A program made the position numbers and the translations under genes. A stretch of DNA of 64,000 bases from an uncultured Hoeflea sp. (GTDB taxonomy: Bacteria > Pseudomonadota > Alphaproteobacteria > Rhizobiales > Rhizobiaceae): the NCBI RefSeq assembly GCF_947501405.1, contig NZ_CANMVK010000002.1, forward strand, positions 744,001-808,000. The letters run 5' to 3'. The notes under the pieces are model-generated. The model saw only the letters and a program-made list of their open reading frames with translations. It ran no database searches and had not been told where the DNA came from. Positions 1 through 64,000 of the stretch are shown piece by piece; position 1 is the stretch's first letter; every line of letters starts with the position of its first letter.

Positions 1-426
1 GGTTTCGAAGTGATCCGCGGCTCCGGCGGACGCGACCAAGGCGCGGCATCGCGCAAGGGCGGCGTCAAGGCGCTGGTCGCCATGCGCTCTGCGCTCAAAT
101 CCGGCGTCAATGTCGTGATGATCGCCGACATCTCGAAGGGCGAGGTGCGCCAAGCGGGAGAGGGGATCGTCACCCTTGCCAAGATCTCGGGCCGTCCGAT
201 CGTGCCGGTGGCGCTGACAACCAGCCGCCGCCATGTGCTGGAAAAGACCTGGGACAAAACCACCATCAATTTGCCTTTCGGCCGTCGCTGCCTTCGGCTT
301 GCGCCGCCAATCCGGGTTGCCGCGGATGCCGGGGAACAAGAGATCGCCGAAGCTCGCGCCCGCGTCACCGCTGAGCTGAACCGGGTCACCGAGGAAGCCG
401 CGCGCGCGGTCGAGGCGCGGGCATGA
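1..426 (+). CDS. Lysophospholipid acyltransferase family protein (DUF374-like), 5'-truncated by window edge
   Basis: Open frame from base 1 (GFEVIRGSGGRDQGAASRKGG...); GRPIVPVALTTSRRHVLEKTWD; overlaps waaA start by ATGA. Confidence 0.75.
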   Translation, partial: GFEVIRGSGGRDQGAASRKGGVKALVAMRSALKSGVNVVMIADISKGEVRQAGEGIVTLAKISGRPIVPVALTTSRRHVLEKTWDKTTINLPFGRRCLRLAPPIRVAADAGEQEIAEARARVTAELNRVTEEAARAVEARA

Positions 427-1766
427 GCCGCGGCTGGGCGCGCGCCGCGCTGGTGGGCTATCGCTGGTTCGGGGCGGGCATCTATCCGCTGCTCGGCCCC
501 TATTTGGCCATTCGCGCAGCCAAGGGCAAGGAAGAGCGCAGCCGCCGCAAGGAGCGCTATGGCCGCTCCCAGATCGCCCGGCCCGCGGGGCCGCTGGTCT
601 GGTTTCATGCCGCCAGCGTCGGTGAGACCAATGCGGTGGTGCCGTTGATCAAGGAAGTGCGGCGCCGTGGCATTTCCGTGGTGCTGACCACCGGAACCGT
701 AACATCGGCCGGCGTGGCGCGTGATCGTCTTGGCAGCGACGTGATACATCAATATGTGCCGCTCGACCTCAAGCCGGCGATCTCGCGGTTCCTCGATCAC
801 TGGAAGCCGGATCTGGCAATCATCGCCGAATCCGAAATCTGGCCGATGACCATTCTCGAACTGGGAGCCAGGCGAACCCCGCAGGTGCTGGTCAATGGCC
901 GGCTGTCGGACCGTTCTTTCGCGCGCTGGAGCAAGCGCCCGAGCCTGGCCGACGCCCTGTTTGAAAACCTATCCCACGTGGTGGCGCAGTCGGAACTTGA
1001 TGCGGAGCGATTCCTGCAGCTTGGCGCCCGGCCGGTCTCGGTCTCAGGCAATCTCAAGGTCGACACCACGCCGCCGCCTTTCGATCAGGATGAGCTTGCC
1101 CGGCTGCAGGCGCAGATCGGAAACCGGTCGACCTGGGCAGCGGTTTCGACCTCCGAGGGTGAGGATGAAATCGTCGCAGCGGTGCATCGCGCCATCAAAC
1201 CCAGACACAAGGCGCTGACCATTTTGGTGCCGCGCCATCCCGATCGCGCCGATGCGATCGAAACCATGCTCAAGGCCGAGGGCCTGACGGTTGCGCGAAG
1301 GTCACGCGGCGAGGAAATCGAAGCCGCCACCGACGTCTATCTTGGCGACACCATCGGCGAGATGGGGCTTTATCTCAATCTCACCGAAATCGTCTTTGTC
1401 GGAAAGTCGCTCAAAGGCGGTGGCGGGCAAAACCCGCTGGAACCGGCGATGCTTGGCTGCGCCGTGCTGTCGGGCAGCGAGGTCGGCAATTTCCGTGATG
1501 CCTATTCGCGGCTGATTAAAAATGGTGGCGCACGGTTTGTGCGCGATGGCGAGATGCTGGCCAAGGCCGTGCATTTTCTGCTGTCCAATCCCAAGGCCAG
1601 GCAGATCATGGCGGCCGGTGGCGAAAAGACTTTGAATGATATGCGCGGCGCCCTCAAGGCGACCATCCGCGAGCTCGAACCCTACATCAACCCGCTCACC
1701 GTCAAGGCGCGGCTGTTGCCGCGGGACAATGAGAGCGAGGATAGCCGTGCGAGCGGCCAATGGTAA
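423..1766 (+). CDS. waaA: 3-deoxy-D-manno-octulosonic acid (Kdo) transferase
   Basis: VWFHAASVGETNAVVPLIKE, TTGTVTSAGVA, GGGGQNPLEPAMLGCAV motifs; adjacent to lpxK. Confidence 0.93.
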   Translation: MSRGWARAALVGYRWFGAGIYPLLGPYLAIRAAKGKEERSRRKERYGRSQIARPAGPLVWFHAASVGETNAVVPLIKEVRRRGISVVLTTGTVTSAGVARDRLGSDVIHQYVPLDLKPAISRFLDHWKPDLAIIAESEIWPMTILELGARRTPQVLVNGRLSDRSFARWSKRPSLADALFENLSHVVAQSELDAERFLQLGARPVSVSGNLKVDTTPPPFDQDELARLQAQIGNRSTWAAVSTSEGEDEIVAAVHRAIKPRHKALTILVPRHPDRADAIETMLKAEGLTVARRSRGEEIEAATDVYLGDTIGEMGLYLNLTEIVFVGKSLKGGGGQNPLEPAMLGCAVLSGSEVGNFRDAYSRLIKNGGARFVRDGEMLAKAVHFLLSNPKARQIMAAGGEKTLNDMRGALKATIRELEPYINPLTVKARLLPRDNESEDSRASGQW

Positions 1767-2788
1767 GCGAGGCGCCTCCTTTCTGGTGGCAGCGCCCCGG
1801 CGTTCAGTCGGCGCTGCTGTCGCCCATTGGATGGGTCTATGGCCGGGTGGCCCGGCGGATCATGGACAAGAAGGTCCGCAAGACCATAGATGCCGCCGTC
1901 ATCTGTGTCGGTAATTTCACGGTCGGGGGATCGGGCAAGACGCCCACGGCTCTGACACTGGCCGATGCGGCGATCGCCCGGGGGCTCAAGCCTGGGTTCC
2001 TCTCACGCGGTTATGGCGGCGCGGTGCGCCATGCACGGGCGGTGGATCTGGTCCGGGACACAGCCCGGCTGGTGGGTGATGAGCCGATGCTGCTTGCGCA
2101 AAAGGCCATCACCGTTGTTTCGGCTAACCGGGTTGAGGGCGCCGAACATTTGGTGGCCGAAGGCTGCGATCTGATCATTATGGATGACGGCTTTCAAAGT
2201 GCGTCGCTGGTGTTCGATCAGGCGCTGCTGGTGGTCGACGCCCGCCGCGGGATTGGCAACGGCCGGGTTTTTCCCGCCGGACCGGTGCGCGCACCGGTGA
2301 TCGACCAGGTTCGCCATGCCGATGCGCTGGTGGTGGTGGGCGAAGGCGATGGCGCCGATCCGATGATCCGCATGGCGGCGCGCGCGGCAAAGCCGATCCA
2401 TCTGTCGCGGCTTGAACCGCGCAATGCCGCGCAATTGCTCAATCAGAATTGTCTTGCCTTCGCGGCGATTGGCGACCCGGGTAAGTTTTTCGCGACCCTC
2501 GAACAGGCCAATGTGCGTATCGCCAGCCGGCGCGGGTTTCCCGATCACCATCATTTCGCAAGCGACGAAGTCGATGATCTGCTCGCCGAAGCCGAACTTT
2601 ACGGTCTGCAGCTCGTCACCACCTCCAAGGATCATGTGAGGTTGATGTCGGGCCATGGAAAGGCTCTTGAGCTTGCGCAAAAATGCGCAGTCCTTGACAT
2701 CGACATGGTGTTTGACAGCCCGCATGTGGCCGACGCCATTCTTGACGCGGCAATTGCGAGCTTCAAGCGCCGCAGGGCAGGCGTCTGA
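1760..2788 (+). CDS. lpxK: Tetraacyldisaccharide 4'-kinase
   Basis: NFTVGGSGKTPTALTLAD Walker A, LSRGYGG, DDGFQSASL motifs; overlaps waaA. Confidence 0.95.
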   Translation: MVSEAPPFWWQRPGVQSALLSPIGWVYGRVARRIMDKKVRKTIDAAVICVGNFTVGGSGKTPTALTLADAAIARGLKPGFLSRGYGGAVRHARAVDLVRDTARLVGDEPMLLAQKAITVVSANRVEGAEHLVAEGCDLIIMDDGFQSASLVFDQALLVVDARRGIGNGRVFPAGPVRAPVIDQVRHADALVVVGEGDGADPMIRMAARAAKPIHLSRLEPRNAAQLLNQNCLAFAAIGDPGKFFATLEQANVRIASRRGFPDHHHFASDEVDDLLAEAELYGLQLVTTSKDHVRLMSGHGKALELAQKCAVLDIDMVFDSPHVADAILDAAIASFKRRRAGV

Positions 2789-2794
2789 TCTGTT

Positions 2795-3022
2795 TTATGC
2801 CGGTTTCGGCAGGACGCCTGCGCGCTGGTCGGCGGTCACCGAGGCGACGACGTCGACATAGGGCTCCTGACGGGCCACGCTCCAATATTTGAGCTCTTCG
2901 ATTGGAATGGTCTCCCCGGTCACCGCGCAAACCACGTGACTGCCGGGCATCAGAATCTGGAAATCGCCGTCCAGATAGCGGATTTTTGCAGGGCGCGCGC
3001 CCGGACCTTCAAATCTGTTCAT
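2795..3022 (-). CDS. DUF2093 domain-containing protein
   Basis: MNRFEGPGARPAKIRYLDGDFQILMPGSHVVCAVTGETIPIEELKYWSVARQEPY; GGGAG upstream of internal ATG at 3022. Confidence 0.75.
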   Translation of the reverse strand: MNRFEGPGARPAKIRYLDGDFQILMPGSHVVCAVTGETIPIEELKYWSVARQEPYVDVVASVTADQRAGVLPKPA

Positions 3023-3198
3023 CTGGGGACATGCTCCCGTTGCAACCATTTTGTTCTATGCCGTCTCACGGCCGCGAATGCAAGATCGCTGGCCATGGAC
3101 CGGGCAACAGGATAGGCCGGGATGGCGTTTTCAGCGCGACCGGCTGGAACTCCGTCAATGATGATCTGTTGCTTCGCGGTTGGCTCATCGGCAGGCAT

Positions 3199-5031
3199 TT
3201 AACGCCGGGAAAACAGCTTCTCGATGTCGCTGAGTTTGAGCTCGATATAGGTCGGCCGGCCGTGATTGCACTGACCTGAACCAGGCGTACGCTCCATCTC
3301 GCGCAACAATGCGTTCATTTCTTCGCGCGCCAGCCGGCGCCCCGAGCGCACCGAGCCATGGCAGGCCATCGTCGAAGCCACCGCCTCGAGCCGGTCCTTC
3401 AGCCCGCCGGCGCTGTTCCATTCGGCTATCTCATCGGCCAGATCGCGGACCAACCCGACCACATCGGTTTCCCCCAGCATCGACGGCGTCTCCCGCACTG
3501 CCACTGCGCCTGGTCCGAAGCGTTCGAGCACCAGGCCGAAGCCGGCCAGCTCGTCGGCGCATTCGGCCAGCCGGTCGCAATCCTCTTCCGGCAGGTCGAT
3601 GATTTCCGGCAAAAGCAGCAATTGCGAGGCCACGGGGCCCGCGCGAAGTGCGGTCTTCAAACGCTCGAAAACCAGCCGTTCATGAGCGGCGTGCTGATCG
3701 ACGATCACCAGCCCGTCGCGGGTTTGGGCGAGAATGTAATTCTCATGCACCTGCGCCCGCGCAGCACCCAGGGGATGTTCGTCTTCCGGCGTCTCGGGGG
3801 TATCCCCATGATCGGCTTCCATACGCGCCGAAGGTGTGGCGGCAGCGGCAAATCCCGCCTGCGCTTCTTCCCCGAATCCCGTGCCTGCGCCATCGACTGG
3901 CCGGAACGGCGAACCTGCCGCTTCCCATCTGGCGTTTCCGCCCGTGGCGTAGGTCGGCGAACCCGGCGTGAAGGAGGCGGGCCGCTGCGATCCGCCTTGC
4001 GTGAAAGCCCGGGCAAGATCCGCCCGCGCCGATGGCGAGGCGCGGTCGCCGTCAGACAGCAGCGCCTGCCGGATAGCCCCGATGATCAACCCGCGAACCA
4101 GGCCGGGATCGCGAAATCGCACATCGGCCTTGGCCGGATGGACATTGACGTCGACCAGGGCCGGGTCGAGCGTGATCCAGAGGACAGTAACCGGATAGCG
4201 GCCGCGCGGCAGGCTGTCGGAATAGGCAGCGCGAATGGCCGAGAGAATCTGCTTGTCCTGCACCGGACGGCCGTTGACGAAGGCGTGCTGGGACAGCGAG
4301 TTGGCCTTGTTCCAGGTTGGCAGGCCGATATGGCCCGTCAAGCCGATCATCTCGCGCTCTGCGTCGAGCGCAATGGTATTGCCGGCAAACTCCGCACCCA
4401 GCACCTGCGCGATGCGCGCCAGCCGGTTCTCGCCAGTGGCCGGCAGATCCAAGGTGGAGCGGTCCGGCCCCGACAGCGTGAAGCGGATATGAGGAAAGGC
4501 AATGGCGATGCGCCGCACCACCTCGGTGATGGCGGCGGTTTCCGCCCGATCGCTTTTCAGGAATTTGAGCCGCGCCGGCGTGGCGAAAAACAGATCGCGC
4601 ACCTCCACCGTGGTGCCCTTGTTGGCCGCGGCGGGCTTGAGCGCCGAAGGCGCGCCGCCTGAAAGCGAGATCTCATGGGCATGGGCAGCATCCGCCGGGC
4701 GCGAGCGCAGCGTCAGCCGCGCCACCGAGCCGATCGAGGGCAGCGCCTCGCCGCGAAAACCAAGCGTGCGGATGTCTTCAAGTCCCTGGTCGATCTTCGA
4801 GGTGCAATGCCGGCGAACGGCGAGCTGAAGATCCTCGGCATCCATGCCGCGCCCGTCATCGATCACCCGGATCAGTGCCTTGCCGCCGCCGGCCGTGGCG
4901 ATCTCGATCCGGCTCGCGCCCGCGTCTATGGCGTTCTCGACCAATTCCTTGACCACGCTGGCCGGCCGTTCGATCACCTCGCCGGCGGCAATCTGATTGA
5001 TCAGTGTTTCTGGCAATTGATGGATGCGCAT
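3199..5031 (-). CDS. mutL: DNA mismatch repair protein MutL
   Basis: [49 protein letters not shown]-terminal [11 protein letters not shown] and CHGSVRSGR; start reset to ATG at 5031. Confidence 0.95.
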
Positions 5032-5204
5032 TTTCCCATGTTGGCGGATTCGCAGCCGGACGCAATGCGGCCGGGCCCGGCGAGGCCGGTTTTTGCTTGT
5101 TGTCACCGGTTGATTGGAGTGTCGCGGGCAAAGCGGCAAAATTGCTTTGAGACCGCGCATCCGCGTGTGGTCAGCCGGCTCCTGCCACCATCTTGCAATT
5201 GTGG

Positions 5205-5220
5205 TTAAGCACGCCTTAAC
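5205..5220. promoter_or_regulatory. Perfect CtrA-type full site TTAA-N7-TTAAC
   Basis: TTAAGCACGCCTTAAC in the mutL / PAS-REC divergent intergenic region. Confidence 0.55.
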
Positions 5221-5326
5221 CCTCAGGTGGCATGCTTGTGGTCCCGGAAGGGCCTGGCGGCTTGAGTCCCAATTCCAAGGCGAAACCGGCGGCTTCCGGG
5301 GTTAAAGTGTTATCGGATCGAGAGTT

Positions 5327-7207
5327 ATGGACCTGAGTGAAACCGAGCCGCGCCTTTCGGGCAAGGACTGCAAGCTGATTGAAGCCCTGGCTTCCGCGCT
5401 CGATATTGCCATCACCGTCTATGACCGCCACGACACGCTGATTGCCGGCAGTCCGGAGTTCCTCCGCTTTTTCGATATCGATCCGGAACAGCTGCAGCCC
5501 GGTGCGCGGTTGCGCGACCTGCTGGCCGCTGCCTATGATTCCGGGGCACAGGTGCTCGGCTCCATGGACGGCCGCACCCGCAACATCAGCCGCGACGACT
5601 GGATTGCCGAGCGCATCGCCATTCACTGGCGCGAGCGCTACGAAAGCGTGGAAAAACTGCCCGATGACCGCTGGGTGCGGCTTTGCAAGCGTCGGATGCC
5701 CGACGGGTTGCTTGTTTCCACCATCTCCGACGTGTCCGAGCAAAAGCGCCGCGACCACGAATTGTCAGAGACCAGGCATCAGGCGGAACTCGCCCAGCAT
5801 ATTCTCGACAACCTCGCCAACCCGGTGATGGTCAAGGATTCCGCACTTCGCTACATCATCGTCAACGAGGCCTTCTGCCGGATTCCGGGACTTCACACCA
5901 AACAGGTTCTGGGCCGCACCGCGCGCGAACTGGTGGAGCCGGAGGTGGCCAATCATTTCGAAGCAGTCGAACGCGAGGTGCTCGAAACCGGCATTCCCTA
6001 TCAGACGACCGAGGACATTCACCGCGCCGACGGAACGATCATGCACGCAGTCACCCATGCGCGGCGTTCGGGCACGCCCGGCAATTACTTCGTCACGGTG
6101 TCTTTCGATGATGTTACCCATCTGGTGAAAAACCGTGCCTTCGAAGCCCGCGACACGTGGCGCTACGATCTTGAATGCACTGCGGCCGAACGAGATGAAG
6201 CAGCCGAACTGTATGACAGGGTTCTGGTTCTTGATGCCAATGCCCCCCGCGGCGGCAGGCGCGCCGCCAGCCTCCGCGCTACCGGATCAGACGCCGTTGC
6301 CATCAGTGACGCCGTGGAGGCTGTTGCTTTCCTTGATGCGGCGCGCAAAAGCGGCGCGCAGATTGACCATATCGAACTGTGCGAGTTGATGGCCGAATTG
6401 CTCGCCGAGATCCCCGATGCCGGCGATTACCCGGAACTGATTGCAGCCATGGACCGGGCTTCCAAGCAACCCAAGACAAAAACGAAATCGAAACCAGCAG
6501 CCGCGTCGGAGGTTTCCGGTCCCGGGCCAAGCGGCGCTGCACTCTCCGTCACCCCAACCGAGCCGCCATCGCTCGCCACACCCAAGGCGTCGCAGGCCGA
6601 TCCCAAAGCCTCCGGAGTGGAGACGGTCGCTGTAACCGTATCTCCAACGCCGGCTCCGGACACCGTTGTGCCTCCGGCCCCAACACCGGATGCAGCGCCG
6701 GACAAGGCGGCTTTGCCTGAGACGATCCCGAAGGTGCCGGATACGCTTGTCGACGCGCCGCCTGCACAGCCTGACGCAAACCGGGACAGCAAACCCGCGC
6801 CCAGTCGCCTGCGGGTGCTGGTCGCCGAGGACAATGATGTCAACCAGATCGTCTTCGAGCAGATCCTTGAGGGCATCGGCGTTGATTTCCGCATTGTCGA
6901 CAATGGCCAGGAGGCAGTCGCCGCCTGGCGCGCGGCACCGCCTGATTTGATCCTGATGGATGTGTCGATGCCGGTGATGAATGGCCTGCAGGCCGCACAG
7001 GCGATCCGCGATGCGGAAGCCCAGAGCGACAGCGGTGATCATCATATCCCGATCATTGCGGTCACCGCCCATGCCATGAGTGGCGACCGGGAGCGCTGTT
7101 TTGCCGCCGGAATGGATGATTACCTCTCAAAGCCGGTCAGCCCCGAAAAGCTTGAAGCCATCATCCGCAAGTGGATCGACTGCTCAAATGCGGTGTTGTC
7201 AGTGTAA
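5327..7207 (+). CDS. PAS-PAS-linker-receiver (REC) protein without a histidine kinase core
   Basis: Two PAS-like regions, about 110-aa Pro/Ala/Thr-rich linker, C-terminal REC (VLVAEDNDVNQ, LILMDVSMPVMNG, AVTAHA, DYLSKPV); no HisKA/HATPase motifs. Confidence 0.85.
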   Translation: MDLSETEPRLSGKDCKLIEALASALDIAITVYDRHDTLIAGSPEFLRFFDIDPEQLQPGARLRDLLAAAYDSGAQVLGSMDGRTRNISRDDWIAERIAIHWRERYESVEKLPDDRWVRLCKRRMPDGLLVSTISDVSEQKRRDHELSETRHQAELAQHILDNLANPVMVKDSALRYIIVNEAFCRIPGLHTKQVLGRTARELVEPEVANHFEAVEREVLETGIPYQTTEDIHRADGTIMHAVTHARRSGTPGNYFVTVSFDDVTHLVKNRAFEARDTWRYDLECTAAERDEAAELYDRVLVLDANAPRGGRRAASLRATGSDAVAISDAVEAVAFLDAARKSGAQIDHIELCELMAELLAEIPDAGDYPELIAAMDRASKQPKTKTKSKPAAASEVSGPGPSGAALSVTPTEPPSLATPKASQADPKASGVETVAVTVSPTPAPDTVVPPAPTPDAAPDKAALPETIPKVPDTLVDAPPAQPDANRDSKPAPSRLRVLVAEDNDVNQIVFEQILEGIGVDFRIVDNGQEAVAAWRAAPPDLILMDVSMPVMNGLQAAQAIRDAEAQSDSGDHHIPIIAVTAHAMSGDRERCFAAGMDDYLSKPVSPEKLEAIIRKWIDCSNAVLSV

Positions 7208-7465
7208 TCCGGTCTGCCGGTCTTGCTGAACGGCAGTTGAAACGAGCGCTTGTCGCCTCGCATTTACGCAAATTTCAGCACAGTGCGCCGGCGCGATCCG
7301 CTCCGGATGCCAGTGACATTTCCAGACCTTGCGTCATTTGCCTCATCTCTTTGATCATAAGGGATTTATGCCGATGGATTCTCATGGGTCCCACAATAGG
7401 ACAATCTTAAGAAATCTATCGCAAATTTGGCTCAACAGGTTGCGGCGCGAGACCATTGATTATCC

Positions 7466-8833
7466 ATGACACCCGAGATTGAAATTCAGGACTCATTGTC
7501 CCCGGGCGCCAAAGCGGTGGCCTACACCGATCCTTTGACGGGATTGGGCAATCGCCGTCGGCTGATGGACAAGATCCGCAAGCTTGCCTCCGAGCGCGCC
7601 GACGATCCGGCGCCGTTCACCATCGGCGTTGCCAACATCGACGGCTTCAAACCGATCAACGATCTGTTCGGCCACGCCGCCGGCGACGAAATCCTTTGCC
7701 AGGTGGCGCACCGGCTGAGAGCCTGCCTGCCCGATGGCGGCTTCGTGGCCCGCATTGAAAGTGATGAATTTGCCTTTGTGCTGCCGCTGGTGTTTGAAAA
7801 AAAGGGCGCCGAAAAAATCGGCCGGATGTTCAAGGACGTACTTTCCGCACCCTATGATCTGGGCGACCGCAACGTGCGTCTGTCGGCGTCCTTTGGTTTC
7901 GCGGTCTATCCCTTTGCCGGTGAGCAATTCGCTGAACTGCTCAAAAGCGCCGACACCGCGCTCTACCGCTCCAAACGCCGCGGGCGTGGGCAGATCACCG
8001 TCTATTCGGAAGAAATCGCCGAGGAAATGCGCCGCGGCACGCAGATCGAACAGGCGCTGCGCCGCGCAATCATCGCCGATGAAGTGGCGGTGCATTTCCA
8101 GCCGATCGTCAATTTGGCCGACGCCTCGATCCAGGGCTTCGAGGCGCTGGCGCGATGGACCGATCGCGAACTTGGCTTCGTCTCGCCCGGCGTGTTCATT
8201 CCGCTTGCCGAAGAGCGCGGCTTTATCGACTCGCTGACCGAGACCCTGCTCAAGAAAGCCGCAGAAACGGCCAAGCACTGGCCGTCGGAAATGTTCCTGT
8301 CGTTCAATCTGTCCTCGGCGCAACTGATCGACCCGGCCACCGCCTTCAACGTGCTGGCTATTGTCAACCGCGTTGGGCTCGACCCGCGCCGGTTGGAACT
8401 GGAAATCACCGAAACTGCAATGATGAGCGATCCGGAAATCGCGGCCAAGGTGGTCAATGAGCTTCATTCCATCGGGGTGCGGGTGTCGCTCGATGATTTC
8501 GGAACCGGGCAGTCGAGCCTTGGACGGTTGCGCGATTTCGCCTTCAACAAGGTCAAGATCGACCGCAGCTTTGTCAGCGAAATCACCGCCGACAAATCCG
8601 CCGAACATATAATCCGCGCCATACTGACCATGTGCGAAGGGCTCAATCTCAAGGTCATTGCCGAAGGCATTGAAACCGAGGAGCAGGCCGAGATGCTCAA
8701 GGCGCTTGGTTGCCGGTCCGGGCAGGGGTGGCTCTATGGCAAGGCGGTCGATGCCGCCTCGACCTTCCGCCTGATCGAGGCGCAGCAGCAGGTTCAGACC
8801 AAATCCGCCCAAGTCTATCTGATCAATCGCTGA
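7466..8833 (+). CDS. GGDEF-EAL protein (degenerate GGDEF, apparently intact EAL phosphodiesterase)
   Basis: DPLTGLGNRRRL ... RIESDEF in place of RxGGDEF; EAL motifs FEALARW, LEITETAMM, DDFGTGQSSL, KIDRSFV, IAEGIET. Confidence 0.93.
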   Translation: MTPEIEIQDSLSPGAKAVAYTDPLTGLGNRRRLMDKIRKLASERADDPAPFTIGVANIDGFKPINDLFGHAAGDEILCQVAHRLRACLPDGGFVARIESDEFAFVLPLVFEKKGAEKIGRMFKDVLSAPYDLGDRNVRLSASFGFAVYPFAGEQFAELLKSADTALYRSKRRGRGQITVYSEEIAEEMRRGTQIEQALRRAIIADEVAVHFQPIVNLADASIQGFEALARWTDRELGFVSPGVFIPLAEERGFIDSLTETLLKKAAETAKHWPSEMFLSFNLSSAQLIDPATAFNVLAIVNRVGLDPRRLELEITETAMMSDPEIAAKVVNELHSIGVRVSLDDFGTGQSSLGRLRDFAFNKVKIDRSFVSEITADKSAEHIIRAILTMCEGLNLKVIAEGIETEEQAEMLKALGCRSGQGWLYGKAVDAASTFRLIEAQQQVQTKSAQVYLINR

Positions 8834-9751
8834 TCAACGACTGGTTTCCTGGCCCTCCTTGATCAGCCAGTCCAGAACCTTGTCGGTCTGCGGCGTAAGT
8901 TTGCGCCCCTTGGGCCAGATCACATAAAACGCAGCGCCTGTTTTCAGGCTGTGCGTCGTGACCCGTTGCAAAAGCCCGGTGGAAATCAGCCGGCCGGTCA
9001 AATGGCGCCAGGCCAGCGCCACGCCCTGGCTTTCCATGACTGCCTGGATCACCAGTACATAATCATTGATCGCCAGGCCGCGATTGGCGGTCGCGCCATT
9101 GACGCCGGCGCTGACAAACCATTGCTGCCAGTCGCAGGCGGTGCGGAACGGTTCCTCAAGATGGATCAGTCTGTGTTGTGTAAGATGGGCAGCGGTTTCG
9201 GGTTGTCCGTGCTTTTCCACATAGGCAGCGCTTGCCACCGCATCGATGATCTCCGGCGCAATCAGCGCGCTGTCGTAGTTGGGCCAGTCCTCGGGCCGGC
9301 CGCCGCGCACGCCCAGTTCAATGGCCTCGGTGCGGATGTCGAGATCGCGGTCGGCGGTCTGGATTCTCAAATCGATGTCGGGCAGATCATCGCGCAGCCG
9401 GTGCAGCCTTGGCAGCATCCAGAAAGAGGCAAATGCGGTTGAGGCGGCCAGCGTCACGCTGCTGGGCTTGCCGCGGGCGCGAATATCCTCGGCCGATTTG
9501 CGAATATGGCTCAATCCGAGGGTGACATCGGCGTGAAAGCGTCGCCCGGCTTCTGTCAGTGCCACGGCGCGATGGGCGCGCTGAAACAACGAAGCGCCCA
9601 ACTGGGTCTCCAGAGACCTAATGGCGTAGCTGACCGCGGCTTGCGTCATGCCCAGCTCCCGCGCCGCCCGGGTGAAACTCGCATGACGGCCGGCCGCCTC
9701 GAAGACAATCAGATTGCCCGCAGAGGGCAGCAGATGGCGCAGGTTATCCAT
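8834..9751 (-). CDS. LysR-family transcriptional regulator (GcvA-like)
   Basis: N-terminal wHTH ...LIVFEAAGRHASFTRAARELGMTQAAVSYAIRSLETQLGASLFQR; divergent from MttB-like gene. Confidence 0.92.
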   Translation of the reverse strand: MDNLRHLLPSAGNLIVFEAAGRHASFTRAARELGMTQAAVSYAIRSLETQLGASLFQRAHRAVALTEAGRRFHADVTLGLSHIRKSAEDIRARGKPSSVTLAASTAFASFWMLPRLHRLRDDLPDIDLRIQTADRDLDIRTEAIELGVRGGRPEDWPNYDSALIAPEIIDAVASAAYVEKHGQPETAAHLTQHRLIHLEEPFRTACDWQQWFVSAGVNGATANRGLAINDYVLVIQAVMESQGVALAWRHLTGRLISTGLLQRVTTHSLKTGAAFYVIWPKGRKLTPQTDKVLDWLIKEGQETSR

Positions 9752-9837
9752 AAGTTCAGCTTATTCAAAAGCACAGAATTTTCCAGCATTACATCGGCTC
9801 GCGCCTTCACTAGATTGGCATGAGGGAGGAACCGGTC

Positions 9838-11412
9838 ATGGATACTGTCGACACGATCGAGCCGGGTGTTTCAAAGTCGCGCAGGCGCGAACGCGGGGGA
9901 GGGCGCGAGGGGCGCCGCTCAGCCGGGCAGGCCTTCGCGCCGCCCCACCGCGCCACGCCCTATATTGTCCGCAACATTCCCGCCTATGATGTTCTGGGTG
10001 AAGAGAGTTTGCTCAAGATCGAAGCCACGGCCGACCGCCTTCTTGCCGAAGTCGGCATCGAGTTTCGCGATGATCCCGCGGCTTTGGAACTGTGGAAAGC
10101 CGCCGGCGCGCAAGTTGAAGGGCTACTGGTCAGGTTCGAACCAGGCATGCTGCGCGAAATCCTGAAATCGGCGCCCGCCAGTTTCACGCAGCATGCCCGC
10201 AATCCGGCCAATAATGTCGAGATCGGCGGCCGCAATGTTGTGTTCGCGCCCGCTTACGGATCGCCCTTTGTGATGGATCTCGACAAGGGGCGTCGCTATG
10301 GCACCATCGAGGACTTCCGCAACTTCATCAAGCTGGCGCAATCAAGCCCCTGGCTGCACCATTCCGGCGGAACCATCTGCGAGCCGGTCGACGTTCCGGT
10401 CAACAAGCGCCATCTCGATATGGTCTATGCGCATCTGAAATACTCCGACCGCTGCTTCATGGGTTCGGTGACCGCCGAAAGCCGTGCGGAGGAGTCGATC
10501 GATATGGCACGGATCGTCTTTGGTCGCGATTTCGTCGACCGGAACTGCGTCATCCTGGGCAATGTCAACGTCAATTCGCCGCTGGTCTGGGACGGCACCA
10601 TGACCAACGTGCTGCGCGCCTATGCGCGCGCCAATCAGGCCACCGTGGTGGTGCCCTTTATCCTCGGCGGCGCCATGGGTCCGGTGACCACTGCGGGAGC
10701 CATTGCCCAGGCACTGGCCGAAACCATGGCCGGTTGTGCGCTGACCCAGCTTGAGCGCAAGGGTGCGCCGGTGATTTTCGGCAATTTTCTGTCATCGATG
10801 TCGTTGCGGTCCGGCTCGCCAACCTTCGGTACCCCTGAACCGGCAATCGGTTCGATGGTGATCGGTCAGTTGGCACGGCGGCTGAACCTGCCTTTGCGCT
10901 GTGCGGGAAGTTTCTCGAATTCCAAGCTGCCCGATGCGCAGGCGATGAACGAGGGCACCATGTCGATGCTGTCGGCGGTGCATTGCGGGGCGAATTTCAT
11001 TCTCCACTCGGCAGGCTTTCTCGACGGGCTCTTGTCGATGTCCTATGAGAAATTCGTCATGGACGCTGATTTCTGCGGCGCGCTGCACTCCTATCTTGCC
11101 GGCGTGGTGGTCGATGACAACTCGCTCGCGCTTGACGCCTTCCGGGAAGTGGGCGTCGGCAAGCATTTCCTCGGATGCGCCCACACGATGGAGAATTACC
11201 AGACCGCATTCTGGGATTCGACCATCGCCGACAATGAGCCCTTTGAGAAATGGGACACGGCCGGACGCATCGACGCCGCTACCCGCGCCAATGCGCGCTG
11301 GAAGCAGATGCTCGGCGATTATCAGGCGCCGCCGATGGATGTGGCGACAGACGAGGCGCTGATCGAATACACTGAGCGCACAAAGGCTTCCCAGCCCGAC
11401 GCATGGTATTGA
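9838..11412 (+). CDS. MttB-superfamily (trimethylamine methyltransferase family) protein, non-pyrrolysine type
   Basis: ADRLLAEVGIEFRDDP, SGGTICEP, GNVNVNSPLVWDGTMT, ILGGAMGPVTTAG; continuous ORF without internal TAG. Confidence 0.87.
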   Translation: MDTVDTIEPGVSKSRRRERGGGREGRRSAGQAFAPPHRATPYIVRNIPAYDVLGEESLLKIEATADRLLAEVGIEFRDDPAALELWKAAGAQVEGLLVRFEPGMLREILKSAPASFTQHARNPANNVEIGGRNVVFAPAYGSPFVMDLDKGRRYGTIEDFRNFIKLAQSSPWLHHSGGTICEPVDVPVNKRHLDMVYAHLKYSDRCFMGSVTAESRAEESIDMARIVFGRDFVDRNCVILGNVNVNSPLVWDGTMTNVLRAYARANQATVVVPFILGGAMGPVTTAGAIAQALAETMAGCALTQLERKGAPVIFGNFLSSMSLRSGSPTFGTPEPAIGSMVIGQLARRLNLPLRCAGSFSNSKLPDAQAMNEGTMSMLSAVHCGANFILHSAGFLDGLLSMSYEKFVMDADFCGALHSYLAGVVVDDNSLALDAFREVGVGKHFLGCAHTMENYQTAFWDSTIADNEPFEKWDTAGRIDAATRANARWKQMLGDYQAPPMDVATDEALIEYTERTKASQPDAWY

Positions 11413-11433
11413 TCATAACAGTGGTTTGAGAAC

Positions 11434-13491
11434 ATGGCGACTTTGAACGATCCGCTGCTTCAGCCCTACACATTGGGGCATCTGACGCTGAAAAACCGCA
11501 TCATGACCACCAGTCATGAACCGGCCTATCCCGAAGACGGAATGCCCAAGGACCGCTATCGCGCCTACCACGTCGAGCGCGCCCGCGCCGGCGTCGCCAT
11601 GACCATGACGGCCGGGTCGGCGACGGTGTCGAAAGACAGCCCACCGGTGTTCAACAATGTGCTGGCCTACAAGGACGAAGTCGTCGGATGGATGAAGAAG
11701 CTTACCGACGAATGCCATGATCATGGTTGCGCGGTGATGATCCAGCTCACTCATCTGGGCCGCCGCACCCACTGGAACAAAGGCGACTGGCTGCCCGCGC
11801 TGACCTCCAGCCATCAACGCGAGCCGGCCCACCGGGCGTTTCCCAAGAAAATGGAAGACTGGGACATTGCCCGCATCATTGCCGACTATGCCGATGCGAC
11901 CGAGCGCATGGCCGAGGCGGGTCTCGATGGCGTCGAGCTGCAATGCTACGGCCATCTGATGGATCAGCTGATGTCGCCAATAACAAACGAACTGGAAGGC
12001 CCCTACGGCGGGTCTCTGGAAAACCGTGCCCGTTTCGCGCTTGATGTGGTGGCTGCCATCCGGGAGCGCGTCGGCCAAAAACTGCTTGTCGGCATCCGTT
12101 ACACCGCAGATGAAGTCGCCATGGGCGGCATTTCCGAGGAGGAAGGCATCGCCATTGGCCACATGTTCAAGGCCACCGGGCAGGTCGATTTTCTCAATGT
12201 CATCCGCGGCCAGATCCAAACCGACCCGGCCATGACCGATGTCATTCCGGTTCAGGGCATGCGCTCGGCGCCGCATCTTGATTTCGCCGGCCGCATCCGC
12301 GCCGAGGTGGGATTGCCGACTTTCCACGCGGCGCGCATTCCCGATGTCGCCACTGCACGCCACGCGATTGCCAGCGGCAAGCTGGACATGATTGGCATGA
12401 CCCGCGCCCATATGGCGGATCCGCATCTGGTCAAAAAGATAATGGAAGGACGCGAGGATGACATCCGGCCTTGCGTTGGCGCCACCTATTGCCTCGACCG
12501 TATCTACCAGGCGGGTGACGCATTGTGCATCCACAATCCCGCCACCGGCCGCGAATTGTCGATGCCGCACACAATTGCACCGGCAGAAGCGAAAAAGCGC
12601 GTGGTCATTGTCGGCGCTGGCCCGGCGGGTCTCGAGGCGGCGCGTGTCGCCGCCGAACGCGGCCACAAGGTCGTTGTTTTCGAAGCCCAGCCCGATCCCG
12701 GCGGTCAGATCCGATTGACTGCGCAGAACCAGCGCCGCAAGGAAATGATCGGCATCATCGAATGGCGCATGGCGCAGTGCGCCGCGCGTGATGTCGATTT
12801 CCGCTTCAACACCTGGGCCGAGCCTACGGATGTGCTGGCCGAGAAGCCCGATGTGGTGATCATCGCCACCGGCGGCCTGCCGCACATCGAGGTGCTTGAA
12901 GAGGGCAATGATCTGGTGGTTTCCAGCTGGGATCTGATCTCGGGCGACATCAAGCCTGGAAGACAGGTTCTGGTCTATGATGACGCCGGCGATCATGCTG
13001 GTCTGCAGGCGGCCGAAGTGGCGGCCATGGCTGGCGCCCGGGTGGAGATCTTGACGCCCGACCGCAGCTTCGCGCCCGATGTGATGGCGATGAACCTGGT
13101 GCCCTATATGCGTGCGCTGCAGGACAAGGAGGTGACCTTCACCGTGACCTACCGGCTGACTTCGGTCGAGCGCGACGGCAACGGCCTCAAGGCGATCATC
13201 GGCAGCGATTACATGCCGCTGACCAAGGAAAGACACTTCGACCAGATTGTCGTCAATCACGGCACATTGCCGCTTGATGAGCTCTATTTCGAGCTCAAGC
13301 CGCACTCCTCCAATCTTGGCGAGGTTGATTATGAGGCATTCATCGCCGGCCGGCCGCAAACGCTCAACGGCGGGCCGTCGGGTGAGGGCGGTTCGGTTGG
13401 TTTCCAGCTTTTTCGGATTGGAGACGCGATTGCCGCGCGCAACACCCATGCCGCCATTTACGATGCTCTGCGGCTGATGAAGGACGTGTGA
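11434..13491 (+). CDS. NADH:flavin oxidoreductase with FAD/NAD(P)-binding C-terminus (N-demethylase-like, OYE family)
   Basis: OYE barrel (LQPYTLGHLTLKNRIMTTSHEPAY, QLTHLGRRTHW), CVGATYCLDRIYQAGDALCIHNPATGRE cysteine cluster, VVIVGAGPAGLEAARVAAERGHKV. Confidence 0.88.
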   Translation: MATLNDPLLQPYTLGHLTLKNRIMTTSHEPAYPEDGMPKDRYRAYHVERARAGVAMTMTAGSATVSKDSPPVFNNVLAYKDEVVGWMKKLTDECHDHGCAVMIQLTHLGRRTHWNKGDWLPALTSSHQREPAHRAFPKKMEDWDIARIIADYADATERMAEAGLDGVELQCYGHLMDQLMSPITNELEGPYGGSLENRARFALDVVAAIRERVGQKLLVGIRYTADEVAMGGISEEEGIAIGHMFKATGQVDFLNVIRGQIQTDPAMTDVIPVQGMRSAPHLDFAGRIRAEVGLPTFHAARIPDVATARHAIASGKLDMIGMTRAHMADPHLVKKIMEGREDDIRPCVGATYCLDRIYQAGDALCIHNPATGRELSMPHTIAPAEAKKRVVIVGAGPAGLEAARVAAERGHKVVVFEAQPDPGGQIRLTAQNQRRKEMIGIIEWRMAQCAARDVDFRFNTWAEPTDVLAEKPDVVIIATGGLPHIEVLEEGNDLVVSSWDLISGDIKPGRQVLVYDDAGDHAGLQAAEVAAMAGARVEILTPDRSFAPDVMAMNLVPYMRALQDKEVTFTVTYRLTSVERDGNGLKAIIGSDYMPLTKERHFDQIVVNHGTLPLDELYFELKPHSSNLGEVDYEAFIAGRPQTLNGGPSGEGGSVGFQLFRIGDAIAARNTHAAIYDALRLMKDV

Positions 13492-13518
13492 GCCTTACTC
13501 TGTCGTGTTGGCGCGGGC

Positions 13519-15492
13519 TTACAGTCCCGCGCCGGAAAGCGGAGTGATCGCGACGCCGGATGGCGGAAGCACAAGCTCGCCCAAAACCGGCTTGCCGGTC
13601 CAGCCCAGCACCGCAAGATCGAACTCGGTTGCGCCGTAGTTGAAGGCGAAAACATGATCGCCGTGGCGTCTCAGCCGTACGCCGTCCCGCAGTTCCTTGG
13701 TGGTAAGCCCGGCGCGATCGGCAAGCCGCATGATGATGTCGTAAAGCAGGCCCTGATCAGGCCAGCCGCCGAGATAGCGCCGCTTGCCCTGGGCCACCAG
13801 CCCCGGCACGCCGTCTTCCGCCGTCAGGATGATCTCGGTTCCGTCGCCCGCCTCGAGGAACTCGCGCCAGTACTGAAACGAGCCGCCTTCGGCCAGATAG
13901 ACCGGCGTATCTTCGCGCAACGTTTCCACCCGGGTGACACGAGCATCGATCAGTTCGGCGGGCAGGTCCGGCGGTAAGCCGTCAGGAATGGCAAAATTTG
14001 CGGTCTTGGAGCCTGAACGCGGGCCGATCAGCAGATAGCCGTCATATGCACGAATGGCGTCGATCAGCCCCGGCGTCCAGGCAAACAGCCCGGGGATCGC
14101 AACCACCCCGTAGCCTTCGAGATCCGGCGCCGATGCCGGCACGATATCGACCGAAAGACCCAGCCTGCGCATGGTGCGGTAGAATTCGAACACCAGACGG
14201 AAATAGTCGAATTCGCGGCCTTGCGGCTGGATTTCCCAGGCCCAGGCGGAGGGATAGTCGAACACGATCGCCACATCCGCCTTGCCGGGCTCGGCCGTCA
14301 GCTCGCCGTCGAATGAGGCGAGCTCGCTCGCCACTTGCGCCGCTTCGTGAAAGCCTTCCGCTTCCACCGAGTCCGGCCGCAGCAACCCGGCATGCATCTG
14401 CTCCTGTGCAAAGGGCGCCTGCCGCCAGCGGAAGTAACTCACGGTTTCCGCGCCATGGGCGAACGCCTCCCAGCTCCACAGCCGCACCATGCCGTTGCGC
14501 GGCGCCGGATTGTGCGGCGCCCAGTTTACCGGACCCGGCTGCTGTTCCATCACCCACCAGCGCCCGTTCGAGGTGGCGCGGTAAAGATCGTGGTGAAAGG
14601 CCTGGAAATCCGGATCCCCGGCGTGGGCGAATTGCCGTTTCCAGTCGTCATTCTGGTCGGAACGGTCTTCGAGAAAGCCGAGCGGATAGGAATCCCAGCT
14701 TGAGATATCCAGATCCGCGCCGACATCGAAATGGTCGAACGCCAGGGTCCGGCCCATAAAATTGTGGATCACATCGCGGCCCGGCGAATGCACGCGAATA
14801 ATATCAGCCTGTGCCTTGTTGAACCGCGCCACCATCTCGGATGCATAGCGGCGGAAGTCCATCACATGCGCCGGATTGGCTTCGGTCACCGTCAGGTTGG
14901 GGAGTTCGATCTGGCTGAACTCGTTGATTTCCTTGGACCAGAATACCGTGCCCCAGGCGCGGTTCAGTGCATCGGGCGACTGGTACTTGCGGTGCAGCCA
15001 GGCGCGAAATCCATCCAGCGCGGCTTGTGAATAGGATAGCGTCGTGTTGTGGCAGTCATACTCATTGTCGGTCTGCCAGGCGCTCACGCCCGGATGGGCT
15101 CCAAAGGCCTTGGCCAGAGCGAGGGTGATCCTCTTGCACTCAGTGAGATACCCTTCATGGGAGAAGTCATAGTGCCGGCGGGAGCCGAAATTGCGCACCA
15201 GACCGTTCTCGCCAACCGGCAGCATGTCGGGCATTTCGTCGACCAGCCATTTGGGCGGTGTGGCGGTCGGTGTGCCCAGCACCACCTTCAAACCTGCCGT
15301 ATGCAAGGTGTCGATGGCGCGGCCGAGCCAATCGAACTCATATTTGCCGCGGCGGGGTTCAAGCCGCGACCAGGCGAATTCGCCGATGCGAACATGGACG
15401 ATCCCCATCGCCGCCATCCGCGCGGCGTCTTCCGCCCAGATCTGTTCGGGCCAATGCTCCGGATAATAGCAGACCCCGAGCGTGCGCTTCAT
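13519..15492 (-). CDS. Beta-galactosidase, GH42 family
   Basis: LGVCYYPEHWPEQIWAEDAARMAAMGI, WQTDNEYDCHNT, WAPHNPAPRNGMVRLWSWEAFAHGAETVSYFRWRQ; start reset to ATG 15492. Confidence 0.93.
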   Translation of the reverse strand: MKRTLGVCYYPEHWPEQIWAEDAARMAAMGIVHVRIGEFAWSRLEPRRGKYEFDWLGRAIDTLHTAGLKVVLGTPTATPPKWLVDEMPDMLPVGENGLVRNFGSRRHYDFSHEGYLTECKRITLALAKAFGAHPGVSAWQTDNEYDCHNTTLSYSQAALDGFRAWLHRKYQSPDALNRAWGTVFWSKEINEFSQIELPNLTVTEANPAHVMDFRRYASEMVARFNKAQADIIRVHSPGRDVIHNFMGRTLAFDHFDVGADLDISSWDSYPLGFLEDRSDQNDDWKRQFAHAGDPDFQAFHHDLYRATSNGRWWVMEQQPGPVNWAPHNPAPRNGMVRLWSWEAFAHGAETVSYFRWRQAPFAQEQMHAGLLRPDSVEAEGFHEAAQVASELASFDGELTAEPGKADVAIVFDYPSAWAWEIQPQGREFDYFRLVFEFYRTMRRLGLSVDIVPASAPDLEGYGVVAIPGLFAWTPGLIDAIRAYDGYLLIGPRSGSKTANFAIPDGLPPDLPAELIDARVTRVETLREDTPVYLAEGGSFQYWREFLEAGDGTEIILTAEDGVPGLVAQGKRRYLGGWPDQGLLYDIIMRLADRAGLTTKELRDGVRLRRHGDHVFAFNYGATEFDLAVLGWTGKPVLGELVLPPSGVAITPLSGAGL

Positions 15493-15514
15493 GTCAGAGG
15501 CTCCCGTGGCATCG

Positions 15515-16405
15515 TTACAGAATGTAGTCCGGCTCGAACCGGCCCTTGACCGGTTGATCGAGAACGAAAGTTTTCCCGGCCTCGGGGTCGGCGGCAAGCG
15601 CTGCCGGAGACAGCCCTTCGCGAGCCGAGGTCACCAGCAGGCGGTCAGCCTTCGCACCAATGAAGGCGGGGCAACTTCCCTGGCTGGCCGGGACCGCGAG
15701 CGATTTGAGCCGCTGCCCGCCGGAGCTATAGGCGTCGATGCAGCCCGCGCCCCATCGCGCGTTCCAGACTAAGCCGTCCGCGTCGCAGACAGCGCCATCG
15801 AGGCCGCCGTCGCCGCCGGAATGATCATAAAACACGGTGGGTTCTGAGAGTGGCAACGCTGTGGTCGGGTCGATCGCCACCCGCATCAGCTTTGCGCTCG
15901 CCGTGTCGGTGAAATAGGCGATGGCGCCGTCGGGCGAAAAACAGATCGCATTGGGAATGGTGATATCCGGAAAAAGACGCGTTACCGTTCCGCGCGCCAC
16001 ATGGTAGATCGCCCCGGCGCCCGGCTCGGCCTGCTTGCCCATGGTGCCGATCCACATTGCACCGCAGGGGTGCACACGCCCGTCATTGGAACGGGTGGCG
16101 GCATTGTCAGCTTCAAGCGGCGTCAGCGGAGTAAGTCTACCGGTTTTAAGGTCGCGCAGCTGCAGTCCCGTCTCGGTGGCGAGCACCTGCCGCCCGGCAT
16201 CGACCCGTGCCACCACGCTGCCGATTACCGGCAGATCGTGCGACAGCACCGCGTCCGTTCCAAGCCGCCACTCAAACAGCCGCTTGCCCAGAATGTCGAA
16301 CCACCATGCGGTGTCGCTGTGCGGATCGTAACTCGGCCCTTCGCCGAGTTCACAGGCCGGAGCGTTCAGGATCGATCCCGTGAAGGGGATTGGTTCGGGG
16401 TTCAT
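15515..16405 (-). CDS. SMP-30/gluconolaconase/LRE family protein, probable sugar lactonase
   Basis: ELGEGPSYDPHSDTAWWFDI, CFSPDGAIAYFTDT, DGLVWNARWGAG; located in galactose operon. Confidence 0.88.
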   Translation of the reverse strand: MNPEPIPFTGSILNAPACELGEGPSYDPHSDTAWWFDILGKRLFEWRLGTDAVLSHDLPVIGSVVARVDAGRQVLATETGLQLRDLKTGRLTPLTPLEADNAATRSNDGRVHPCGAMWIGTMGKQAEPGAGAIYHVARGTVTRLFPDITIPNAICFSPDGAIAYFTDTASAKLMRVAIDPTTALPLSEPTVFYDHSGGDGGLDGAVCDADGLVWNARWGAGCIDAYSSGGQRLKSLAVPASQGSCPAFIGAKADRLLVTSAREGLSPAALAADPEAGKTFVLDQPVKGRFEPDYIL

Positions 16406-17040
16406 CGCCCAAGATCCCCGAGCGCATCGAATGCGGCCATGGCCTCGTGGCCGCGGCGGGCCACTTCATCAGCCGCCATGCCGGCTTTGTAGAGGCTGGA
16501 GCCGAGGCCGAAGGTGCGAACGCCGATCTTGGCGTAAGCTGCGAAATCCGCGTTGGCGACGCCGCCCACTGCTCCCACCGGAACCTCCCTGGGCAGCACT
16601 GCGGAAATCGCGTTGATGCCGGCCGGCCCGAGCACGCTGGCCGGAAAGAACTTGAGCGCCGATGCGCCGGCCGCGCAAGCAGCAAGCGCTTCGGTCGGCG
16701 TGAAAACACCGGGCATCGTGACCATGCCGTGCCGGGCCGCGCGGCCAATGACTTCCGCATCGACATTGGGGCTGACCATCAACCGGCCGCCCACTGCGTT
16801 GAGACGGTCCACATCTTCGACATTAAGCACTGTGCCGGCGCCGATCAGCACATCTGCCGGCGCGCGCTTGACCGCCAGTTCGATGGAGCGGAAAGGGTCG
16901 GGCGAGTTGAGCGGAATTTCGATGGCCGTGAATCCGGCGCCGATCAATCCGTCGACAATCGCCGCGGTCTCCTCGGGCCGGATGCCGCGCAGGATCGCAA
17001 CCAGGCTGCGTTTCATTTGAGGGAAGGGGATGCGGGTCAT
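16402..17040 (-). CDS. dgoA: 2-dehydro-3-deoxy-6-phosphogalactonate aldolase
   Basis: LVAILRGIRPEETAAIVDGLIGAGFTAIEIPLNSPDPF, LIGAGTVL; next to dgoK. Confidence 0.9.
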   Translation of the reverse strand: MTRIPFPQMKRSLVAILRGIRPEETAAIVDGLIGAGFTAIEIPLNSPDPFRSIELAVKRAPADVLIGAGTVLNVEDVDRLNAVGGRLMVSPNVDAEVIGRAARHGMVTMPGVFTPTEALAACAAGASALKFFPASVLGPAGINAISAVLPREVPVGAVGGVANADFAAYAKIGVRTFGLGSSLYKAGMAADEVARRGHEAMAAFDALGDLGR

Positions 17041-17969
17041 GCGCGTTTCCGGTCTCCGGTCTTGGCGGCGTGGCTGCGCCAGGCTTCCATGAGGCCGCGT
17101 CGCACGGCGACATCGGCGTCGATGTCGCGAAGCTTTGCGCCGCATTCGGTCAATGCGGCGTGATACAGGCGCTGCAGCGCGCCGCTCGCCACCAGACTGA
17201 TCTCCTCGCCGCCGCGCACGCCGGCGCCCGAGAGCTCCAGTCCGATCAGCAGGCCCGACAGCCGGGCCCGGCTTTCATCCGGTCCGGTGCCGTGCAGCAA
17301 TTGCCCGGCACGGATGGAAAACAGGTGATGGCTGGTTTTTTCCGGCCGTGTCCAACCATCACGCACCCCGTTGAGGAATGCCGGGTCGCGGGCGTCGACC
17401 GGTCCCTCGCCGCCGGTCGAATGTACAAGAATGGTCTTGGCATTAGCTGCGGCGAACATTTCCCCGGTCATGTGGGTCTCGAACCCGGTGACCAGCGCGC
17501 CATCCATGGTCACCCATTTGGAATGGGTGCCGGGCATGCAGTAGCGCCGGCCTTGAGGCATTTCGAGATGGGCGCCAAGCAGTTGCGTTTCCTCGCCGCG
17601 CATCACATCCGGCTCATTTACGGATCTCACCGCAAGCCCCGGCACAATCGCGATCTGCCGCGTCGCACCGGGCACCAGAGTCGCGTGCCCGCCAATATCG
17701 GTCACATCGGCGGGGGTGCTGAGATAACCCGCCTCCACCCAGCCCTGACGCGAGCCGGCCATGCCGCAGATGATCACCGGCAGATGCGACGGCGCCAACA
17801 GGGCGGAAAGGTGGCTTTCCAGAACTGTTTCGAAACCACGGCCGGCCACTTCGCTCATGCCCTCATGGCTGCGGTGTTCGGCCAGCACCACGCCGTCGAC
17901 AGACAGCAGCCACAGCCGGAAGCTCGAGGTCCCCCAGTCAACCGCGACGATGAAGGGTTGCGTGCTCAC
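17037..17969 (-). CDS. dgoK: 2-dehydro-3-deoxygalactonokinase (GTG start)
   Basis: FIVAVDWGTSSFRLWLLS, CGMAGSRQGWVEAGYL, PGTHSKWV; GTG at 17969. Confidence 0.9.
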   Translation of the reverse strand: MSTQPFIVAVDWGTSSFRLWLLSVDGVVLAEHRSHEGMSEVAGRGFETVLESHLSALLAPSHLPVIICGMAGSRQGWVEAGYLSTPADVTDIGGHATLVPGATRQIAIVPGLAVRSVNEPDVMRGEETQLLGAHLEMPQGRRYCMPGTHSKWVTMDGALVTGFETHMTGEMFAAANAKTILVHSTGGEGPVDARDPAFLNGVRDGWTRPEKTSHHLFSIRAGQLLHGTGPDESRARLSGLLIGLELSGAGVRGGEEISLVASGALQRLYHAALTECGAKLRDIDADVAVRRGLMEAWRSHAAKTGDRKRA

Positions 17970-18733
17970 ATCATGCCCCCATCGGCAATCAGCACCTGCG
18001 CCGTCACCATCGCACTGGTGTCCGACGCCAGAAACAGGCAGGGCCCGACCATGTCCTGAGGCTCGATGGTGCGTTTGAGGCATTGCCGGTCGAGCATTGC
18101 GGCCAGCCCTTCCTCGGTGACCCAAAGCCGCCTTTGCCGCTCGGTCATCACCCATCCCGGCGCAATCGCGTTAACCCGGATGCCGTCGGGGCCGAGCCGT
18201 CCTGCGAGCCCCTTGGTCAGCCCGACGATGCCGGCCTTGGCCGCGGTGTAGGAGGGCATTGATCCGATGTTGAGCATGTAGGAGGTCGAGGTGAAGTTGA
18301 CGATCGCGCCACCGCCCGCGGCAATCATGCCCGGCGCCACGGCTTGAGCTGCGAAGGCCACGGGCTTGAGGTTGATTGCCTGATTGGCATCCCAATAGTC
18401 GCCGTCGATATCGAGCAGCTCATGCCGTTCGTCAAAAGCCGCGTTGTTGACAAGCACCCGCGCCGGACCATGCGCCGCTTCGGCCTGGGCCGCAGCTTGC
18501 CTGAGCGCATCCAGATCGGTCAGGTCGGCACGAATAAACAGCGGCGCATGGCGCGCGTCTTCGGTCAGGCGGCTGGCAAGCTCCTGGCTTGGTTGTTCGG
18601 CGATGTCGATAAACGCCACCCTGGAGCCCTGTCGCACAAAGCCTTCGGTCAGTGCAGCGCCGATGCCGGTGCCGCCTCCGGTGATCAGCACCGCAGCGTC
18701 GGCGAGGTCGGGGTAGATCGGATAATCTGTCAT
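17966..18733 (-). CDS. SDR-family oxidoreductase (probable galactose 1-dehydrogenase role)
   Basis: VLITGGGTGIGAA, NNAA, SYTAAKAGIVGLTKGLAGRLGPDGIRVNAIAPGWV. Confidence 0.87.
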   Translation of the reverse strand: MTDYPIYPDLADAAVLITGGGTGIGAALTEGFVRQGSRVAFIDIAEQPSQELASRLTEDARHAPLFIRADLTDLDALRQAAAQAEAAHGPARVLVNNAAFDERHELLDIDGDYWDANQAINLKPVAFAAQAVAPGMIAAGGGAIVNFTSTSYMLNIGSMPSYTAAKAGIVGLTKGLAGRLGPDGIRVNAIAPGWVMTERQRRLWVTEEGLAAMLDRQCLKRTIEPQDMVGPCLFLASDTSAMVTAQVLIADGGMM

Positions 18734-20877
18734 GCCGTAGCGTCCACTGCATCGATCGCAATCGCAAGTCCGGTCTGGGCGTAAAGTGCCGGCAATCCGA
18801 TGCCAACCGCCCCCAGCGCCCGCCCGGTAAGCGCGAAACCGTCCGCATAGAGCGGATTGTCGAATCGCCGATTGGCTGTGGCGACGGTTTCCGTTTTGGT
18901 TTCAAGCCGCACACGGTACATCAGGTCCGGATCGAGCCCGGGCACCCGGATGCGCGGCGGCACGGTCGAGCGCGGCCGGTCGAGTTGCATCAGCACGAGC
19001 CTTGCCGCACTCTGGTCGGCTGCCACGCTCTGCGCGCCGATCAGGCTGTCATCGACGGTGCGGATCCTGTAATAACGCCCGGTGTGCCAGATGTGCCGGT
19101 CCTGCTTGTGGCGGGCAATCGCCTCGCGCATGATGACCCGGTCTTCATCCGTCATTCTGGTCAGATCCGCTTCGATCCCCATATGCCCGTAACTCGCCAC
19201 CAGCGCGCGGAACCCCGCATGCAGGCCGCGACCTGAAGTATGGCTCCAGGCGGGTCCGATATGCGCCCCCATCACTTCGGGCGGCAAAAAATAAGAAAAT
19301 CCGGTCTGGATTCGGGCGCGCTCGACCGAATCATTGCTGTCCGAGGTCCAGAAACGATGGGTGCGCTTGAGAATTTCGTAATCAATGCGGCCGCCGCCCG
19401 AGGCGCAGCTTTCAATCTCCAGCTTCGGAAATGCGGCGCCCAGACGATCAAGCAGCGCGTAGAGTGCGCCCGTCTGCCGGTAGATGCTGGCCCGTCCCGC
19501 GGAATCTCCGGGCAGAACCAGATCCCGGTTCATGTCCCATTTGAGATAGGCGATGTCATGGGCGCTGACCAGGCTCGAAAGGCGCTCGAACAGGTATTCG
19601 CTGACATTGGGATTGGCGATGTCGAGCACAAGCTGGTTGCGGCCGGTCAGGCGCGGGTAATTGCCAAGGCCCAGCACCCAATCGGGATGGTTCTGATAAA
19701 GCTCGGACTGCTGGTTGACCATCTCCGGCTCCACCCAAAGCCCGAATTCCATGCCGCGCGCGCGCACGTAATCGGCGATCGGTTGCAGACCGTCGGGATA
19801 TTTTCCGGGATCCGGATACCAGTCGCCAAGGCTCGAGGTGTCGTCGTTGCGGCCGCGGAACCAGCCATCATCGAGCACGAAGCGCTCCACCCCGGCATCT
19901 GCGGCCGCATCGGCCAGCGCCGTCAGCCGGTCGTGGCGATGGTCGAAATAGATCGCTTCCCAGGTGTTGACCGTTACCGGGCGCGGCTTTTCGGGCTCGG
20001 GGAAGCGGATGATGTGCTTGCGCACATGGGCATGAAACTTTTGCGACAGCGCATTCAGCCCGGTGTCGGAATGGGCGACATAGAGCGTCGGCGTGGTCAT
20101 ACGCTCGCCCGGCGCCAGCGTGCCTTCACCCGAAAACAACAGCACGCCCATCTGCAATTGCACATCGCCCGTGGCCAGACGTTCGAGCACCATGCGGTGA
20201 TTGCCGCTCCAGCCCAGATGCAGGCCAAGACACTGTCCCGAATCCTCATCAGTGCTGGCATTGAGCAGGATCGTACCCGGAAAGGCTTCGTGAGAGGTGC
20301 GGCCACGCCGGTTCTCGCGCTTGGTCAGGCCAAGCGGGATCGCCTGGCGCTCGATGGCGAATTCGGCGCACCAGCGGCCGTGAAACGCCAGATACTGCGA
20401 GAATTGCTGTGGTGGCGCCACCACCGGCGTCGACAGCCATTCGATCACGATCGGAGTATCGCCATCATTGACGAGCTCTGCCGAAAAGCTTGCCACGTCG
20501 GTTTCCGGATCTAGCTCGACCACGAGATCAAGCATCAGCCCGCGCTCGGCATCGATCAGCCCGAAAGTGACGCCGCAATCGCGGGTCTCCTGGCGGCTTA
20601 CGGAAAACTGTCCCGCCCAGCCCGGCGCCGCGCTCGACGGCCGGTGAGCAATCAGCGCCGGATGGCCGAGGAAACCCCGGCCGATTTCCGGATGCAGGCT
20701 GATGGCTGCGTTGTCATCAAGCGTGGCCTGCGGCAGCGGCCGTTCGGAAATCGCCACCAGGACATCGAGGTCGATGTCCTGGGGCAGTTTCTTGCCGTGG
20801 TAAACTGTGATCGGAATGCCTGTTTCCCAGGCAAACACCAGCGAAGTGGCCGACCCGTCGAGCCGCAGCGTCTTCAT
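18730..20877 (-). CDS. Alpha-galactosidase, GH36 family
   Basis: RFVLDDGWFRGRNDD, FGLWVEPEMVN, YLKWDMNRDL, ESCASGGGRIDY, FWTSDSNDSVER. Confidence 0.95.
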   Translation of the reverse strand: MKTLRLDGSATSLVFAWETGIPITVYHGKKLPQDIDLDVLVAISERPLPQATLDDNAAISLHPEIGRGFLGHPALIAHRPSSAAPGWAGQFSVSRQETRDCGVTFGLIDAERGLMLDLVVELDPETDVASFSAELVNDGDTPIVIEWLSTPVVAPPQQFSQYLAFHGRWCAEFAIERQAIPLGLTKRENRRGRTSHEAFPGTILLNASTDEDSGQCLGLHLGWSGNHRMVLERLATGDVQLQMGVLLFSGEGTLAPGERMTTPTLYVAHSDTGLNALSQKFHAHVRKHIIRFPEPEKPRPVTVNTWEAIYFDHRHDRLTALADAAADAGVERFVLDDGWFRGRNDDTSSLGDWYPDPGKYPDGLQPIADYVRARGMEFGLWVEPEMVNQQSELYQNHPDWVLGLGNYPRLTGRNQLVLDIANPNVSEYLFERLSSLVSAHDIAYLKWDMNRDLVLPGDSAGRASIYRQTGALYALLDRLGAAFPKLEIESCASGGGRIDYEILKRTHRFWTSDSNDSVERARIQTGFSYFLPPEVMGAHIGPAWSHTSGRGLHAGFRALVASYGHMGIEADLTRMTDEDRVIMREAIARHKQDRHIWHTGRYYRIRTVDDSLIGAQSVAADQSAARLVLMQLDRPRSTVPPRIRVPGLDPDLMYRVRLETKTETVATANRRFDNPLYADGFALTGRALGAVGIGLPALYAQTGLAIAIDAVDATA

Positions 20878-20896
20878 CGATGACTGCACGTTGTTA

Positions 20897-21748
20897 CTAA
20901 CCTTTTGTGGCGCCGAGCGTCAGGCCCGCAATGAAGTGCTTTTGCATCAGGAAGAACATCAGAACCGGCGGCAGTGCAGCCAGCAATGATGCCGCAGACA
21001 CCAGATGCCATTGGCTGACGAACTGTCCATTGAGCGCCCGCACACCAGCGGTAATCGGCAATGATGCGTCTGTCTTGGTCAGCACCGTTGCCCAGAAGAA
21101 GTCATTCCAGACAAAGGTGAAAATCAGCACCGCCAGGGCGGCCAGTGCCGGCCGAACCAGCGGAAGCACCAGATGCCAGAAGATCTTGAACTCGCCGACC
21201 CCTTCGATCCGGGCCGATTCAATCAGCTCGAACGGCAACGCCCTGATGAAGTTGCGCATGAACAAGGTGCAAAAACCGGTCTGAAAAGCCGCATGGAACA
21301 GAACCAGGCCGGTAACCGTGTCATAAAGCCCGGTCTGGACCGAAAGATCGCGAACCGGAACCATCAGGATCTGGAACGGCACGAAATTGCCCGCCACGAA
21401 GATGAAGAACAGCGGTATTGCCGCCTTGAAGCGGTAGATGGCCAGTGCGTAACCGGCGAGGCACGCCAGCGACACCGAGATGATAACCGTCGGCACGGTG
21501 ATCCGGAACGAGTTCCACAAGAACGTGCCTGCCTTGGATTGCTCAAAAACTGCGAAATAGTTCTCAATCAGCAGGAAGTCCGAGGGCCAGCCAAACACAT
21601 TGCCTGAGTTGATGTCCGCAGCCGGCCTGATCGAGGTCAGGAAAATCGCCAGCAGCGGCAACAGCCAGATGAACAGGGCCACCGGCAGAAACATCTTGTA
21701 GCTTGTCTGTGCGAGGGGGCTGGATTTTTCAATTGGTTTCGGAAACAT
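20897..21748 (-). CDS. Carbohydrate ABC transporter permease (MalG-type)
   Basis: Membrane helices; EAA-like loop ELIESARIEGVGEFKIFWHLVLPLVRPAL. Confidence 0.9.
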   Translation of the reverse strand: MFPKPIEKSSPLAQTSYKMFLPVALFIWLLPLLAIFLTSIRPAADINSGNVFGWPSDFLLIENYFAVFEQSKAGTFLWNSFRITVPTVIISVSLACLAGYALAIYRFKAAIPLFFIFVAGNFVPFQILMVPVRDLSVQTGLYDTVTGLVLFHAAFQTGFCTLFMRNFIRALPFELIESARIEGVGEFKIFWHLVLPLVRPALAALAVLIFTFVWNDFFWATVLTKTDASLPITAGVRALNGQFVSQWHLVSAASLLAALPPVLMFFLMQKHFIAGLTLGATKG

Positions 21749-21749
21749 C

Positions 21750-22688
21750 TCAGTGACCTCCTCTTTCTTCCTGGTACATTTTCCACAAGAAGTAGCTGAT
21801 GAAGAGCAGCATGATGGCGAACAGCACAGTGGCGATCGCCGAACCGTAGCCCATTCGGAAACCGTATTCCGACAGCGCTGTTTCGAACATGTAGTAGGAC
21901 AGGACGTTGGATGATCCGTACGGGCCGCCCTGGGTCATGATCGCGATCATGTCGAACGAGCGTAGCGCGCCGATCACCGTAACCACGACGGCCAGGAAAG
22001 TCGCCGGCGCGAGTTGCGGCCAGACCACATAGCGCAGCATGCTCCAGCCCTTGGCGCCGTCAAGCCGTCCCGCCTCGATCTGGTCAGGCGACACATTGTT
22101 CAGGCCGGTCAGGTAGAGGATCATGCAATAGGCGATCTGCGGCCAGAGGCCGGCAAAGATGATGCCGTAGGTGACGAGATTTTCATCGCCGAGGATTGAT
22201 GGAGGCGTCGCCCCGAAAAACTCCCAAACCAGCCCGACAATGCCGAAACTTGGATTGTAGAACCAGGTGAAAATGAGGCCCACGACAACCTGGGAAATCA
22301 CGAACGGGAAGAAGAACAGCGATTTGTAAATCCGCATCCCCATCACGGTCTGATTGAGGAACAGGGCAATGAACAGCCCGGCGGGAATCGCCAGCATGTA
22401 GAGCACGAGCCATAGCGTGTTGTTCTTCAGCGAGGTGTAGAAGCGGTCATCATCAACAAGCTCGTAATAGTTTTCGAGGCCAAGCCAGACCTTCTCGCCC
22501 AAGCCATCCCACTGGAAGAAGGATATCCAGATTGACTGAAAGATTGGTGCAATCACGTACACAATGAAAAACAGCGCCGCGGGCGCCAAAAACAGCCATG
22601 GCGCGACCTTCAGTCTGTTCTTTTGATACCATGACCGGTTGTCTTCACCCGATGGAATCGGCGTGTGATCAAACCCCGTGGTTGACAT
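21750..22688 (-). CDS. Sugar ABC transporter permease (MalF-type)
   Basis: EAA-like loop QIEAGRLDGAKGWSMLRYVVWPQLAPATFLAVVV; start reset to ATG 22688. Confidence 0.9.
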   Translation of the reverse strand: MSTTGFDHTPIPSGEDNRSWYQKNRLKVAPWLFLAPAALFFIVYVIAPIFQSIWISFFQWDGLGEKVWLGLENYYELVDDDRFYTSLKNNTLWLVLYMLAIPAGLFIALFLNQTVMGMRIYKSLFFFPFVISQVVVGLIFTWFYNPSFGIVGLVWEFFGATPPSILGDENLVTYGIIFAGLWPQIAYCMILYLTGLNNVSPDQIEAGRLDGAKGWSMLRYVVWPQLAPATFLAVVVTVIGALRSFDMIAIMTQGGPYGSSNVLSYYMFETALSEYGFRMGYGSAIATVLFAIMLLFISYFLWKMYQEERGGH

Positions 22689-22897
22689 GATCTTCTCCCC
22701 AATTGAACGTCCAATGAGCTTTTCAACACGAGGTGCCCGCTCTGGCGATCTCGCTTGGCCGGGATCCGGCGCTTCTTGGCTGCGTGCAAACTGAACCGGG
22801 AGGCGCAAGCCGCCGCCCTGCATGAAATTGTGATGCCGCAGTTTGATCGAGTGGCGGTCCCGGATAGGGGCGTCGACTGATCAGTCTTCATTGAGAT

Positions 22898-22924
22898 GGC
22901 GGGCGCATCGGCGACGCGCCCGCC
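22898..22924 (-). repeat. Perfect 9-bp intercistronic hairpin downstream of galactoside SBP
   Basis: GGCGGGCGC-N9-GCGCCCGCC between SBP stop (22940) and permease start (22688). Confidence 0.75.
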
Positions 22925-22939
22925 GTCATTCACGGGAGC

Positions 22940-24175
22940 TTACTTGTAAGCGCGCTCCTGCGCCTTATCGAGACGCTTGAGAATGGCGTCCAGGCGATCA
23001 GGCTTGATCATGAATTCCTGGAAGCCTTCCATACCGGCCTTGGCCATTTCAGCCGGAGCGTCGCGGTCATAGAACTGCGCAAGTCCGGCGGCGCCGCCCA
23101 CGGTCGCAAACCCTTCCTGAATGAACTTGTCATCGGAAACGGTGGCTTCCGAATTCACCGGAAGCTGTCCGATGGTCTTGTTCCATTCAGTCTGGATGTC
23201 AGGCTGGCCGATAAAGGCCAGGAACTTGCGGGCGTCTTCCTTGTTGTTGGCATTGGCCGGGATGAAGAAAGCGTCCGCCGGTGCTTCTTCAGCACGCGGA
23301 ACGCCCGGCGTGATCTCCGGGAACTGGAAGAAGTCGATCTGGTCATAGGTGAGACCGGCATTCTTGTAGGCGTCGACGGAGAAGTTGCCCATCACATACA
23401 TCGCTGCCTCGCCCTTGGCGAAGGGGGCGACTGCGTCCTGCCAGCTCATCGTTGCATGGTTCTCGATGAAGTAGCCCGGCTCGATCAGCTCGCGCCATTT
23501 CTCGAACACGTTCTTGATGCGCGGATCGGTGTATTTGATTTTACCCGCGGTCAGATCGTTGTGCACGTCATAGCCATTGGTGCGCAGGTTGAGGTAGTCG
23601 AACACGCCGGCAGCGGTCCAAAGGAACTTGGTCCCGATTGTGAATGGCGTCACATCGTTTTCCTTGAGTTTCGCAGAGGCTGCGAGCAACTCATCCCAGG
23701 TTGTCGGCTCTTCGATGCCGAGATCTTCAAAGATGTCCTTACGGTAGTAGATGCCCCACTGATAGTAGGTGTAGGGCACGCCCCACTGCTTGTCGTCGAT
23801 GGTCATCGTCGGGCGGATGGCCTTCATGGTTTCATTGAAGCCCTCGGATTCCCAAAGGTCCGATACATCCTCGAACAGGCCGGCATTGACAAAAGGCGCC
23901 ATCCGGTTGCCCGGATACCAGGTGGTCACGTCCGGCGCATCCGCCGACAGGAAGTTGCGGATGGCTGTCTTGTGAGCTTCGCGATCGGTAATGTTCACGA
24001 CGACATTGATGTCAGGATTGGCAGCTTTAAACGCTTCAACCGCGTCTTCGAAGCCTTTCTTCGGACCCGGATTCGGGTCGTCAAAATTGATAACCAGATC
24101 GCCGGCAAAAGCGGCCGTCGCCATCATCGCGGCTGTCGCAACGCCAACAATCGTCGACTTGATAAGAGATTTCAT
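22940..24175 (-). CDS. Sugar ABC transporter substrate-binding protein
   Basis: Signal peptide MKSLIKSTIVGVATAAMMATAAFA; family-1 SBP features; GGGAGG RBS. Confidence 0.92.
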   Translation of the reverse strand: MKSLIKSTIVGVATAAMMATAAFAGDLVINFDDPNPGPKKGFEDAVEAFKAANPDINVVVNITDREAHKTAIRNFLSADAPDVTTWYPGNRMAPFVNAGLFEDVSDLWESEGFNETMKAIRPTMTIDDKQWGVPYTYYQWGIYYRKDIFEDLGIEEPTTWDELLAASAKLKENDVTPFTIGTKFLWTAAGVFDYLNLRTNGYDVHNDLTAGKIKYTDPRIKNVFEKWRELIEPGYFIENHATMSWQDAVAPFAKGEAAMYVMGNFSVDAYKNAGLTYDQIDFFQFPEITPGVPRAEEAPADAFFIPANANNKEDARKFLAFIGQPDIQTEWNKTIGQLPVNSEATVSDDKFIQEGFATVGGAAGLAQFYDRDAPAEMAKAGMEGFQEFMIKPDRLDAILKRLDKAQERAYK

Positions 24176-24298
24176 CTCGGTTCATCCTCCCAGAAGTTAA
24201 CAAAACCGTTTCTGCATCATGCCCGTCTGCTGGGGCTTTTGCCATGCCATTCGACGAAACAATCACTGAAGCTGATCACAGGAACAGCGCCATATCGA

Positions 24299-24342
24299 GT
24301 TCCACTATTTGGAACACAATTTGACTATTCAGAATTATCAAA
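24299..24342. promoter_or_regulatory. Candidate IclR operator region in divergent promoter
   Basis: GTTCCA-CTATT-TGGAAC (24299-24315), plus ATTCAGAAT (24327-24335) nested in TTTGA...TCAAA (24320-24342). Confidence 0.5.
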
Positions 24343-24405
24343 CTATGGTGTAATGAATGTCAAGCGACAATACGCGGCGATGATCGCGACGCCGAGGGAG
24401 GGAAC

Positions 24406-25260
24406 GTGAACAAACTGCGCGAAGGCGGCATTGACACTGCGGCAGCGACGGCGGCGGCGCCACAGTCGCTGGCCGCGGGTCGAGCTTTGCCCCAAGCTGG
24501 CACCGGCACGCTTGGCAAGGCCATATCCGTGCTCGATATCGTTGCGTCCGCCGAAGAGCCAATGCGATTTACCGATATCCTGGCGATAAGCGATCAACCG
24601 CGCGGCACCTTGCACAGGCAATTGAGCAATCTGGTCGAAGAGGGGCTCTTGAGCATCAACCGCGACCATTCCTACTCACTGGGTCTGAGGTTGCTCAAAT
24701 TCGCCGCCAAGGCCTGGGCGGGCAATCAGTTCCGTACCATCGCCGAACCGCATCTCAAAACCTTGCACGAGCATACCGGCGAGACCGTGCATCTGGGCGT
24801 GCTGCGCGGCACCGAAGTGATCTATCTCGACAAGGTCGAAAGCCGCCAGGCGGTGCGCATGTACTCACAGATCGGCAATGCCTCGCCGGTTTTCTGCACC
24901 GGAGTTGGCAAGGCCGCCTTGTCTGTTCTGCCGGATGACACTTTGCATAAAGTCGTCGCCAGCATCAATTTCAGGAGGTTTACCGATCATACCTTGGTCA
25001 CTCCGGAGCAATTGATGGCCGATATCGAGGCCATCCGGGCGAGCGGCAATTCCTATGACCGTGAAGAGCATGAGCTTGGCATCCGCTGTGTCGCCGCGCC
25101 GCTCTATTCCAAGGACCTCAGTTTTGTCGCCGGTGTTTCGGTGACCGGTCCAGCTTACCGGGTGAGTATGGAGATGCTCGAATCCTGGGCGGAAATGGTG
25201 CGCAAGACCGCGCTCGAAATCATGGATGACATGAGGACCCGATTGGGTCCCAGAACTTGA
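24406..25260 (+). CDS. IclR-family transcriptional regulator
   Basis: wHTH (LDIVASAEEPMRFTDILAISDQPRGTLHRQLSNLVEEGLL) and IclR effector domain; GTG start. Confidence 0.93.
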   Translation: MNKLREGGIDTAAATAAAPQSLAAGRALPQAGTGTLGKAISVLDIVASAEEPMRFTDILAISDQPRGTLHRQLSNLVEEGLLSINRDHSYSLGLRLLKFAAKAWAGNQFRTIAEPHLKTLHEHTGETVHLGVLRGTEVIYLDKVESRQAVRMYSQIGNASPVFCTGVGKAALSVLPDDTLHKVVASINFRRFTDHTLVTPEQLMADIEAIRASGNSYDREEHELGIRCVAAPLYSKDLSFVAGVSVTGPAYRVSMEMLESWAEMVRKTALEIMDDMRTRLGPRT

Positions 25261-25328
25261 ATTAGTCAGAAACGGCCGGTCTGGCCGTGGAGGAGACGCC
25301 GGAGTGCCGGCGAGCAAAGGGGAGTAGC

Positions 25329-26414
25329 ATGGCAGGGCTTGAACTAAGACAGGTGAAGAAATCTTTCGGCAGCATTGATGTCATTCACGGGGTTGATCTG
25401 ACCATCGATAACGGAGAGTTCACGGTTTTTGTTGGACCTTCGGGCTGTGGCAAGTCCACGCTGTTGCGTTTGGTTGCCGGTCTCGAAGACATCACCGCCG
25501 GAACAATGGAAATTGGTGGTCGTGATGTCACGCATGTCGAACCCGCAGAGCGCGGTGTGGCGATGGTGTTTCAGTCCTATGCGCTTTATCCGCACATGAC
25601 GGTTGAGGAAAACATGGGATTCGGCCTCAAGATGACCGGCCATCCCGTCGAGGAAATCGAAAAACGGGTGACCCGCGCGGCCGGAATTCTTCACCTCGAT
25701 CAGCTTCGCAAACGAAAGCCCAAACAGTTGTCCGGCGGTCAGCGCCAGCGCGTCGCGATCGGCCGCGCGATTGTGCGTGAGCCCGAGGTGTTTTTGTTTG
25801 ACGAGCCGCTTTCCAATCTTGATGCGGAACTGCGGGTACAAATGCGGCTTGAGATCGCCAAATTGCACCAGGATCTGCACGCCACCATGATCTACGTGAC
25901 CCACGACCAGGTCGAGGCGATGACGCTTGCCGACAAGATCGTGGTGCTGCGCGCGGGCAAGGTCGAGCAGGTCGGTTCGCCCCTGCATCTTTACGATGAT
26001 CCCGACAACGCCTTTGTCGCCGGTTTCATCGGTTCGCCGCGGATGAACTTCCTGCCCGCAGTCGTGGAAGCGTCGGAAGGCGAAACCCTGACCGTGCGGT
26101 TGACCGATCTGGGGGATGTCATTGTGCCGATGACGATCAAGAGCCAGCATCCAGCCAAGGGAGCCGAACTGTCGCTGGGCATCCGGCCCGAGCATTTCGA
26201 TCCGGAAGCTGCGATCAAGGTTGAGACACCGGTTGAGGTGATCGAGCATCTCGGTGGCTCGTCATTCGCCTATTCAAGGTCTGAAATGGAACAGCCGCTG
26301 ACCATCGAACTGCGCGACAATCGCTCAGCCCAGGAGGGTGCTGTGCTGCAAACCGGCTTCGATCCGGCGCGCGCCTTCCTGTTCGATGCCGCGACGGGAT
26401 TGAGACTGCGCTGA
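25329..26414 (+). CDS. ABC transporter ATP-binding protein, UgpC/MsmK type
   Basis: [53 protein letters not shown]-terminal TOBE-like region. Confidence 0.94.
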
Positions 26415-26564
26415 AGCCGCAAGGGCCTTCGGTCTCATGTGCGATGGGTTGGAATGAGAGGCCGCGTGCGAGGCCTCCATTGCCAATCCCAAGCGTGGGC
26501 GCGCGCCATCGGATGCTTTAAGAGCCGGTGCCGTCCTTGTCAGTCTTGACCGCCTGACGGCGGT

Positions 26565-26596
26565 CCCGGAGCCCAGCCTTGAAATGGGGCTCCGGG
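26565..26596. terminator. 10-bp perfect hairpin between convergent genes, possible bidirectional terminator
   Basis: CCCGGAGCCC-N12-GGGCTCCGGG; no obvious T tract. Confidence 0.35.
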
Positions 26597-26635
26597 CACG
26601 GGACGGCCTGAGCCGGCCCGGCCGACAGGGTGAAC

Positions 26636-28264
26636 TCAGCCTGTCGGCAGCCGGTAGTCCTTGAGCTGATCGCGCAACACCGTTTTCTGGATCTTTCCGG
26701 TGGCCGTGTGCGGAATCTCGTCGACAATGACGACCTCGTCGGGCATCCACCATTTGGCGATCTTGCCCTCAAGAAAGCCCAGAAGGTCCTCCCGGCTTGG
26801 CGAGCGGCCTTCCTTGACCACGACCACCAGAAGCGGCCGCTCATCCCATTTCGGATGCGCAACGCCAATCACCGCCGCTTCGGCCACATCCGGATGCCCG
26901 ACCGCGAGGTTCTCGATCTCGATCGACGAAATCCATTCGCCGCCGGATTTGATCACATCCTTGGCCCGGTCGGTGATCTGCATGTAGCCGAATTCGTCGA
27001 CATGAGCGACATCACCGGTGTCGAACCAGCCGTCTTCGTCGAACTGCTCGGCCCCGCGGCCTTTGTAATAGGACGAAGACACGGCCGGTCCGCGCACCTT
27101 GAGCCGGCCGAAAGTCTGGCCGTCCCACGGAAGCGGCGTGTCGTCATCATCGGTAATCAGCATCTCCACCGTAAACGGCGGATGGCCCTGCTTGGCCTGA
27201 AGATCGAGCTTGGCTTCGCCCGTCAAGCCGGCATATTCGGGCTTGATAGAACACAGCGTCCCCAGCGGGCTCATTTCGGTCATGCCCCAGGCGTGGATCA
27301 CGTCGACGCCATAATCGTCCTGGAACGCCTGGGTGATCGCCCGCGGGCAGGCCGACCCGCCGATCACCACCCGCTCCAGATCCGGCAACGCGCCGCCTTC
27401 TTTCTCCATGCGCTGCAACAACATCATCCACACCGTCGGCACGGCTGCGGTAATGCTCACCTTTTCCGTGGTCAGCATCTGATAGATCGATTCGCCGTCC
27501 ATGCCCGCCCCGGGCATGATCATCGCGCAGCCTGACATCGGGCCGGAAAACGCCGTCGACCAGCCATTGGCGTGAAACAGCGGCACCACCGGCATCAGCC
27601 GGTCGCGGGAGGCCAGGTTGAGCATGTCGGGTTGGACCGCCGCCATGGCGTGCAGCACATTCGAGCGGTGCGAATAGACCACGCCCTTGGGATCGCCGGT
27701 GGTGCCCGAAGTGTAGCACATGCCCGCCGCTGTCCGCTCGTCGAACTCCGCCCAGGCGAAATCGCCATCGGCCTCGGCCAGATAGCTCTCATATGACACC
27801 GCATTGGCGAGAGAGGTCTCCGGCATATGCGCATCGTCGGTCAAAATGATGATCTTCTCCAGGCTCGGCACCTTCGGTGCGATCATCTCGACCAGCTTGA
27901 CGAATGTGAGATCGACAAACAGCATCCGGTCTTCGGCATCATTCATGATCCAGGCGATCTGTTCATGAAACAACCGCGGATTGAGCGTGTGATAGACGGC
28001 GCCGATGCCGAGAATTCCATACCAGCTTTCCAGGTGCCGCCAGGTGTTCCAGGCCATCGTCGCCACCCGGTCGCCGATGCCGATGCCGTCGCGAGACAGC
28101 CGCTGCGCAAGCTTGAGCGAGCGCGTGCGAATCTCGGCATAGTTGGTTCGGTGAAAGGGGCCTTCGACAGACCGCGAAACCACATCCCGACCGCCGTGAT
28201 AAATCGCCGCATGGTCTATCACCTTGTGGCAGAGCAACGGCCAGTCCTGCATCAATCCAAGCAT
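26636..28264 (-). CDS. AMP-dependent acyl-CoA synthetase/ligase (long-/medium-chain type)
   Basis: [86 protein letters not shown]. Confidence 0.93.
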
Positions 28265-28488
28265 AAGCTCCCCTTTGAAGTTTTTTGTTTTTCACCTCAC
28301 AACATTATGTCGCGAATATCGCCTGCGACAACATCAAATTATCTGCGCCCATCGTTTTGCATCCGTGCGCCTTTGGTATAGCCTGAGCTCGGAAGTCACG
28401 CTGAGGGGCGTGATTTTTCAGAATGTTAGGGAACTTCGGTGCACACGTTTCGGAGCAACCAAAATTACTTTTTCAGGAGGAACGAACG

Positions 28489-28608
28489 ATGTTTTCAAAG
28501 AACAACTGGCTGGTTTGGCCACATCTTTCGGCTGTGGCTTTGGCAACCGACGAAGGCGATGTCTTTGAAGGAGCGCGCCTCGCTTTCGAGCAGCCGGATC
28601 GATCATGA
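28489..28608 (+). CDS. Short 39-aa upstream ORF translationally coupled to LuxR gene
   Basis: CAGGAGGAACGAACG-ATG; MFSKNNWLVWPHLSAVALATDEGDVFEGARLAFEQPDRS; TGA at 28606-28608 overlaps LuxR ATG at 28605. Confidence 0.55.
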   Translation: MFSKNNWLVWPHLSAVALATDEGDVFEGARLAFEQPDRS

Positions 28609-29339
28609 CGGCGCGGGATCGGGAACCAAACGCGCCGCAGGATGTTCGAAGCAAACTGGATCGATGCTCCACACAGTTCGATGTGTTCCGGTTGCTGCGC
28701 GAAACAACAGAACTTTATGGGTTCAACTATTTCTTCATTGCGCAGATCCCGGATATGGAGGCTCCCAGCTTTTCCGACACGATGATCATCACTTCGGCGC
28801 CCGCAGATCTGGTGCAGCATTACGGGGAAAGCGGCCTTGTTGAGAACAGCCCGCTTGATGAGGCGCTCAGCGGGATCGGCGGGCCGCGCGAGCATCGCCT
28901 CGATCAGCCCACCGAGACCTACCGGCCCGACCAATTGGCGGGACTTGCGCTGTTTGTCCAGGAATACGGCTTCAATTGCTGGTTCATCACCCCGGTATAT
29001 CATCGCGATCACGGGCCCGCGGCCGTGTGTTTTTTGGGCAAACGTCCGCCTGTGAGCCAGTCTGAAGCCGCCGAGCTGTGCCTCGTCTCGCATTTGGCGC
29101 ATCACCGGTTGCGGCTGGTTTCGGCCAAGCCGGTAAAGGTGGATTCGCCATTGACTGAGCGGGAGCGCGAATGCCTGGTCTGGACATCCGCCGGCAAGAC
29201 ATCGGTGGAGATTGCCCGCATCCTCAGCCTGTCCGAACACACGGTTAATCACTACCTCAACAATGCTGCGCGCAAGCTTGATGCGGTCAACCGCACCCAG
29301 GCGGTGGCGTTTGCGATCCGTCAGGGCTTCATCAATTGA
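28605..29339 (+). CDS. LuxR-family regulator with autoinducer-binding-like domain (LuxR solo)
   Basis: C-terminal HTH LTERERECLVWTSAGKTSVEIARILSLSEHTVNHYLNNAARKLDAVNRTQAVAFA; N-terminal AHL-binding-like region. Confidence 0.88.
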   Translation: MTARDREPNAPQDVRSKLDRCSTQFDVFRLLRETTELYGFNYFFIAQIPDMEAPSFSDTMIITSAPADLVQHYGESGLVENSPLDEALSGIGGPREHRLDQPTETYRPDQLAGLALFVQEYGFNCWFITPVYHRDHGPAAVCFLGKRPPVSQSEAAELCLVSHLAHHRLRLVSAKPVKVDSPLTERERECLVWTSAGKTSVEIARILSLSEHTVNHYLNNAARKLDAVNRTQAVAFAIRQGFIN

Positions 29340-30984
29340 CGGGGCCTGACGGATACCAGTAACGGGCATTGGCCTCGCCGCGGATGATGCGCACATGCTG
29401 GTTGGCGAACACCCGGTAGGGGTGGCTCCATTCGCCATCCGGCCATTGCACCCGGATTGTGGCGCGTTCAGAGACGCCCAGCCCGACATGGGCGAAGCCG
29501 GACTGCCCTGATGCATGGCCGCCGCCAACCTGCAGCCGCCGGGTCTGGGTGCGGGTTCCGGTCCGCACCGATATCAGCGCGCCGACGGCCGCGGGATTGA
29601 CCGCGCCATTGTCGAGTTCAACCTTGACCCAGTTGCCCAGCGGCCGATGGCCCCAATCGGTAGCGGCGCCGAGATTGCGGAACAGGCTCGCCCGGTTTTC
29701 CCGGTTGATCACCAGCAGATCGAGCATGCCGTCCATGTTGAAATCCTCCACCACCGCGCCGCGCCCGCGGGTATCGAGCGCGATACCGGCCCGGTCTCCC
29801 ATTTCATGGAAGGTGCCGCTGAAATCAGAAAGCAGCAGATTGTCGGGATCGAACGCCGCGAAATCCGGCATGGCCTGGACGTTGCCCTTGGCGATGAACA
29901 GATCGGTCATGGTGTCGTTGTTGAAATCGGCAAACTGGCTATGCCACCCGGTCGAGGGTTTCGGGTCGCCGCCGGTATAGGGCCGCTGCGCCGTGGCCCC
30001 CATCTCGAAAGCGATATCGCGATAGGTCGGCCGGTTTTCATCGGCCTCGTCGTCGAGCTTCTGCAGCTTGGTGTCGCCCATCGAGGTCAGCGCATATTCA
30101 GGCAGGCCGTCGGCGTCGAAATCGGTTTCGGCGATTCCCATGCCCCAGATGGTCAGCCGCTGCCAGCCCTGCGAGGCCGAGTAGAGCCGAGGCGCGCGCC
30201 CGTCGCGCATGTCCCACAACTGCTCCTCGCCACCGCGGTAATATTGCCGGTCATTGGTGATCCTGAGGTCCGGTTTGCCCGAGCGGTTCCAGTCGGTAAA
30301 CAGCATCGACAGCGCGCAGTAACCGGGCTCCAGCGCCTGTGCGCCCGAATAATCCGGCTCGGCACCCTGTCCGGGTCTCAAAAGCTGGTTCGGTTCGCAG
30401 GTGCCAAACGGGGTGCCCGGCGCCGAGCGGTCGACATAATTGCCGATAGCGATGGTTGGAAAACGGTTCGCACCCTCCCAGACCGCCGACATCGCCGTCG
30501 ACCAGGCCTGTCCCCCATCGAGACTGAATTCCCGGTTGGCTTTTTCGAATTGGCAATCGGGCCCACCCTTAAGCACGATGTTGCGCCCCAGCCGCAACAA
30601 AACCAGATCGGTGTGCCGGTCATTGTCGATATCCAGCGGGTAGGCGCCCAGCACTCTGGTCAGGTCTTCCGGCGCCAGCCCGGTCTCGTGCACATCGAAG
30701 GCCAAGGGACCCTCTGGCTGGCTGCGGTTGACGTAAAGCTGCGCCGGTGATGCTCCGCCCGCCAGGAAAAGATCCGGCAGCCGGTCGCCATTGCAGTCGA
30801 AGCTCGCGGCCCCGCCGCCAACGAAATACTCCCATGGTCCGGTATAGCTGTGATCGATGCCTGCCTGTATCGCCTGTTCCTCAAGCATCGGCACATCGGC
30901 GGTAAAAACAGGGTCGGCCAAAGCCGGGCCTGCACAGGCGAAGCTGAAAAGGCCGAGGCCGAGAGACAAGACAGCAGACTTCAT
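29332..30984 (-). CDS. CRTAC1/FG-GAP (VCBS) repeat protein with C-terminal ASPIC/UnbV-like domain, secreted
   Basis: Signal peptide; acidic FG-GAP loops FDCNGDRLPDLFL, DIDNDRHTDLVLL, DFDADGLPEYAL, DFNNDTMTDLFIA, DFNMDGMLDLLVI; C-terminal ...ISVRTGTRTQTRRLQVGGGHASGQS. Confidence 0.87.
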   Translation of the reverse strand: MKSAVLSLGLGLFSFACAGPALADPVFTADVPMLEEQAIQAGIDHSYTGPWEYFVGGGAASFDCNGDRLPDLFLAGGASPAQLYVNRSQPEGPLAFDVHETGLAPEDLTRVLGAYPLDIDNDRHTDLVLLRLGRNIVLKGGPDCQFEKANREFSLDGGQAWSTAMSAVWEGANRFPTIAIGNYVDRSAPGTPFGTCEPNQLLRPGQGAEPDYSGAQALEPGYCALSMLFTDWNRSGKPDLRITNDRQYYRGGEEQLWDMRDGRAPRLYSASQGWQRLTIWGMGIAETDFDADGLPEYALTSMGDTKLQKLDDEADENRPTYRDIAFEMGATAQRPYTGGDPKPSTGWHSQFADFNNDTMTDLFIAKGNVQAMPDFAAFDPDNLLLSDFSGTFHEMGDRAGIALDTRGRGAVVEDFNMDGMLDLLVINRENRASLFRNLGAATDWGHRPLGNWVKVELDNGAVNPAAVGALISVRTGTRTQTRRLQVGGGHASGQSGFAHVGLGVSERATIRVQWPDGEWSHPYRVFANQHVRIIRGEANARYWYPSGPVN

Positions 30985-32444
30985 GGGACAATCACCAGAG
31001 TTTTGAGAAAGGCGATCAGCGCCGATTTTTCGTGAGCAGCGCTGGACTCATAGGCGTCGCGTGCCGAACGCCCGGCACCGCCATGGGCGAGAATGATCTC
31101 ATCAAGCGTCGTGAAATCATTGCGGTGGCCATAGGGCGCGGTCGAACCCACGCCCCACAGTTCGGTGGTCTGGAAGATGTTGCGGTCAACAAAGCGCTGC
31201 GACAGCAATTCATTGCCCAGCGCGTCGATCTGATTGTCCGTCATCACATGGCGTTTGAGATCGCCATAAAGCGGAACCAGGACACGGCCTTCCGCATCAC
31301 GCGGCAGAGCCTCCGCCCACTCCATCAGCGCGATGTCGTAGATGGCGGATTGCGCGACCTGACGATCATTGAGTGTGCCGGACATGTCGTAGGGTCCCGG
31401 ATCGGCGAAGGCGAGGCTTTCAAGCGGCAGCGCCGGGCGGTGGCAGGTGGCACAGCCGAGCTCGCCGAACAAAGCTTCGCCGAGTGCCGTGGCTTCCGGC
31501 CAGCCGCTAACATCCGGGATCACCCGTTCGGGCGTCTTCAGGGTTGCCTGCCAGGCAACCAGAGCGGACACATCCGCATCTGCAACTTCACTCGAAATCC
31601 CGTCGCCATCGAAATCATCCGAACCGGTCCAGCGTGCGCCAAAGCGTTCGCCAGGCTGCATGCCGTGGTGATGATTGAGCGCATTGACCGTGAACTGCCT
31701 GAGCGAGGTCATCACTCCCTTGTGGCTGAACGGGCGGATCACCAGATCGGTGTCGACACCATCAAGTTCGTCAAGATTGACCGAACCGTCGGCGTCAGCG
31801 GAGATAAAGCCGAACTCCACACCTTTGCTCAAAAGTGCAACCCGAACCGTCTCGCCCTTTGCCCGCGCCTCAGTCAGCGTGGTATCGCGCAGCGCCTGCA
31901 GGTCGCGGCTCATCTCGCGCGCCAGCAGTTCGACCAGCCCAGCGCCAAACAGATGATTGGTGCCGCGCTCATTGGAGAACTGCGGATCGAGCGAATCGAA
32001 ATCGGCGCTTTCAAAGCCTTCGGAGACGAACACATTGGTCACGAAATCCCCGGCTCCGCCTATTGCCGGCTGGTTGTGGCAGGCAGCACAAGAGCCGCCA
32101 TCGGGACCGGCGGTGCGCATGAACGCCTGCTTGCGCGGATGTTTGCGCCGGGTCGGATCAATCGCCTGGGTCGCACCGGGCCGTCCGGCTCCATCGAGGC
32201 TGGTGAACTGCGCCGCGAACAGGGCTTCCCCGGTGGCGACCAGCCCGTTGAGCGCGCGCAGCGACAGCCGGCCTTCGGGCATCGCGCCGCTGGCGCCCAG
32301 CGCTGTGGTCCGCTCTGCCCAAGGCTCCGCCTGCGGCGTTTCCGGCATGTCCTCCGCCTGGCCAGCGGACGCCGCAAGCACCAAGGCTCCCAGCGCCGCG
32401 CCTGCCAAAATCGTGAGCCGGTTCCGGCCCCTGGCAATCTTCAT
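30981..32444 (-). CDS. Di-heme oxidoreductase family protein (DUF1111), periplasmic
   Basis: Signal peptide; two CxxCH motifs (SCAACHNQ, GCATCHRP); ELWGVGSTAPYGHRNDFTTLDEIILAHGG; 4-nt overlaps both sides. Confidence 0.88.
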   Translation of the reverse strand: MKIARGRNRLTILAGAALGALVLAASAGQAEDMPETPQAEPWAERTTALGASGAMPEGRLSLRALNGLVATGEALFAAQFTSLDGAGRPGATQAIDPTRRKHPRKQAFMRTAGPDGGSCAACHNQPAIGGAGDFVTNVFVSEGFESADFDSLDPQFSNERGTNHLFGAGLVELLAREMSRDLQALRDTTLTEARAKGETVRVALLSKGVEFGFISADADGSVNLDELDGVDTDLVIRPFSHKGVMTSLRQFTVNALNHHHGMQPGERFGARWTGSDDFDGDGISSEVADADVSALVAWQATLKTPERVIPDVSGWPEATALGEALFGELGCATCHRPALPLESLAFADPGPYDMSGTLNDRQVAQSAIYDIALMEWAEALPRDAEGRVLVPLYGDLKRHVMTDNQIDALGNELLSQRFVDRNIFQTTELWGVGSTAPYGHRNDFTTLDEIILAHGGAGRSARDAYESSAAHEKSALIAFLKTLVIVP

Positions 32445-33673
32445 TGTACTCCTCCCCGCCCAAGGATTTTGGGCGCAATCATCTCTCGGTCAATCGCATC
32501 CATCGTGTGATTGAGATGGCCTTCGAACACCAGCCGCTCCTCATCCAGCGACAGCGAAATCTCGGGCGGTCCCTCAATCCGGGTGCCCAGCGACGCCGAG
32601 AGGCCCTGGTCGATACCCGGCCGCAACAGGTCGAAAAACCGTATCCCCGGACCCGTCAGCACGACCGGCATCTTGCCATGCAGGCTCATCAGCCGCGCCA
32701 GGCCGTTGCCGATCGCGGTTCCGGCCTGGCGAAATGCGAACTCCGCCATCCGGTCACCGCGTCTGGCCAGCATGGCGATGTTTTCAACTTCCGTGAAGGG
32801 CACGAAGCGGGCCGGGATTGTGGTCGGCGGAACCTCGAAAGCGGCCCGCAAAATGGCGTAGAAGCCCGCATAGGCCTCGATGCATCCCGAACAGCCGCAG
32901 CGGCACAGCGCGCCGTCCTGAACATGGATCATGTGACCGAACCCCGGCGCCTGGGCGCGGGCTTCGCCATCAGCTTCCAGGCGCACGATGCCAAGGCCGA
33001 TGGAATGCCCCAGCGACAACGCCGCCAGCCGTGTGACCGGTTGCTCTGACTGGCGGTTGAGAGAACTGTGCAACGCGCTGGCGACCAGCAGACTTTCATG
33101 ATTGAGCGTGATCCTGGCGTCCCAGTTCGGCTCCAGCGCTTCGCGGAAATTGATCCGCTGATTGCCCAGCACCGGAGACCACAGCAAGGTGGCGTTGTCG
33201 TCGGCGACCAGGCCTTTGGATGAGATCGAGATCGCCATCAGTGCCTGACGCGGAACCCCGCTGCGTTCGGCGAGCCGGGTCAGGCCAGCACCAACTGTAT
33301 CGGCGAAGACCCGGGCTTGCTGGCCGGTATTGTCGCGCTTTTCCTCGATCCGGTCGATCAGGGTCCCTGAGTAGTCGACCATCGAATATTGCAGCGCGTC
33401 TGACGAAATCCGCACGAAGGCGGCGTAGGCTGCCCCGCGCCTTTGATGAAACAGGATCCGCGGCCGTCCGCGCCCGCCCGCCGGCCGCGCCTCTGCGCGC
33501 TCGATCACCCGCTCGCTCTCGAGCTCATGGGTGATTGCCGTCACGGTGGCCGAGGCCAGTCCGGTTTCAAGGGCCAGATCGGTATGCGAACGATCGCTTT
33601 GCCGGCGCAGTGCCGAAAGCACCAGGGCGCGGTTTTGCCGCCGGATCAGTTCCGTGCTGGATTTGGTCAGCAT
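32441..33673 (-). CDS. ROK-family transcriptional regulator
   Basis: N-terminal HTH, CRCGCSGCIEAYAG zinc motif of ROK proteins, LSLGHSIGLGIV. Confidence 0.9.
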   Translation of the reverse strand: MLTKSSTELIRRQNRALVLSALRRQSDRSHTDLALETGLASATVTAITHELESERVIERAEARPAGGRGRPRILFHQRRGAAYAAFVRISSDALQYSMVDYSGTLIDRIEEKRDNTGQQARVFADTVGAGLTRLAERSGVPRQALMAISISSKGLVADDNATLLWSPVLGNQRINFREALEPNWDARITLNHESLLVASALHSSLNRQSEQPVTRLAALSLGHSIGLGIVRLEADGEARAQAPGFGHMIHVQDGALCRCGCSGCIEAYAGFYAILRAAFEVPPTTIPARFVPFTEVENIAMLARRGDRMAEFAFRQAGTAIGNGLARLMSLHGKMPVVLTGPGIRFFDLLRPGIDQGLSASLGTRIEGPPEISLSLDEERLVFEGHLNHTMDAIDREMIAPKILGRGGVQ

Positions 33674-33904
33674 GGTGTCCGCCGGTCGCCCGGGGCGGCC
33701 CCGCGCGCGGATCCGGCCATATCAACTGCCAATGCCACTCCCGTCATGCCGCTTCCTGTTCGCTCCTCCGTCCGGGCCCTGTTAAGGCTCGTCCGCCATC
33801 TCCCTCGGCCCGGGTTTGATGTCGCCCGTTCCGGCTCCGAGCGCAAGGGTCGGGCGACGCGCTCGGGTGTCCGAGTTGACAGCGTTGCCGAACCCTGACA
33901 TTAA

Positions 33905-33925
33905 TTTTCTCGACTGTCGAGAAAA
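33905..33925. promoter_or_regulatory. 21-bp perfect palindrome, candidate ROK operator
   Basis: TTTTCTCGAC-T-GTCGAGAAAA in the ROK/xylF divergent intergenic region. Confidence 0.72.
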
Positions 33926-34016
33926 AAGCTTGTGTTTTGACGGCGGTTCGTGCATTTGAGTTTCGACCGGGCCGGAGGAGGCTCCGTCCGGAAGGTTACA
34001 TCCTCGGGAGGACACT

Positions 34017-35045
34017 ATGAAATCAGTAATCACCTTGCTGGCCGGATCGGCCATTGCGCTCACCCTGTCGACCGCGGCTTTTGCCGATGGCAACGTCATC
34101 GGCGTTTCCTGGTCCAACTTTCAGGAAGAGCGCTGGAAAACCGATGAAGCGGCCATGAAGGCAGCCATCGAAGCCAATGGCGACACCTATATCTCGTCCG
34201 ACGCGCAGGCATCCGCCGCCAAGCAGTTGACCGATGTCGAAAGCCTGATCGCCCAGGGCGCCAATGCACTGGTGATCCTGTCGGTGGACTCGGGCGCAGT
34301 CGGTGCCGCAGTTGACGCGGCCGCTGCCGAAGGCATTCCGGTGCTCGGTTATGACCGCCTGATCGAAGACGATCGCGCCTTCTACCTTACCTTCGACAAC
34401 AAGGGCGTGGGCCGCATCATTGCTGAAACAGTCAAGGCTGTGCAGCCGGAAGGCAACTACGCCATCATCAAGGGCGACAAGGGCGATCCCAATGCGCTGT
34501 TCCTGCTCGAGGGCATGATGGAAGTCATCGGCGCCGATGTCGAAGCCGGCAAGATCACCATTGTCGGCGAGGCCTTCACCGATGGCTGGAAGCCCGACAA
34601 TGCTCAGAAGAACATGGAGCAGATCCTGACCGCCGCCGACAACAAGGTCGATGCGGTTCTGTCGGAAAATGACGGCATGGCCGGCGGCGTTATCGCTGCA
34701 CTTTCCGCCCAGGGCCTCAACATTCCGGTCGGTGGCCAGGATGGCGACCATGCGGCGCTCAACCGTGTTGCCCGCGGCACCCAGACCGTGTCGGTCTGGA
34801 AAGACGCCCGTGCGCTCGGCAAGGCCGCCGGCGACATTGCCGGCATGCTCGCCGACGGCAAGGCAATGACCGAAATCCCCGGTGCGGTGAAATGGTCCGG
34901 CGGCGCCAAGGGCGTGGAGATGAATGCCATCTTCCTTGACCCGACCCCGGTCACCAAGGACAACATCAATCTCGTCATTGATGCGGGTCACATCGCCAAG
35001 GACAAGGTCTGCGAAGGCGCCATGGACGGCGTCAACGGTTGCTGA
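34017..35045 (+). CDS. xylF: D-xylose-type ABC transporter substrate-binding protein (XylF-like)
   Basis: Signal peptide, VIGVSWSNFQEERWKTDEAAMK, LGYDRLIEDDRAFYLTFDN; GGGAGG RBS. Confidence 0.85.
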   Translation: MKSVITLLAGSAIALTLSTAAFADGNVIGVSWSNFQEERWKTDEAAMKAAIEANGDTYISSDAQASAAKQLTDVESLIAQGANALVILSVDSGAVGAAVDAAAAEGIPVLGYDRLIEDDRAFYLTFDNKGVGRIIAETVKAVQPEGNYAIIKGDKGDPNALFLLEGMMEVIGADVEAGKITIVGEAFTDGWKPDNAQKNMEQILTAADNKVDAVLSENDGMAGGVIAALSAQGLNIPVGGQDGDHAALNRVARGTQTVSVWKDARALGKAAGDIAGMLADGKAMTEIPGAVKWSGGAKGVEMNAIFLDPTPVTKDNINLVIDAGHIAKDKVCEGAMDGVNGC

Positions 35046-35067
35046 TCGTTCTGACATCCTGACATTT

Positions 35068-35098
35068 GCCCGCGCCGGGCCTTAAATCCGGCGCGGGC
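35068..35098 (+). repeat. Perfect 11-bp intercistronic hairpin downstream of xylF
   Basis: GCCCGCGCCGG-N9-CCGGCGCGGGC. Confidence 0.75.
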
Positions 35099-35201
35099 TC
35101 TGCCTGATTGCACCGCTCGCCTTGGGGCCGACGGTGGCGATCAGGATCAACGCTTTCGGCCGGCTCGGGCCGATCAGATGCATGTGGATGGGGGAGTCCA
35201 G

Positions 35202-36524
35202 GTGAGCCAGTCAACAACCACCACCGGCGCCGGCCGGGTCGAAAACGAGGGGCCGTTTACCCGGTTCCTGCGCGCAACCGAGGTCGATGTCCGCCTGTTG
35301 GGGATGATCGTCGCACTTGTGACGATCTGGATCGGATTTCATGTCTATGGCCAGGTCGTCAATGGCCGCGGCGCCTTCCTGTCGGCGCGCAATTTGTGGA
35401 ACCTGTCCGTGCAGACGGCCTCGATCGGGGTGATGGCCACCGGCATGGTGCTGGTGATCGTCACCCGGCACATCGACCTCTCGGTCGGCTCGATCCTGGG
35501 CTTCTGCGCCATGATGATGGCCATTGTCCAGGTCTGGATCCTGCCGGAATATCTCGGCCTCGGGCACCCGATGATCTGGATCATAACTGTGATCTGCGGG
35601 CTGTTGATCGGCGCTGCGATCGGCGCGTTTCATGGCTATCTGGTGGCTTATCTGAGCATCCCGGCCTTCATCGTCACGCTTGGCGGGTTGCTGGTCTGGC
35701 GCGGCGCCGCCTTCCTTCTGGCGCGGGGCGAGACGATATCTCCGGTCGACAGCACTTTCGCTTTGCTGGGTGGCGGGCCTTACGGCTCGATCGGCGCGGC
35801 GGGTAGCTGGATCGTCGGAATTTTAATCTGCATCGGCGTCGTTGCCCTGCTGATCACCGGACGCCGCCAGCGCAACCGCTACAATTTCCCGCTCCGGCCG
35901 ATGTGGGCCGAGGTGTTTTTGGGTCTGGTGGGCTGCGGCGTGACGCTCGGTTTTGTCATGCTGGTCAACAGCTATCCCTGGCCGCGCGGCATCGTGCGCC
36001 AATATGCCGAGGCCAACAACATTCAGACCCCGATCAACGAGATATTCATTTCCCATGGCTTTGCCATTCCGGTGCTGATCCTGATGGCGGTGGGCATCGT
36101 CATGACCTTCCTGACCTCGCGCACCCGCTTCGGCCGTTATGTCTTCGCCATCGGCGGCAATCCGGAGGCGGCCGAACTCGCGGGCATCAACACCCGCTGG
36201 GTGACGGTCAAGATCTTCGCGCTGATGGGACTGTTGTGCGGGCTCTCGGCGGTGATCGCCAGCGCCCGGCTCAACTCTGCAACCAACAATCTGGGCACCT
36301 TGGACGAGCTTTACGTGATCGCCGCGGCGGTGATCGGCGGAACGTCCTTTGCCGGCGGCATCGGCACCATCTATGGCGCCATCCTCGGCGCAATCGTGAT
36401 GCAGTCATTGCAGACCGGCATGGTGCTGATTGGCTTCGACGCCGCCATTCAGCAAATGGTGGTGGGCGGTGTGCTGGTTGTCGCCGTCTGGATTGACACC
36501 ATGTATCGCCGTCGGGCCAAGTAG
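35202..36524 (+). CDS. xylH: Sugar ABC transporter permease (XylH/RbsC-like), probable GTG start
   Basis: Multi-helix BPD_transp_2-like; [38 protein letters not shown] at 35202 preceded by GGGGGAG (track start 35178). Confidence 0.87.
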
Positions 36525-36535
36525 GGAGAGCCATC

Positions 36536-37327
36536 ATGTCACAGACCGAACACGAAACCCCCTTGGTCGAGCTTCGCGATATTTCCATCGCCTTTGGCGG
36601 CATCAAGGCGGTCGATCACGCCTCCGTCGATCTCTTCCCCGGGGAAGTGGTGGCGCTGCTGGGCCACAATGGCGCGGGCAAATCCACGCTGATCAAGATC
36701 CTGTCGGGCGCCTACAAGCGCGATGCCGGCCAGATCTTCATCAATGGCGAGGAAGTGCAGATCGACAATCCGCGCGATGCCAAGAAATACGGTATCGAGA
36801 CGATCTACCAGACCCTCGCCGTCGCCGACAATGTCGACGCCGCGGCCAATCTCTATCTCGGCCGTGAACTCAAGACTGCGTGGGGCACGCTCGACGACAT
36901 CGCCATGGAGGCCGAGGCGCGCAAGGTTATGGGGCGTCTCAACCCCAACTTCCAGCGCTTCAAGGATCCGGTATCCAAATTGTCGGGCGGCCAGCGCCAG
37001 TCGGTGGCCATTGCCCGGGCTATCCTGTTTAATGCCCGCATCCTGATCATGGATGAGCCGACGGCGGCGCTGGGCCCGCAAGAAACCGAACAGGTCGGCG
37101 ATCTGATCAAGCAGCTTAAAAAGGAAGGCATCGGCATCTTCCTGATCTCGCACGACATTCATGATGTGTTCGATCTTGCCGATCGCGTCAGCGTCATGAA
37201 AAACGGTCAGGTGGTGGGCCATGCCAAAACCTCGGACGTAACCAAGGACGAGGTTCTGGGCATGATCATCATGGGAAAATGCCCGCCGGGCGCGATTCCC
37301 GGGCCTGGTGCGCTGCAAACGGTCTAA
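36536..37327 (+). CDS. xylG: Sugar ABC transporter ATP-binding protein (single-domain XylG-like)
   Basis: [58 protein letters not shown]. Confidence 0.9.
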
Positions 37328-37330
37328 GCC

Positions 37331-37360
37331 AAAAAAGCCGGGGATTTGCCCCGGTTTTTT
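37331..37360 (+). terminator. Rho-independent terminator after xylFHG
   Basis: AAAAAAGCCGGGG-ATTTG-CCCCGG-TTTTTT. Confidence 0.88.
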
Positions 37361-37504
37361 ACTTTTTGAGGGAAATCCTGCCTGATTTATGCCGGTTTCA
37401 TGGCCGATAGAGCGCATTCTAAACACATGATGTAACGCCGCTCACAGCTATTTTACCGGAAGATCAAAAATATTTTGCCGCTTCTATTGCAATGCAGCAT
37501 TTTC

Positions 37505-37668
37505 TGCCCCATATCCAAATCAACGCCAAGCCGAACCACTCCTCCTCCCAGTTCGGCCTGGCAGTCGTCGGAGCAAATTGAACCGGGATCCTCCTCCCAA
37601 GCACCGGTTCGAAGGCTTCGACATAGTACAAGCGCCTGTCGGGTTTCACCCGGCAGGCGTTTTGTTTT
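37505..37668 (+). ncRNA. Trans-acting sRNA candidate with two anti-Shine-Dalgarno hairpin loops (alpha-r14/'cuckoo'-like) and intrinsic terminator
   Basis: Hairpins 37530-37557 (GCCGAAC/GTTCGGC) and 37580-37610 (GAACCGG/CCGGTTC) both present TCCTCCTCCCA in the loop; terminator hairpin 37633-37659 then TTTTGTTTTT; 5' end estimated from TTGCCG-N17-CATTTT. Confidence 0.78.
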
Positions 37669-37669
37669 T
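37633..37669 (+). terminator. Rho-independent terminator of the sRNA candidate
   Basis: CGCCTGTCGGGT-TTC-ACCCGGCAGGCG-TTTTGTTTTT. Confidence 0.88.
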
Positions 37670-37757
37670 GGGGTTCCGGCTAGGCGGATCGCTCCGCAGC
37701 GGGTGCTGAGCGATCACACCGGATGCAGCCCGGCCAGCCATTTCCCGGCGAGCCATT

Positions 37758-38645
37758 TCATTGCGGATAGAAGGCGGCCTTGTGTTCCTGGGCGATCATC
37801 GAGATGTGATCGGCGACCGTGCGCACCCGCGCCAGATCACGAGCCGATTCATGATAGACCATATAGTAGGAGCGCTCGATGCGGTGCTCGGGCAATACTC
37901 GCACCAGATCCGGATCGAGCCCGGCAATGTAATCATGCAGCACGGCAATGCCCGCGCCAGAGCGCACGGCTTCGGTCTGTCCGGTAGCGCTGGAAATCTC
38001 GAACCGCGCCTCCCAGTTGCGCAGGATCTCGCGGGTGAAATGCAGCGAGGGCGAAAAGATCAGGTCTTCGACATAGCTGATCAGCCGATGATCCTTGAGC
38101 TGCTCGGTGTTTTGCGGCGCGCCATAGGCCTCGAGATAGGCGCGCGAGGCGTAAAGCGACAGCGAATAATCCACCAGCTTGCGCGCCACCAGCCGGCCTT
38201 CAGCGGGCCGCTCCACGGTAATGGCGATGTCGGCCTCGCGCTGCGGAAGCGAAAAGCTGCGCGGCACCGGCACCAGTTGCAGCCGCAGCTCCGGATGCCG
38301 GGCGGTCAGGGATCCGAGTCGCGGCGCCAGAAACGACACGCCGAAACCGTCCGGCGCGCCGATCCGCACCGTTCCGGAGATGGCGCTGTCGGTGCGGCCC
38401 AGATTGGCCTGGGCAGCCAGCATTTCGGCCTCGATGCGTTCGGCATGGGCCAGAAACGCCTCGCCCTCGCCGGTCAGCCCGCAGCCATTGGTGCGGCGTA
38501 CGATCAGTTGTGCATCAAGCGCGGTCTCCAGCGAGGTGATTCGCCGCGCCGCCGTGGCATGGTTGATTCCCAGCCGCCGTGCCGCCGCCAGGATTTGCCC
38601 GGCGCGCGCGACCGCGAGAAACACCCTGATATCGTCCCAGTTCAT
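37758..38645 (-). CDS. LysR-family transcriptional regulator
   Basis: MNWDDIRVFLAVARAGQILAAARRLGINHATAARRITSLE; start reset to ATG 38645. Confidence 0.92.
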   Translation of the reverse strand: MNWDDIRVFLAVARAGQILAAARRLGINHATAARRITSLETALDAQLIVRRTNGCGLTGEGEAFLAHAERIEAEMLAAQANLGRTDSAISGTVRIGAPDGFGVSFLAPRLGSLTARHPELRLQLVPVPRSFSLPQREADIAITVERPAEGRLVARKLVDYSLSLYASRAYLEAYGAPQNTEQLKDHRLISYVEDLIFSPSLHFTREILRNWEARFEISSATGQTEAVRSGAGIAVLHDYIAGLDPDLVRVLPEHRIERSYYMVYHESARDLARVRTVADHISMIAQEHKAAFYPQ

Positions 38646-38773
38646 ACCGGCTCCGCTCAGCGCGTCATGGTGGTTCAACGCACTCAAACGGTATTGCGGC
38701 ATTGGCTCTGGACGGTCAAGCGGCGACCAGGAGACGGCCAGGCGCCCGGGGCTTCGGGTGGCGCCCGCCCGGC

Positions 38774-40201
38774 TCAGCCGTGGGCAATCATCACGTGGCG
38801 TACGGCGGTGTAATCCTCCAGCGCATAAAGCGACATGTCCTTGCCGTAGCCCGATTGTTTGATGCCGCCATGCGGCATCTCGTTGACCAGCATGAAGTGG
38901 GTGTTGATCCACGTGCAGCCATATTGCAGCCGCGCTGCGCAGGCCATTGCTTTCGACACATCCCTGGTCCAGACCGAGGAGGCGAGGCCGTACTCGGAAT
39001 CATTGGCCCAGCCGATGGCTTCCTCCGCATCGGAAAACCGTGTCACCGACACCACCGGACCGAACACTTCGCGGCGCACGATCTCGTCGGATTGAAGCGC
39101 ACCGGCAATCACCGTCGGCTGGTAGTAAAAGCCTGAGCCGTCACCGGGCTTGCCGCCGGTTGTGATCTCCATGTGTTTCATTTCCGAGGCGCGTTCGACA
39201 AAACTTGCCACACGGTCACGCTGCCGCCTGGAAATCAGCGGGCCAATCTCGTTTTCCGCATCGTCGCCCTGGTCGTATTTGATGGTTGAAACCGCGCTGG
39301 AAAGCTCGGCCACCAGCTTGTCGTGGATTTTGGGCGCGGCGTAAATCCGGCAGGCGGCGGTGCAGTCCTGTCCGGCATTGTAGTATCCGAAGGCGCGCAG
39401 GCCTTCGACCACGGCGTCGAGATCGGCATCGTCGAACACGATCACCGGGGCCTTGCCGCCAAGCTCGAGATGCGTGCGCTTGACCGATTTGGCCGCCGCC
39501 TGGAGCACCTTCTTGCCAGTGGCGACATCGCCGGTGATCGAAATCATCTGCACCTTGGGGTGATTGATCAGCGCGTTGCCGACGCTTTCGCCGCGGCCCA
39601 GGATCACATTGACCACCCCCTCGGGCAGCACATCGGCCATCACCCTTGCGAGCTTCAGCGCCGACAACGGGGTCTGTTCGGATGGCTTGAACACCACCGT
39701 GTTGCCGCCGCCGATCGCCGGCGCCAGTTTCCAGGCCATCATCATCAGCGGATAGTTCCAGGGCGCAATCGAGGCGACCACGCCAATCGGATCGCGCCGG
39801 GTCATGGACGTATGACCCTCCATGTATTCACCCGCCGCATTACCAGGCATGCAGCGCACGGCGCCGGCGAAAAACCGGTAGCAATCGACGATTGCCGGGA
39901 TCTCGTCATTCTTGACCGCATTGATCGGTTTGCCGCAATTGAGCGCCTCAAGGGCGGCGAAACCGTCAGCTTCCGCCTCGATCCGGTCGGCGATCTTGAG
40001 CAAGTAGCCGGAGCGTTCGGCCGGCGTCGTCCGGGCCCAGGTGGAGAACGCGGCCTCGGCGGCATCCACGGCGGCGTCGATCTGCGCCGCCGAGGCTTCG
40101 GGCAGGTTGAGAACGGTTTCACCGGTGCGCGGATTGAAGATCTGCTCCTCCGCCTCCGTTCCGGTCTCGAAGCGATTGCCGATCAGCATTTGGGTGTCCA
40201 T
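38774..40201 (-). CDS. NAD-dependent aldehyde dehydrogenase (gamma-aminobutyraldehyde / KauB-like)
   Basis: [67 protein letters not shown]; 3' end of polyamine ABC operon. Confidence 0.9.
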
Positions 40202-40221
40202 GGCGTGTCTCCCGTAGGTTC

Positions 40222-41037
40222 TTATTTGCCCTGGCCGGAGATCTGGTCTCCGTCCCGGGTCAGGTAGTAGGCGGCGAGGATGGGCAGGAAGGTGACCAGC
40301 ACCACCACCATCGCCACCACATTGGTGACCGGACGCTGGCGCGGCCGCACCAGTTCCTCAAGCATCCAGATCGGCAGCGTGGCCTGCTGTCCGGCGGTAA
40401 AGGTGGTGACGATCACCTCGTCGAAGGACAGCGCAAAGGCGAGCATGCCGCCGGCCAGCAGCGCCGTGCCGATATTGGGCAGGATCACGTGCCGGAAGGT
40501 CTGGAACCCGTCGGCGCCCAGATCCATCGACGCCTCGATCAGCGAGCCCGACATGCGCCGGAACCGGGCGACGGCGTTGTTGTAGACAACGACCACGCAG
40601 AAGGTCGCGTGGCCAAGCACGATGGTCCAGAATGAAAACGGGATCTCGGCGAGATTGAAGGCCGATCTGAGTGAAATGCCGGTAATGATGCCCGGCAGGG
40701 CGATCGGCAGGATCACCAGCAGCGAAATCGCCTCGCGTCCGAAAAACCGGGTCTGTGAAATCGCCGCAGCACACAGCGTTCCCAGCACCAGCGCCACCAC
40801 GGTGGAAATCGAGGCAACCTTGACCGACAGCGTCAGGGCATCCCAAACATCAGGACGGTTCCAGGTCACCGCGAACCATTTCAGCGTCAGCCCCGGCGGC
40901 GGGAACTGATAGCTCTTGTCCTCGGTGGTAAACGCATAGACGAAGATCAGGAGTAGCGGCAAATGCAGGAAGGCGAGACCTGCAGCGGCGGCGATCTTCA
41001 GCCCCATCGGCGTTCGGTTTTGACGGTCAGAGCGCAT
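40222..41037 (-). CDS. ABC transporter permease (PotC-like)
   Basis: [29 protein letters not shown]; start reset to about 41037. Confidence 0.88.
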
Positions 41038-41982
41038 CGAAAGCCCCCGCGCGTTTTGCAAGCCACAGGTAAACGCCCATGATCGCCACCGGCACCACGG
41101 TAAAGGCGGCGGCCAGCGGAATGTTGCCCGCTGTTCCCTGGTGGGCATAAACGGCCATGCCGATGAATCGGTGCGACGTGCCGATGATTTGCGGAATGAT
41201 GTAATCGCCCAAAGTCAGCGAAAACGTAAAGATCGAGCCGGCAATCACGCCGGGCAGTGCCAGCGGCAACAGCACGTTGCGAAAGGTCTGGCCTGGCGAG
41301 GCGCCCAGATCGGCGGACGCTTCCATCAGGTTTGACGGTACCCGCTCAAGCGCTGCCTGCACCGGCAGGATCATGAACGGCAACCAGACATAGACGAACA
41401 CCAGGAACGTCCCTGTCGGGCTGACCGACAGGGAGTTCCCGCCGACGACGGGAAGGGCAAGCCAGCCGTCGAGTAGGAAAGTCAGATGCAGCTTGGCAAA
41501 CAGCCAGTTGAGAATGCCTTCCTTGGCCAGGATCAGCTTCCAGGCGTAGATCTTGACCAGATAGCTCGACCACAAGGGCAGCATCACGCCGAGATAAAAC
41601 ACCGCTTTCCAGCGGCCCTTCGCGTAGCGCGCGGCGAAATAGGCGATCGGAAAGGCGATCACTGCCGCGGCGAGGGTTACCAGCGCAGCCATGGTGACGG
41701 TGCGGATGATGATGTCGAGATTGGAGGGCCTGAGCAGTTCGCCATAGGTCTTGAGCGTGAACTCCCGAACGATCACGCCGGAGAACTCGTCAATGGAAAA
41801 GAAGCTTTGCATCAGCAACGCAAACAGCGAGCCCAGATAGATAACGCCAAGCCACAGCAAGGGCGGCGTCAGCATCAAAAACAACAGCAGCTTCGGATTG
41901 CGCCAGAACGCATCCGACAGCGCGCCGCCAATGCCGCCGCGGCCCGGCAGGATCGCCGAGGGACCGCTTGCCGCGGCCGCCG

Positions 41983-41986
<4 letters not shown>
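41027..41986 (-). CDS. ABC transporter permease (PotB-like)
   Basis: [43 protein letters not shown]. Confidence 0.88.
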
Positions 41987-42972
<986 letters not shown>

Positions 42973-43034
42973 GGAAAGTCCAAATCAGTCTAGCAAACGG
43001 CCGGCCAGGTCAGTCTGGCCACCGACCGGAAAGG

Positions 43035-43120
43035 CAGGGCGTCCCCGCCCTGGGATACAGTCAATCACGGCGGGTGTGCTTCTCCCTCCCCGGCAAAAGG
43101 GGAGGGAGAGAAGGCCCGCC
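43035..43120 (-). repeat. Two intercistronic hairpins between potD-like and potA-like genes
   Basis: CAGGGCG-TCCC-CGCCCTG (43035-43052); long imperfect GGCGGG..CTTCTCCCTCCCC-GGCAAAA-GGGGAGGGAGAGAAG.CCCGCC (43069-43120). Confidence 0.75.
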
Positions 43121-43133
43121 TCGGGCATCAAAA

Positions 43134-44297
43134 TCAGCGGCCGCCGATGACGCCGATATAGTCCGACACCCAGCGGTAATAGGGCACGCATTCGCCCTGA
43201 CTTTCGCATTTGGACACCGGCGTGGTCCAGAACCGGATGCGTTCGAAATCATCCAGCCCGTTGGCTGTGCAGCCTTCGGCGGTCTGCATGCCGCGCCCGT
43301 CGGTGCAGGCGGCGGGAACCGCGGGGTTAGCGCCAAACCACACCGAGAGATCCGATTGCAGGTTGGAGGCGAGCGAATGCTCCATCCACATATAGGCGCA
43401 ATTGGGATTGGCCGCGTCAACGTGCATCATCGAGGTATCCGCCCAGCCGGTGGCGCCCTCCTCGGGGATCACCGAGGCGACCGATTGATTGTCGGCCTTG
43501 AGCAAATTGACCTGGAATGGCCAGGAACCTGACGCCACCACGCCTTCGTTCTTGAAATCGTCGATCTGGATGAAGGCGTCGTGCCAATAGCGGCCCACCA
43601 GCGTGCGCTGCACGCGCAGCAGGTCGAGCGCCGCGTTGTACTGGTCCTCGTTGAGCTCGTAAGGGCTCTTGATCCCCAGCTCCGGCTGGTGGTGCATCAG
43701 GTACTGGGCTGCGTCTGCGATGTGGATAGGCCCGTCATAGGCCTGAATCCGGCCCTTGTTGGATTGCCCGTCCGGCAAGTCCATTTCCTCAAACACCACA
43801 TTCCACGATGTTGGCGGCGAATCCTTGAAGGCCTCGGTGTTGTACATCAGCACATTAGGGCCCCACATATAGGGCGTGCCGTAATGCACACCGTCGACCG
43901 TGTGCCACGGCGCTTCCTTGAGCCGGTCATCGACCGCCGACCAGGACGGGATCAGATCGATGTTGATCGACTGCACGCGCTTGCCGGCGATCAGTCTGAG
44001 CGAAGCGTCGCCCGAGGCGGTCACCAGGTCGAACCCGCCTTCATTCATCAGCGCCACCATCTCGTCGGATGTGTTGGCGGTCTTGACATTGACCTTGCAG
44101 CCCGAGGCTTCCTCGAATTTGGTTACCCAGTCGAAATTCGGGTCAGTTTCTCCGCGTTCGATGTATCCGGCCCAGGCAACGATGTTGACCTGGCCTTCGC
44201 CGGGGCCGATGTCCGTCTTCATTTCAGCGGTCAAGGCCGGCGCTGTTGCCGAAAGCGCCATTGCCAATGCCGTGCAGCTTTTAAGGATCTTTTTCAT
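43134..44297 (-). CDS. Extracellular substrate-binding protein (PotD-like, polyamine ABC)
   Basis: Signal peptide MKKILKSCTALAMALSATAPALTA; VNIVAWAGYIERG; GGGAGG RBS. Confidence 0.87.
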   Translation of the reverse strand: MKKILKSCTALAMALSATAPALTAEMKTDIGPGEGQVNIVAWAGYIERGETDPNFDWVTKFEEASGCKVNVKTANTSDEMVALMNEGGFDLVTASGDASLRLIAGKRVQSINIDLIPSWSAVDDRLKEAPWHTVDGVHYGTPYMWGPNVLMYNTEAFKDSPPTSWNVVFEEMDLPDGQSNKGRIQAYDGPIHIADAAQYLMHHQPELGIKSPYELNEDQYNAALDLLRVQRTLVGRYWHDAFIQIDDFKNEGVVASGSWPFQVNLLKADNQSVASVIPEEGATGWADTSMMHVDAANPNCAYMWMEHSLASNLQSDLSVWFGANPAVPAACTDGRGMQTAEGCTANGLDDFERIRFWTTPVSKCESQGECVPYYRWVSDYIGVIGGR

Positions 44298-44389
44298 GTG
44301 TTTGACCTCCCACCAGATGGAGCCGCCAGAATGGCGGCCTGTGTCGGGGGCCAACAGTGATACGTGGGTTTGGTAACCGCAAATTCTTT

Positions 44390-44420
44390 TATCAGAATAG
44401 TGATATCGGTAAAACCGATA
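44390..44420. promoter_or_regulatory. Two overlapping dyads, candidate LysR (ATC-N9-GAT) operator
   Basis: TATCA-N6-TGATA (44390-44405) and TATCGGT-AAA-ACCGATA (44404-44420) between lysR stop and potD start. Confidence 0.6.
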
Positions 44421-44425
44421 GCAAA

Positions 44426-45334
44426 TCAGCGTTGCCTGACGGCCCGCTGCGCCTGTGACAGGCCGATGAAGTCGCGCGCGCTCGCCGTCAGTTTGCTGCC
44501 GCGCCGCCAGGCCACGCCGACCTGAACCATCGGCAGGCTGCCTGAAACGTCGCGGCTTTCGATGCGATCGCCTTCCAGCGACCACGGCCGGTAGACCAGA
44601 TCGGGCAGCAACGCCACGCCCGCGCCGGTGGCCACCAGCGAGCGCACCGCCTCCACCGACCGTGTGCGAAACGCGATCTTTGGCCGTGAGCCGATGGCGC
44701 TGAGAAGTTTGGCGGTGCTTTCCTCGATCTCATCGATGGTTAGCATGATCACCGGTTCCTCTGCGACATCGGCGACATTGATGCTTTCGGCTGAGACCAG
44801 CTTGTGGCCAAGCGGCAGCCACAGCCGGTAGGGCGAGACTTCCAGGATCTCGGTCTGCAGCGCCATGCGGTTGCGCAGGTTGGAAATCACGATCACCGCG
44901 ACATCGAGCTCGCCGCCGATCAGCAGATGCTCGAGATAGTCGCCATTGTCCTCAATCGCCGACACCGTGACGCCGGGATAGGCGCGGCGGTATCGCGCCA
45001 GAAGGTCCGAGAGCACATAGCCCGCCACCAGCGAGGTGACGCCCAGATTGAGTGTGCCCGTCAGCGTTTCCTTGTCATCGGAGAAGGTTCGCCGCGCATC
45101 CGAAACATCGGATAAAATCTTGGTGGCGTGTCGCAGAAACTGATGGCCCTTGTGGGTGATCGTCAATCCGCGCGAGTGCCGGTCGAACAGGTCCACCCCG
45201 AGATCGCCCTCAAGCTCCTTGATTGCTTCGGTGACCGCCGATTGCGAAATCGACAGGTTCTGGGCAGCACCCGAAACCGTTCCCTGCGCGGCGACGGCGA
45301 CGAAGTATTGCAACTGGCGGATCGTGAAGGCCAT
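44426..45334 (-). CDS. LysR-family transcriptional regulator
   Basis: MAFTIRQLQYFVAVAAQGTVSGAAQNLSISQSAVTEAIKELEGDLGVDLFDRHSRGL. Confidence 0.92.
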   Translation of the reverse strand: MAFTIRQLQYFVAVAAQGTVSGAAQNLSISQSAVTEAIKELEGDLGVDLFDRHSRGLTITHKGHQFLRHATKILSDVSDARRTFSDDKETLTGTLNLGVTSLVAGYVLSDLLARYRRAYPGVTVSAIEDNGDYLEHLLIGGELDVAVIVISNLRNRMALQTEILEVSPYRLWLPLGHKLVSAESINVADVAEEPVIMLTIDEIEESTAKLLSAIGSRPKIAFRTRSVEAVRSLVATGAGVALLPDLVYRPWSLEGDRIESRDVSGSLPMVQVGVAWRRGSKLTASARDFIGLSQAQRAVRQR

Positions 45335-45457
45335 GGCGCATAACAATCAGCATTCGCCGCGGCTGACAACCGGGATGACCAGTGCGAGGACCGGCAAGAC
45401 CTAAAACCGGACTGGTAGCCTATTGTTCGCCGGTACCGGTCGGCGGCCAAGCCATCG

Positions 45458-45670
45458 TCATGCCTCCAGATGTGCTGTCGTTTCAGGACGGGCGATGAAC
45501 GCCACGGCGTTGCGACCGTTGTCCTGTGCTGACGGAGTGGAAGTGTCGCGCGGCGAGGCCATGATCACGTCGGCCCCGTCGGCGCCGGGAGTGGCGTCGG
45601 TCCTGTCGGCGACGGTCAACGCCGCGGCCAAAGCAAGGACAGAGGCAGCTATGAGAGCGATCATTTTCAT
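45458..45670 (-). CDS. Small putative secreted/hypothetical protein
   Basis: MKMIALIAASVLALAAALTVADRTDATPG... resembles a signal peptide; no recognised domain. Confidence 0.3.
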   Translation of the reverse strand: MKMIALIAASVLALAAALTVADRTDATPGADGADVIMASPRDTSTPSAQDNGRNAVAFIARPETTAHLEA

Positions 45671-45889
45671 GCCACACGAATGCCGCAAAGACGGGTTTGG
45701 TCCCGCAACAACGCTGTCATCGACCGCTAAGAACCCCGGGCAGCCGCTGTAGATGCGCCTCAGCACCCTGAATTTCACGCTTTGAACCTGATACGCGATG
45801 CCCTATACCGCTGCCATCTGCCGGGGGCGGGGTTGATTGTTGGCGTTGCCAGATCCTGCCGGCCCGGACCTCACACTTGAAAGACCATT

Positions 45890-47995
45890 ATGACGCTCAG
45901 GAAAGACATTCACGCAGCCATTGATCGTGCGCTGACCAAGCGCGGCTATGATGCGCTTACCCCGGTGCAGGAAGCCGTGCTGGCGCCGGAGCTGCGCGAT
46001 GCCGATCTGCTGGTGTCGGCCCAGACCGGCTCGGGCAAGACGGTGGCCTTTGGCATTTCGCTCGCACCCACGCTGATGGGGGACGAGGAAGCGTTGCCTC
46101 GGGCCGAAGCGCCGCTTGCGCTGGTGATCGCGCCGACGCGGGAGCTGGCGTTGCAGGTCGAGCGCGAACTGGCCTGGCTCTACCAGGAGGCCGGCGCTCG
46201 CATTGCCACTTGTGTGGGCGGCATGAACATGATGACCGAGCGGCGCACGCTTGCGCGCGGTGTCCACATCGTGGTCGGCACACCGGGACGGCTGCGCGAT
46301 CACATCGAGCGCGGTTCGCTGGATCTGGCGTCGATCCGTGCCGTGGTGCTCGATGAGGCGGATGAAATGCTCGATCTGGGCTTCCGCGACGATCTCGAAT
46401 TCATTCTCGATGCAGCACCCGATCAGCGCCGTACGCTGATGTTTTCCGCCACCGTGCCCAAAGGCATCGCCAATCTCGCCAAGCGCTACCAGCGCCAGGC
46501 GGTTCGCGTTACCACAGCGGGCGAGCAGAAACAGCATCTCGATATCGAATACCGGGCGCTGTCGGTCGCGCCCAATGACCGCGAGAATGCCGTCATCAAT
46601 CTGCTTCGCTATTATGACGCCAAGAACGCCATCGTGTTCTGCGGCACCCGCGCCACGGTCAATCATCTCACCGCGCGGTTTTCCAACCGCGGTTTTGCGG
46701 TGGTGGCGCTCTCGGGCGAGTTGAGCCAGAACGAGCGCAGCCATGCACTGCAGGCGTTGCGCGATGGCCGCGCGAAAGTCTGCGTGGCGACCGATGTCGC
46801 TGCCCGCGGGCTCGACCTGCCGGATCTGGAATTGGTTATCCACGCCGATCTGCCGAAATCGCCTGAGACGCTGCTGCATCGCTCGGGCCGTACCGGCCGC
46901 GCCGGCCGCAAGGGCGTTTCGGCGCTGATCGTGCCCTACAATGCCCGCCGGCGCACCGAGCGGCTGCTTTCCGATGCGCGGATATCCGCCGATTGGGCCC
47001 GCCCGCCCTCCGCCCAGGAGATTCTTGCCCGCGATGACGAACGGCTGATGGCCGATCCCCGCTTCGAAGCGGATATCGCCGAGGACGAGGCCGCCATGGT
47101 CGCCACGCTGCTGGAGACCCACGGCGCTGAAAAGGTCGCCGCAGCGCTGATGCGCATGTACCGCGAGGGCCGGTCGGCGCCGGAGGAACTGATCGAAAAC
47201 GGTCCCGTGTCCGCTCCGGGCGGTGCCTATCCGGAACGTGCCCCCCGTGAACATGTGCCGCTTGTGGACGCAGTCTGGTTCTCGCTGTCGATCGGCCGCA
47301 AGCACACCGCTGAGCCGCGCTGGCTGTTGCCGATGCTGTGCCGTGCCGGGCACATTACCAAGGCCGAAATCGGCTCGATCCGCATTCATGATACCGAGAC
47401 CCATGTCGAGATCGCGGGCGCATCGGCTGCCAAGTTCGAAGCCGCCGTCGGACCAACCCGGAAGATCGAAAAGAACATCACCATTTCACGGCTCGACGGT
47501 GTGCCGGAAGCGCCCGCCCGCGGCCCGCGTCCGGACCGCGCCAATAGGGATGACGCTGGCTCCGGGATGCGGCGGGAGCGGTCCAATGAGGGCGGCCCCC
47601 GGGAGCGATCCAAGCCCGATTACGCCAAGAAACGGCCGTTTACAGGCGGCAAGTCCAAACGTGATGCCCGTCCGCAGACGGGTGACGCCCATTCGGACCG
47701 CAAGCCGGGCCGCCACGATGATCTGCCCGCTGGCGCGACGGCGGGTGAGTGGCCTTACGACGATGTCCCGCCCAGGCCCGATCAAGGCTCCGGTGCGCCG
47801 GGAACGGGTAAGCAGAAGCCGGGCAAGCCGCGCAGTGGCAAGCCGCCTGCCAAGGCGAACACTCCTGCTGCAGACTTCGACAAGGCGCCGCGCAAAGCCG
47901 GAAAGCCTGCTGCAAAGCCCCATCGCAAGGGCGCACCTGCCGGTGCGGCCAAGCGCGGCGGGGAAGCTGGCCTCAAGCGCAAGCCCAAAAACTGA
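45890..47995 (+). CDS. DEAD-box ATP-dependent RNA helicase with DbpA-like RNA-binding domain and basic disordered tail
   Basis: SAQTGSGKTVAF, PTRELALQ, VGTPGRLRDH, DEADEMLDLGF, SATVP, HRSGRTGRAGRKG; about 170-aa Lys/Arg/Gly/Pro-rich C-terminus. Confidence 0.93.
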   Translation: MTLRKDIHAAIDRALTKRGYDALTPVQEAVLAPELRDADLLVSAQTGSGKTVAFGISLAPTLMGDEEALPRAEAPLALVIAPTRELALQVERELAWLYQEAGARIATCVGGMNMMTERRTLARGVHIVVGTPGRLRDHIERGSLDLASIRAVVLDEADEMLDLGFRDDLEFILDAAPDQRRTLMFSATVPKGIANLAKRYQRQAVRVTTAGEQKQHLDIEYRALSVAPNDRENAVINLLRYYDAKNAIVFCGTRATVNHLTARFSNRGFAVVALSGELSQNERSHALQALRDGRAKVCVATDVAARGLDLPDLELVIHADLPKSPETLLHRSGRTGRAGRKGVSALIVPYNARRRTERLLSDARISADWARPPSAQEILARDDERLMADPRFEADIAEDEAAMVATLLETHGAEKVAAALMRMYREGRSAPEELIENGPVSAPGGAYPERAPREHVPLVDAVWFSLSIGRKHTAEPRWLLPMLCRAGHITKAEIGSIRIHDTETHVEIAGASAAKFEAAVGPTRKIEKNITISRLDGVPEAPARGPRPDRANRDDAGSGMRRERSNEGGPRERSKPDYAKKRPFTGGKSKRDARPQTGDAHSDRKPGRHDDLPAGATAGEWPYDDVPPRPDQGSGAPGTGKQKPGKPRSGKPPAKANTPAADFDKAPRKAGKPAAKPHRKGAPAGAAKRGGEAGLKRKPKN

Positions 47996-48410
47996 CCACA
48001 GCCATCGAACCAACGCTGCCGCGGTCGAACGGACAAACGTGGGATTGCGCAATCCGCACGTGCGACGTTGATGCACAGTGCCTGGTCAATAGCCGATTGC
48101 TTGCGTCATCTTCGGCTTGCAACTCCGGGGACGGGAAATGACCGCCACATCTGTTCGGATTTGAAATCTGACCCATAAAATTTTTAGGTTTTCCGGCCTG
48201 GCTGTTTTCTCATTGTTAACGAAGCCATGATTGTATTGGCGTGAGGGAAGGGGTGAATGCCCCGGCATGAAGCATCTTCCGAACGCAAGGGCGAACGCGG
48301 TATTTCGAATTCGCCCGCGATGACAACAAATCGACTGGGTGTTCCGGGCGACGAGCCAAGAACTCTCCGGGCACAACGGCTTCAATCAGACAGGTTCAAG
48401 CGAGGGCAGA

Positions 48411-48878
48411 ATGAACGAGACGCAAGCCAGCAACAAGACTTCGGGTCTTGAAATCATTTCGTTTTTCCTCGGTGAACAGGTGTTCAGTGTGAACATCATG
48501 GCAGTCCGGGAAATTCGCGGCTGGGCTCCGGCAACGCCGTTGGCCCATGCCCCCAGCCACGTCATGGGCGTGATCAATCTGCGTGGTACGGTGATCCCGG
48601 TGATCGACATGGCCCTGCGCCTTGGCCTTGAAGCCATCGAACCCACTGAACGCTCTGCCATCATCGTGGCCAGCATCCGCGGCCAGCTTGTTGGCCTGCT
48701 GGTCGACAATGTCTCCGATATGGTCACCGTCAGCGAAGACGAGATCCAGTCGGTCCCCGAGGTCGGCGCCACTGAAGTCCAGCGCATGACCACCGCGATC
48801 ATCGCCAAGGACAAGCAGATGATTTCGCATCTTGATCTGGATTCGCTTCTGGATGAGGAAGGCGAACTCGCCGCCTGA
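48411..48878 (+). CDS. cheW: Chemotaxis coupling protein CheW
   Basis: ISFFLGEQVFSVNIMAVREIRGW...PLAHAPSHVMGVINLRGTVIPVIDMALRLGL; start reset to ATG 48411. Confidence 0.92.
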   Translation: MNETQASNKTSGLEIISFFLGEQVFSVNIMAVREIRGWAPATPLAHAPSHVMGVINLRGTVIPVIDMALRLGLEAIEPTERSAIIVASIRGQLVGLLVDNVSDMVTVSEDEIQSVPEVGATEVQRMTTAIIAKDKQMISHLDLDSLLDEEGELAA

Positions 48879-49022
48879 TCCCGGCGCTACCGGATCCATC
48901 GGAATTAACGAAGGGCGCATGCGGACAAGACCGTGTGCGCCCTTTGCTATGCGTGCGCATCCGGCCGCGCGATGGGCCGGTTAAAGCGGGGCGGTCAAAG
49001 GCACCGGTCTCGCCCTATCGGA

Positions 49023-49943
49023 TCAACGCCCGCGAATGCGCGGATCCAGTGCGTCACGCAGGCCATCGCCAATATAGTTGACGCTCAGCACCGTCAGCGA
49101 GATCGCCAGTCCGGGCCAGAACACGCGCTGCGGGTATTGCTGCAGATAATCCACCGCATCAAACAGCAACCGGCCCCAGGTCGGGAAGTCCGGCGGGAAG
49201 CCCAGCCCCAGAAAAGACAGGGCCGATTCCGTGATGATCGCGGTGGCGATCCCCAGTGTTGCCGACACCATGATCGGCGAAAGCACGTTGGGCAGGATGT
49301 GGCGCAGGATCATCCGCCGCGGCGGGGTTCCGATCGAACGTGCGGCAAGCACGAATTCCCGCTCCTTGAGTGCCAGCACCTCGCCGCGCACAATGCGCGC
49401 GGTCTGCATCCAGCTGGTCACGCCAATCGCCGAGACGATCAGGATGAAAGTGCCCATTTCAGGACCGAAGCTGCGCGCCAGCGTTTCCCGGAACAGCATC
49501 ACCATCACCAAGAGAAGCGGCAGCAAGGGCAGCGCCAGAAACAGGTCGGTCAGCCCCATCAGCATGCCGTCGAGCTTGCGGAAGAATCCCGCCACCACGC
49601 CGATCAGCGCACCAAGCAGCACGCTGATCAGCATCGCCGTCAGGCCCACGGCGATCGACACCTGGCCACCCGCCATCATCCGCGCAAGGATATCGCGGCC
49701 GAGCTGATCAGTGCCCAGCGGGTGCGCCCAGGTAGGGCCTGAATTGCGAGCCCGGATGTCGATGAAGGTGGGCTCGATGGTCCAGATCAGCGGACCAAGG
49801 GAAACGGCGAGCACGATGAAGAGAAACACCGCCGCGCCAAACAGCGCGCCCTTGTGGGTCTTGAACTGATCCCAGACATCCCACCATTGCGACCGGCCGG
49901 AGGTATCCTGGGCCACGGATTTGGCTACGGGCGCGTCAGTCAT
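49023..49943 (-). CDS. Peptide-type ABC transporter permease (DppC/OppC-like)
   Basis: HPLGTDQLGRDILARMMAGGQVSIAVG, RRMILRHILPNVLSPIMV. Confidence 0.92.
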   Translation of the reverse strand: MTDAPVAKSVAQDTSGRSQWWDVWDQFKTHKGALFGAAVFLFIVLAVSLGPLIWTIEPTFIDIRARNSGPTWAHPLGTDQLGRDILARMMAGGQVSIAVGLTAMLISVLLGALIGVVAGFFRKLDGMLMGLTDLFLALPLLPLLLVMVMLFRETLARSFGPEMGTFILIVSAIGVTSWMQTARIVRGEVLALKEREFVLAARSIGTPPRRMILRHILPNVLSPIMVSATLGIATAIITESALSFLGLGFPPDFPTWGRLLFDAVDYLQQYPQRVFWPGLAISLTVLSVNYIGDGLRDALDPRIRGR

Positions 49944-50943
49944 AGCGGATCCTCGGATCAAGCAGGCCGTAAAGCAGGTCGGCGATCAGGTTGCAAAGCA
50001 CGATCAGCACCGCGAAGATGAAGGCCAGCGTCTGCACCATCGGCAGGTCGTTTGCGTAGATCGCGGTGATCAGCAATTGTCCCAGCCCGTTCACCTTGAA
50101 GATCTGTTCGGTGATGATGGCGCCGCCGAAGATCGAGGGAATGCCCAGCGCGATCACCGTGACCACCGGGATCATCGAATTGCGCAGCACATGGATGAGC
50201 AGCACCACCTTCTCGGTCATGCCCTTGGCGCGGGCGGTGCGTACATAATCATGGTTGAGATTGTCGAGCATCGAGGCGCGCATGAAGCGCGACAATTGCG
50301 CGGTCGTCTGCAGCGCCAGAACCATCACGGGCAGCGTCATCTGCCGCACCTGCTGGCCGAAGCTTTCAAAATCATCGACCACCAGCGTGGTGTCGTAGAT
50401 TGAGGGAAACCATGGCAGCATGATCGCGAAGATCACGATCATCAGCACGCCGGAGAAAAACGGCGGCACCGAAAAGCCGATCATCGAGACGAAAGTGCCG
50501 ATCTGATCGAACCAGGAATACTGCTTGTAGGCCGAAATGATGCCGATTGGCAGCGCGATCAGCACGCCCACCACATAGGCCAGACCCACAACCCACAGGG
50601 TCTGCGGGATGCGCTGGATGATGATGTCGAACACTGGTGACCGGAACTGCCAGGAGACGATGCGCTGCATGCCTTCGGAAAAACTGGTGCCGAAGACCCA
50701 GTCGGTGAACACCAGCGGCTCGACCCAGAAGAACTGCTTTGCCCACAACAGGTAGCGGACATATGCGGGGGAATCGAGGCCCAGCGCATCGCGCATCTTC
50801 TGCCGGACTTCCGGCGGAATGGTCAGCGGCTGGTTAGCCAGCGGATCGCCCGGCGCAAGGTCGAGCAGCAAAAAGATGATGAGACTGATGAGCACAAGCG
50901 TCGGGATTGCCAGCAACAGCCGGCGGGCAATGTAGGTCAGCAT
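49936..50943 (-). CDS. Peptide-type ABC transporter permease (DppB/OppB-like)
   Basis: MLTYIARRLLLAIPTLVLISLIIFLLLDLAPGDP, DYVRTARAKGMTEKVVLLIHVLRNSMIPVVTV. Confidence 0.92.
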   Translation of the reverse strand: MLTYIARRLLLAIPTLVLISLIIFLLLDLAPGDPLANQPLTIPPEVRQKMRDALGLDSPAYVRYLLWAKQFFWVEPLVFTDWVFGTSFSEGMQRIVSWQFRSPVFDIIIQRIPQTLWVVGLAYVVGVLIALPIGIISAYKQYSWFDQIGTFVSMIGFSVPPFFSGVLMIVIFAIMLPWFPSIYDTTLVVDDFESFGQQVRQMTLPVMVLALQTTAQLSRFMRASMLDNLNHDYVRTARAKGMTEKVVLLIHVLRNSMIPVVTVIALGIPSIFGGAIITEQIFKVNGLGQLLITAIYANDLPMVQTLAFIFAVLIVLCNLIADLLYGLLDPRIRYD

Positions 50944-50998
50944 CGGCGACGCCTCGGTTCAGCAGTGGCACACATGAAGAAACACCGGGTCAGGAAAG

Positions 50999-51024
50999 GA
51001 TGGCCCCGCCGAAGCGGGACCATC
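50999..51024 (-). repeat. Intercistronic hairpin with cUUCGg tetraloop downstream of dppA-like gene
   Basis: Minus-strand RNA GAUGGUCCCGC-UUCG-GCGGGGCCAUC (11 bp including one G-U pair). Confidence 0.72.
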
Positions 51025-51031
51025 GGTGAGA

Positions 51032-52735
51032 CTATTCCTTGATGCGGTACCAGTCAGCCGCGTTCCACAATTCCGAATCCCAGGTGTTGAGCACAACGCC
51101 GCCCAGGGTGTTGGAATGGGCCGACACCCGGCCACGGTCGACCAGCGGTACGATGGTCATCGAATCCTTGGTCAGCATGTCGTTGAGCTTCTTGGCGATT
51201 TCCGCGCGTTTGGAAATCTCGCCGGTCTTGCCGAGTTCGACGATCAGAGCGTCGTACTCTTCGTTGCAGAAGCGGTTGATGTTTTCACCCTGCCACTGCG
51301 TTTCCGGCCGCGGCGCCTTTTCGCAGGTGTACTGGCCCAGATACTGTTCCGGATCGGTGCCATCGAAGTTGTTGGCGTACATTTCAACGTCCGCATAGAA
51401 CTTCTGGAACGTATCCGGAGAAGCCGGGTCGCCGCCGAAGAACACCGACGCGTCGATATTCTTAAGCTCGGTCTCGACGCCGACATCGGACCACCACTGC
51501 TTGATCAGCGCCTGGAAGTCCTGACGCACGGCGTTGGTCGAGGTCTGGTAAAGCAGCTTGAACTTCTTGCCGTCTTTTTCGCGCACGCCATCGCCGCCCA
51601 CGGTCCAGCCGGCTTCGTCGAGCAGCGCCTTGGCGCCTTCCACATCCTGGGTCAGGCAGCCGGTGTTGTCCGAAGCGAAGATTTCCGGCGCCGGCACCAG
51701 GTTGCAGGTCGGCCGCCCGGCCTGGCCATAGCCGATTTCGACCAGCAGCTCGCGATCGATCGCCATCGAAAGCGCGCGGCGCACGCGCTCATCCGACAGG
51801 ATCGGATGCGGATGCATGGCGGTGGATCGCTCGCCTTCAGGAAGGTCCGGTGACGGGTCGGTCATGTTCATTTCGATGCGCTCGACCAGTGTGCCGAAGC
51901 CGGATACCGGAGTGCCCTTGCCACCCTCGGCCATGCCGGCGATCACATCAGGGGCGAGCTGAAGGTTCCAGGCGTAGTCGAATTCGCCGGTTTCCATCAC
52001 GGCGCGGCCTGCTGCCGCCGCATCGCCGCCGCCCTTGAAGGTCAGCGTTGCGAAGGCCGGCTTGGCCGGATCGCGGTAGTTCTCGTTGGCCTTCATGGTG
52101 ATCACGTCATTCGGCTTGAAGTCGGTGACCACGAAGGGACCGGTGCCGATCGGGCCGAAATTGGCCTCGGTGCATTCCGGCGCCTTGGCGCCCAGGCAGT
52201 CGGCGAACTGCGCCTTCTGGATGATCGGCGACTGACCGCCGACGAAGGCCGCATAGGGAACCGGCTTGGGCGTGTCGAAATTGACGATGATGGTCAGATC
52301 GTCAGGGGTTTCGATGCTCTCGACACCATCGAATTTGGCCGCCTGTGCGCAACCGCCATCGGGCGCCATGCAGTAATCGGCGGTGAACTTGACGTCGGCG
52401 GATGTCAACGGCGTGCCGTCAGACCATTTCAGGCCTTCCTTGAGCTTCCAGGTGATCGAGGTGAGATCCGCGGAAACACCGCCGTTTTCCACGGTCGGAA
52501 TGCTGTCGACAAGATAGGGAACCAGTGCGCCGGTCTGGTCGAAGCGGGCGAGCGGCTCGATAACCAGCGAGGCAGATTCGATGTCCTTGGTACCGCTCGA
52601 CAGATAGGGATTGAGGATCGACGGCGCCTGCCAGTAGATGATCTTGACTTCGCCGTCGGAGCCGCGTTCGGCCTGTGCGACGGGAGCGAACGCCAGTGCG
52701 GCGGCGGCGCCCATCAGGATTGTCTTGAGTTTCAT
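51032..52735 (-). CDS. Peptide-type ABC transporter substrate-binding protein (SBP family 5)
   Basis: Signal peptide MKLKTILMGAAAALAFAPVAQA; LKEGLKWSDGTPLTSADVKFT; start reset to ATG 52735. Confidence 0.92.
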   Translation of the reverse strand: MKLKTILMGAAAALAFAPVAQAERGSDGEVKIIYWQAPSILNPYLSSGTKDIESASLVIEPLARFDQTGALVPYLVDSIPTVENGGVSADLTSITWKLKEGLKWSDGTPLTSADVKFTADYCMAPDGGCAQAAKFDGVESIETPDDLTIIVNFDTPKPVPYAAFVGGQSPIIQKAQFADCLGAKAPECTEANFGPIGTGPFVVTDFKPNDVITMKANENYRDPAKPAFATLTFKGGGDAAAAGRAVMETGEFDYAWNLQLAPDVIAGMAEGGKGTPVSGFGTLVERIEMNMTDPSPDLPEGERSTAMHPHPILSDERVRRALSMAIDRELLVEIGYGQAGRPTCNLVPAPEIFASDNTGCLTQDVEGAKALLDEAGWTVGGDGVREKDGKKFKLLYQTSTNAVRQDFQALIKQWWSDVGVETELKNIDASVFFGGDPASPDTFQKFYADVEMYANNFDGTDPEQYLGQYTCEKAPRPETQWQGENINRFCNEEYDALIVELGKTGEISKRAEIAKKLNDMLTKDSMTIVPLVDRGRVSAHSNTLGGVVLNTWDSELWNAADWYRIKE

Positions 52736-52760
52736 GAGACTGTCTCCTCTGTGGTGATTA

Positions 52761-53798
52761 TCAGTTGGATTCACTTCCCGCGGTTGGTTCCGCGGGCTCT
52801 GCCATGTCGTCGGAATACAGGTGGCAAGCCACCTGCCGTCCGCCGCCAAATTCGAATACACCCGGTTCCATCTGCCGGCAGATCTCCATTGCCTTGGGGC
52901 AGCGGGTGGAAAAATTGCAACCCGTGGGTGGATTGGCCGGGGAGGGCACGTCGCCCTGCAGCACGATCGGAGTGCGATTGCGTTCCGAGGCCGGGTCGGG
53001 CTCGGGCACCGCCGACAGCAGCGCCTGGGTGTAGGGATGCAGAGGCTCGGCAAACAGCGCGTCGCGCGAGGCAACCTCGACGATGCGGCCCAGATACATC
53101 ACCGCCACCCGGTCGGCGATATGGCGCACCATCGACAGATCGTGGCTGATGAACAGATAGGTCAGGTCAAGCCGGTCCTGCAGTTCCTCAAGCAGATTGA
53201 CCACCTGCGCCTGGATCGACACGTCCAGCGCCGCAATCGGCTCGTCACAGACGATGAATTTGGGATTGAGCGCAAGCGCCCGGGCAATGCCGATGCGCTG
53301 CCGCTGGCCGCCGGAGAATTCGTGCGGGTAACGCTTGGCGAATTCGCGGTTGAGGCCGACCCAGTCCATCAGCTCATAGATCCGCGCCAGCCGTTCCTTG
53401 GACGACAGCTCAAGATGCTCGTCAAGCGGCTCGGCGATGATGCTGGCCACCGTCATGCGCGGGTTGAGGCTTGCTTGCGGATCCTGAAAGATCATCTGCA
53501 TCATCGGCCGCTTCGAGCGCAGGCTGTCGCGGTCGACATGGGCAATCTCGGAACCGTTGATCTCCACGGTGCCGTCCGTCACATCGTAAAGCCGCAGGAT
53601 CGAGCGGCCGACGGTGGATTTGCCGCAGCCGGATTCGCCCACCAGCCCCAGCGTCTCACCCGGGGCGATATCGAAGCTGATGCCATCGACCGCCTTGATG
53701 TCGCCCACATGGCTCTTGAACAGACCCGCGTGGATGGGAAAATACATCTTAAGGTCACGCACTTTGACGAGCGGCCCGGCAGCGGTCGTTTCAGCCAT
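52761..53798 (-). CDS. Peptide-type ABC transporter ATP-binding protein (OppF/DppF-like)
   Basis: GLVGESGCGKSTVGRSILRL, FSGGQRQRIGIARALALNPKFIVCDEPIAALDVSIQAQ. Confidence 0.92.
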   Translation of the reverse strand: MAETTAAGPLVKVRDLKMYFPIHAGLFKSHVGDIKAVDGISFDIAPGETLGLVGESGCGKSTVGRSILRLYDVTDGTVEINGSEIAHVDRDSLRSKRPMMQMIFQDPQASLNPRMTVASIIAEPLDEHLELSSKERLARIYELMDWVGLNREFAKRYPHEFSGGQRQRIGIARALALNPKFIVCDEPIAALDVSIQAQVVNLLEELQDRLDLTYLFISHDLSMVRHIADRVAVMYLGRIVEVASRDALFAEPLHPYTQALLSAVPEPDPASERNRTPIVLQGDVPSPANPPTGCNFSTRCPKAMEICRQMEPGVFEFGGGRQVACHLYSDDMAEPAEPTAGSESN

Positions 53799-54810
53799 CC
53801 ACGGTCTCCGGTTGCTTGCTGGCCGCTTCGTCGAGCAGGAAACAGGCGGCCCGATGACCGGGGGCGCCGGCCGCGGTCAGCTCGGGATTGGCGTCTTCGC
53901 AGCGTCCATAGGCATGGGCGCAGCGGTTGCGGAACGAACATGCGGACGGCGCCGCCATCATGATCGGCGGCTGCCCCTCGATCACCTGCAATTTTTCGGC
54001 GCGGGCGCCGCGCACTGCGGGCACCGTCTTGAGCAGCGCCTGGGTATAGGGATGCCGCGGATCTTTGAAGATCTCGTCAACCGGGCCTTCCTCCACCACC
54101 TGGCCGGCATACATCACCATCACCCGGTCGGCGATGCCGGCGATGACGCCGAGATCATGGGTGATCCAGATGATTGCCATGCCGAGTTTGCGCCTGAGAT
54201 CCTTGACCAGTTCAATGATCTGGGCCTGGATCGTTACATCAAGCGCGGTGGTGGGCTCGTCGGCGATGAGCACTTTCGGATCGCAGGCCAGCGCAATGGC
54301 GATCATCACCCGCTGCCGCATGCCGCCGGAAAACTGGTGCGGATAATCCTTGAGCCGCCGTTCCGGGTCCGGAATACCGACCAGTTGCAACAGCTCGATT
54401 GATCGCGCCCGTGCCTCGGTCTTGTTCATGCCCAGATGCGCGCGCAACGGTTCGGCGAGCTGATATCCGATCGTGTACACCGGATTGAGCGATGTCATCG
54501 GGTCCTGGAAGATGAAACCGATTTTGGAGCCGCGCACCTGCCGCAGTTCTTCATCGCTGATGTCGAGCAGGTTTTGACCGCCGAACATCACCGCGCCATC
54601 GCGCATCTCGGCAGGCGGTGATGGCAGCAGCCGAAGCAGCGACATCATGGTCACGGATTTTCCCGAACCGCTTTCTCCCACCACGCCGAGCAATTCGCCG
54701 GCATGCAGATGAAAGTCCACCTCGTTCACCGCGTGCACTTCACCGCCACGGGTGCGGAAGACCGTTTTCAACCCTTTAACATCCAGAATTGGCGAAGCCG
54801 TGTCTGGCAT
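53791..54810 (-). CDS. Peptide-type ABC transporter ATP-binding protein (OppD/DppD-like)
   Basis: [59 protein letters not shown]. Confidence 0.92.
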
Positions 54811-55063
54811 ACTGTACCCCTCGGGATGTGAGTTCCCGTTTTTTTCTTGCCGGACAGTTCTAACGACGCCGGTGTCTCATACTAATGAACAATTTTTTTT
54901 GGATTGGCCAGTGCGCGCTTCGATTTTGCGCAATTCATGCGCAAATCATTGACCCGGAGACCCATCCTTGCATGGCTGCGCAGGGGCTGGACAATGTCCG
55001 GGAAAACGAACACAACTTTACAAACCGGCCGGCGGCGAGGCGGTTTCGAATTGGATATTCATC

Positions 55064-56227
55064 ATGCTCAAAGACCATAATTCCCGCGATATTCTCGCGG
55101 CTTTGATCGCGTTTCCGACCGTGAGCCGCGACACAAATCTGCCATTGATTGAATGGGTTGAAGCCTTTCTCGGGAGTCATGGCATTGCCGCGCACCGGGT
55201 GGTCAGCCCCTGCGGCGAGAAGGCGCACCTTTATGCCCAGACCGGCCCCGACATCGATGGCGGAGTAATCCTGTCGGGACATACCGACGTGGTGCCGGTC
55301 GATGGCCAGGCCTGGACCACCGATCCCTGGACGCTGACCGAGAAGAACGGCAGGCTTTACGGGCGCGGGACCTGCGACATGAAGGGTTTTGATGCCCTGG
55401 CGCTCGATACGATGGCCCGCGCATCGCAGTTGGATCTCAAGCGACCATTGCAATTGGCGCTTTCCTTTGATGAGGAAGTGGGCTGTGTGGCAGTGATCGA
55501 TCTGGTGGAAGCCATGCGCGGTGCCTTGCCCAAGGCGCGCGAGGTGCTGGTTGGCGAACCCACCATGATGAAAGTCGTCACCGGTCACAAGGGCGGGCTC
55601 GCCTATGCGGTGCATGTGCGCGGCTTCGAGGTGCATTCCTCGCTTCTGCCCTACGGTGTCAGCGCCATCATGCAGGCGGCCAAACTGATCGATTGGGCCA
55701 ACCAGAAAAACGCCGAGAACGCCGCCAGAACCCCGTCGGAACTTGCCGCCGCGTTCGATCCGCCCTTCACCACATTGCATGTCGGCACCATTCAGGGCGG
55801 CACCGCCCACAACATCACCGCCAAGGACTGCCATTTCTACATCGAATTCCGCTTCGTACCGGGCGAAGATCCGCAGGAATGGGCCCGTGCCTTCGAGACC
55901 AGGGCCGCCGAACTGAGCGCCGAGATGCGGGAGGTCCATCCCGATGCCGGGATAGATTTGACCCGCGGCTTCGCGCTTCCCGCCCTGACGCCCGAGGCCG
56001 ATGGCCCGGCGGAGATGCTGGCGCGGCGCCTGACTGGCGACAACGGGCGCCATGTGGTGAGCTACGGCACCGAGGGCAGCCAGTTCCAGACCCGGGGATA
56101 TTCGACCGTAATCTGCGGGCCGGGCGACATTGCCCAGGCGCATCAACCCGATGAGTATCTGACACTCGACCAGCTTGCAGCGGGCGAAGCCTTCATGGAC
56201 CGTCTGCTTGACGATCTCTGCGCCTGA
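55064..56227 (+). CDS. argE: M20 family metallopeptidase, acetylornithine deacetylase-like
   Basis: VILSGHTDVVPVDGQAWTTDPW, YGRGTCDMKGF, LALSFDEEVGC; M20 metal ligands; start reset to ATG 55064. Confidence 0.85.
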   Translation: MLKDHNSRDILAALIAFPTVSRDTNLPLIEWVEAFLGSHGIAAHRVVSPCGEKAHLYAQTGPDIDGGVILSGHTDVVPVDGQAWTTDPWTLTEKNGRLYGRGTCDMKGFDALALDTMARASQLDLKRPLQLALSFDEEVGCVAVIDLVEAMRGALPKAREVLVGEPTMMKVVTGHKGGLAYAVHVRGFEVHSSLLPYGVSAIMQAAKLIDWANQKNAENAARTPSELAAAFDPPFTTLHVGTIQGGTAHNITAKDCHFYIEFRFVPGEDPQEWARAFETRAAELSAEMREVHPDAGIDLTRGFALPALTPEADGPAEMLARRLTGDNGRHVVSYGTEGSQFQTRGYSTVICGPGDIAQAHQPDEYLTLDQLAAGEAFMDRLLDDLCA

Positions 56228-56265
56228 GCGCGTTACGCTCCGCCGGTCGTTGACGGGATAAACCC

Positions 56266-57891
56266 TCAGGCGTCGACATACTCAATCAGGCAGGGGCGCG
56301 GCAGCGTCGCCAGCGCATCGCTGAGTTCCAGGCCGTTGCCGACCCTGCGTCCCGGAAGGCCGAAGGCGGCGGCGATGGCAACGTAGTCGGGCGCAGACGG
56401 TGTGACCCCGACGGGGGTGATGCGGGCGGAGGTCATCGATGTCTCGATTTCCCTGTATCCCGAGTTGTTCCAGACTAAAAACGCGACATCTGCGCCACAA
56501 TCAGCAGCACTGCCGAGTTCGGCCAGGGTGAACTGGAAGCCGCCATCGCCCAGAACCGCCACTATCGGATGCGCTGAAGCCCCGGGTGCGGCCCCAACCG
56601 CGGCACCGATTGCCGTGCCGATTGCCGCAGGCGCAGCATAGCCCAGAGTGCCGAAGCCGGTGGCCGAATTGAACCACGAAACCGGGCGCGGCGCTTCGAC
56701 ATACATGTTTCCGGCATACACGAGCTGGGTGGAATCCCCGACGATCGTCGCCTTAGGTAAAACCGCCCAGATCTGCTGCAACAGCTCCGTATGGTCACGA
56801 TAGGCCGCGCCGATCTCCTCAAGCGCCGCCGTTCGCATGGTCCCGGCCCGCGCCGCGCCCGTTCCACGCCGGTTTTTGGCCCAGCTCGGAGAATCTGCCT
56901 CCATTCCGGCCAAAAATGCGCCGCAATCCGCGTTGATCGCCAGCGCTGGTGTTGCGCCGCGCTCAAGCTGACCGGCGTCGATATCGACCCGGATCAGGTT
57001 TTGCGGCAGCCGGAACCCGTCATCCTCATACATGTCGGTGTCCGTCGGCCCCAGTTCGGTTCCCAGCGCCAGCACAAGATCGGCGGATTGAAGTTCGGCG
57101 CGCACCGCACTCAGGCTCGGGCTGGCTGGGACCTCAAGCGTGTGCGGGCCCCCCGGCGGCGCCATCAGCCCGCGGGCATTGGTGGTGGTGATCACCGGCG
57201 CATCGAGCTGTTCGGCGAACCGGCGCAGTGCCGGCCCGTGCCGCACGGCGCCGCCGCCGGCCAGAATCAACGGGGCCTCGGCCGCGGCGCAAAGCTTCGC
57301 GGCTTTGTCGAGATCGATCGGCGATGGCTGTACCGGGCTTGGCACGGGTATCTCGAATGCTGCGCCGGAGGCCGGCAGTTTCATCACATCGGTGGGGATT
57401 TCGATATGCACCGGTCCCGGTCGTCCGGCGGTCATCGCCTCGAAGGCCCGTGCCAGAACCGCGCCGAGCTTGGCCGGCTCGGTGAGTGTGTGCGACCACA
57501 GCGCCACGGTACGCATCAGCGCCGCCTGATCGGGCAATTCGTGCAGATGCCCTTGTCCGCGCCCCAGCGTCGTGGTCGCGTTGACCCCGGAGATCACCAG
57601 CATCGGGATGCTGTCGGCGCGCGCCTGCGCCATGGCTGTGATGATGTTGGTGACGCCCGGGCCGGTGATGACGAAACATACACCTGGCCTGCCAGTCACC
57701 CGGGCATAGCCGTCGGCCATGAAGCCCGCGCCCTGTTCATGGCGCGGCGTAATGTGCCGGATCGAACTGTCCCCAAGCCCGCGGTAAAGCTCGATCGTAT
57801 GCACCCCGGGGATGCCGAAAACCGTGTCGACCCCGGCCTGTTCGAGCATCTTGACCAGCGCTTCACCGACAGTGTGTCCCGATCCCCCCAT
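56266..57891 (-). CDS. TPP-binding acetolactate-synthase-like protein, probable 5-guanidino-2-oxopentanoate decarboxylase
   Basis: TPP enzyme motifs (GVDTVFGIPGVHTIELYRG, GDGGFQFTLAELGSAADCGADVAFLVWNNSGY); coupled to AruH-like aminotransferase by TGATG. Confidence 0.8.
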   Translation of the reverse strand: MGGSGHTVGEALVKMLEQAGVDTVFGIPGVHTIELYRGLGDSSIRHITPRHEQGAGFMADGYARVTGRPGVCFVITGPGVTNIITAMAQARADSIPMLVISGVNATTTLGRGQGHLHELPDQAALMRTVALWSHTLTEPAKLGAVLARAFEAMTAGRPGPVHIEIPTDVMKLPASGAAFEIPVPSPVQPSPIDLDKAAKLCAAAEAPLILAGGGAVRHGPALRRFAEQLDAPVITTTNARGLMAPPGGPHTLEVPASPSLSAVRAELQSADLVLALGTELGPTDTDMYEDDGFRLPQNLIRVDIDAGQLERGATPALAINADCGAFLAGMEADSPSWAKNRRGTGAARAGTMRTAALEEIGAAYRDHTELLQQIWAVLPKATIVGDSTQLVYAGNMYVEAPRPVSWFNSATGFGTLGYAAPAAIGTAIGAAVGAAPGASAHPIVAVLGDGGFQFTLAELGSAADCGADVAFLVWNNSGYREIETSMTSARITPVGVTPSAPDYVAIAAAFGLPGRRVGNGLELSDALATLPRPCLIEYVDA

Positions 57892-59054
57892 CACAGCGCC
57901 TCCACGAAAGCGGCGATGCGCTCGCATGCCTGTTCGACTGCTTCATCCGGAACCGTCAGACTCAGCCGGATCAGACCGCCGGCATTGGCGCCGAATGATG
58001 AGCCCGGCATGACCGCCACCCCGGCGTCGAGCAGTCTCCAGGCGAAGGTGTCGCCATCGAGCCCGGTGCCAGAGATATCGGCGATGAGGAACATGCCGGC
58101 TTGCGGCCGGTAGGCAACCACGCCGGACAACGCCTCAAGACTGTCAGCAAACAGTTGCGAGCGGCGTTTGTAATCAGCCCGCATGCGTGCCGCCGTTGGC
58201 AGATCGGATTTGAGCGCGAAAGCGGTCATGTCGGCGATGAATGGCTGGTTGCCGAAAAGCATGGTTTCGGACAATGGCAATAGCCGTGTGCAGAATTCCT
58301 CCGGGCCAACCGCCCAGCCGCTGCGAAAGCCCGGCGCTGCGTGCGATTTCGAGATTGACGAGACCGCGATTACCCGTTCGGCAAGGTCCGGATCGTCAAA
58401 GAGCGAGGCGAATGCGCCGTCAAATACCAGTTCCTCGTAGACCTCATCGGCGACGATCCACAAATCATGAGCCTTGCACACCGCGCAGATCCGCGCCAGT
58501 TCATCGGCCTCAAGCACCGCGCCAGTGGGATTGTGCGGAGAGTTGAGCAACAGCACCCGCGACTGCGGTGTGACCGCCGCTTCCAGATCCGCCGCGGTAA
58601 GCCGGAAACCATTCTCCGGCCGGAGCTGCACCGACTCCCGATGTGCACCGCCGGCCACGATCACCCCTTCATAGGTGGCGTAGAACGGATCGCCCACCAG
58701 CACGCCGTCGCCTTCTCCGGTCAGCCCCATCATGGTGGCAAACAGCGCGGTCTGGGTGCCGGGAAAGCACAGCACGTTGGCGCTGGTCACGCCGGGCCGC
58801 CTGCGGGCGTAGCGTGCGGCGATCGCCTCAAGCAGTTCAGGTTCGCCACGGCCGCTGGAATAGCCGGTACGGCCCGCAAGCATGGATTGATGGCAAGCGG
58901 CGATCAGACTTGGATCGGGCGGCTGGTCGGGTTCGCCAATGGTCAGCTCGACGATGTCGGCGCCCTTTGCCTTCATCTCCCGGCAGCGTTGATGAACGGC
59001 CCATTTGGCCCCGCCGGTCTGCGCCAGACGCTCGGTGATTTGTGCATAATGCAT
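57891..59054 (-). CDS. PLP-dependent class I/II aminotransferase, AruH-like (arginine:pyruvate transaminase)
   Basis: LTIGEPDQPPDPSLI, NSPHNPTGAVLEADELARI, SSISKSHAAPGFRSGW. Confidence 0.82.
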   Translation of the reverse strand: MHYAQITERLAQTGGAKWAVHQRCREMKAKGADIVELTIGEPDQPPDPSLIAACHQSMLAGRTGYSSGRGEPELLEAIAARYARRRPGVTSANVLCFPGTQTALFATMMGLTGEGDGVLVGDPFYATYEGVIVAGGAHRESVQLRPENGFRLTAADLEAAVTPQSRVLLLNSPHNPTGAVLEADELARICAVCKAHDLWIVADEVYEELVFDGAFASLFDDPDLAERVIAVSSISKSHAAPGFRSGWAVGPEEFCTRLLPLSETMLFGNQPFIADMTAFALKSDLPTAARMRADYKRRSQLFADSLEALSGVVAYRPQAGMFLIADISGTGLDGDTFAWRLLDAGVAVMPGSSFGANAGGLIRLSLTVPDEAVEQACERIAAFVEAL

Positions 59055-59059
59055 GATTG

Positions 59060-59689
59060 TCAGTCCCTGAATTCTGTCGGATCTATGCCAAGCAGGGTCG
59101 CCACCGAGTCGAGCGCGATCCGATCCACATCGAGCCGCGAAAAATCGTCGCCACCCATCGAGATTTCGATCCAAAGGCCGTCGAGCAGTGCGTTGAGCAC
59201 GATCGCATGGCGGTGGATTTCAACCGCACTCAGCGCCACGCCGCGCTCGCTCATCACCTCGGCCACCAAACGTTCGATCAGATCGCGAAACGCCTGGTAG
59301 CCATCGCGATGCACCTCGGCCATCACCGGGTCGGAATGCACTGCGCCGATGAATGCAGCCCAGATCGACAGCGTGCGCCCGTCGGCCACCGGCGCAGTGA
59401 CACTGGCGCGAATAAGGCCGGCCAGCCGCGACAGCGCCGGACCGTCGCCGCATCCTGCCTCTGCCGCCTTGATCAGATCGGCGATAAAGCTTTTGTAAGC
59501 GGCTGCCACCAGCCGTTCCTTGTTGTCGAAATAGCGCCGTATCAACCCCGGCGTGACACCGGCGCGATAGGACACCTCGCGCACGGTGGCGCCGGCCAGG
59601 CCAAGCTCGGCCACACTGTCGAGCGTTGCGGCAATCAGATCCTGCTGCCGCACCGCTTCAGGTTCGCGGTGGAAGGTCCGGCGCGTCAT
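59060..59689 (-). CDS. TetR/AcrR-family regulator (BetI-like)
   Basis: QQDLIAATLDSVAELGLAGATVREVSYRAGVTPGLIRRYFDNKERLVAAAYK; start at 59689 overlaps the DDAH-like stop. Confidence 0.88.
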   Translation of the reverse strand: MTRRTFHREPEAVRQQDLIAATLDSVAELGLAGATVREVSYRAGVTPGLIRRYFDNKERLVAAAYKSFIADLIKAAEAGCGDGPALSRLAGLIRASVTAPVADGRTLSIWAAFIGAVHSDPVMAEVHRDGYQAFRDLIERLVAEVMSERGVALSAVEIHRHAIVLNALLDGLWIEISMGGDDFSRLDVDRIALDSVATLLGIDPTEFRD

Positions 59690-60597
59690 TCCCGCGCCGT
59701 TGGGCCGCGCCAGACCGGGCGCGTCAGGCAGGTGGGTCCGCCCTCGCAGGGAATGCAAAGCGCATCGGCGTCAAACCCGGTCACCCGGCAACCGGCCTGT
59801 TCCATCAGCGCGCGGGTCTTGGGAAAGCCGTTGACCATGATCACCTCGCCGGGCGTCAGCGCCAGGACGTTGAGATTGAGCCCGTTGGAGGCGTCGAATT
59901 CATCGCGCGGGGCCTCGAGCAGTGTGTAGCCGCGATCCTTGAGCAATTGCCAGAAGCCGACCGGCAGCATCGGTGCGAACACCAGTGCGAGCTTGTCGTT
60001 AAGCGGCGACATCACCGACATCAGATGAAGGCAGGCCTCCGCGCCATTGCCAAGAGGCAGATCATAGCCCAGCACCTCGACGCCGAGTGGTGCGAGGATC
60101 TCGGACAATTGCGCAATTCCTGACTGGTTGGTGCGCACGCCGCGGCCGACGGCCAGCGTGTTTGCGTCGACCCAGACACAATCGCCGCCCTCCACCGCCC
60201 CGGGGGCGGCGATCTCGCCCAGAACCGGAATTCCGGCGTCGGCATAGGCCCGGGCGTGCAAAGCCGGTTCCTTCATACGGCCAGGCTTGCCCATGCGCAG
60301 GATGATCGCGCCCTTGTCGGTCATCAAAGACGGATCGTGGGTGAACATGGCATCCGCCAGACCGTCTCCGGTGTCTTCCAGCCACAGGATCTCGGCGCCG
60401 GAAGCGGCAACCAGATCGGCGAAGATGCTGAACTGTTTTATCGCCCGCGCGCCATCAAAGCCGGGGCCGTAATGCCAGTCTTCGGCCCGTGCGGAAAGCA
60501 GGCTGTCGCCGGGCCGGCGCATCAGCACCTTTTTGAGGGGCGCTGCCATGGATTGAGATCCGTATGTCATGGGGGTGTCCGTTATAAAGATATGCAA
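59686..60597 (-). CDS. Dimethylarginine dimethylaminohydrolase / arginine deiminase superfamily protein
   Basis: FTHDPSLM, EGGDCVWVD, ACLHLMSVMSPLNDKLALV, CEGGPTCLTRPV with candidate catalytic Asp/His/Cys. Confidence 0.85.
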   Translation of the reverse strand: MHIFITDTPMTYGSQSMAAPLKKVLMRRPGDSLLSARAEDWHYGPGFDGARAIKQFSIFADLVAASGAEILWLEDTGDGLADAMFTHDPSLMTDKGAIILRMGKPGRMKEPALHARAYADAGIPVLGEIAAPGAVEGGDCVWVDANTLAVGRGVRTNQSGIAQLSEILAPLGVEVLGYDLPLGNGAEACLHLMSVMSPLNDKLALVFAPMLPVGFWQLLKDRGYTLLEAPRDEFDASNGLNLNVLALTPGEVIMVNGFPKTRALMEQAGCRVTGFDADALCIPCEGGPTCLTRPVWRGPTARE

Positions 60598-60695
60598 TTG
60601 CCGAAATTATACACTTGATTAATTACTGCGCAAGGGTCACGATTGCTCCACATCGCTTTCGCCGGAACAGAATTGCCGGGCAAACGAGGTACCGT

Positions 60696-61502
60696 ATGAG
60701 CAGTCCAAACTCCGGCGCCGTCGCCAGCGCCCCGTCATCTCCGCCCGCTGTCGAAGTGGCCGATTTGCACAAGCGCTTTGGCGAGCTGGAAGTGCTCAAG
60801 GGCGTGTCGCTATCCGCGCAGAATGGCGATGTGGTGGCGATCATCGGCGGTTCGGGGTCCGGCAAGTCGACCATGCTGCGTTGCATCAACATGCTGGAGC
60901 TGCCGACCCGCGGCGCAATCAGCATTCAGGGTGAAGCCATCGACATGAAGCCCGATGGCCGCGGCGGCCTGCAACCGGCCAACGCCGCGCAGCTCAGGCG
61001 CATCCGCACCCGGCTCGCCATGGTGTTTCAGAGTTTCAATCTCTGGCAGCACATGACCGTGCTCGGCAATGTCATTGAGGCGCCGGTGCATGTGATGGGC
61101 ATAAGCCGGGACGAGGCGGTGGCGCGGGCCGAAAAGCTGCTTGAGCGTGTCGGCCTGTTCGACAAGCGTGATACCTATCCCGCATTCCTGTCGGGCGGCC
61201 AGCAGCAACGTGCAGCGATCGCCCGCGCACTGGCCGTCGAGCCGGATGTGATGCTGTTTGACGAGCCGACGTCCGCGCTCGATCCTGAACTGGTGGGCGA
61301 GGTGCTGGCGGTGATCGCCGATCTGGCGCGCGAGGGCCGCACCATGCTGCTCGTCACCCACGAGATGAAATTTGCCCGTGAGGTCGCAAGCCATGTGGTG
61401 TTCCTGGCCGACGGGGTCATCGAGGAGGAAGGACCTCCCGACCGGATTTACAGCGCGCCCAAATCGGAGCGCTTGCAGAAATTCCTTGCGACGGTTCAGT
61501 AG
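60696..61502 (+). CDS. Polar amino acid ABC transporter ATP-binding protein (HisP/OccP-like)
   Basis: IGGSGSGKSTMLRCINMLELPTRG, LSGGQQQRAAIARALAVEPDVMLFDEPTSALDPELVGEVL; start reset to ATG 60696. Confidence 0.92.
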   Translation: MSSPNSGAVASAPSSPPAVEVADLHKRFGELEVLKGVSLSAQNGDVVAIIGGSGSGKSTMLRCINMLELPTRGAISIQGEAIDMKPDGRGGLQPANAAQLRRIRTRLAMVFQSFNLWQHMTVLGNVIEAPVHVMGISRDEAVARAEKLLERVGLFDKRDTYPAFLSGGQQQRAAIARALAVEPDVMLFDEPTSALDPELVGEVLAVIADLAREGRTMLLVTHEMKFAREVASHVVFLADGVIEEEGPPDRIYSAPKSERLQKFLATVQ

Positions 61503-61551
61503 TCCAAGGTTGAATGGGCCAAACCCAAAACTCCAAACAGGGGAAATAACG

Positions 61552-62322
61552 ATGAAAAACAAACTGATCACAGCCATCGCCGCATTCGGCATGACGATTG
61601 CCGCCCAGGCCGCATCGGCGGAAACCGTGCGTGTTGGCGTCGCCGCCGAGCCTTATCCGCCCTTCACCGAACCCGATGCTGCGGGCAACTGGACTGGTTG
61701 GGAAATCGAATTCATGAATGCGGTCTGCGCCGAGGCAAAGCTTGATTGCGTGGTCACACCGGTGGCCTGGGACGGCATCATTCCGGCGCTGACATCGAAC
61801 AAGATCGACGCCATCGTCGGCTCGATGTCGATCACCGAAGAGCGCATGAAAACCATCGATTTCTCGGACAAATACTACAATACCCCGTCGGTGATCGCCA
61901 CCGCCAAGGGCTCGGGCATTACACCCGACGCCGAAGGCCTCAAGGACAAGATCGTCGGCGTTCAGGTCTCGACCATCCACCAGGATTACGTGACCACGCA
62001 TTTCAGCGATGCCACTGCCGAGATCAAGGAATACCAGACCCAGGATGAAGCCAATCAGGATCTCGCCGCCGGCCGTGTCGACGCCATCATGGCTGACTCG
62101 CTGGCGCTCGATGCCTTCGTGAAGTCCGATGATTGCTGCGAGATTGTCGGCGCGGTCAAGGACGATCCGGCCATTCTCGGCGCCGGTGTCGGTGTCGGCC
62201 TGCGCAAGGGCGACGATGAGCTGCGGGAGAAATTCAACACCGCGATCGCCGCCATCCGCGAAAATGGCACCTATGCCGAGTTTTCGAAGGCCTATTTCGA
62301 CTTCGACATCTACGGCAACTAA
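61552..62322 (+). CDS. Polar amino acid ABC transporter substrate-binding protein
   Basis: Signal peptide MKNKLITAIAAFGMTIAAQAASA; VRVGVAAEPYPPFTEPDAAGNWTGWEIEFMNAVC; start reset to ATG 61552. Confidence 0.93.
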   Translation: MKNKLITAIAAFGMTIAAQAASAETVRVGVAAEPYPPFTEPDAAGNWTGWEIEFMNAVCAEAKLDCVVTPVAWDGIIPALTSNKIDAIVGSMSITEERMKTIDFSDKYYNTPSVIATAKGSGITPDAEGLKDKIVGVQVSTIHQDYVTTHFSDATAEIKEYQTQDEANQDLAAGRVDAIMADSLALDAFVKSDDCCEIVGAVKDDPAILGAGVGVGLRKGDDELREKFNTAIAAIRENGTYAEFSKAYFDFDIYGN

Positions 62323-62350
62323 TATGCCTGCATCGGCGCAGCGCGCTGTA

Positions 62351-62383
62351 TGCGGACCGGCGGGGTCATCCCGCCGGTCCGCA
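62351..62383 (+). repeat. Perfect 14-bp intercistronic hairpin downstream of amino-acid SBP
   Basis: TGCGGACCGGCGGG-GTCAT-CCCGCCGGTCCGCA. Confidence 0.8.
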
Positions 62384-62396
62384 CAGGTAATGATCC

Positions 62397-63128
62397 ATGT
62401 TTGACTGGTTCACGGGCCTGGCTGCCTGGGAGCTTCTGGCGCTGGAACCGCCAGGCTGGGGCGGTGTGCTGCTTAGAGGTTTCGCGGCCTCGATCCAGAT
62501 CGCCATCGGCGGTTACCTTCTCGGCTTCCTGATCGGTGTGTGCGGCGCCACAGGAAAGCTCTATGGCGGCCCGATCCTGCGCGACGTGCTCGATGTTTAC
62601 ACCACGCTGGTGCGCGCCGTGCCGGAACTGGTGCTGATCCTGCTGCTCTATTACGCGGGCACCGATCTGCTCAATCGCTTCATGGCGATGATCGGCGCGG
62701 GCCCGGTCGATATCAGTGGTCTGGCGGCTGGCATCTTCGTCATCGGCGTGGTGCAGGGCGCCTACCAGACCGAAGTGCTGCGCGGCGCCTTCAAGGCGGT
62801 GCCGCATGGCCAGATCGAGGCGGCGCGGGCCTATGGCATGTCGTCCTTTCAGGTGCTCAGGCGGGTCACCCTTCCGGGCATGCTGCCGCACGCGGTGCCG
62901 GGTCTCGCCAATCTCTGGCTGATCGCCACCAAGGACACCGCGCTGCTGGCCGTCGTCGGCTTCAGCGAACTGACCCTGGTGACCAGGCAGGCGGCAGGCG
63001 CCACCAAATCCTATTTCCTGTTTTTCTGCGCCGCGGGCGTGCTCTATCTGCTGCTGACGCTGTTTTCCAACGTCATCATAGGATGGATTGAGCGCTATGC
63101 CCGACGCGGCATGCCGGCGGTGCGCTGA
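62397..63128 (+). CDS. Polar amino acid ABC transporter permease (HisQ/OccQ-like)
   Basis: QIEAARAYGMSSFQVLRRVTLPGMLPHAVPGLANLWL. Confidence 0.92.
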   Translation: MFDWFTGLAAWELLALEPPGWGGVLLRGFAASIQIAIGGYLLGFLIGVCGATGKLYGGPILRDVLDVYTTLVRAVPELVLILLLYYAGTDLLNRFMAMIGAGPVDISGLAAGIFVIGVVQGAYQTEVLRGAFKAVPHGQIEAARAYGMSSFQVLRRVTLPGMLPHAVPGLANLWLIATKDTALLAVVGFSELTLVTRQAAGATKSYFLFFCAAGVLYLLLTLFSNVIIGWIERYARRGMPAVR

Positions 63129-63907
63129 TGGGACCGGAGCTTAGAAGCTGGCGCGAACCGCACCGGCTGGTGCTCATCGGGGTGGCGGTCGCCATCATTG
63201 CGTTTGCCGCCATCAACATGCGGTGGGACTGGCTGCCACGCTATTCCGGCCGCCTGGTTGAAGGCGTCGGCACCACCTTGTGGCTGCTGTTTCTGACCAG
63301 CGTTCTGGGCTTCCTGCTCGCTGTGCCGCTTGGGCTGGCCCAGGCCGCGGGCCCGGTCTGGCTGGCAGCCCCCGCGCGCGCCTTTTGCACGGTGATCCGC
63401 GGCACGCCGCTGCTCCTGCAGCTCTGGTTGCTTTATTACGGCCTTGGTTCGCTGTTCGCCGAATATCCGGAAATCCGCGACTCCTGGGCCTGGCCTTATC
63501 TGCGCTCGGCCTGGCCCTATGGCGTTTTGGCTCTGACCCTGTCTTTCGCGGGCTATGAGGGCGAGGTCATGCGCGGTGCGTTCGCCGGGGTGCCCAAGGG
63601 CGAACTCGAAGCCGGCCGTGCTTATGGCATGTCGCCCTGGACTTCGTTCCGGCGGATCTGGTTGCCGCGCGCCATTCACCGCGCGCTGCCGACGCTGGCC
63701 GGCGAAACCGTGCTGCAGCTCAAGGCCACACCGCTGGTCGCCACCATTACCGTGGTCGATGTCTATGCGATCATCTCAAGGGTGCGGCAGGATACCTACC
63801 TTACTTATGAGCCGCTGCTGCTGCTGGCGCTGATCTACATGATCCTGACCGGCATATTGGTGGTCGCCTTCCGCTGGCTCGAGGCCAAAGTCCCGGTCAA
63901 AGGCTGA
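63128..63907 (+). CDS. Polar amino acid ABC transporter permease (HisM/OccM-like)
   Basis: RGTPLLLQLWLLYYGLG, ELEAGRAYGMSPWTSFRRIWLPRAIHRALPTLAGETVL. Confidence 0.92.
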   Translation: MGPELRSWREPHRLVLIGVAVAIIAFAAINMRWDWLPRYSGRLVEGVGTTLWLLFLTSVLGFLLAVPLGLAQAAGPVWLAAPARAFCTVIRGTPLLLQLWLLYYGLGSLFAEYPEIRDSWAWPYLRSAWPYGVLALTLSFAGYEGEVMRGAFAGVPKGELEAGRAYGMSPWTSFRRIWLPRAIHRALPTLAGETVLQLKATPLVATITVVDVYAIISRVRQDTYLTYEPLLLLALIYMILTGILVVAFRWLEAKVPVKG

Positions 63908-63920
63908 GATTCTGAGCCGT

Positions 63921-64000
63921 CTATGACCCCAGCCGCGCCCTGCGGCTGTCACTTGGCGGCAGGCCATAGTGCAGCCGGAATGCGCGCGACAAGGCCGGCT
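63921..64000 (-). CDS. AraC-family (GlxA/ArgR-type) regulator, C-terminal end only
   Basis: Reverse-strand frame ...LSRAFRLHYGLPPSDSRRARLGS* matches the end of an AraC DNA-binding domain; truncated by window edge. Confidence 0.7.
   Translation of the reverse strand, partial: PALSRAFRLHYGLPPSDSRRARLGS

Follow-up and report, generated by a model that had tools for sequence, protein, structure and literature searches.

Genomic setting and architecture of the sRNA gene

The window (the whole 64,000-nt stretch of Hoeflea DNA that was analyzed) holds a putative small RNA (sRNA) gene on the plus strand of contig 2, flanked upstream by a xylF-permease-xylG operon and downstream by a convergent gene for a LysR-family regulator (Table 1). 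The xylF gene lies two genes upstream of the sRNA, and the true start of the LysR gene is probably downstream of the listed GTG.

Table 1. Features of the sRNA locus and its surroundings, with positions in the window
Feature	Position	Strand	Evidence or remark
xylF ribosome-binding site and start, leader CTCGGGAGGACACTATG, predicted target	34003..34019	+	
xylF-like periplasmic sugar-binding protein gene	34017..35045	+	Pfam Peripla_BP_4, 1.2e-57
xylG-like ABC ATPase gene, upstream neighbor	36536..37327	+	Pfam ABC_tran; in 16/16 homologous loci
xylG terminator, parting operon from sRNA	37332..37360	+	
PhaR-type operator TTCTATTGCAATGCAGCATTT, overlapping the -35 region	37482..37502	+	21.1 bits; core YGCRNYGCR at -32 in 17/17
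Presumed promoter TTGCAA-17 nt-CATATC	37487..37515	+	Identical spacing in 17/17
Putative sRNA gene, ~150 nt (hairpin 1, compound hairpin 2, terminator)	~37520..37669	+	Fold z score; ar14 match 37520-37665; 5' TCAAC in 17/17; covariation
Hairpin 1	37525..37562	+	Folds in window and 16 homologues; both-side changes in 5/10 pairs
Anti-SD motif 1, TCCTCCTCCCA, in hairpin 1 loop	37540..37550	+	
Compound hairpin 2 (outer stem, internal loop, inner stem)	37567..37622	+	
Anti-SD motif 2, TCCTCCTCCCA, in hairpin 2 loop	37589..37599	+	Within invariant 25-mer CCGGGATCCTCCTCCCAAGCACCGG
Intrinsic terminator hairpin and T tract, loop free of anti-SD motif	37628..37669	+	
LysR-family regulator gene, convergent downstream neighbor	37758..38912	-	Pfam HTH_1 and LysR_substrate; in 15/16 homologous loci

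An earlier note on this DNA had described three hairpins, two of which expose the same anti-Shine-Dalgarno (anti-SD) 11-mer. Both of its 7-bp stems (GCCGAAC/GTTCGGC and GAACCGG/CCGGTTC) and both loop copies lie exactly where it put them, and all three hairpins are present, but the second is larger than described, with a 9-bp inner stem set on an 8-bp outer stem. The strong terminator said to follow the loops was also recovered, as a stem of 15 pairs and a T tract (37630-37662). The minimum free energy of the sRNA region is -71.5 kcal/mol, compared with -44.2 ± 3.8 kcal/mol in dinucleotide shuffles (z score of -7.2), and none of 200 such shuffles folds as well. Only three copies of TCCTCCTCCCA exist in the 4.45-Mb genome, two in this sRNA and one in a canonical ar14 RNA, and reversing the pattern, as a control, gave no occurrence at all; since every copy thus falls within an alpha-r14-type RNA, the double occurrence is not attributable to chance. 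A coding RNA was rejected, in agreement with the claim that no open reading frame explains the region: the lengths of the homologues cover all residues modulo 3, stops fall in differing frames, and no reading frame is conserved among the homologous loci.

Conservation, covariation, and distribution

The sRNA is kept, with both loops intact, in 16 of 17 further Hoeflea genomes, each of which has exactly two anti-SD copies 48 to 52 nt apart; the exception (G008) is a 75% complete genome with a weak-match region devoid of the anti-SD motif. Covariation of the stems, suggested earlier as a check, is evident in an alignment of 17 sequences in which the anti-SD loops and the 25-mer around the second loop are invariant: 98.3% of the alignment cells pair, and 13 of the 37 pairs have changed on both sides. 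Neither value was matched in any of 500 shuffles, and sliding the pairing partners, as a control, reduced the paired share to 24 to 40%. Within hairpin 2, both-side changes affect 4 of 7 pairs of the outer stem; the inner stem is nearly invariant, so its support is confined to folding energy. We consider it likely that this is a real, conserved sRNA gene whose product works by anti-SD pairing.

Run on 249 genomes of the family, a covariance model built from the 17 sequences scores 170 to 179 bits in the four sampled genomes of the same genus, and no other genome exceeds 54 bits. Judged by these scores, the full-length form appears to be confined to Hoeflea, a restriction on which the earlier note was silent, as it was on the PhaR-type operator and the conserved complementarity to xylF described below. 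The lower-scoring family loci that were inspected are mostly three-loop ar14 RNAs. Two loci in another genus of the family (L077 and L085) combine two anti-SD loops with a plain terminator, and the third motif has decayed in three more (L078, L081, and L086), so loss of the terminator-loop motif seems to be recurrent, and the two-loop form would have arisen or persisted more than once. An archaeal metagenome-assembled contig (L137) containing a 21-mer of the sRNA was set aside as a chance match, because the anti-SD motif is not repeated within the 100 bases viewed. A literature search on Hoeflea sRNAs, made with loose terms, returned nothing relevant.

Relationship to known anti-SD sRNAs

By far the best Rfam match is ar14 (RF02344), which aligns over the full length of the model with 43.1 bits (E value of 8.9e-7). 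This score is below the curated ar14 cutoff of 58.8 bits, which is why a cutoff-based Rfam scan of the window is empty and why a two-loop form is easily missed. The locus shares with alpha-r14 (RF02344; NfeR1/SmelA075 of Sinorhizobium meliloti) a series of hairpins, loops displaying CCUCCUCCC, variable stems, a 3' terminator, and the predicted blocking of ribosome-binding sites on transporter mRNAs; NfeR1 silences the mRNAs of periplasmic ABC-transporter proteins via the same motifs (PMC10746234). The alpha-r14 type is further characterized by independence from Hfq, regulation by stress and nitrogen, and silencing of transporter mRNAs; for the Hoeflea locus, complementarity to transporter leaders was observed. 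As in ar14, the motif-bearing loops sit on stems of variable sequence, the loops being invariant and the stems covarying. The ar14 rule of three motif-bearing hairpins does not hold, however, because the terminator loop is without the anti-SD motif in all 17 sequences, leaving two such loops instead of three. Further differences are the compound second hairpin, a length of about 150 nt (against 123 nt for ar14), and a promoter with a PhaR-type operator in place of an NtrC or LsrB signature.

The alpha-r14 architecture proposed in the earlier note therefore survives as the closest kinship but not in its particulars: the putative RNA is of alpha-r14 type, yet outside the strict Rfam definition of ar14, and adds a stable two-loop form to a known type of sRNA. 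Two-, three-, and four-hairpin forms have already been grouped in published work (PMC3927594). The source genome has a separate canonical ar14 (103.6 bits), and a canonical three-loop ar14 occurs in 16 of the 17 same-genus genomes alongside the longer, weaker-scoring sRNA. In several genomes, ar14-type RNAs were seen arrayed in tandem inside stretches of a few hundred bases (G043:C130, G025:C17, G020:C1, and G232:C54).

A kinship with the "cuckoo" (CcsR-type) sRNAs, also put forward earlier, did not hold up: the CcsR1 model (RF02791) gives 11.3 bits over 29 nt (E value of 5.8; cutoff, 65.3 bits), and membership was rejected. The likeness to this group in Rhodobacter is to RSs0680a, which has two hairpins with an anti-SD motif in each (PMC3927594). 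Unlike CcsR, the Hoeflea sRNA has no DUF1127 gene (ccaF1-type) before it, its upstream gene being xylG. It is the canonical ar14 of the genus that stands directly after a DUF1127-like small-protein gene, as in the ccaF1-CcsR arrangement of Rhodobacter (L017, L024, and L011, 1200-1530), the DUF1127-like call being made from the sequence rather than by a profile search. AbcR1/2 (alpha-r15; RF02345) likewise have two anti-SD motifs and act on transporter mRNAs (PMC8844928), the class of target predicted here, but their fold differs, and the ar15 model gives no match at the sRNA site. The genome's own AbcR1 lies at C1:208584-208700 and has an LsrB box.

A PhaR-type operator in the promoter region

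Upstream of the sRNA, a conserved block, TATTGCAATGCAGCAT, is followed by CATAT, and the offset between the TTGCA block and CATAT is the same in 17/17 sequences. This block contains what we identify as a candidate PhaR-type operator (core sequence, TGCAATGCA), an element newly described here for the -35 region of this sRNA. The scoring matrix was built on sites of S. meliloti, not Hoeflea, that PhaR binds efficiently (PMC12542648, table 3), and it gives 21.1 bits even when the most similar training site is excluded. This value is inside the range of efficiently bound PhaR sites, although one flank position deviates from the published consensus, and only 0.2 such sites per Mb are expected in composition-matched random sequence. 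No other site in the window scores as high, and it is likewise the top site at 13 of the 16 homologous loci. As positive controls, PhaR-type sites were recovered in the same genome at two phasin loci, phaZ, and pyc, the last of which is named for S. meliloti as one of the functions altered by titration of PhaR; the genome also has a phaR gene. A second PhaR-like match in the window (60871) falls within ABC ATPase coding sequence and was taken as chance. We regard the PhaR link as a well-supported prediction, rather better than an even bet.

MmgR of S. meliloti, known as an unrelated RNA (alpha-r8), is tied to phasins and is not known for a broad anti-SD target set. It resembles the Hoeflea locus in that a PhaR site, in Hoeflea a predicted one, lies close to the start of the sRNA gene. 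MmgR is a known PhaR target, repressed by PhaR/AniA (PMC12542648).

The principal competitor to PhaR control retains the sRNA and its anti-SD mechanism but reads the TATTGCAATGCAGCAT block either as a -35 element and nothing more or as a site for a different regulator (LsrB/VtlR or the neighboring LysR protein); the sRNA would then respond to stress or nutrients in general and be unconnected to PHB. The operator palindrome does fit the generic LysR pattern T-N11-A as well, a LysR gene adjoins the sRNA, and both NfeR1 and AbcR1 are activated by LsrB in S. meliloti. The NfeR1 promoter was represented by CTTAGAC-N17-CTATAT and TGCA-N6-GCAT, plus TGC-N11-GCA in symbionts, and none of the signatures CTTAGAC, TGCA-N6-GCAT, and TGC-N11-GCA is found in any of the 17 sRNA promoters. 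The LsrB box (GCAT-N3-TG-N3-T), though kept at AbcR1 of the same genome, is present in 1 of the 17, and a scan for the sigma-70 (RpoD) consensus gave no match at the sRNA promoter, so that control by LsrB, NtrC, and an RpoD-consensus promoter, as in NfeR1, was rejected. Moreover, the conservation of the block is wider than a hexamer, and its span from -38 to -18 is a repressor-like position. We therefore consider this alternative unlikely, although it is the one to be taken most seriously. A weaker conserved block at about -85 to -65 (37436-37468, GTTTA-C/T-C...GAT-AAA), found in relatives too, is a possible activator site.

Predicted targets

The xylF leader and the sRNA are predicted to form a duplex of about -14.5 kcal/mol. 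GGGAGG precedes xylF in all 15 relatives that have this gene in the fetched stretch, extended to GGGAGGA in 13 of them, and TTGGGAGGA, the exact complement of UCCUCCCAA, occurs before xylF in 9 of the 15. Such complementarity would also suit an element acting in cis, that is, a processed tail of the xylFHG mRNA feeding back on xylF, particularly as the sRNA is on the same strand, about 190 nt past xylG. This origin is improbable, since xylG has its own terminator and the promoter-like block of the sRNA is at a fixed distance in 17/17 sequences, which together make read-through from xylG unlikely; in one relative (L041), the interval between xylG and the sRNA is about 1.5 kb larger, and both the sRNA and the promoter block are intact. 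A trans-acting sRNA, which we favor, would have targets well beyond xylF.

Genome pattern searches, on which the target counts rest, found GGGAGGA-N3-12-ATG at 114 places, compared with 10 for the reversed pattern. At least 27 of 74 sampled GGGAGGA genes encode solute-binding proteins among the Pfam families listed (Peripla_BP_4, 8; DctP, 7; SBP_bac_1, 6; Peripla_BP_6, 3; NMT1_3, Phosphonate-bd, and SBP_bac_5, 1 each; the seven families are summed on the assumption that they do not overlap). The AAGGAG control, whose genes are all on contig 1, has none in 51 among the families listed, and none is apparent from the N termini (Fisher's exact test among families listed, 7e-8). In a small AGGAGGT control of 12 proteins, one is solute-binding-like. 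Within the window, GGGAGGA places are at 9838 (+), 24175 (-), 32444 (-), and 34017 (+).

This pattern suggests that GGGAGGA ribosome-binding sites mark a set of anti-SD sRNA targets that extends across the transporters of Hoeflea, and their enrichment before ABC and TRAP-type (DctP) solute-binding genes is possibly a genome-wide signature of such sRNAs. The same sites could also be acted upon by AbcR1 and the canonical ar14, and GGGAGGA may serve strong translation of solute-binding genes, not regulation. The loops might instead act as a decoy or sponge that binds another RNA or a protein, competing with ribosomes or titrating a partner of ar14 or AbcR1. The loop motifs are indeed common to the sRNA and the canonical ar14, so the two would compete for the same partners; we know of no complementary sRNA rich in GGGAGGAGGA, however, and the target sites at start codons are numerous and of a coherent class, which leaves a sponge with little in its favor.

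Proposed regulation and its implications

The reading that we prefer, at a probability of roughly 0.6, is that of a Hoeflea alpha-r14-type anti-SD sRNA under PhaR/PHB control. The RNA would be a trans-acting, noncoding, divergent paralog of the alpha-r14 (NfeR1/SmelA075) type, found in Hoeflea only, whose two anti-SD loops pair with extended (TT)GGGAGGA ribosome-binding sites and block translation. Its main targets would be mRNAs that encode periplasmic solute-binding proteins, that of xylF in the adjacent upstream operon among them. Transcription would start from its own promoter, where the PhaR operator overlaps the -35 region: PhaR would repress the sRNA when no PHB is stored, and PHB granules would sequester PhaR and release the sRNA, as the position of the operator predicts, so that carbon-replete cells would reduce nutrient uptake. 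Structure, covariation, conservation, complementarity, target enrichment, and the PhaR-type site were computed here, and we infer from them transcription, pairing in the cell, repression, and control by PhaR.

That the sRNA is not expressed, being either what is left of a duplicated ar14 gene or a tandem terminator structure, would fit its ar14 score under the Rfam cutoff but is scarcely credible in view of the double stem changes, invariant loops, and conserved promoter block throughout the genus.

If the PhaR-controlled sRNA operates as proposed, it would close uptake when stores are full. The locus also opens a connection of bioplastic (PHB) storage to the control of nutrient uptake to direct testing. 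The further step, that Hoeflea has a dedicated carbon-storage-gated anti-SD sRNA through which full PHB stores cause many solute-binding proteins to be translated less, we put forward tentatively, with slightly less than even confidence.

PhaR-type sites were also noticed at other loci. A strong palindrome of this type, TTGCACTGCACAAA, is upstream of the DUF1127-like gene that precedes the canonical ar14 (L017, L024, and L011), and the whole alpha-r14 response may thus be tied to storage in the genus. At L066 (~1496), an ammonium-transporter-like gene has a PhaR-type site of 15.1 bits some 0.5 kb upstream, which hints at a possible connection between PHB and nitrogen, and at L055/L060 (~1498-1586), a short, secreted-looking ORF is preceded by a pair of PhaR-type palindromes with a spacing of about 70 bp.
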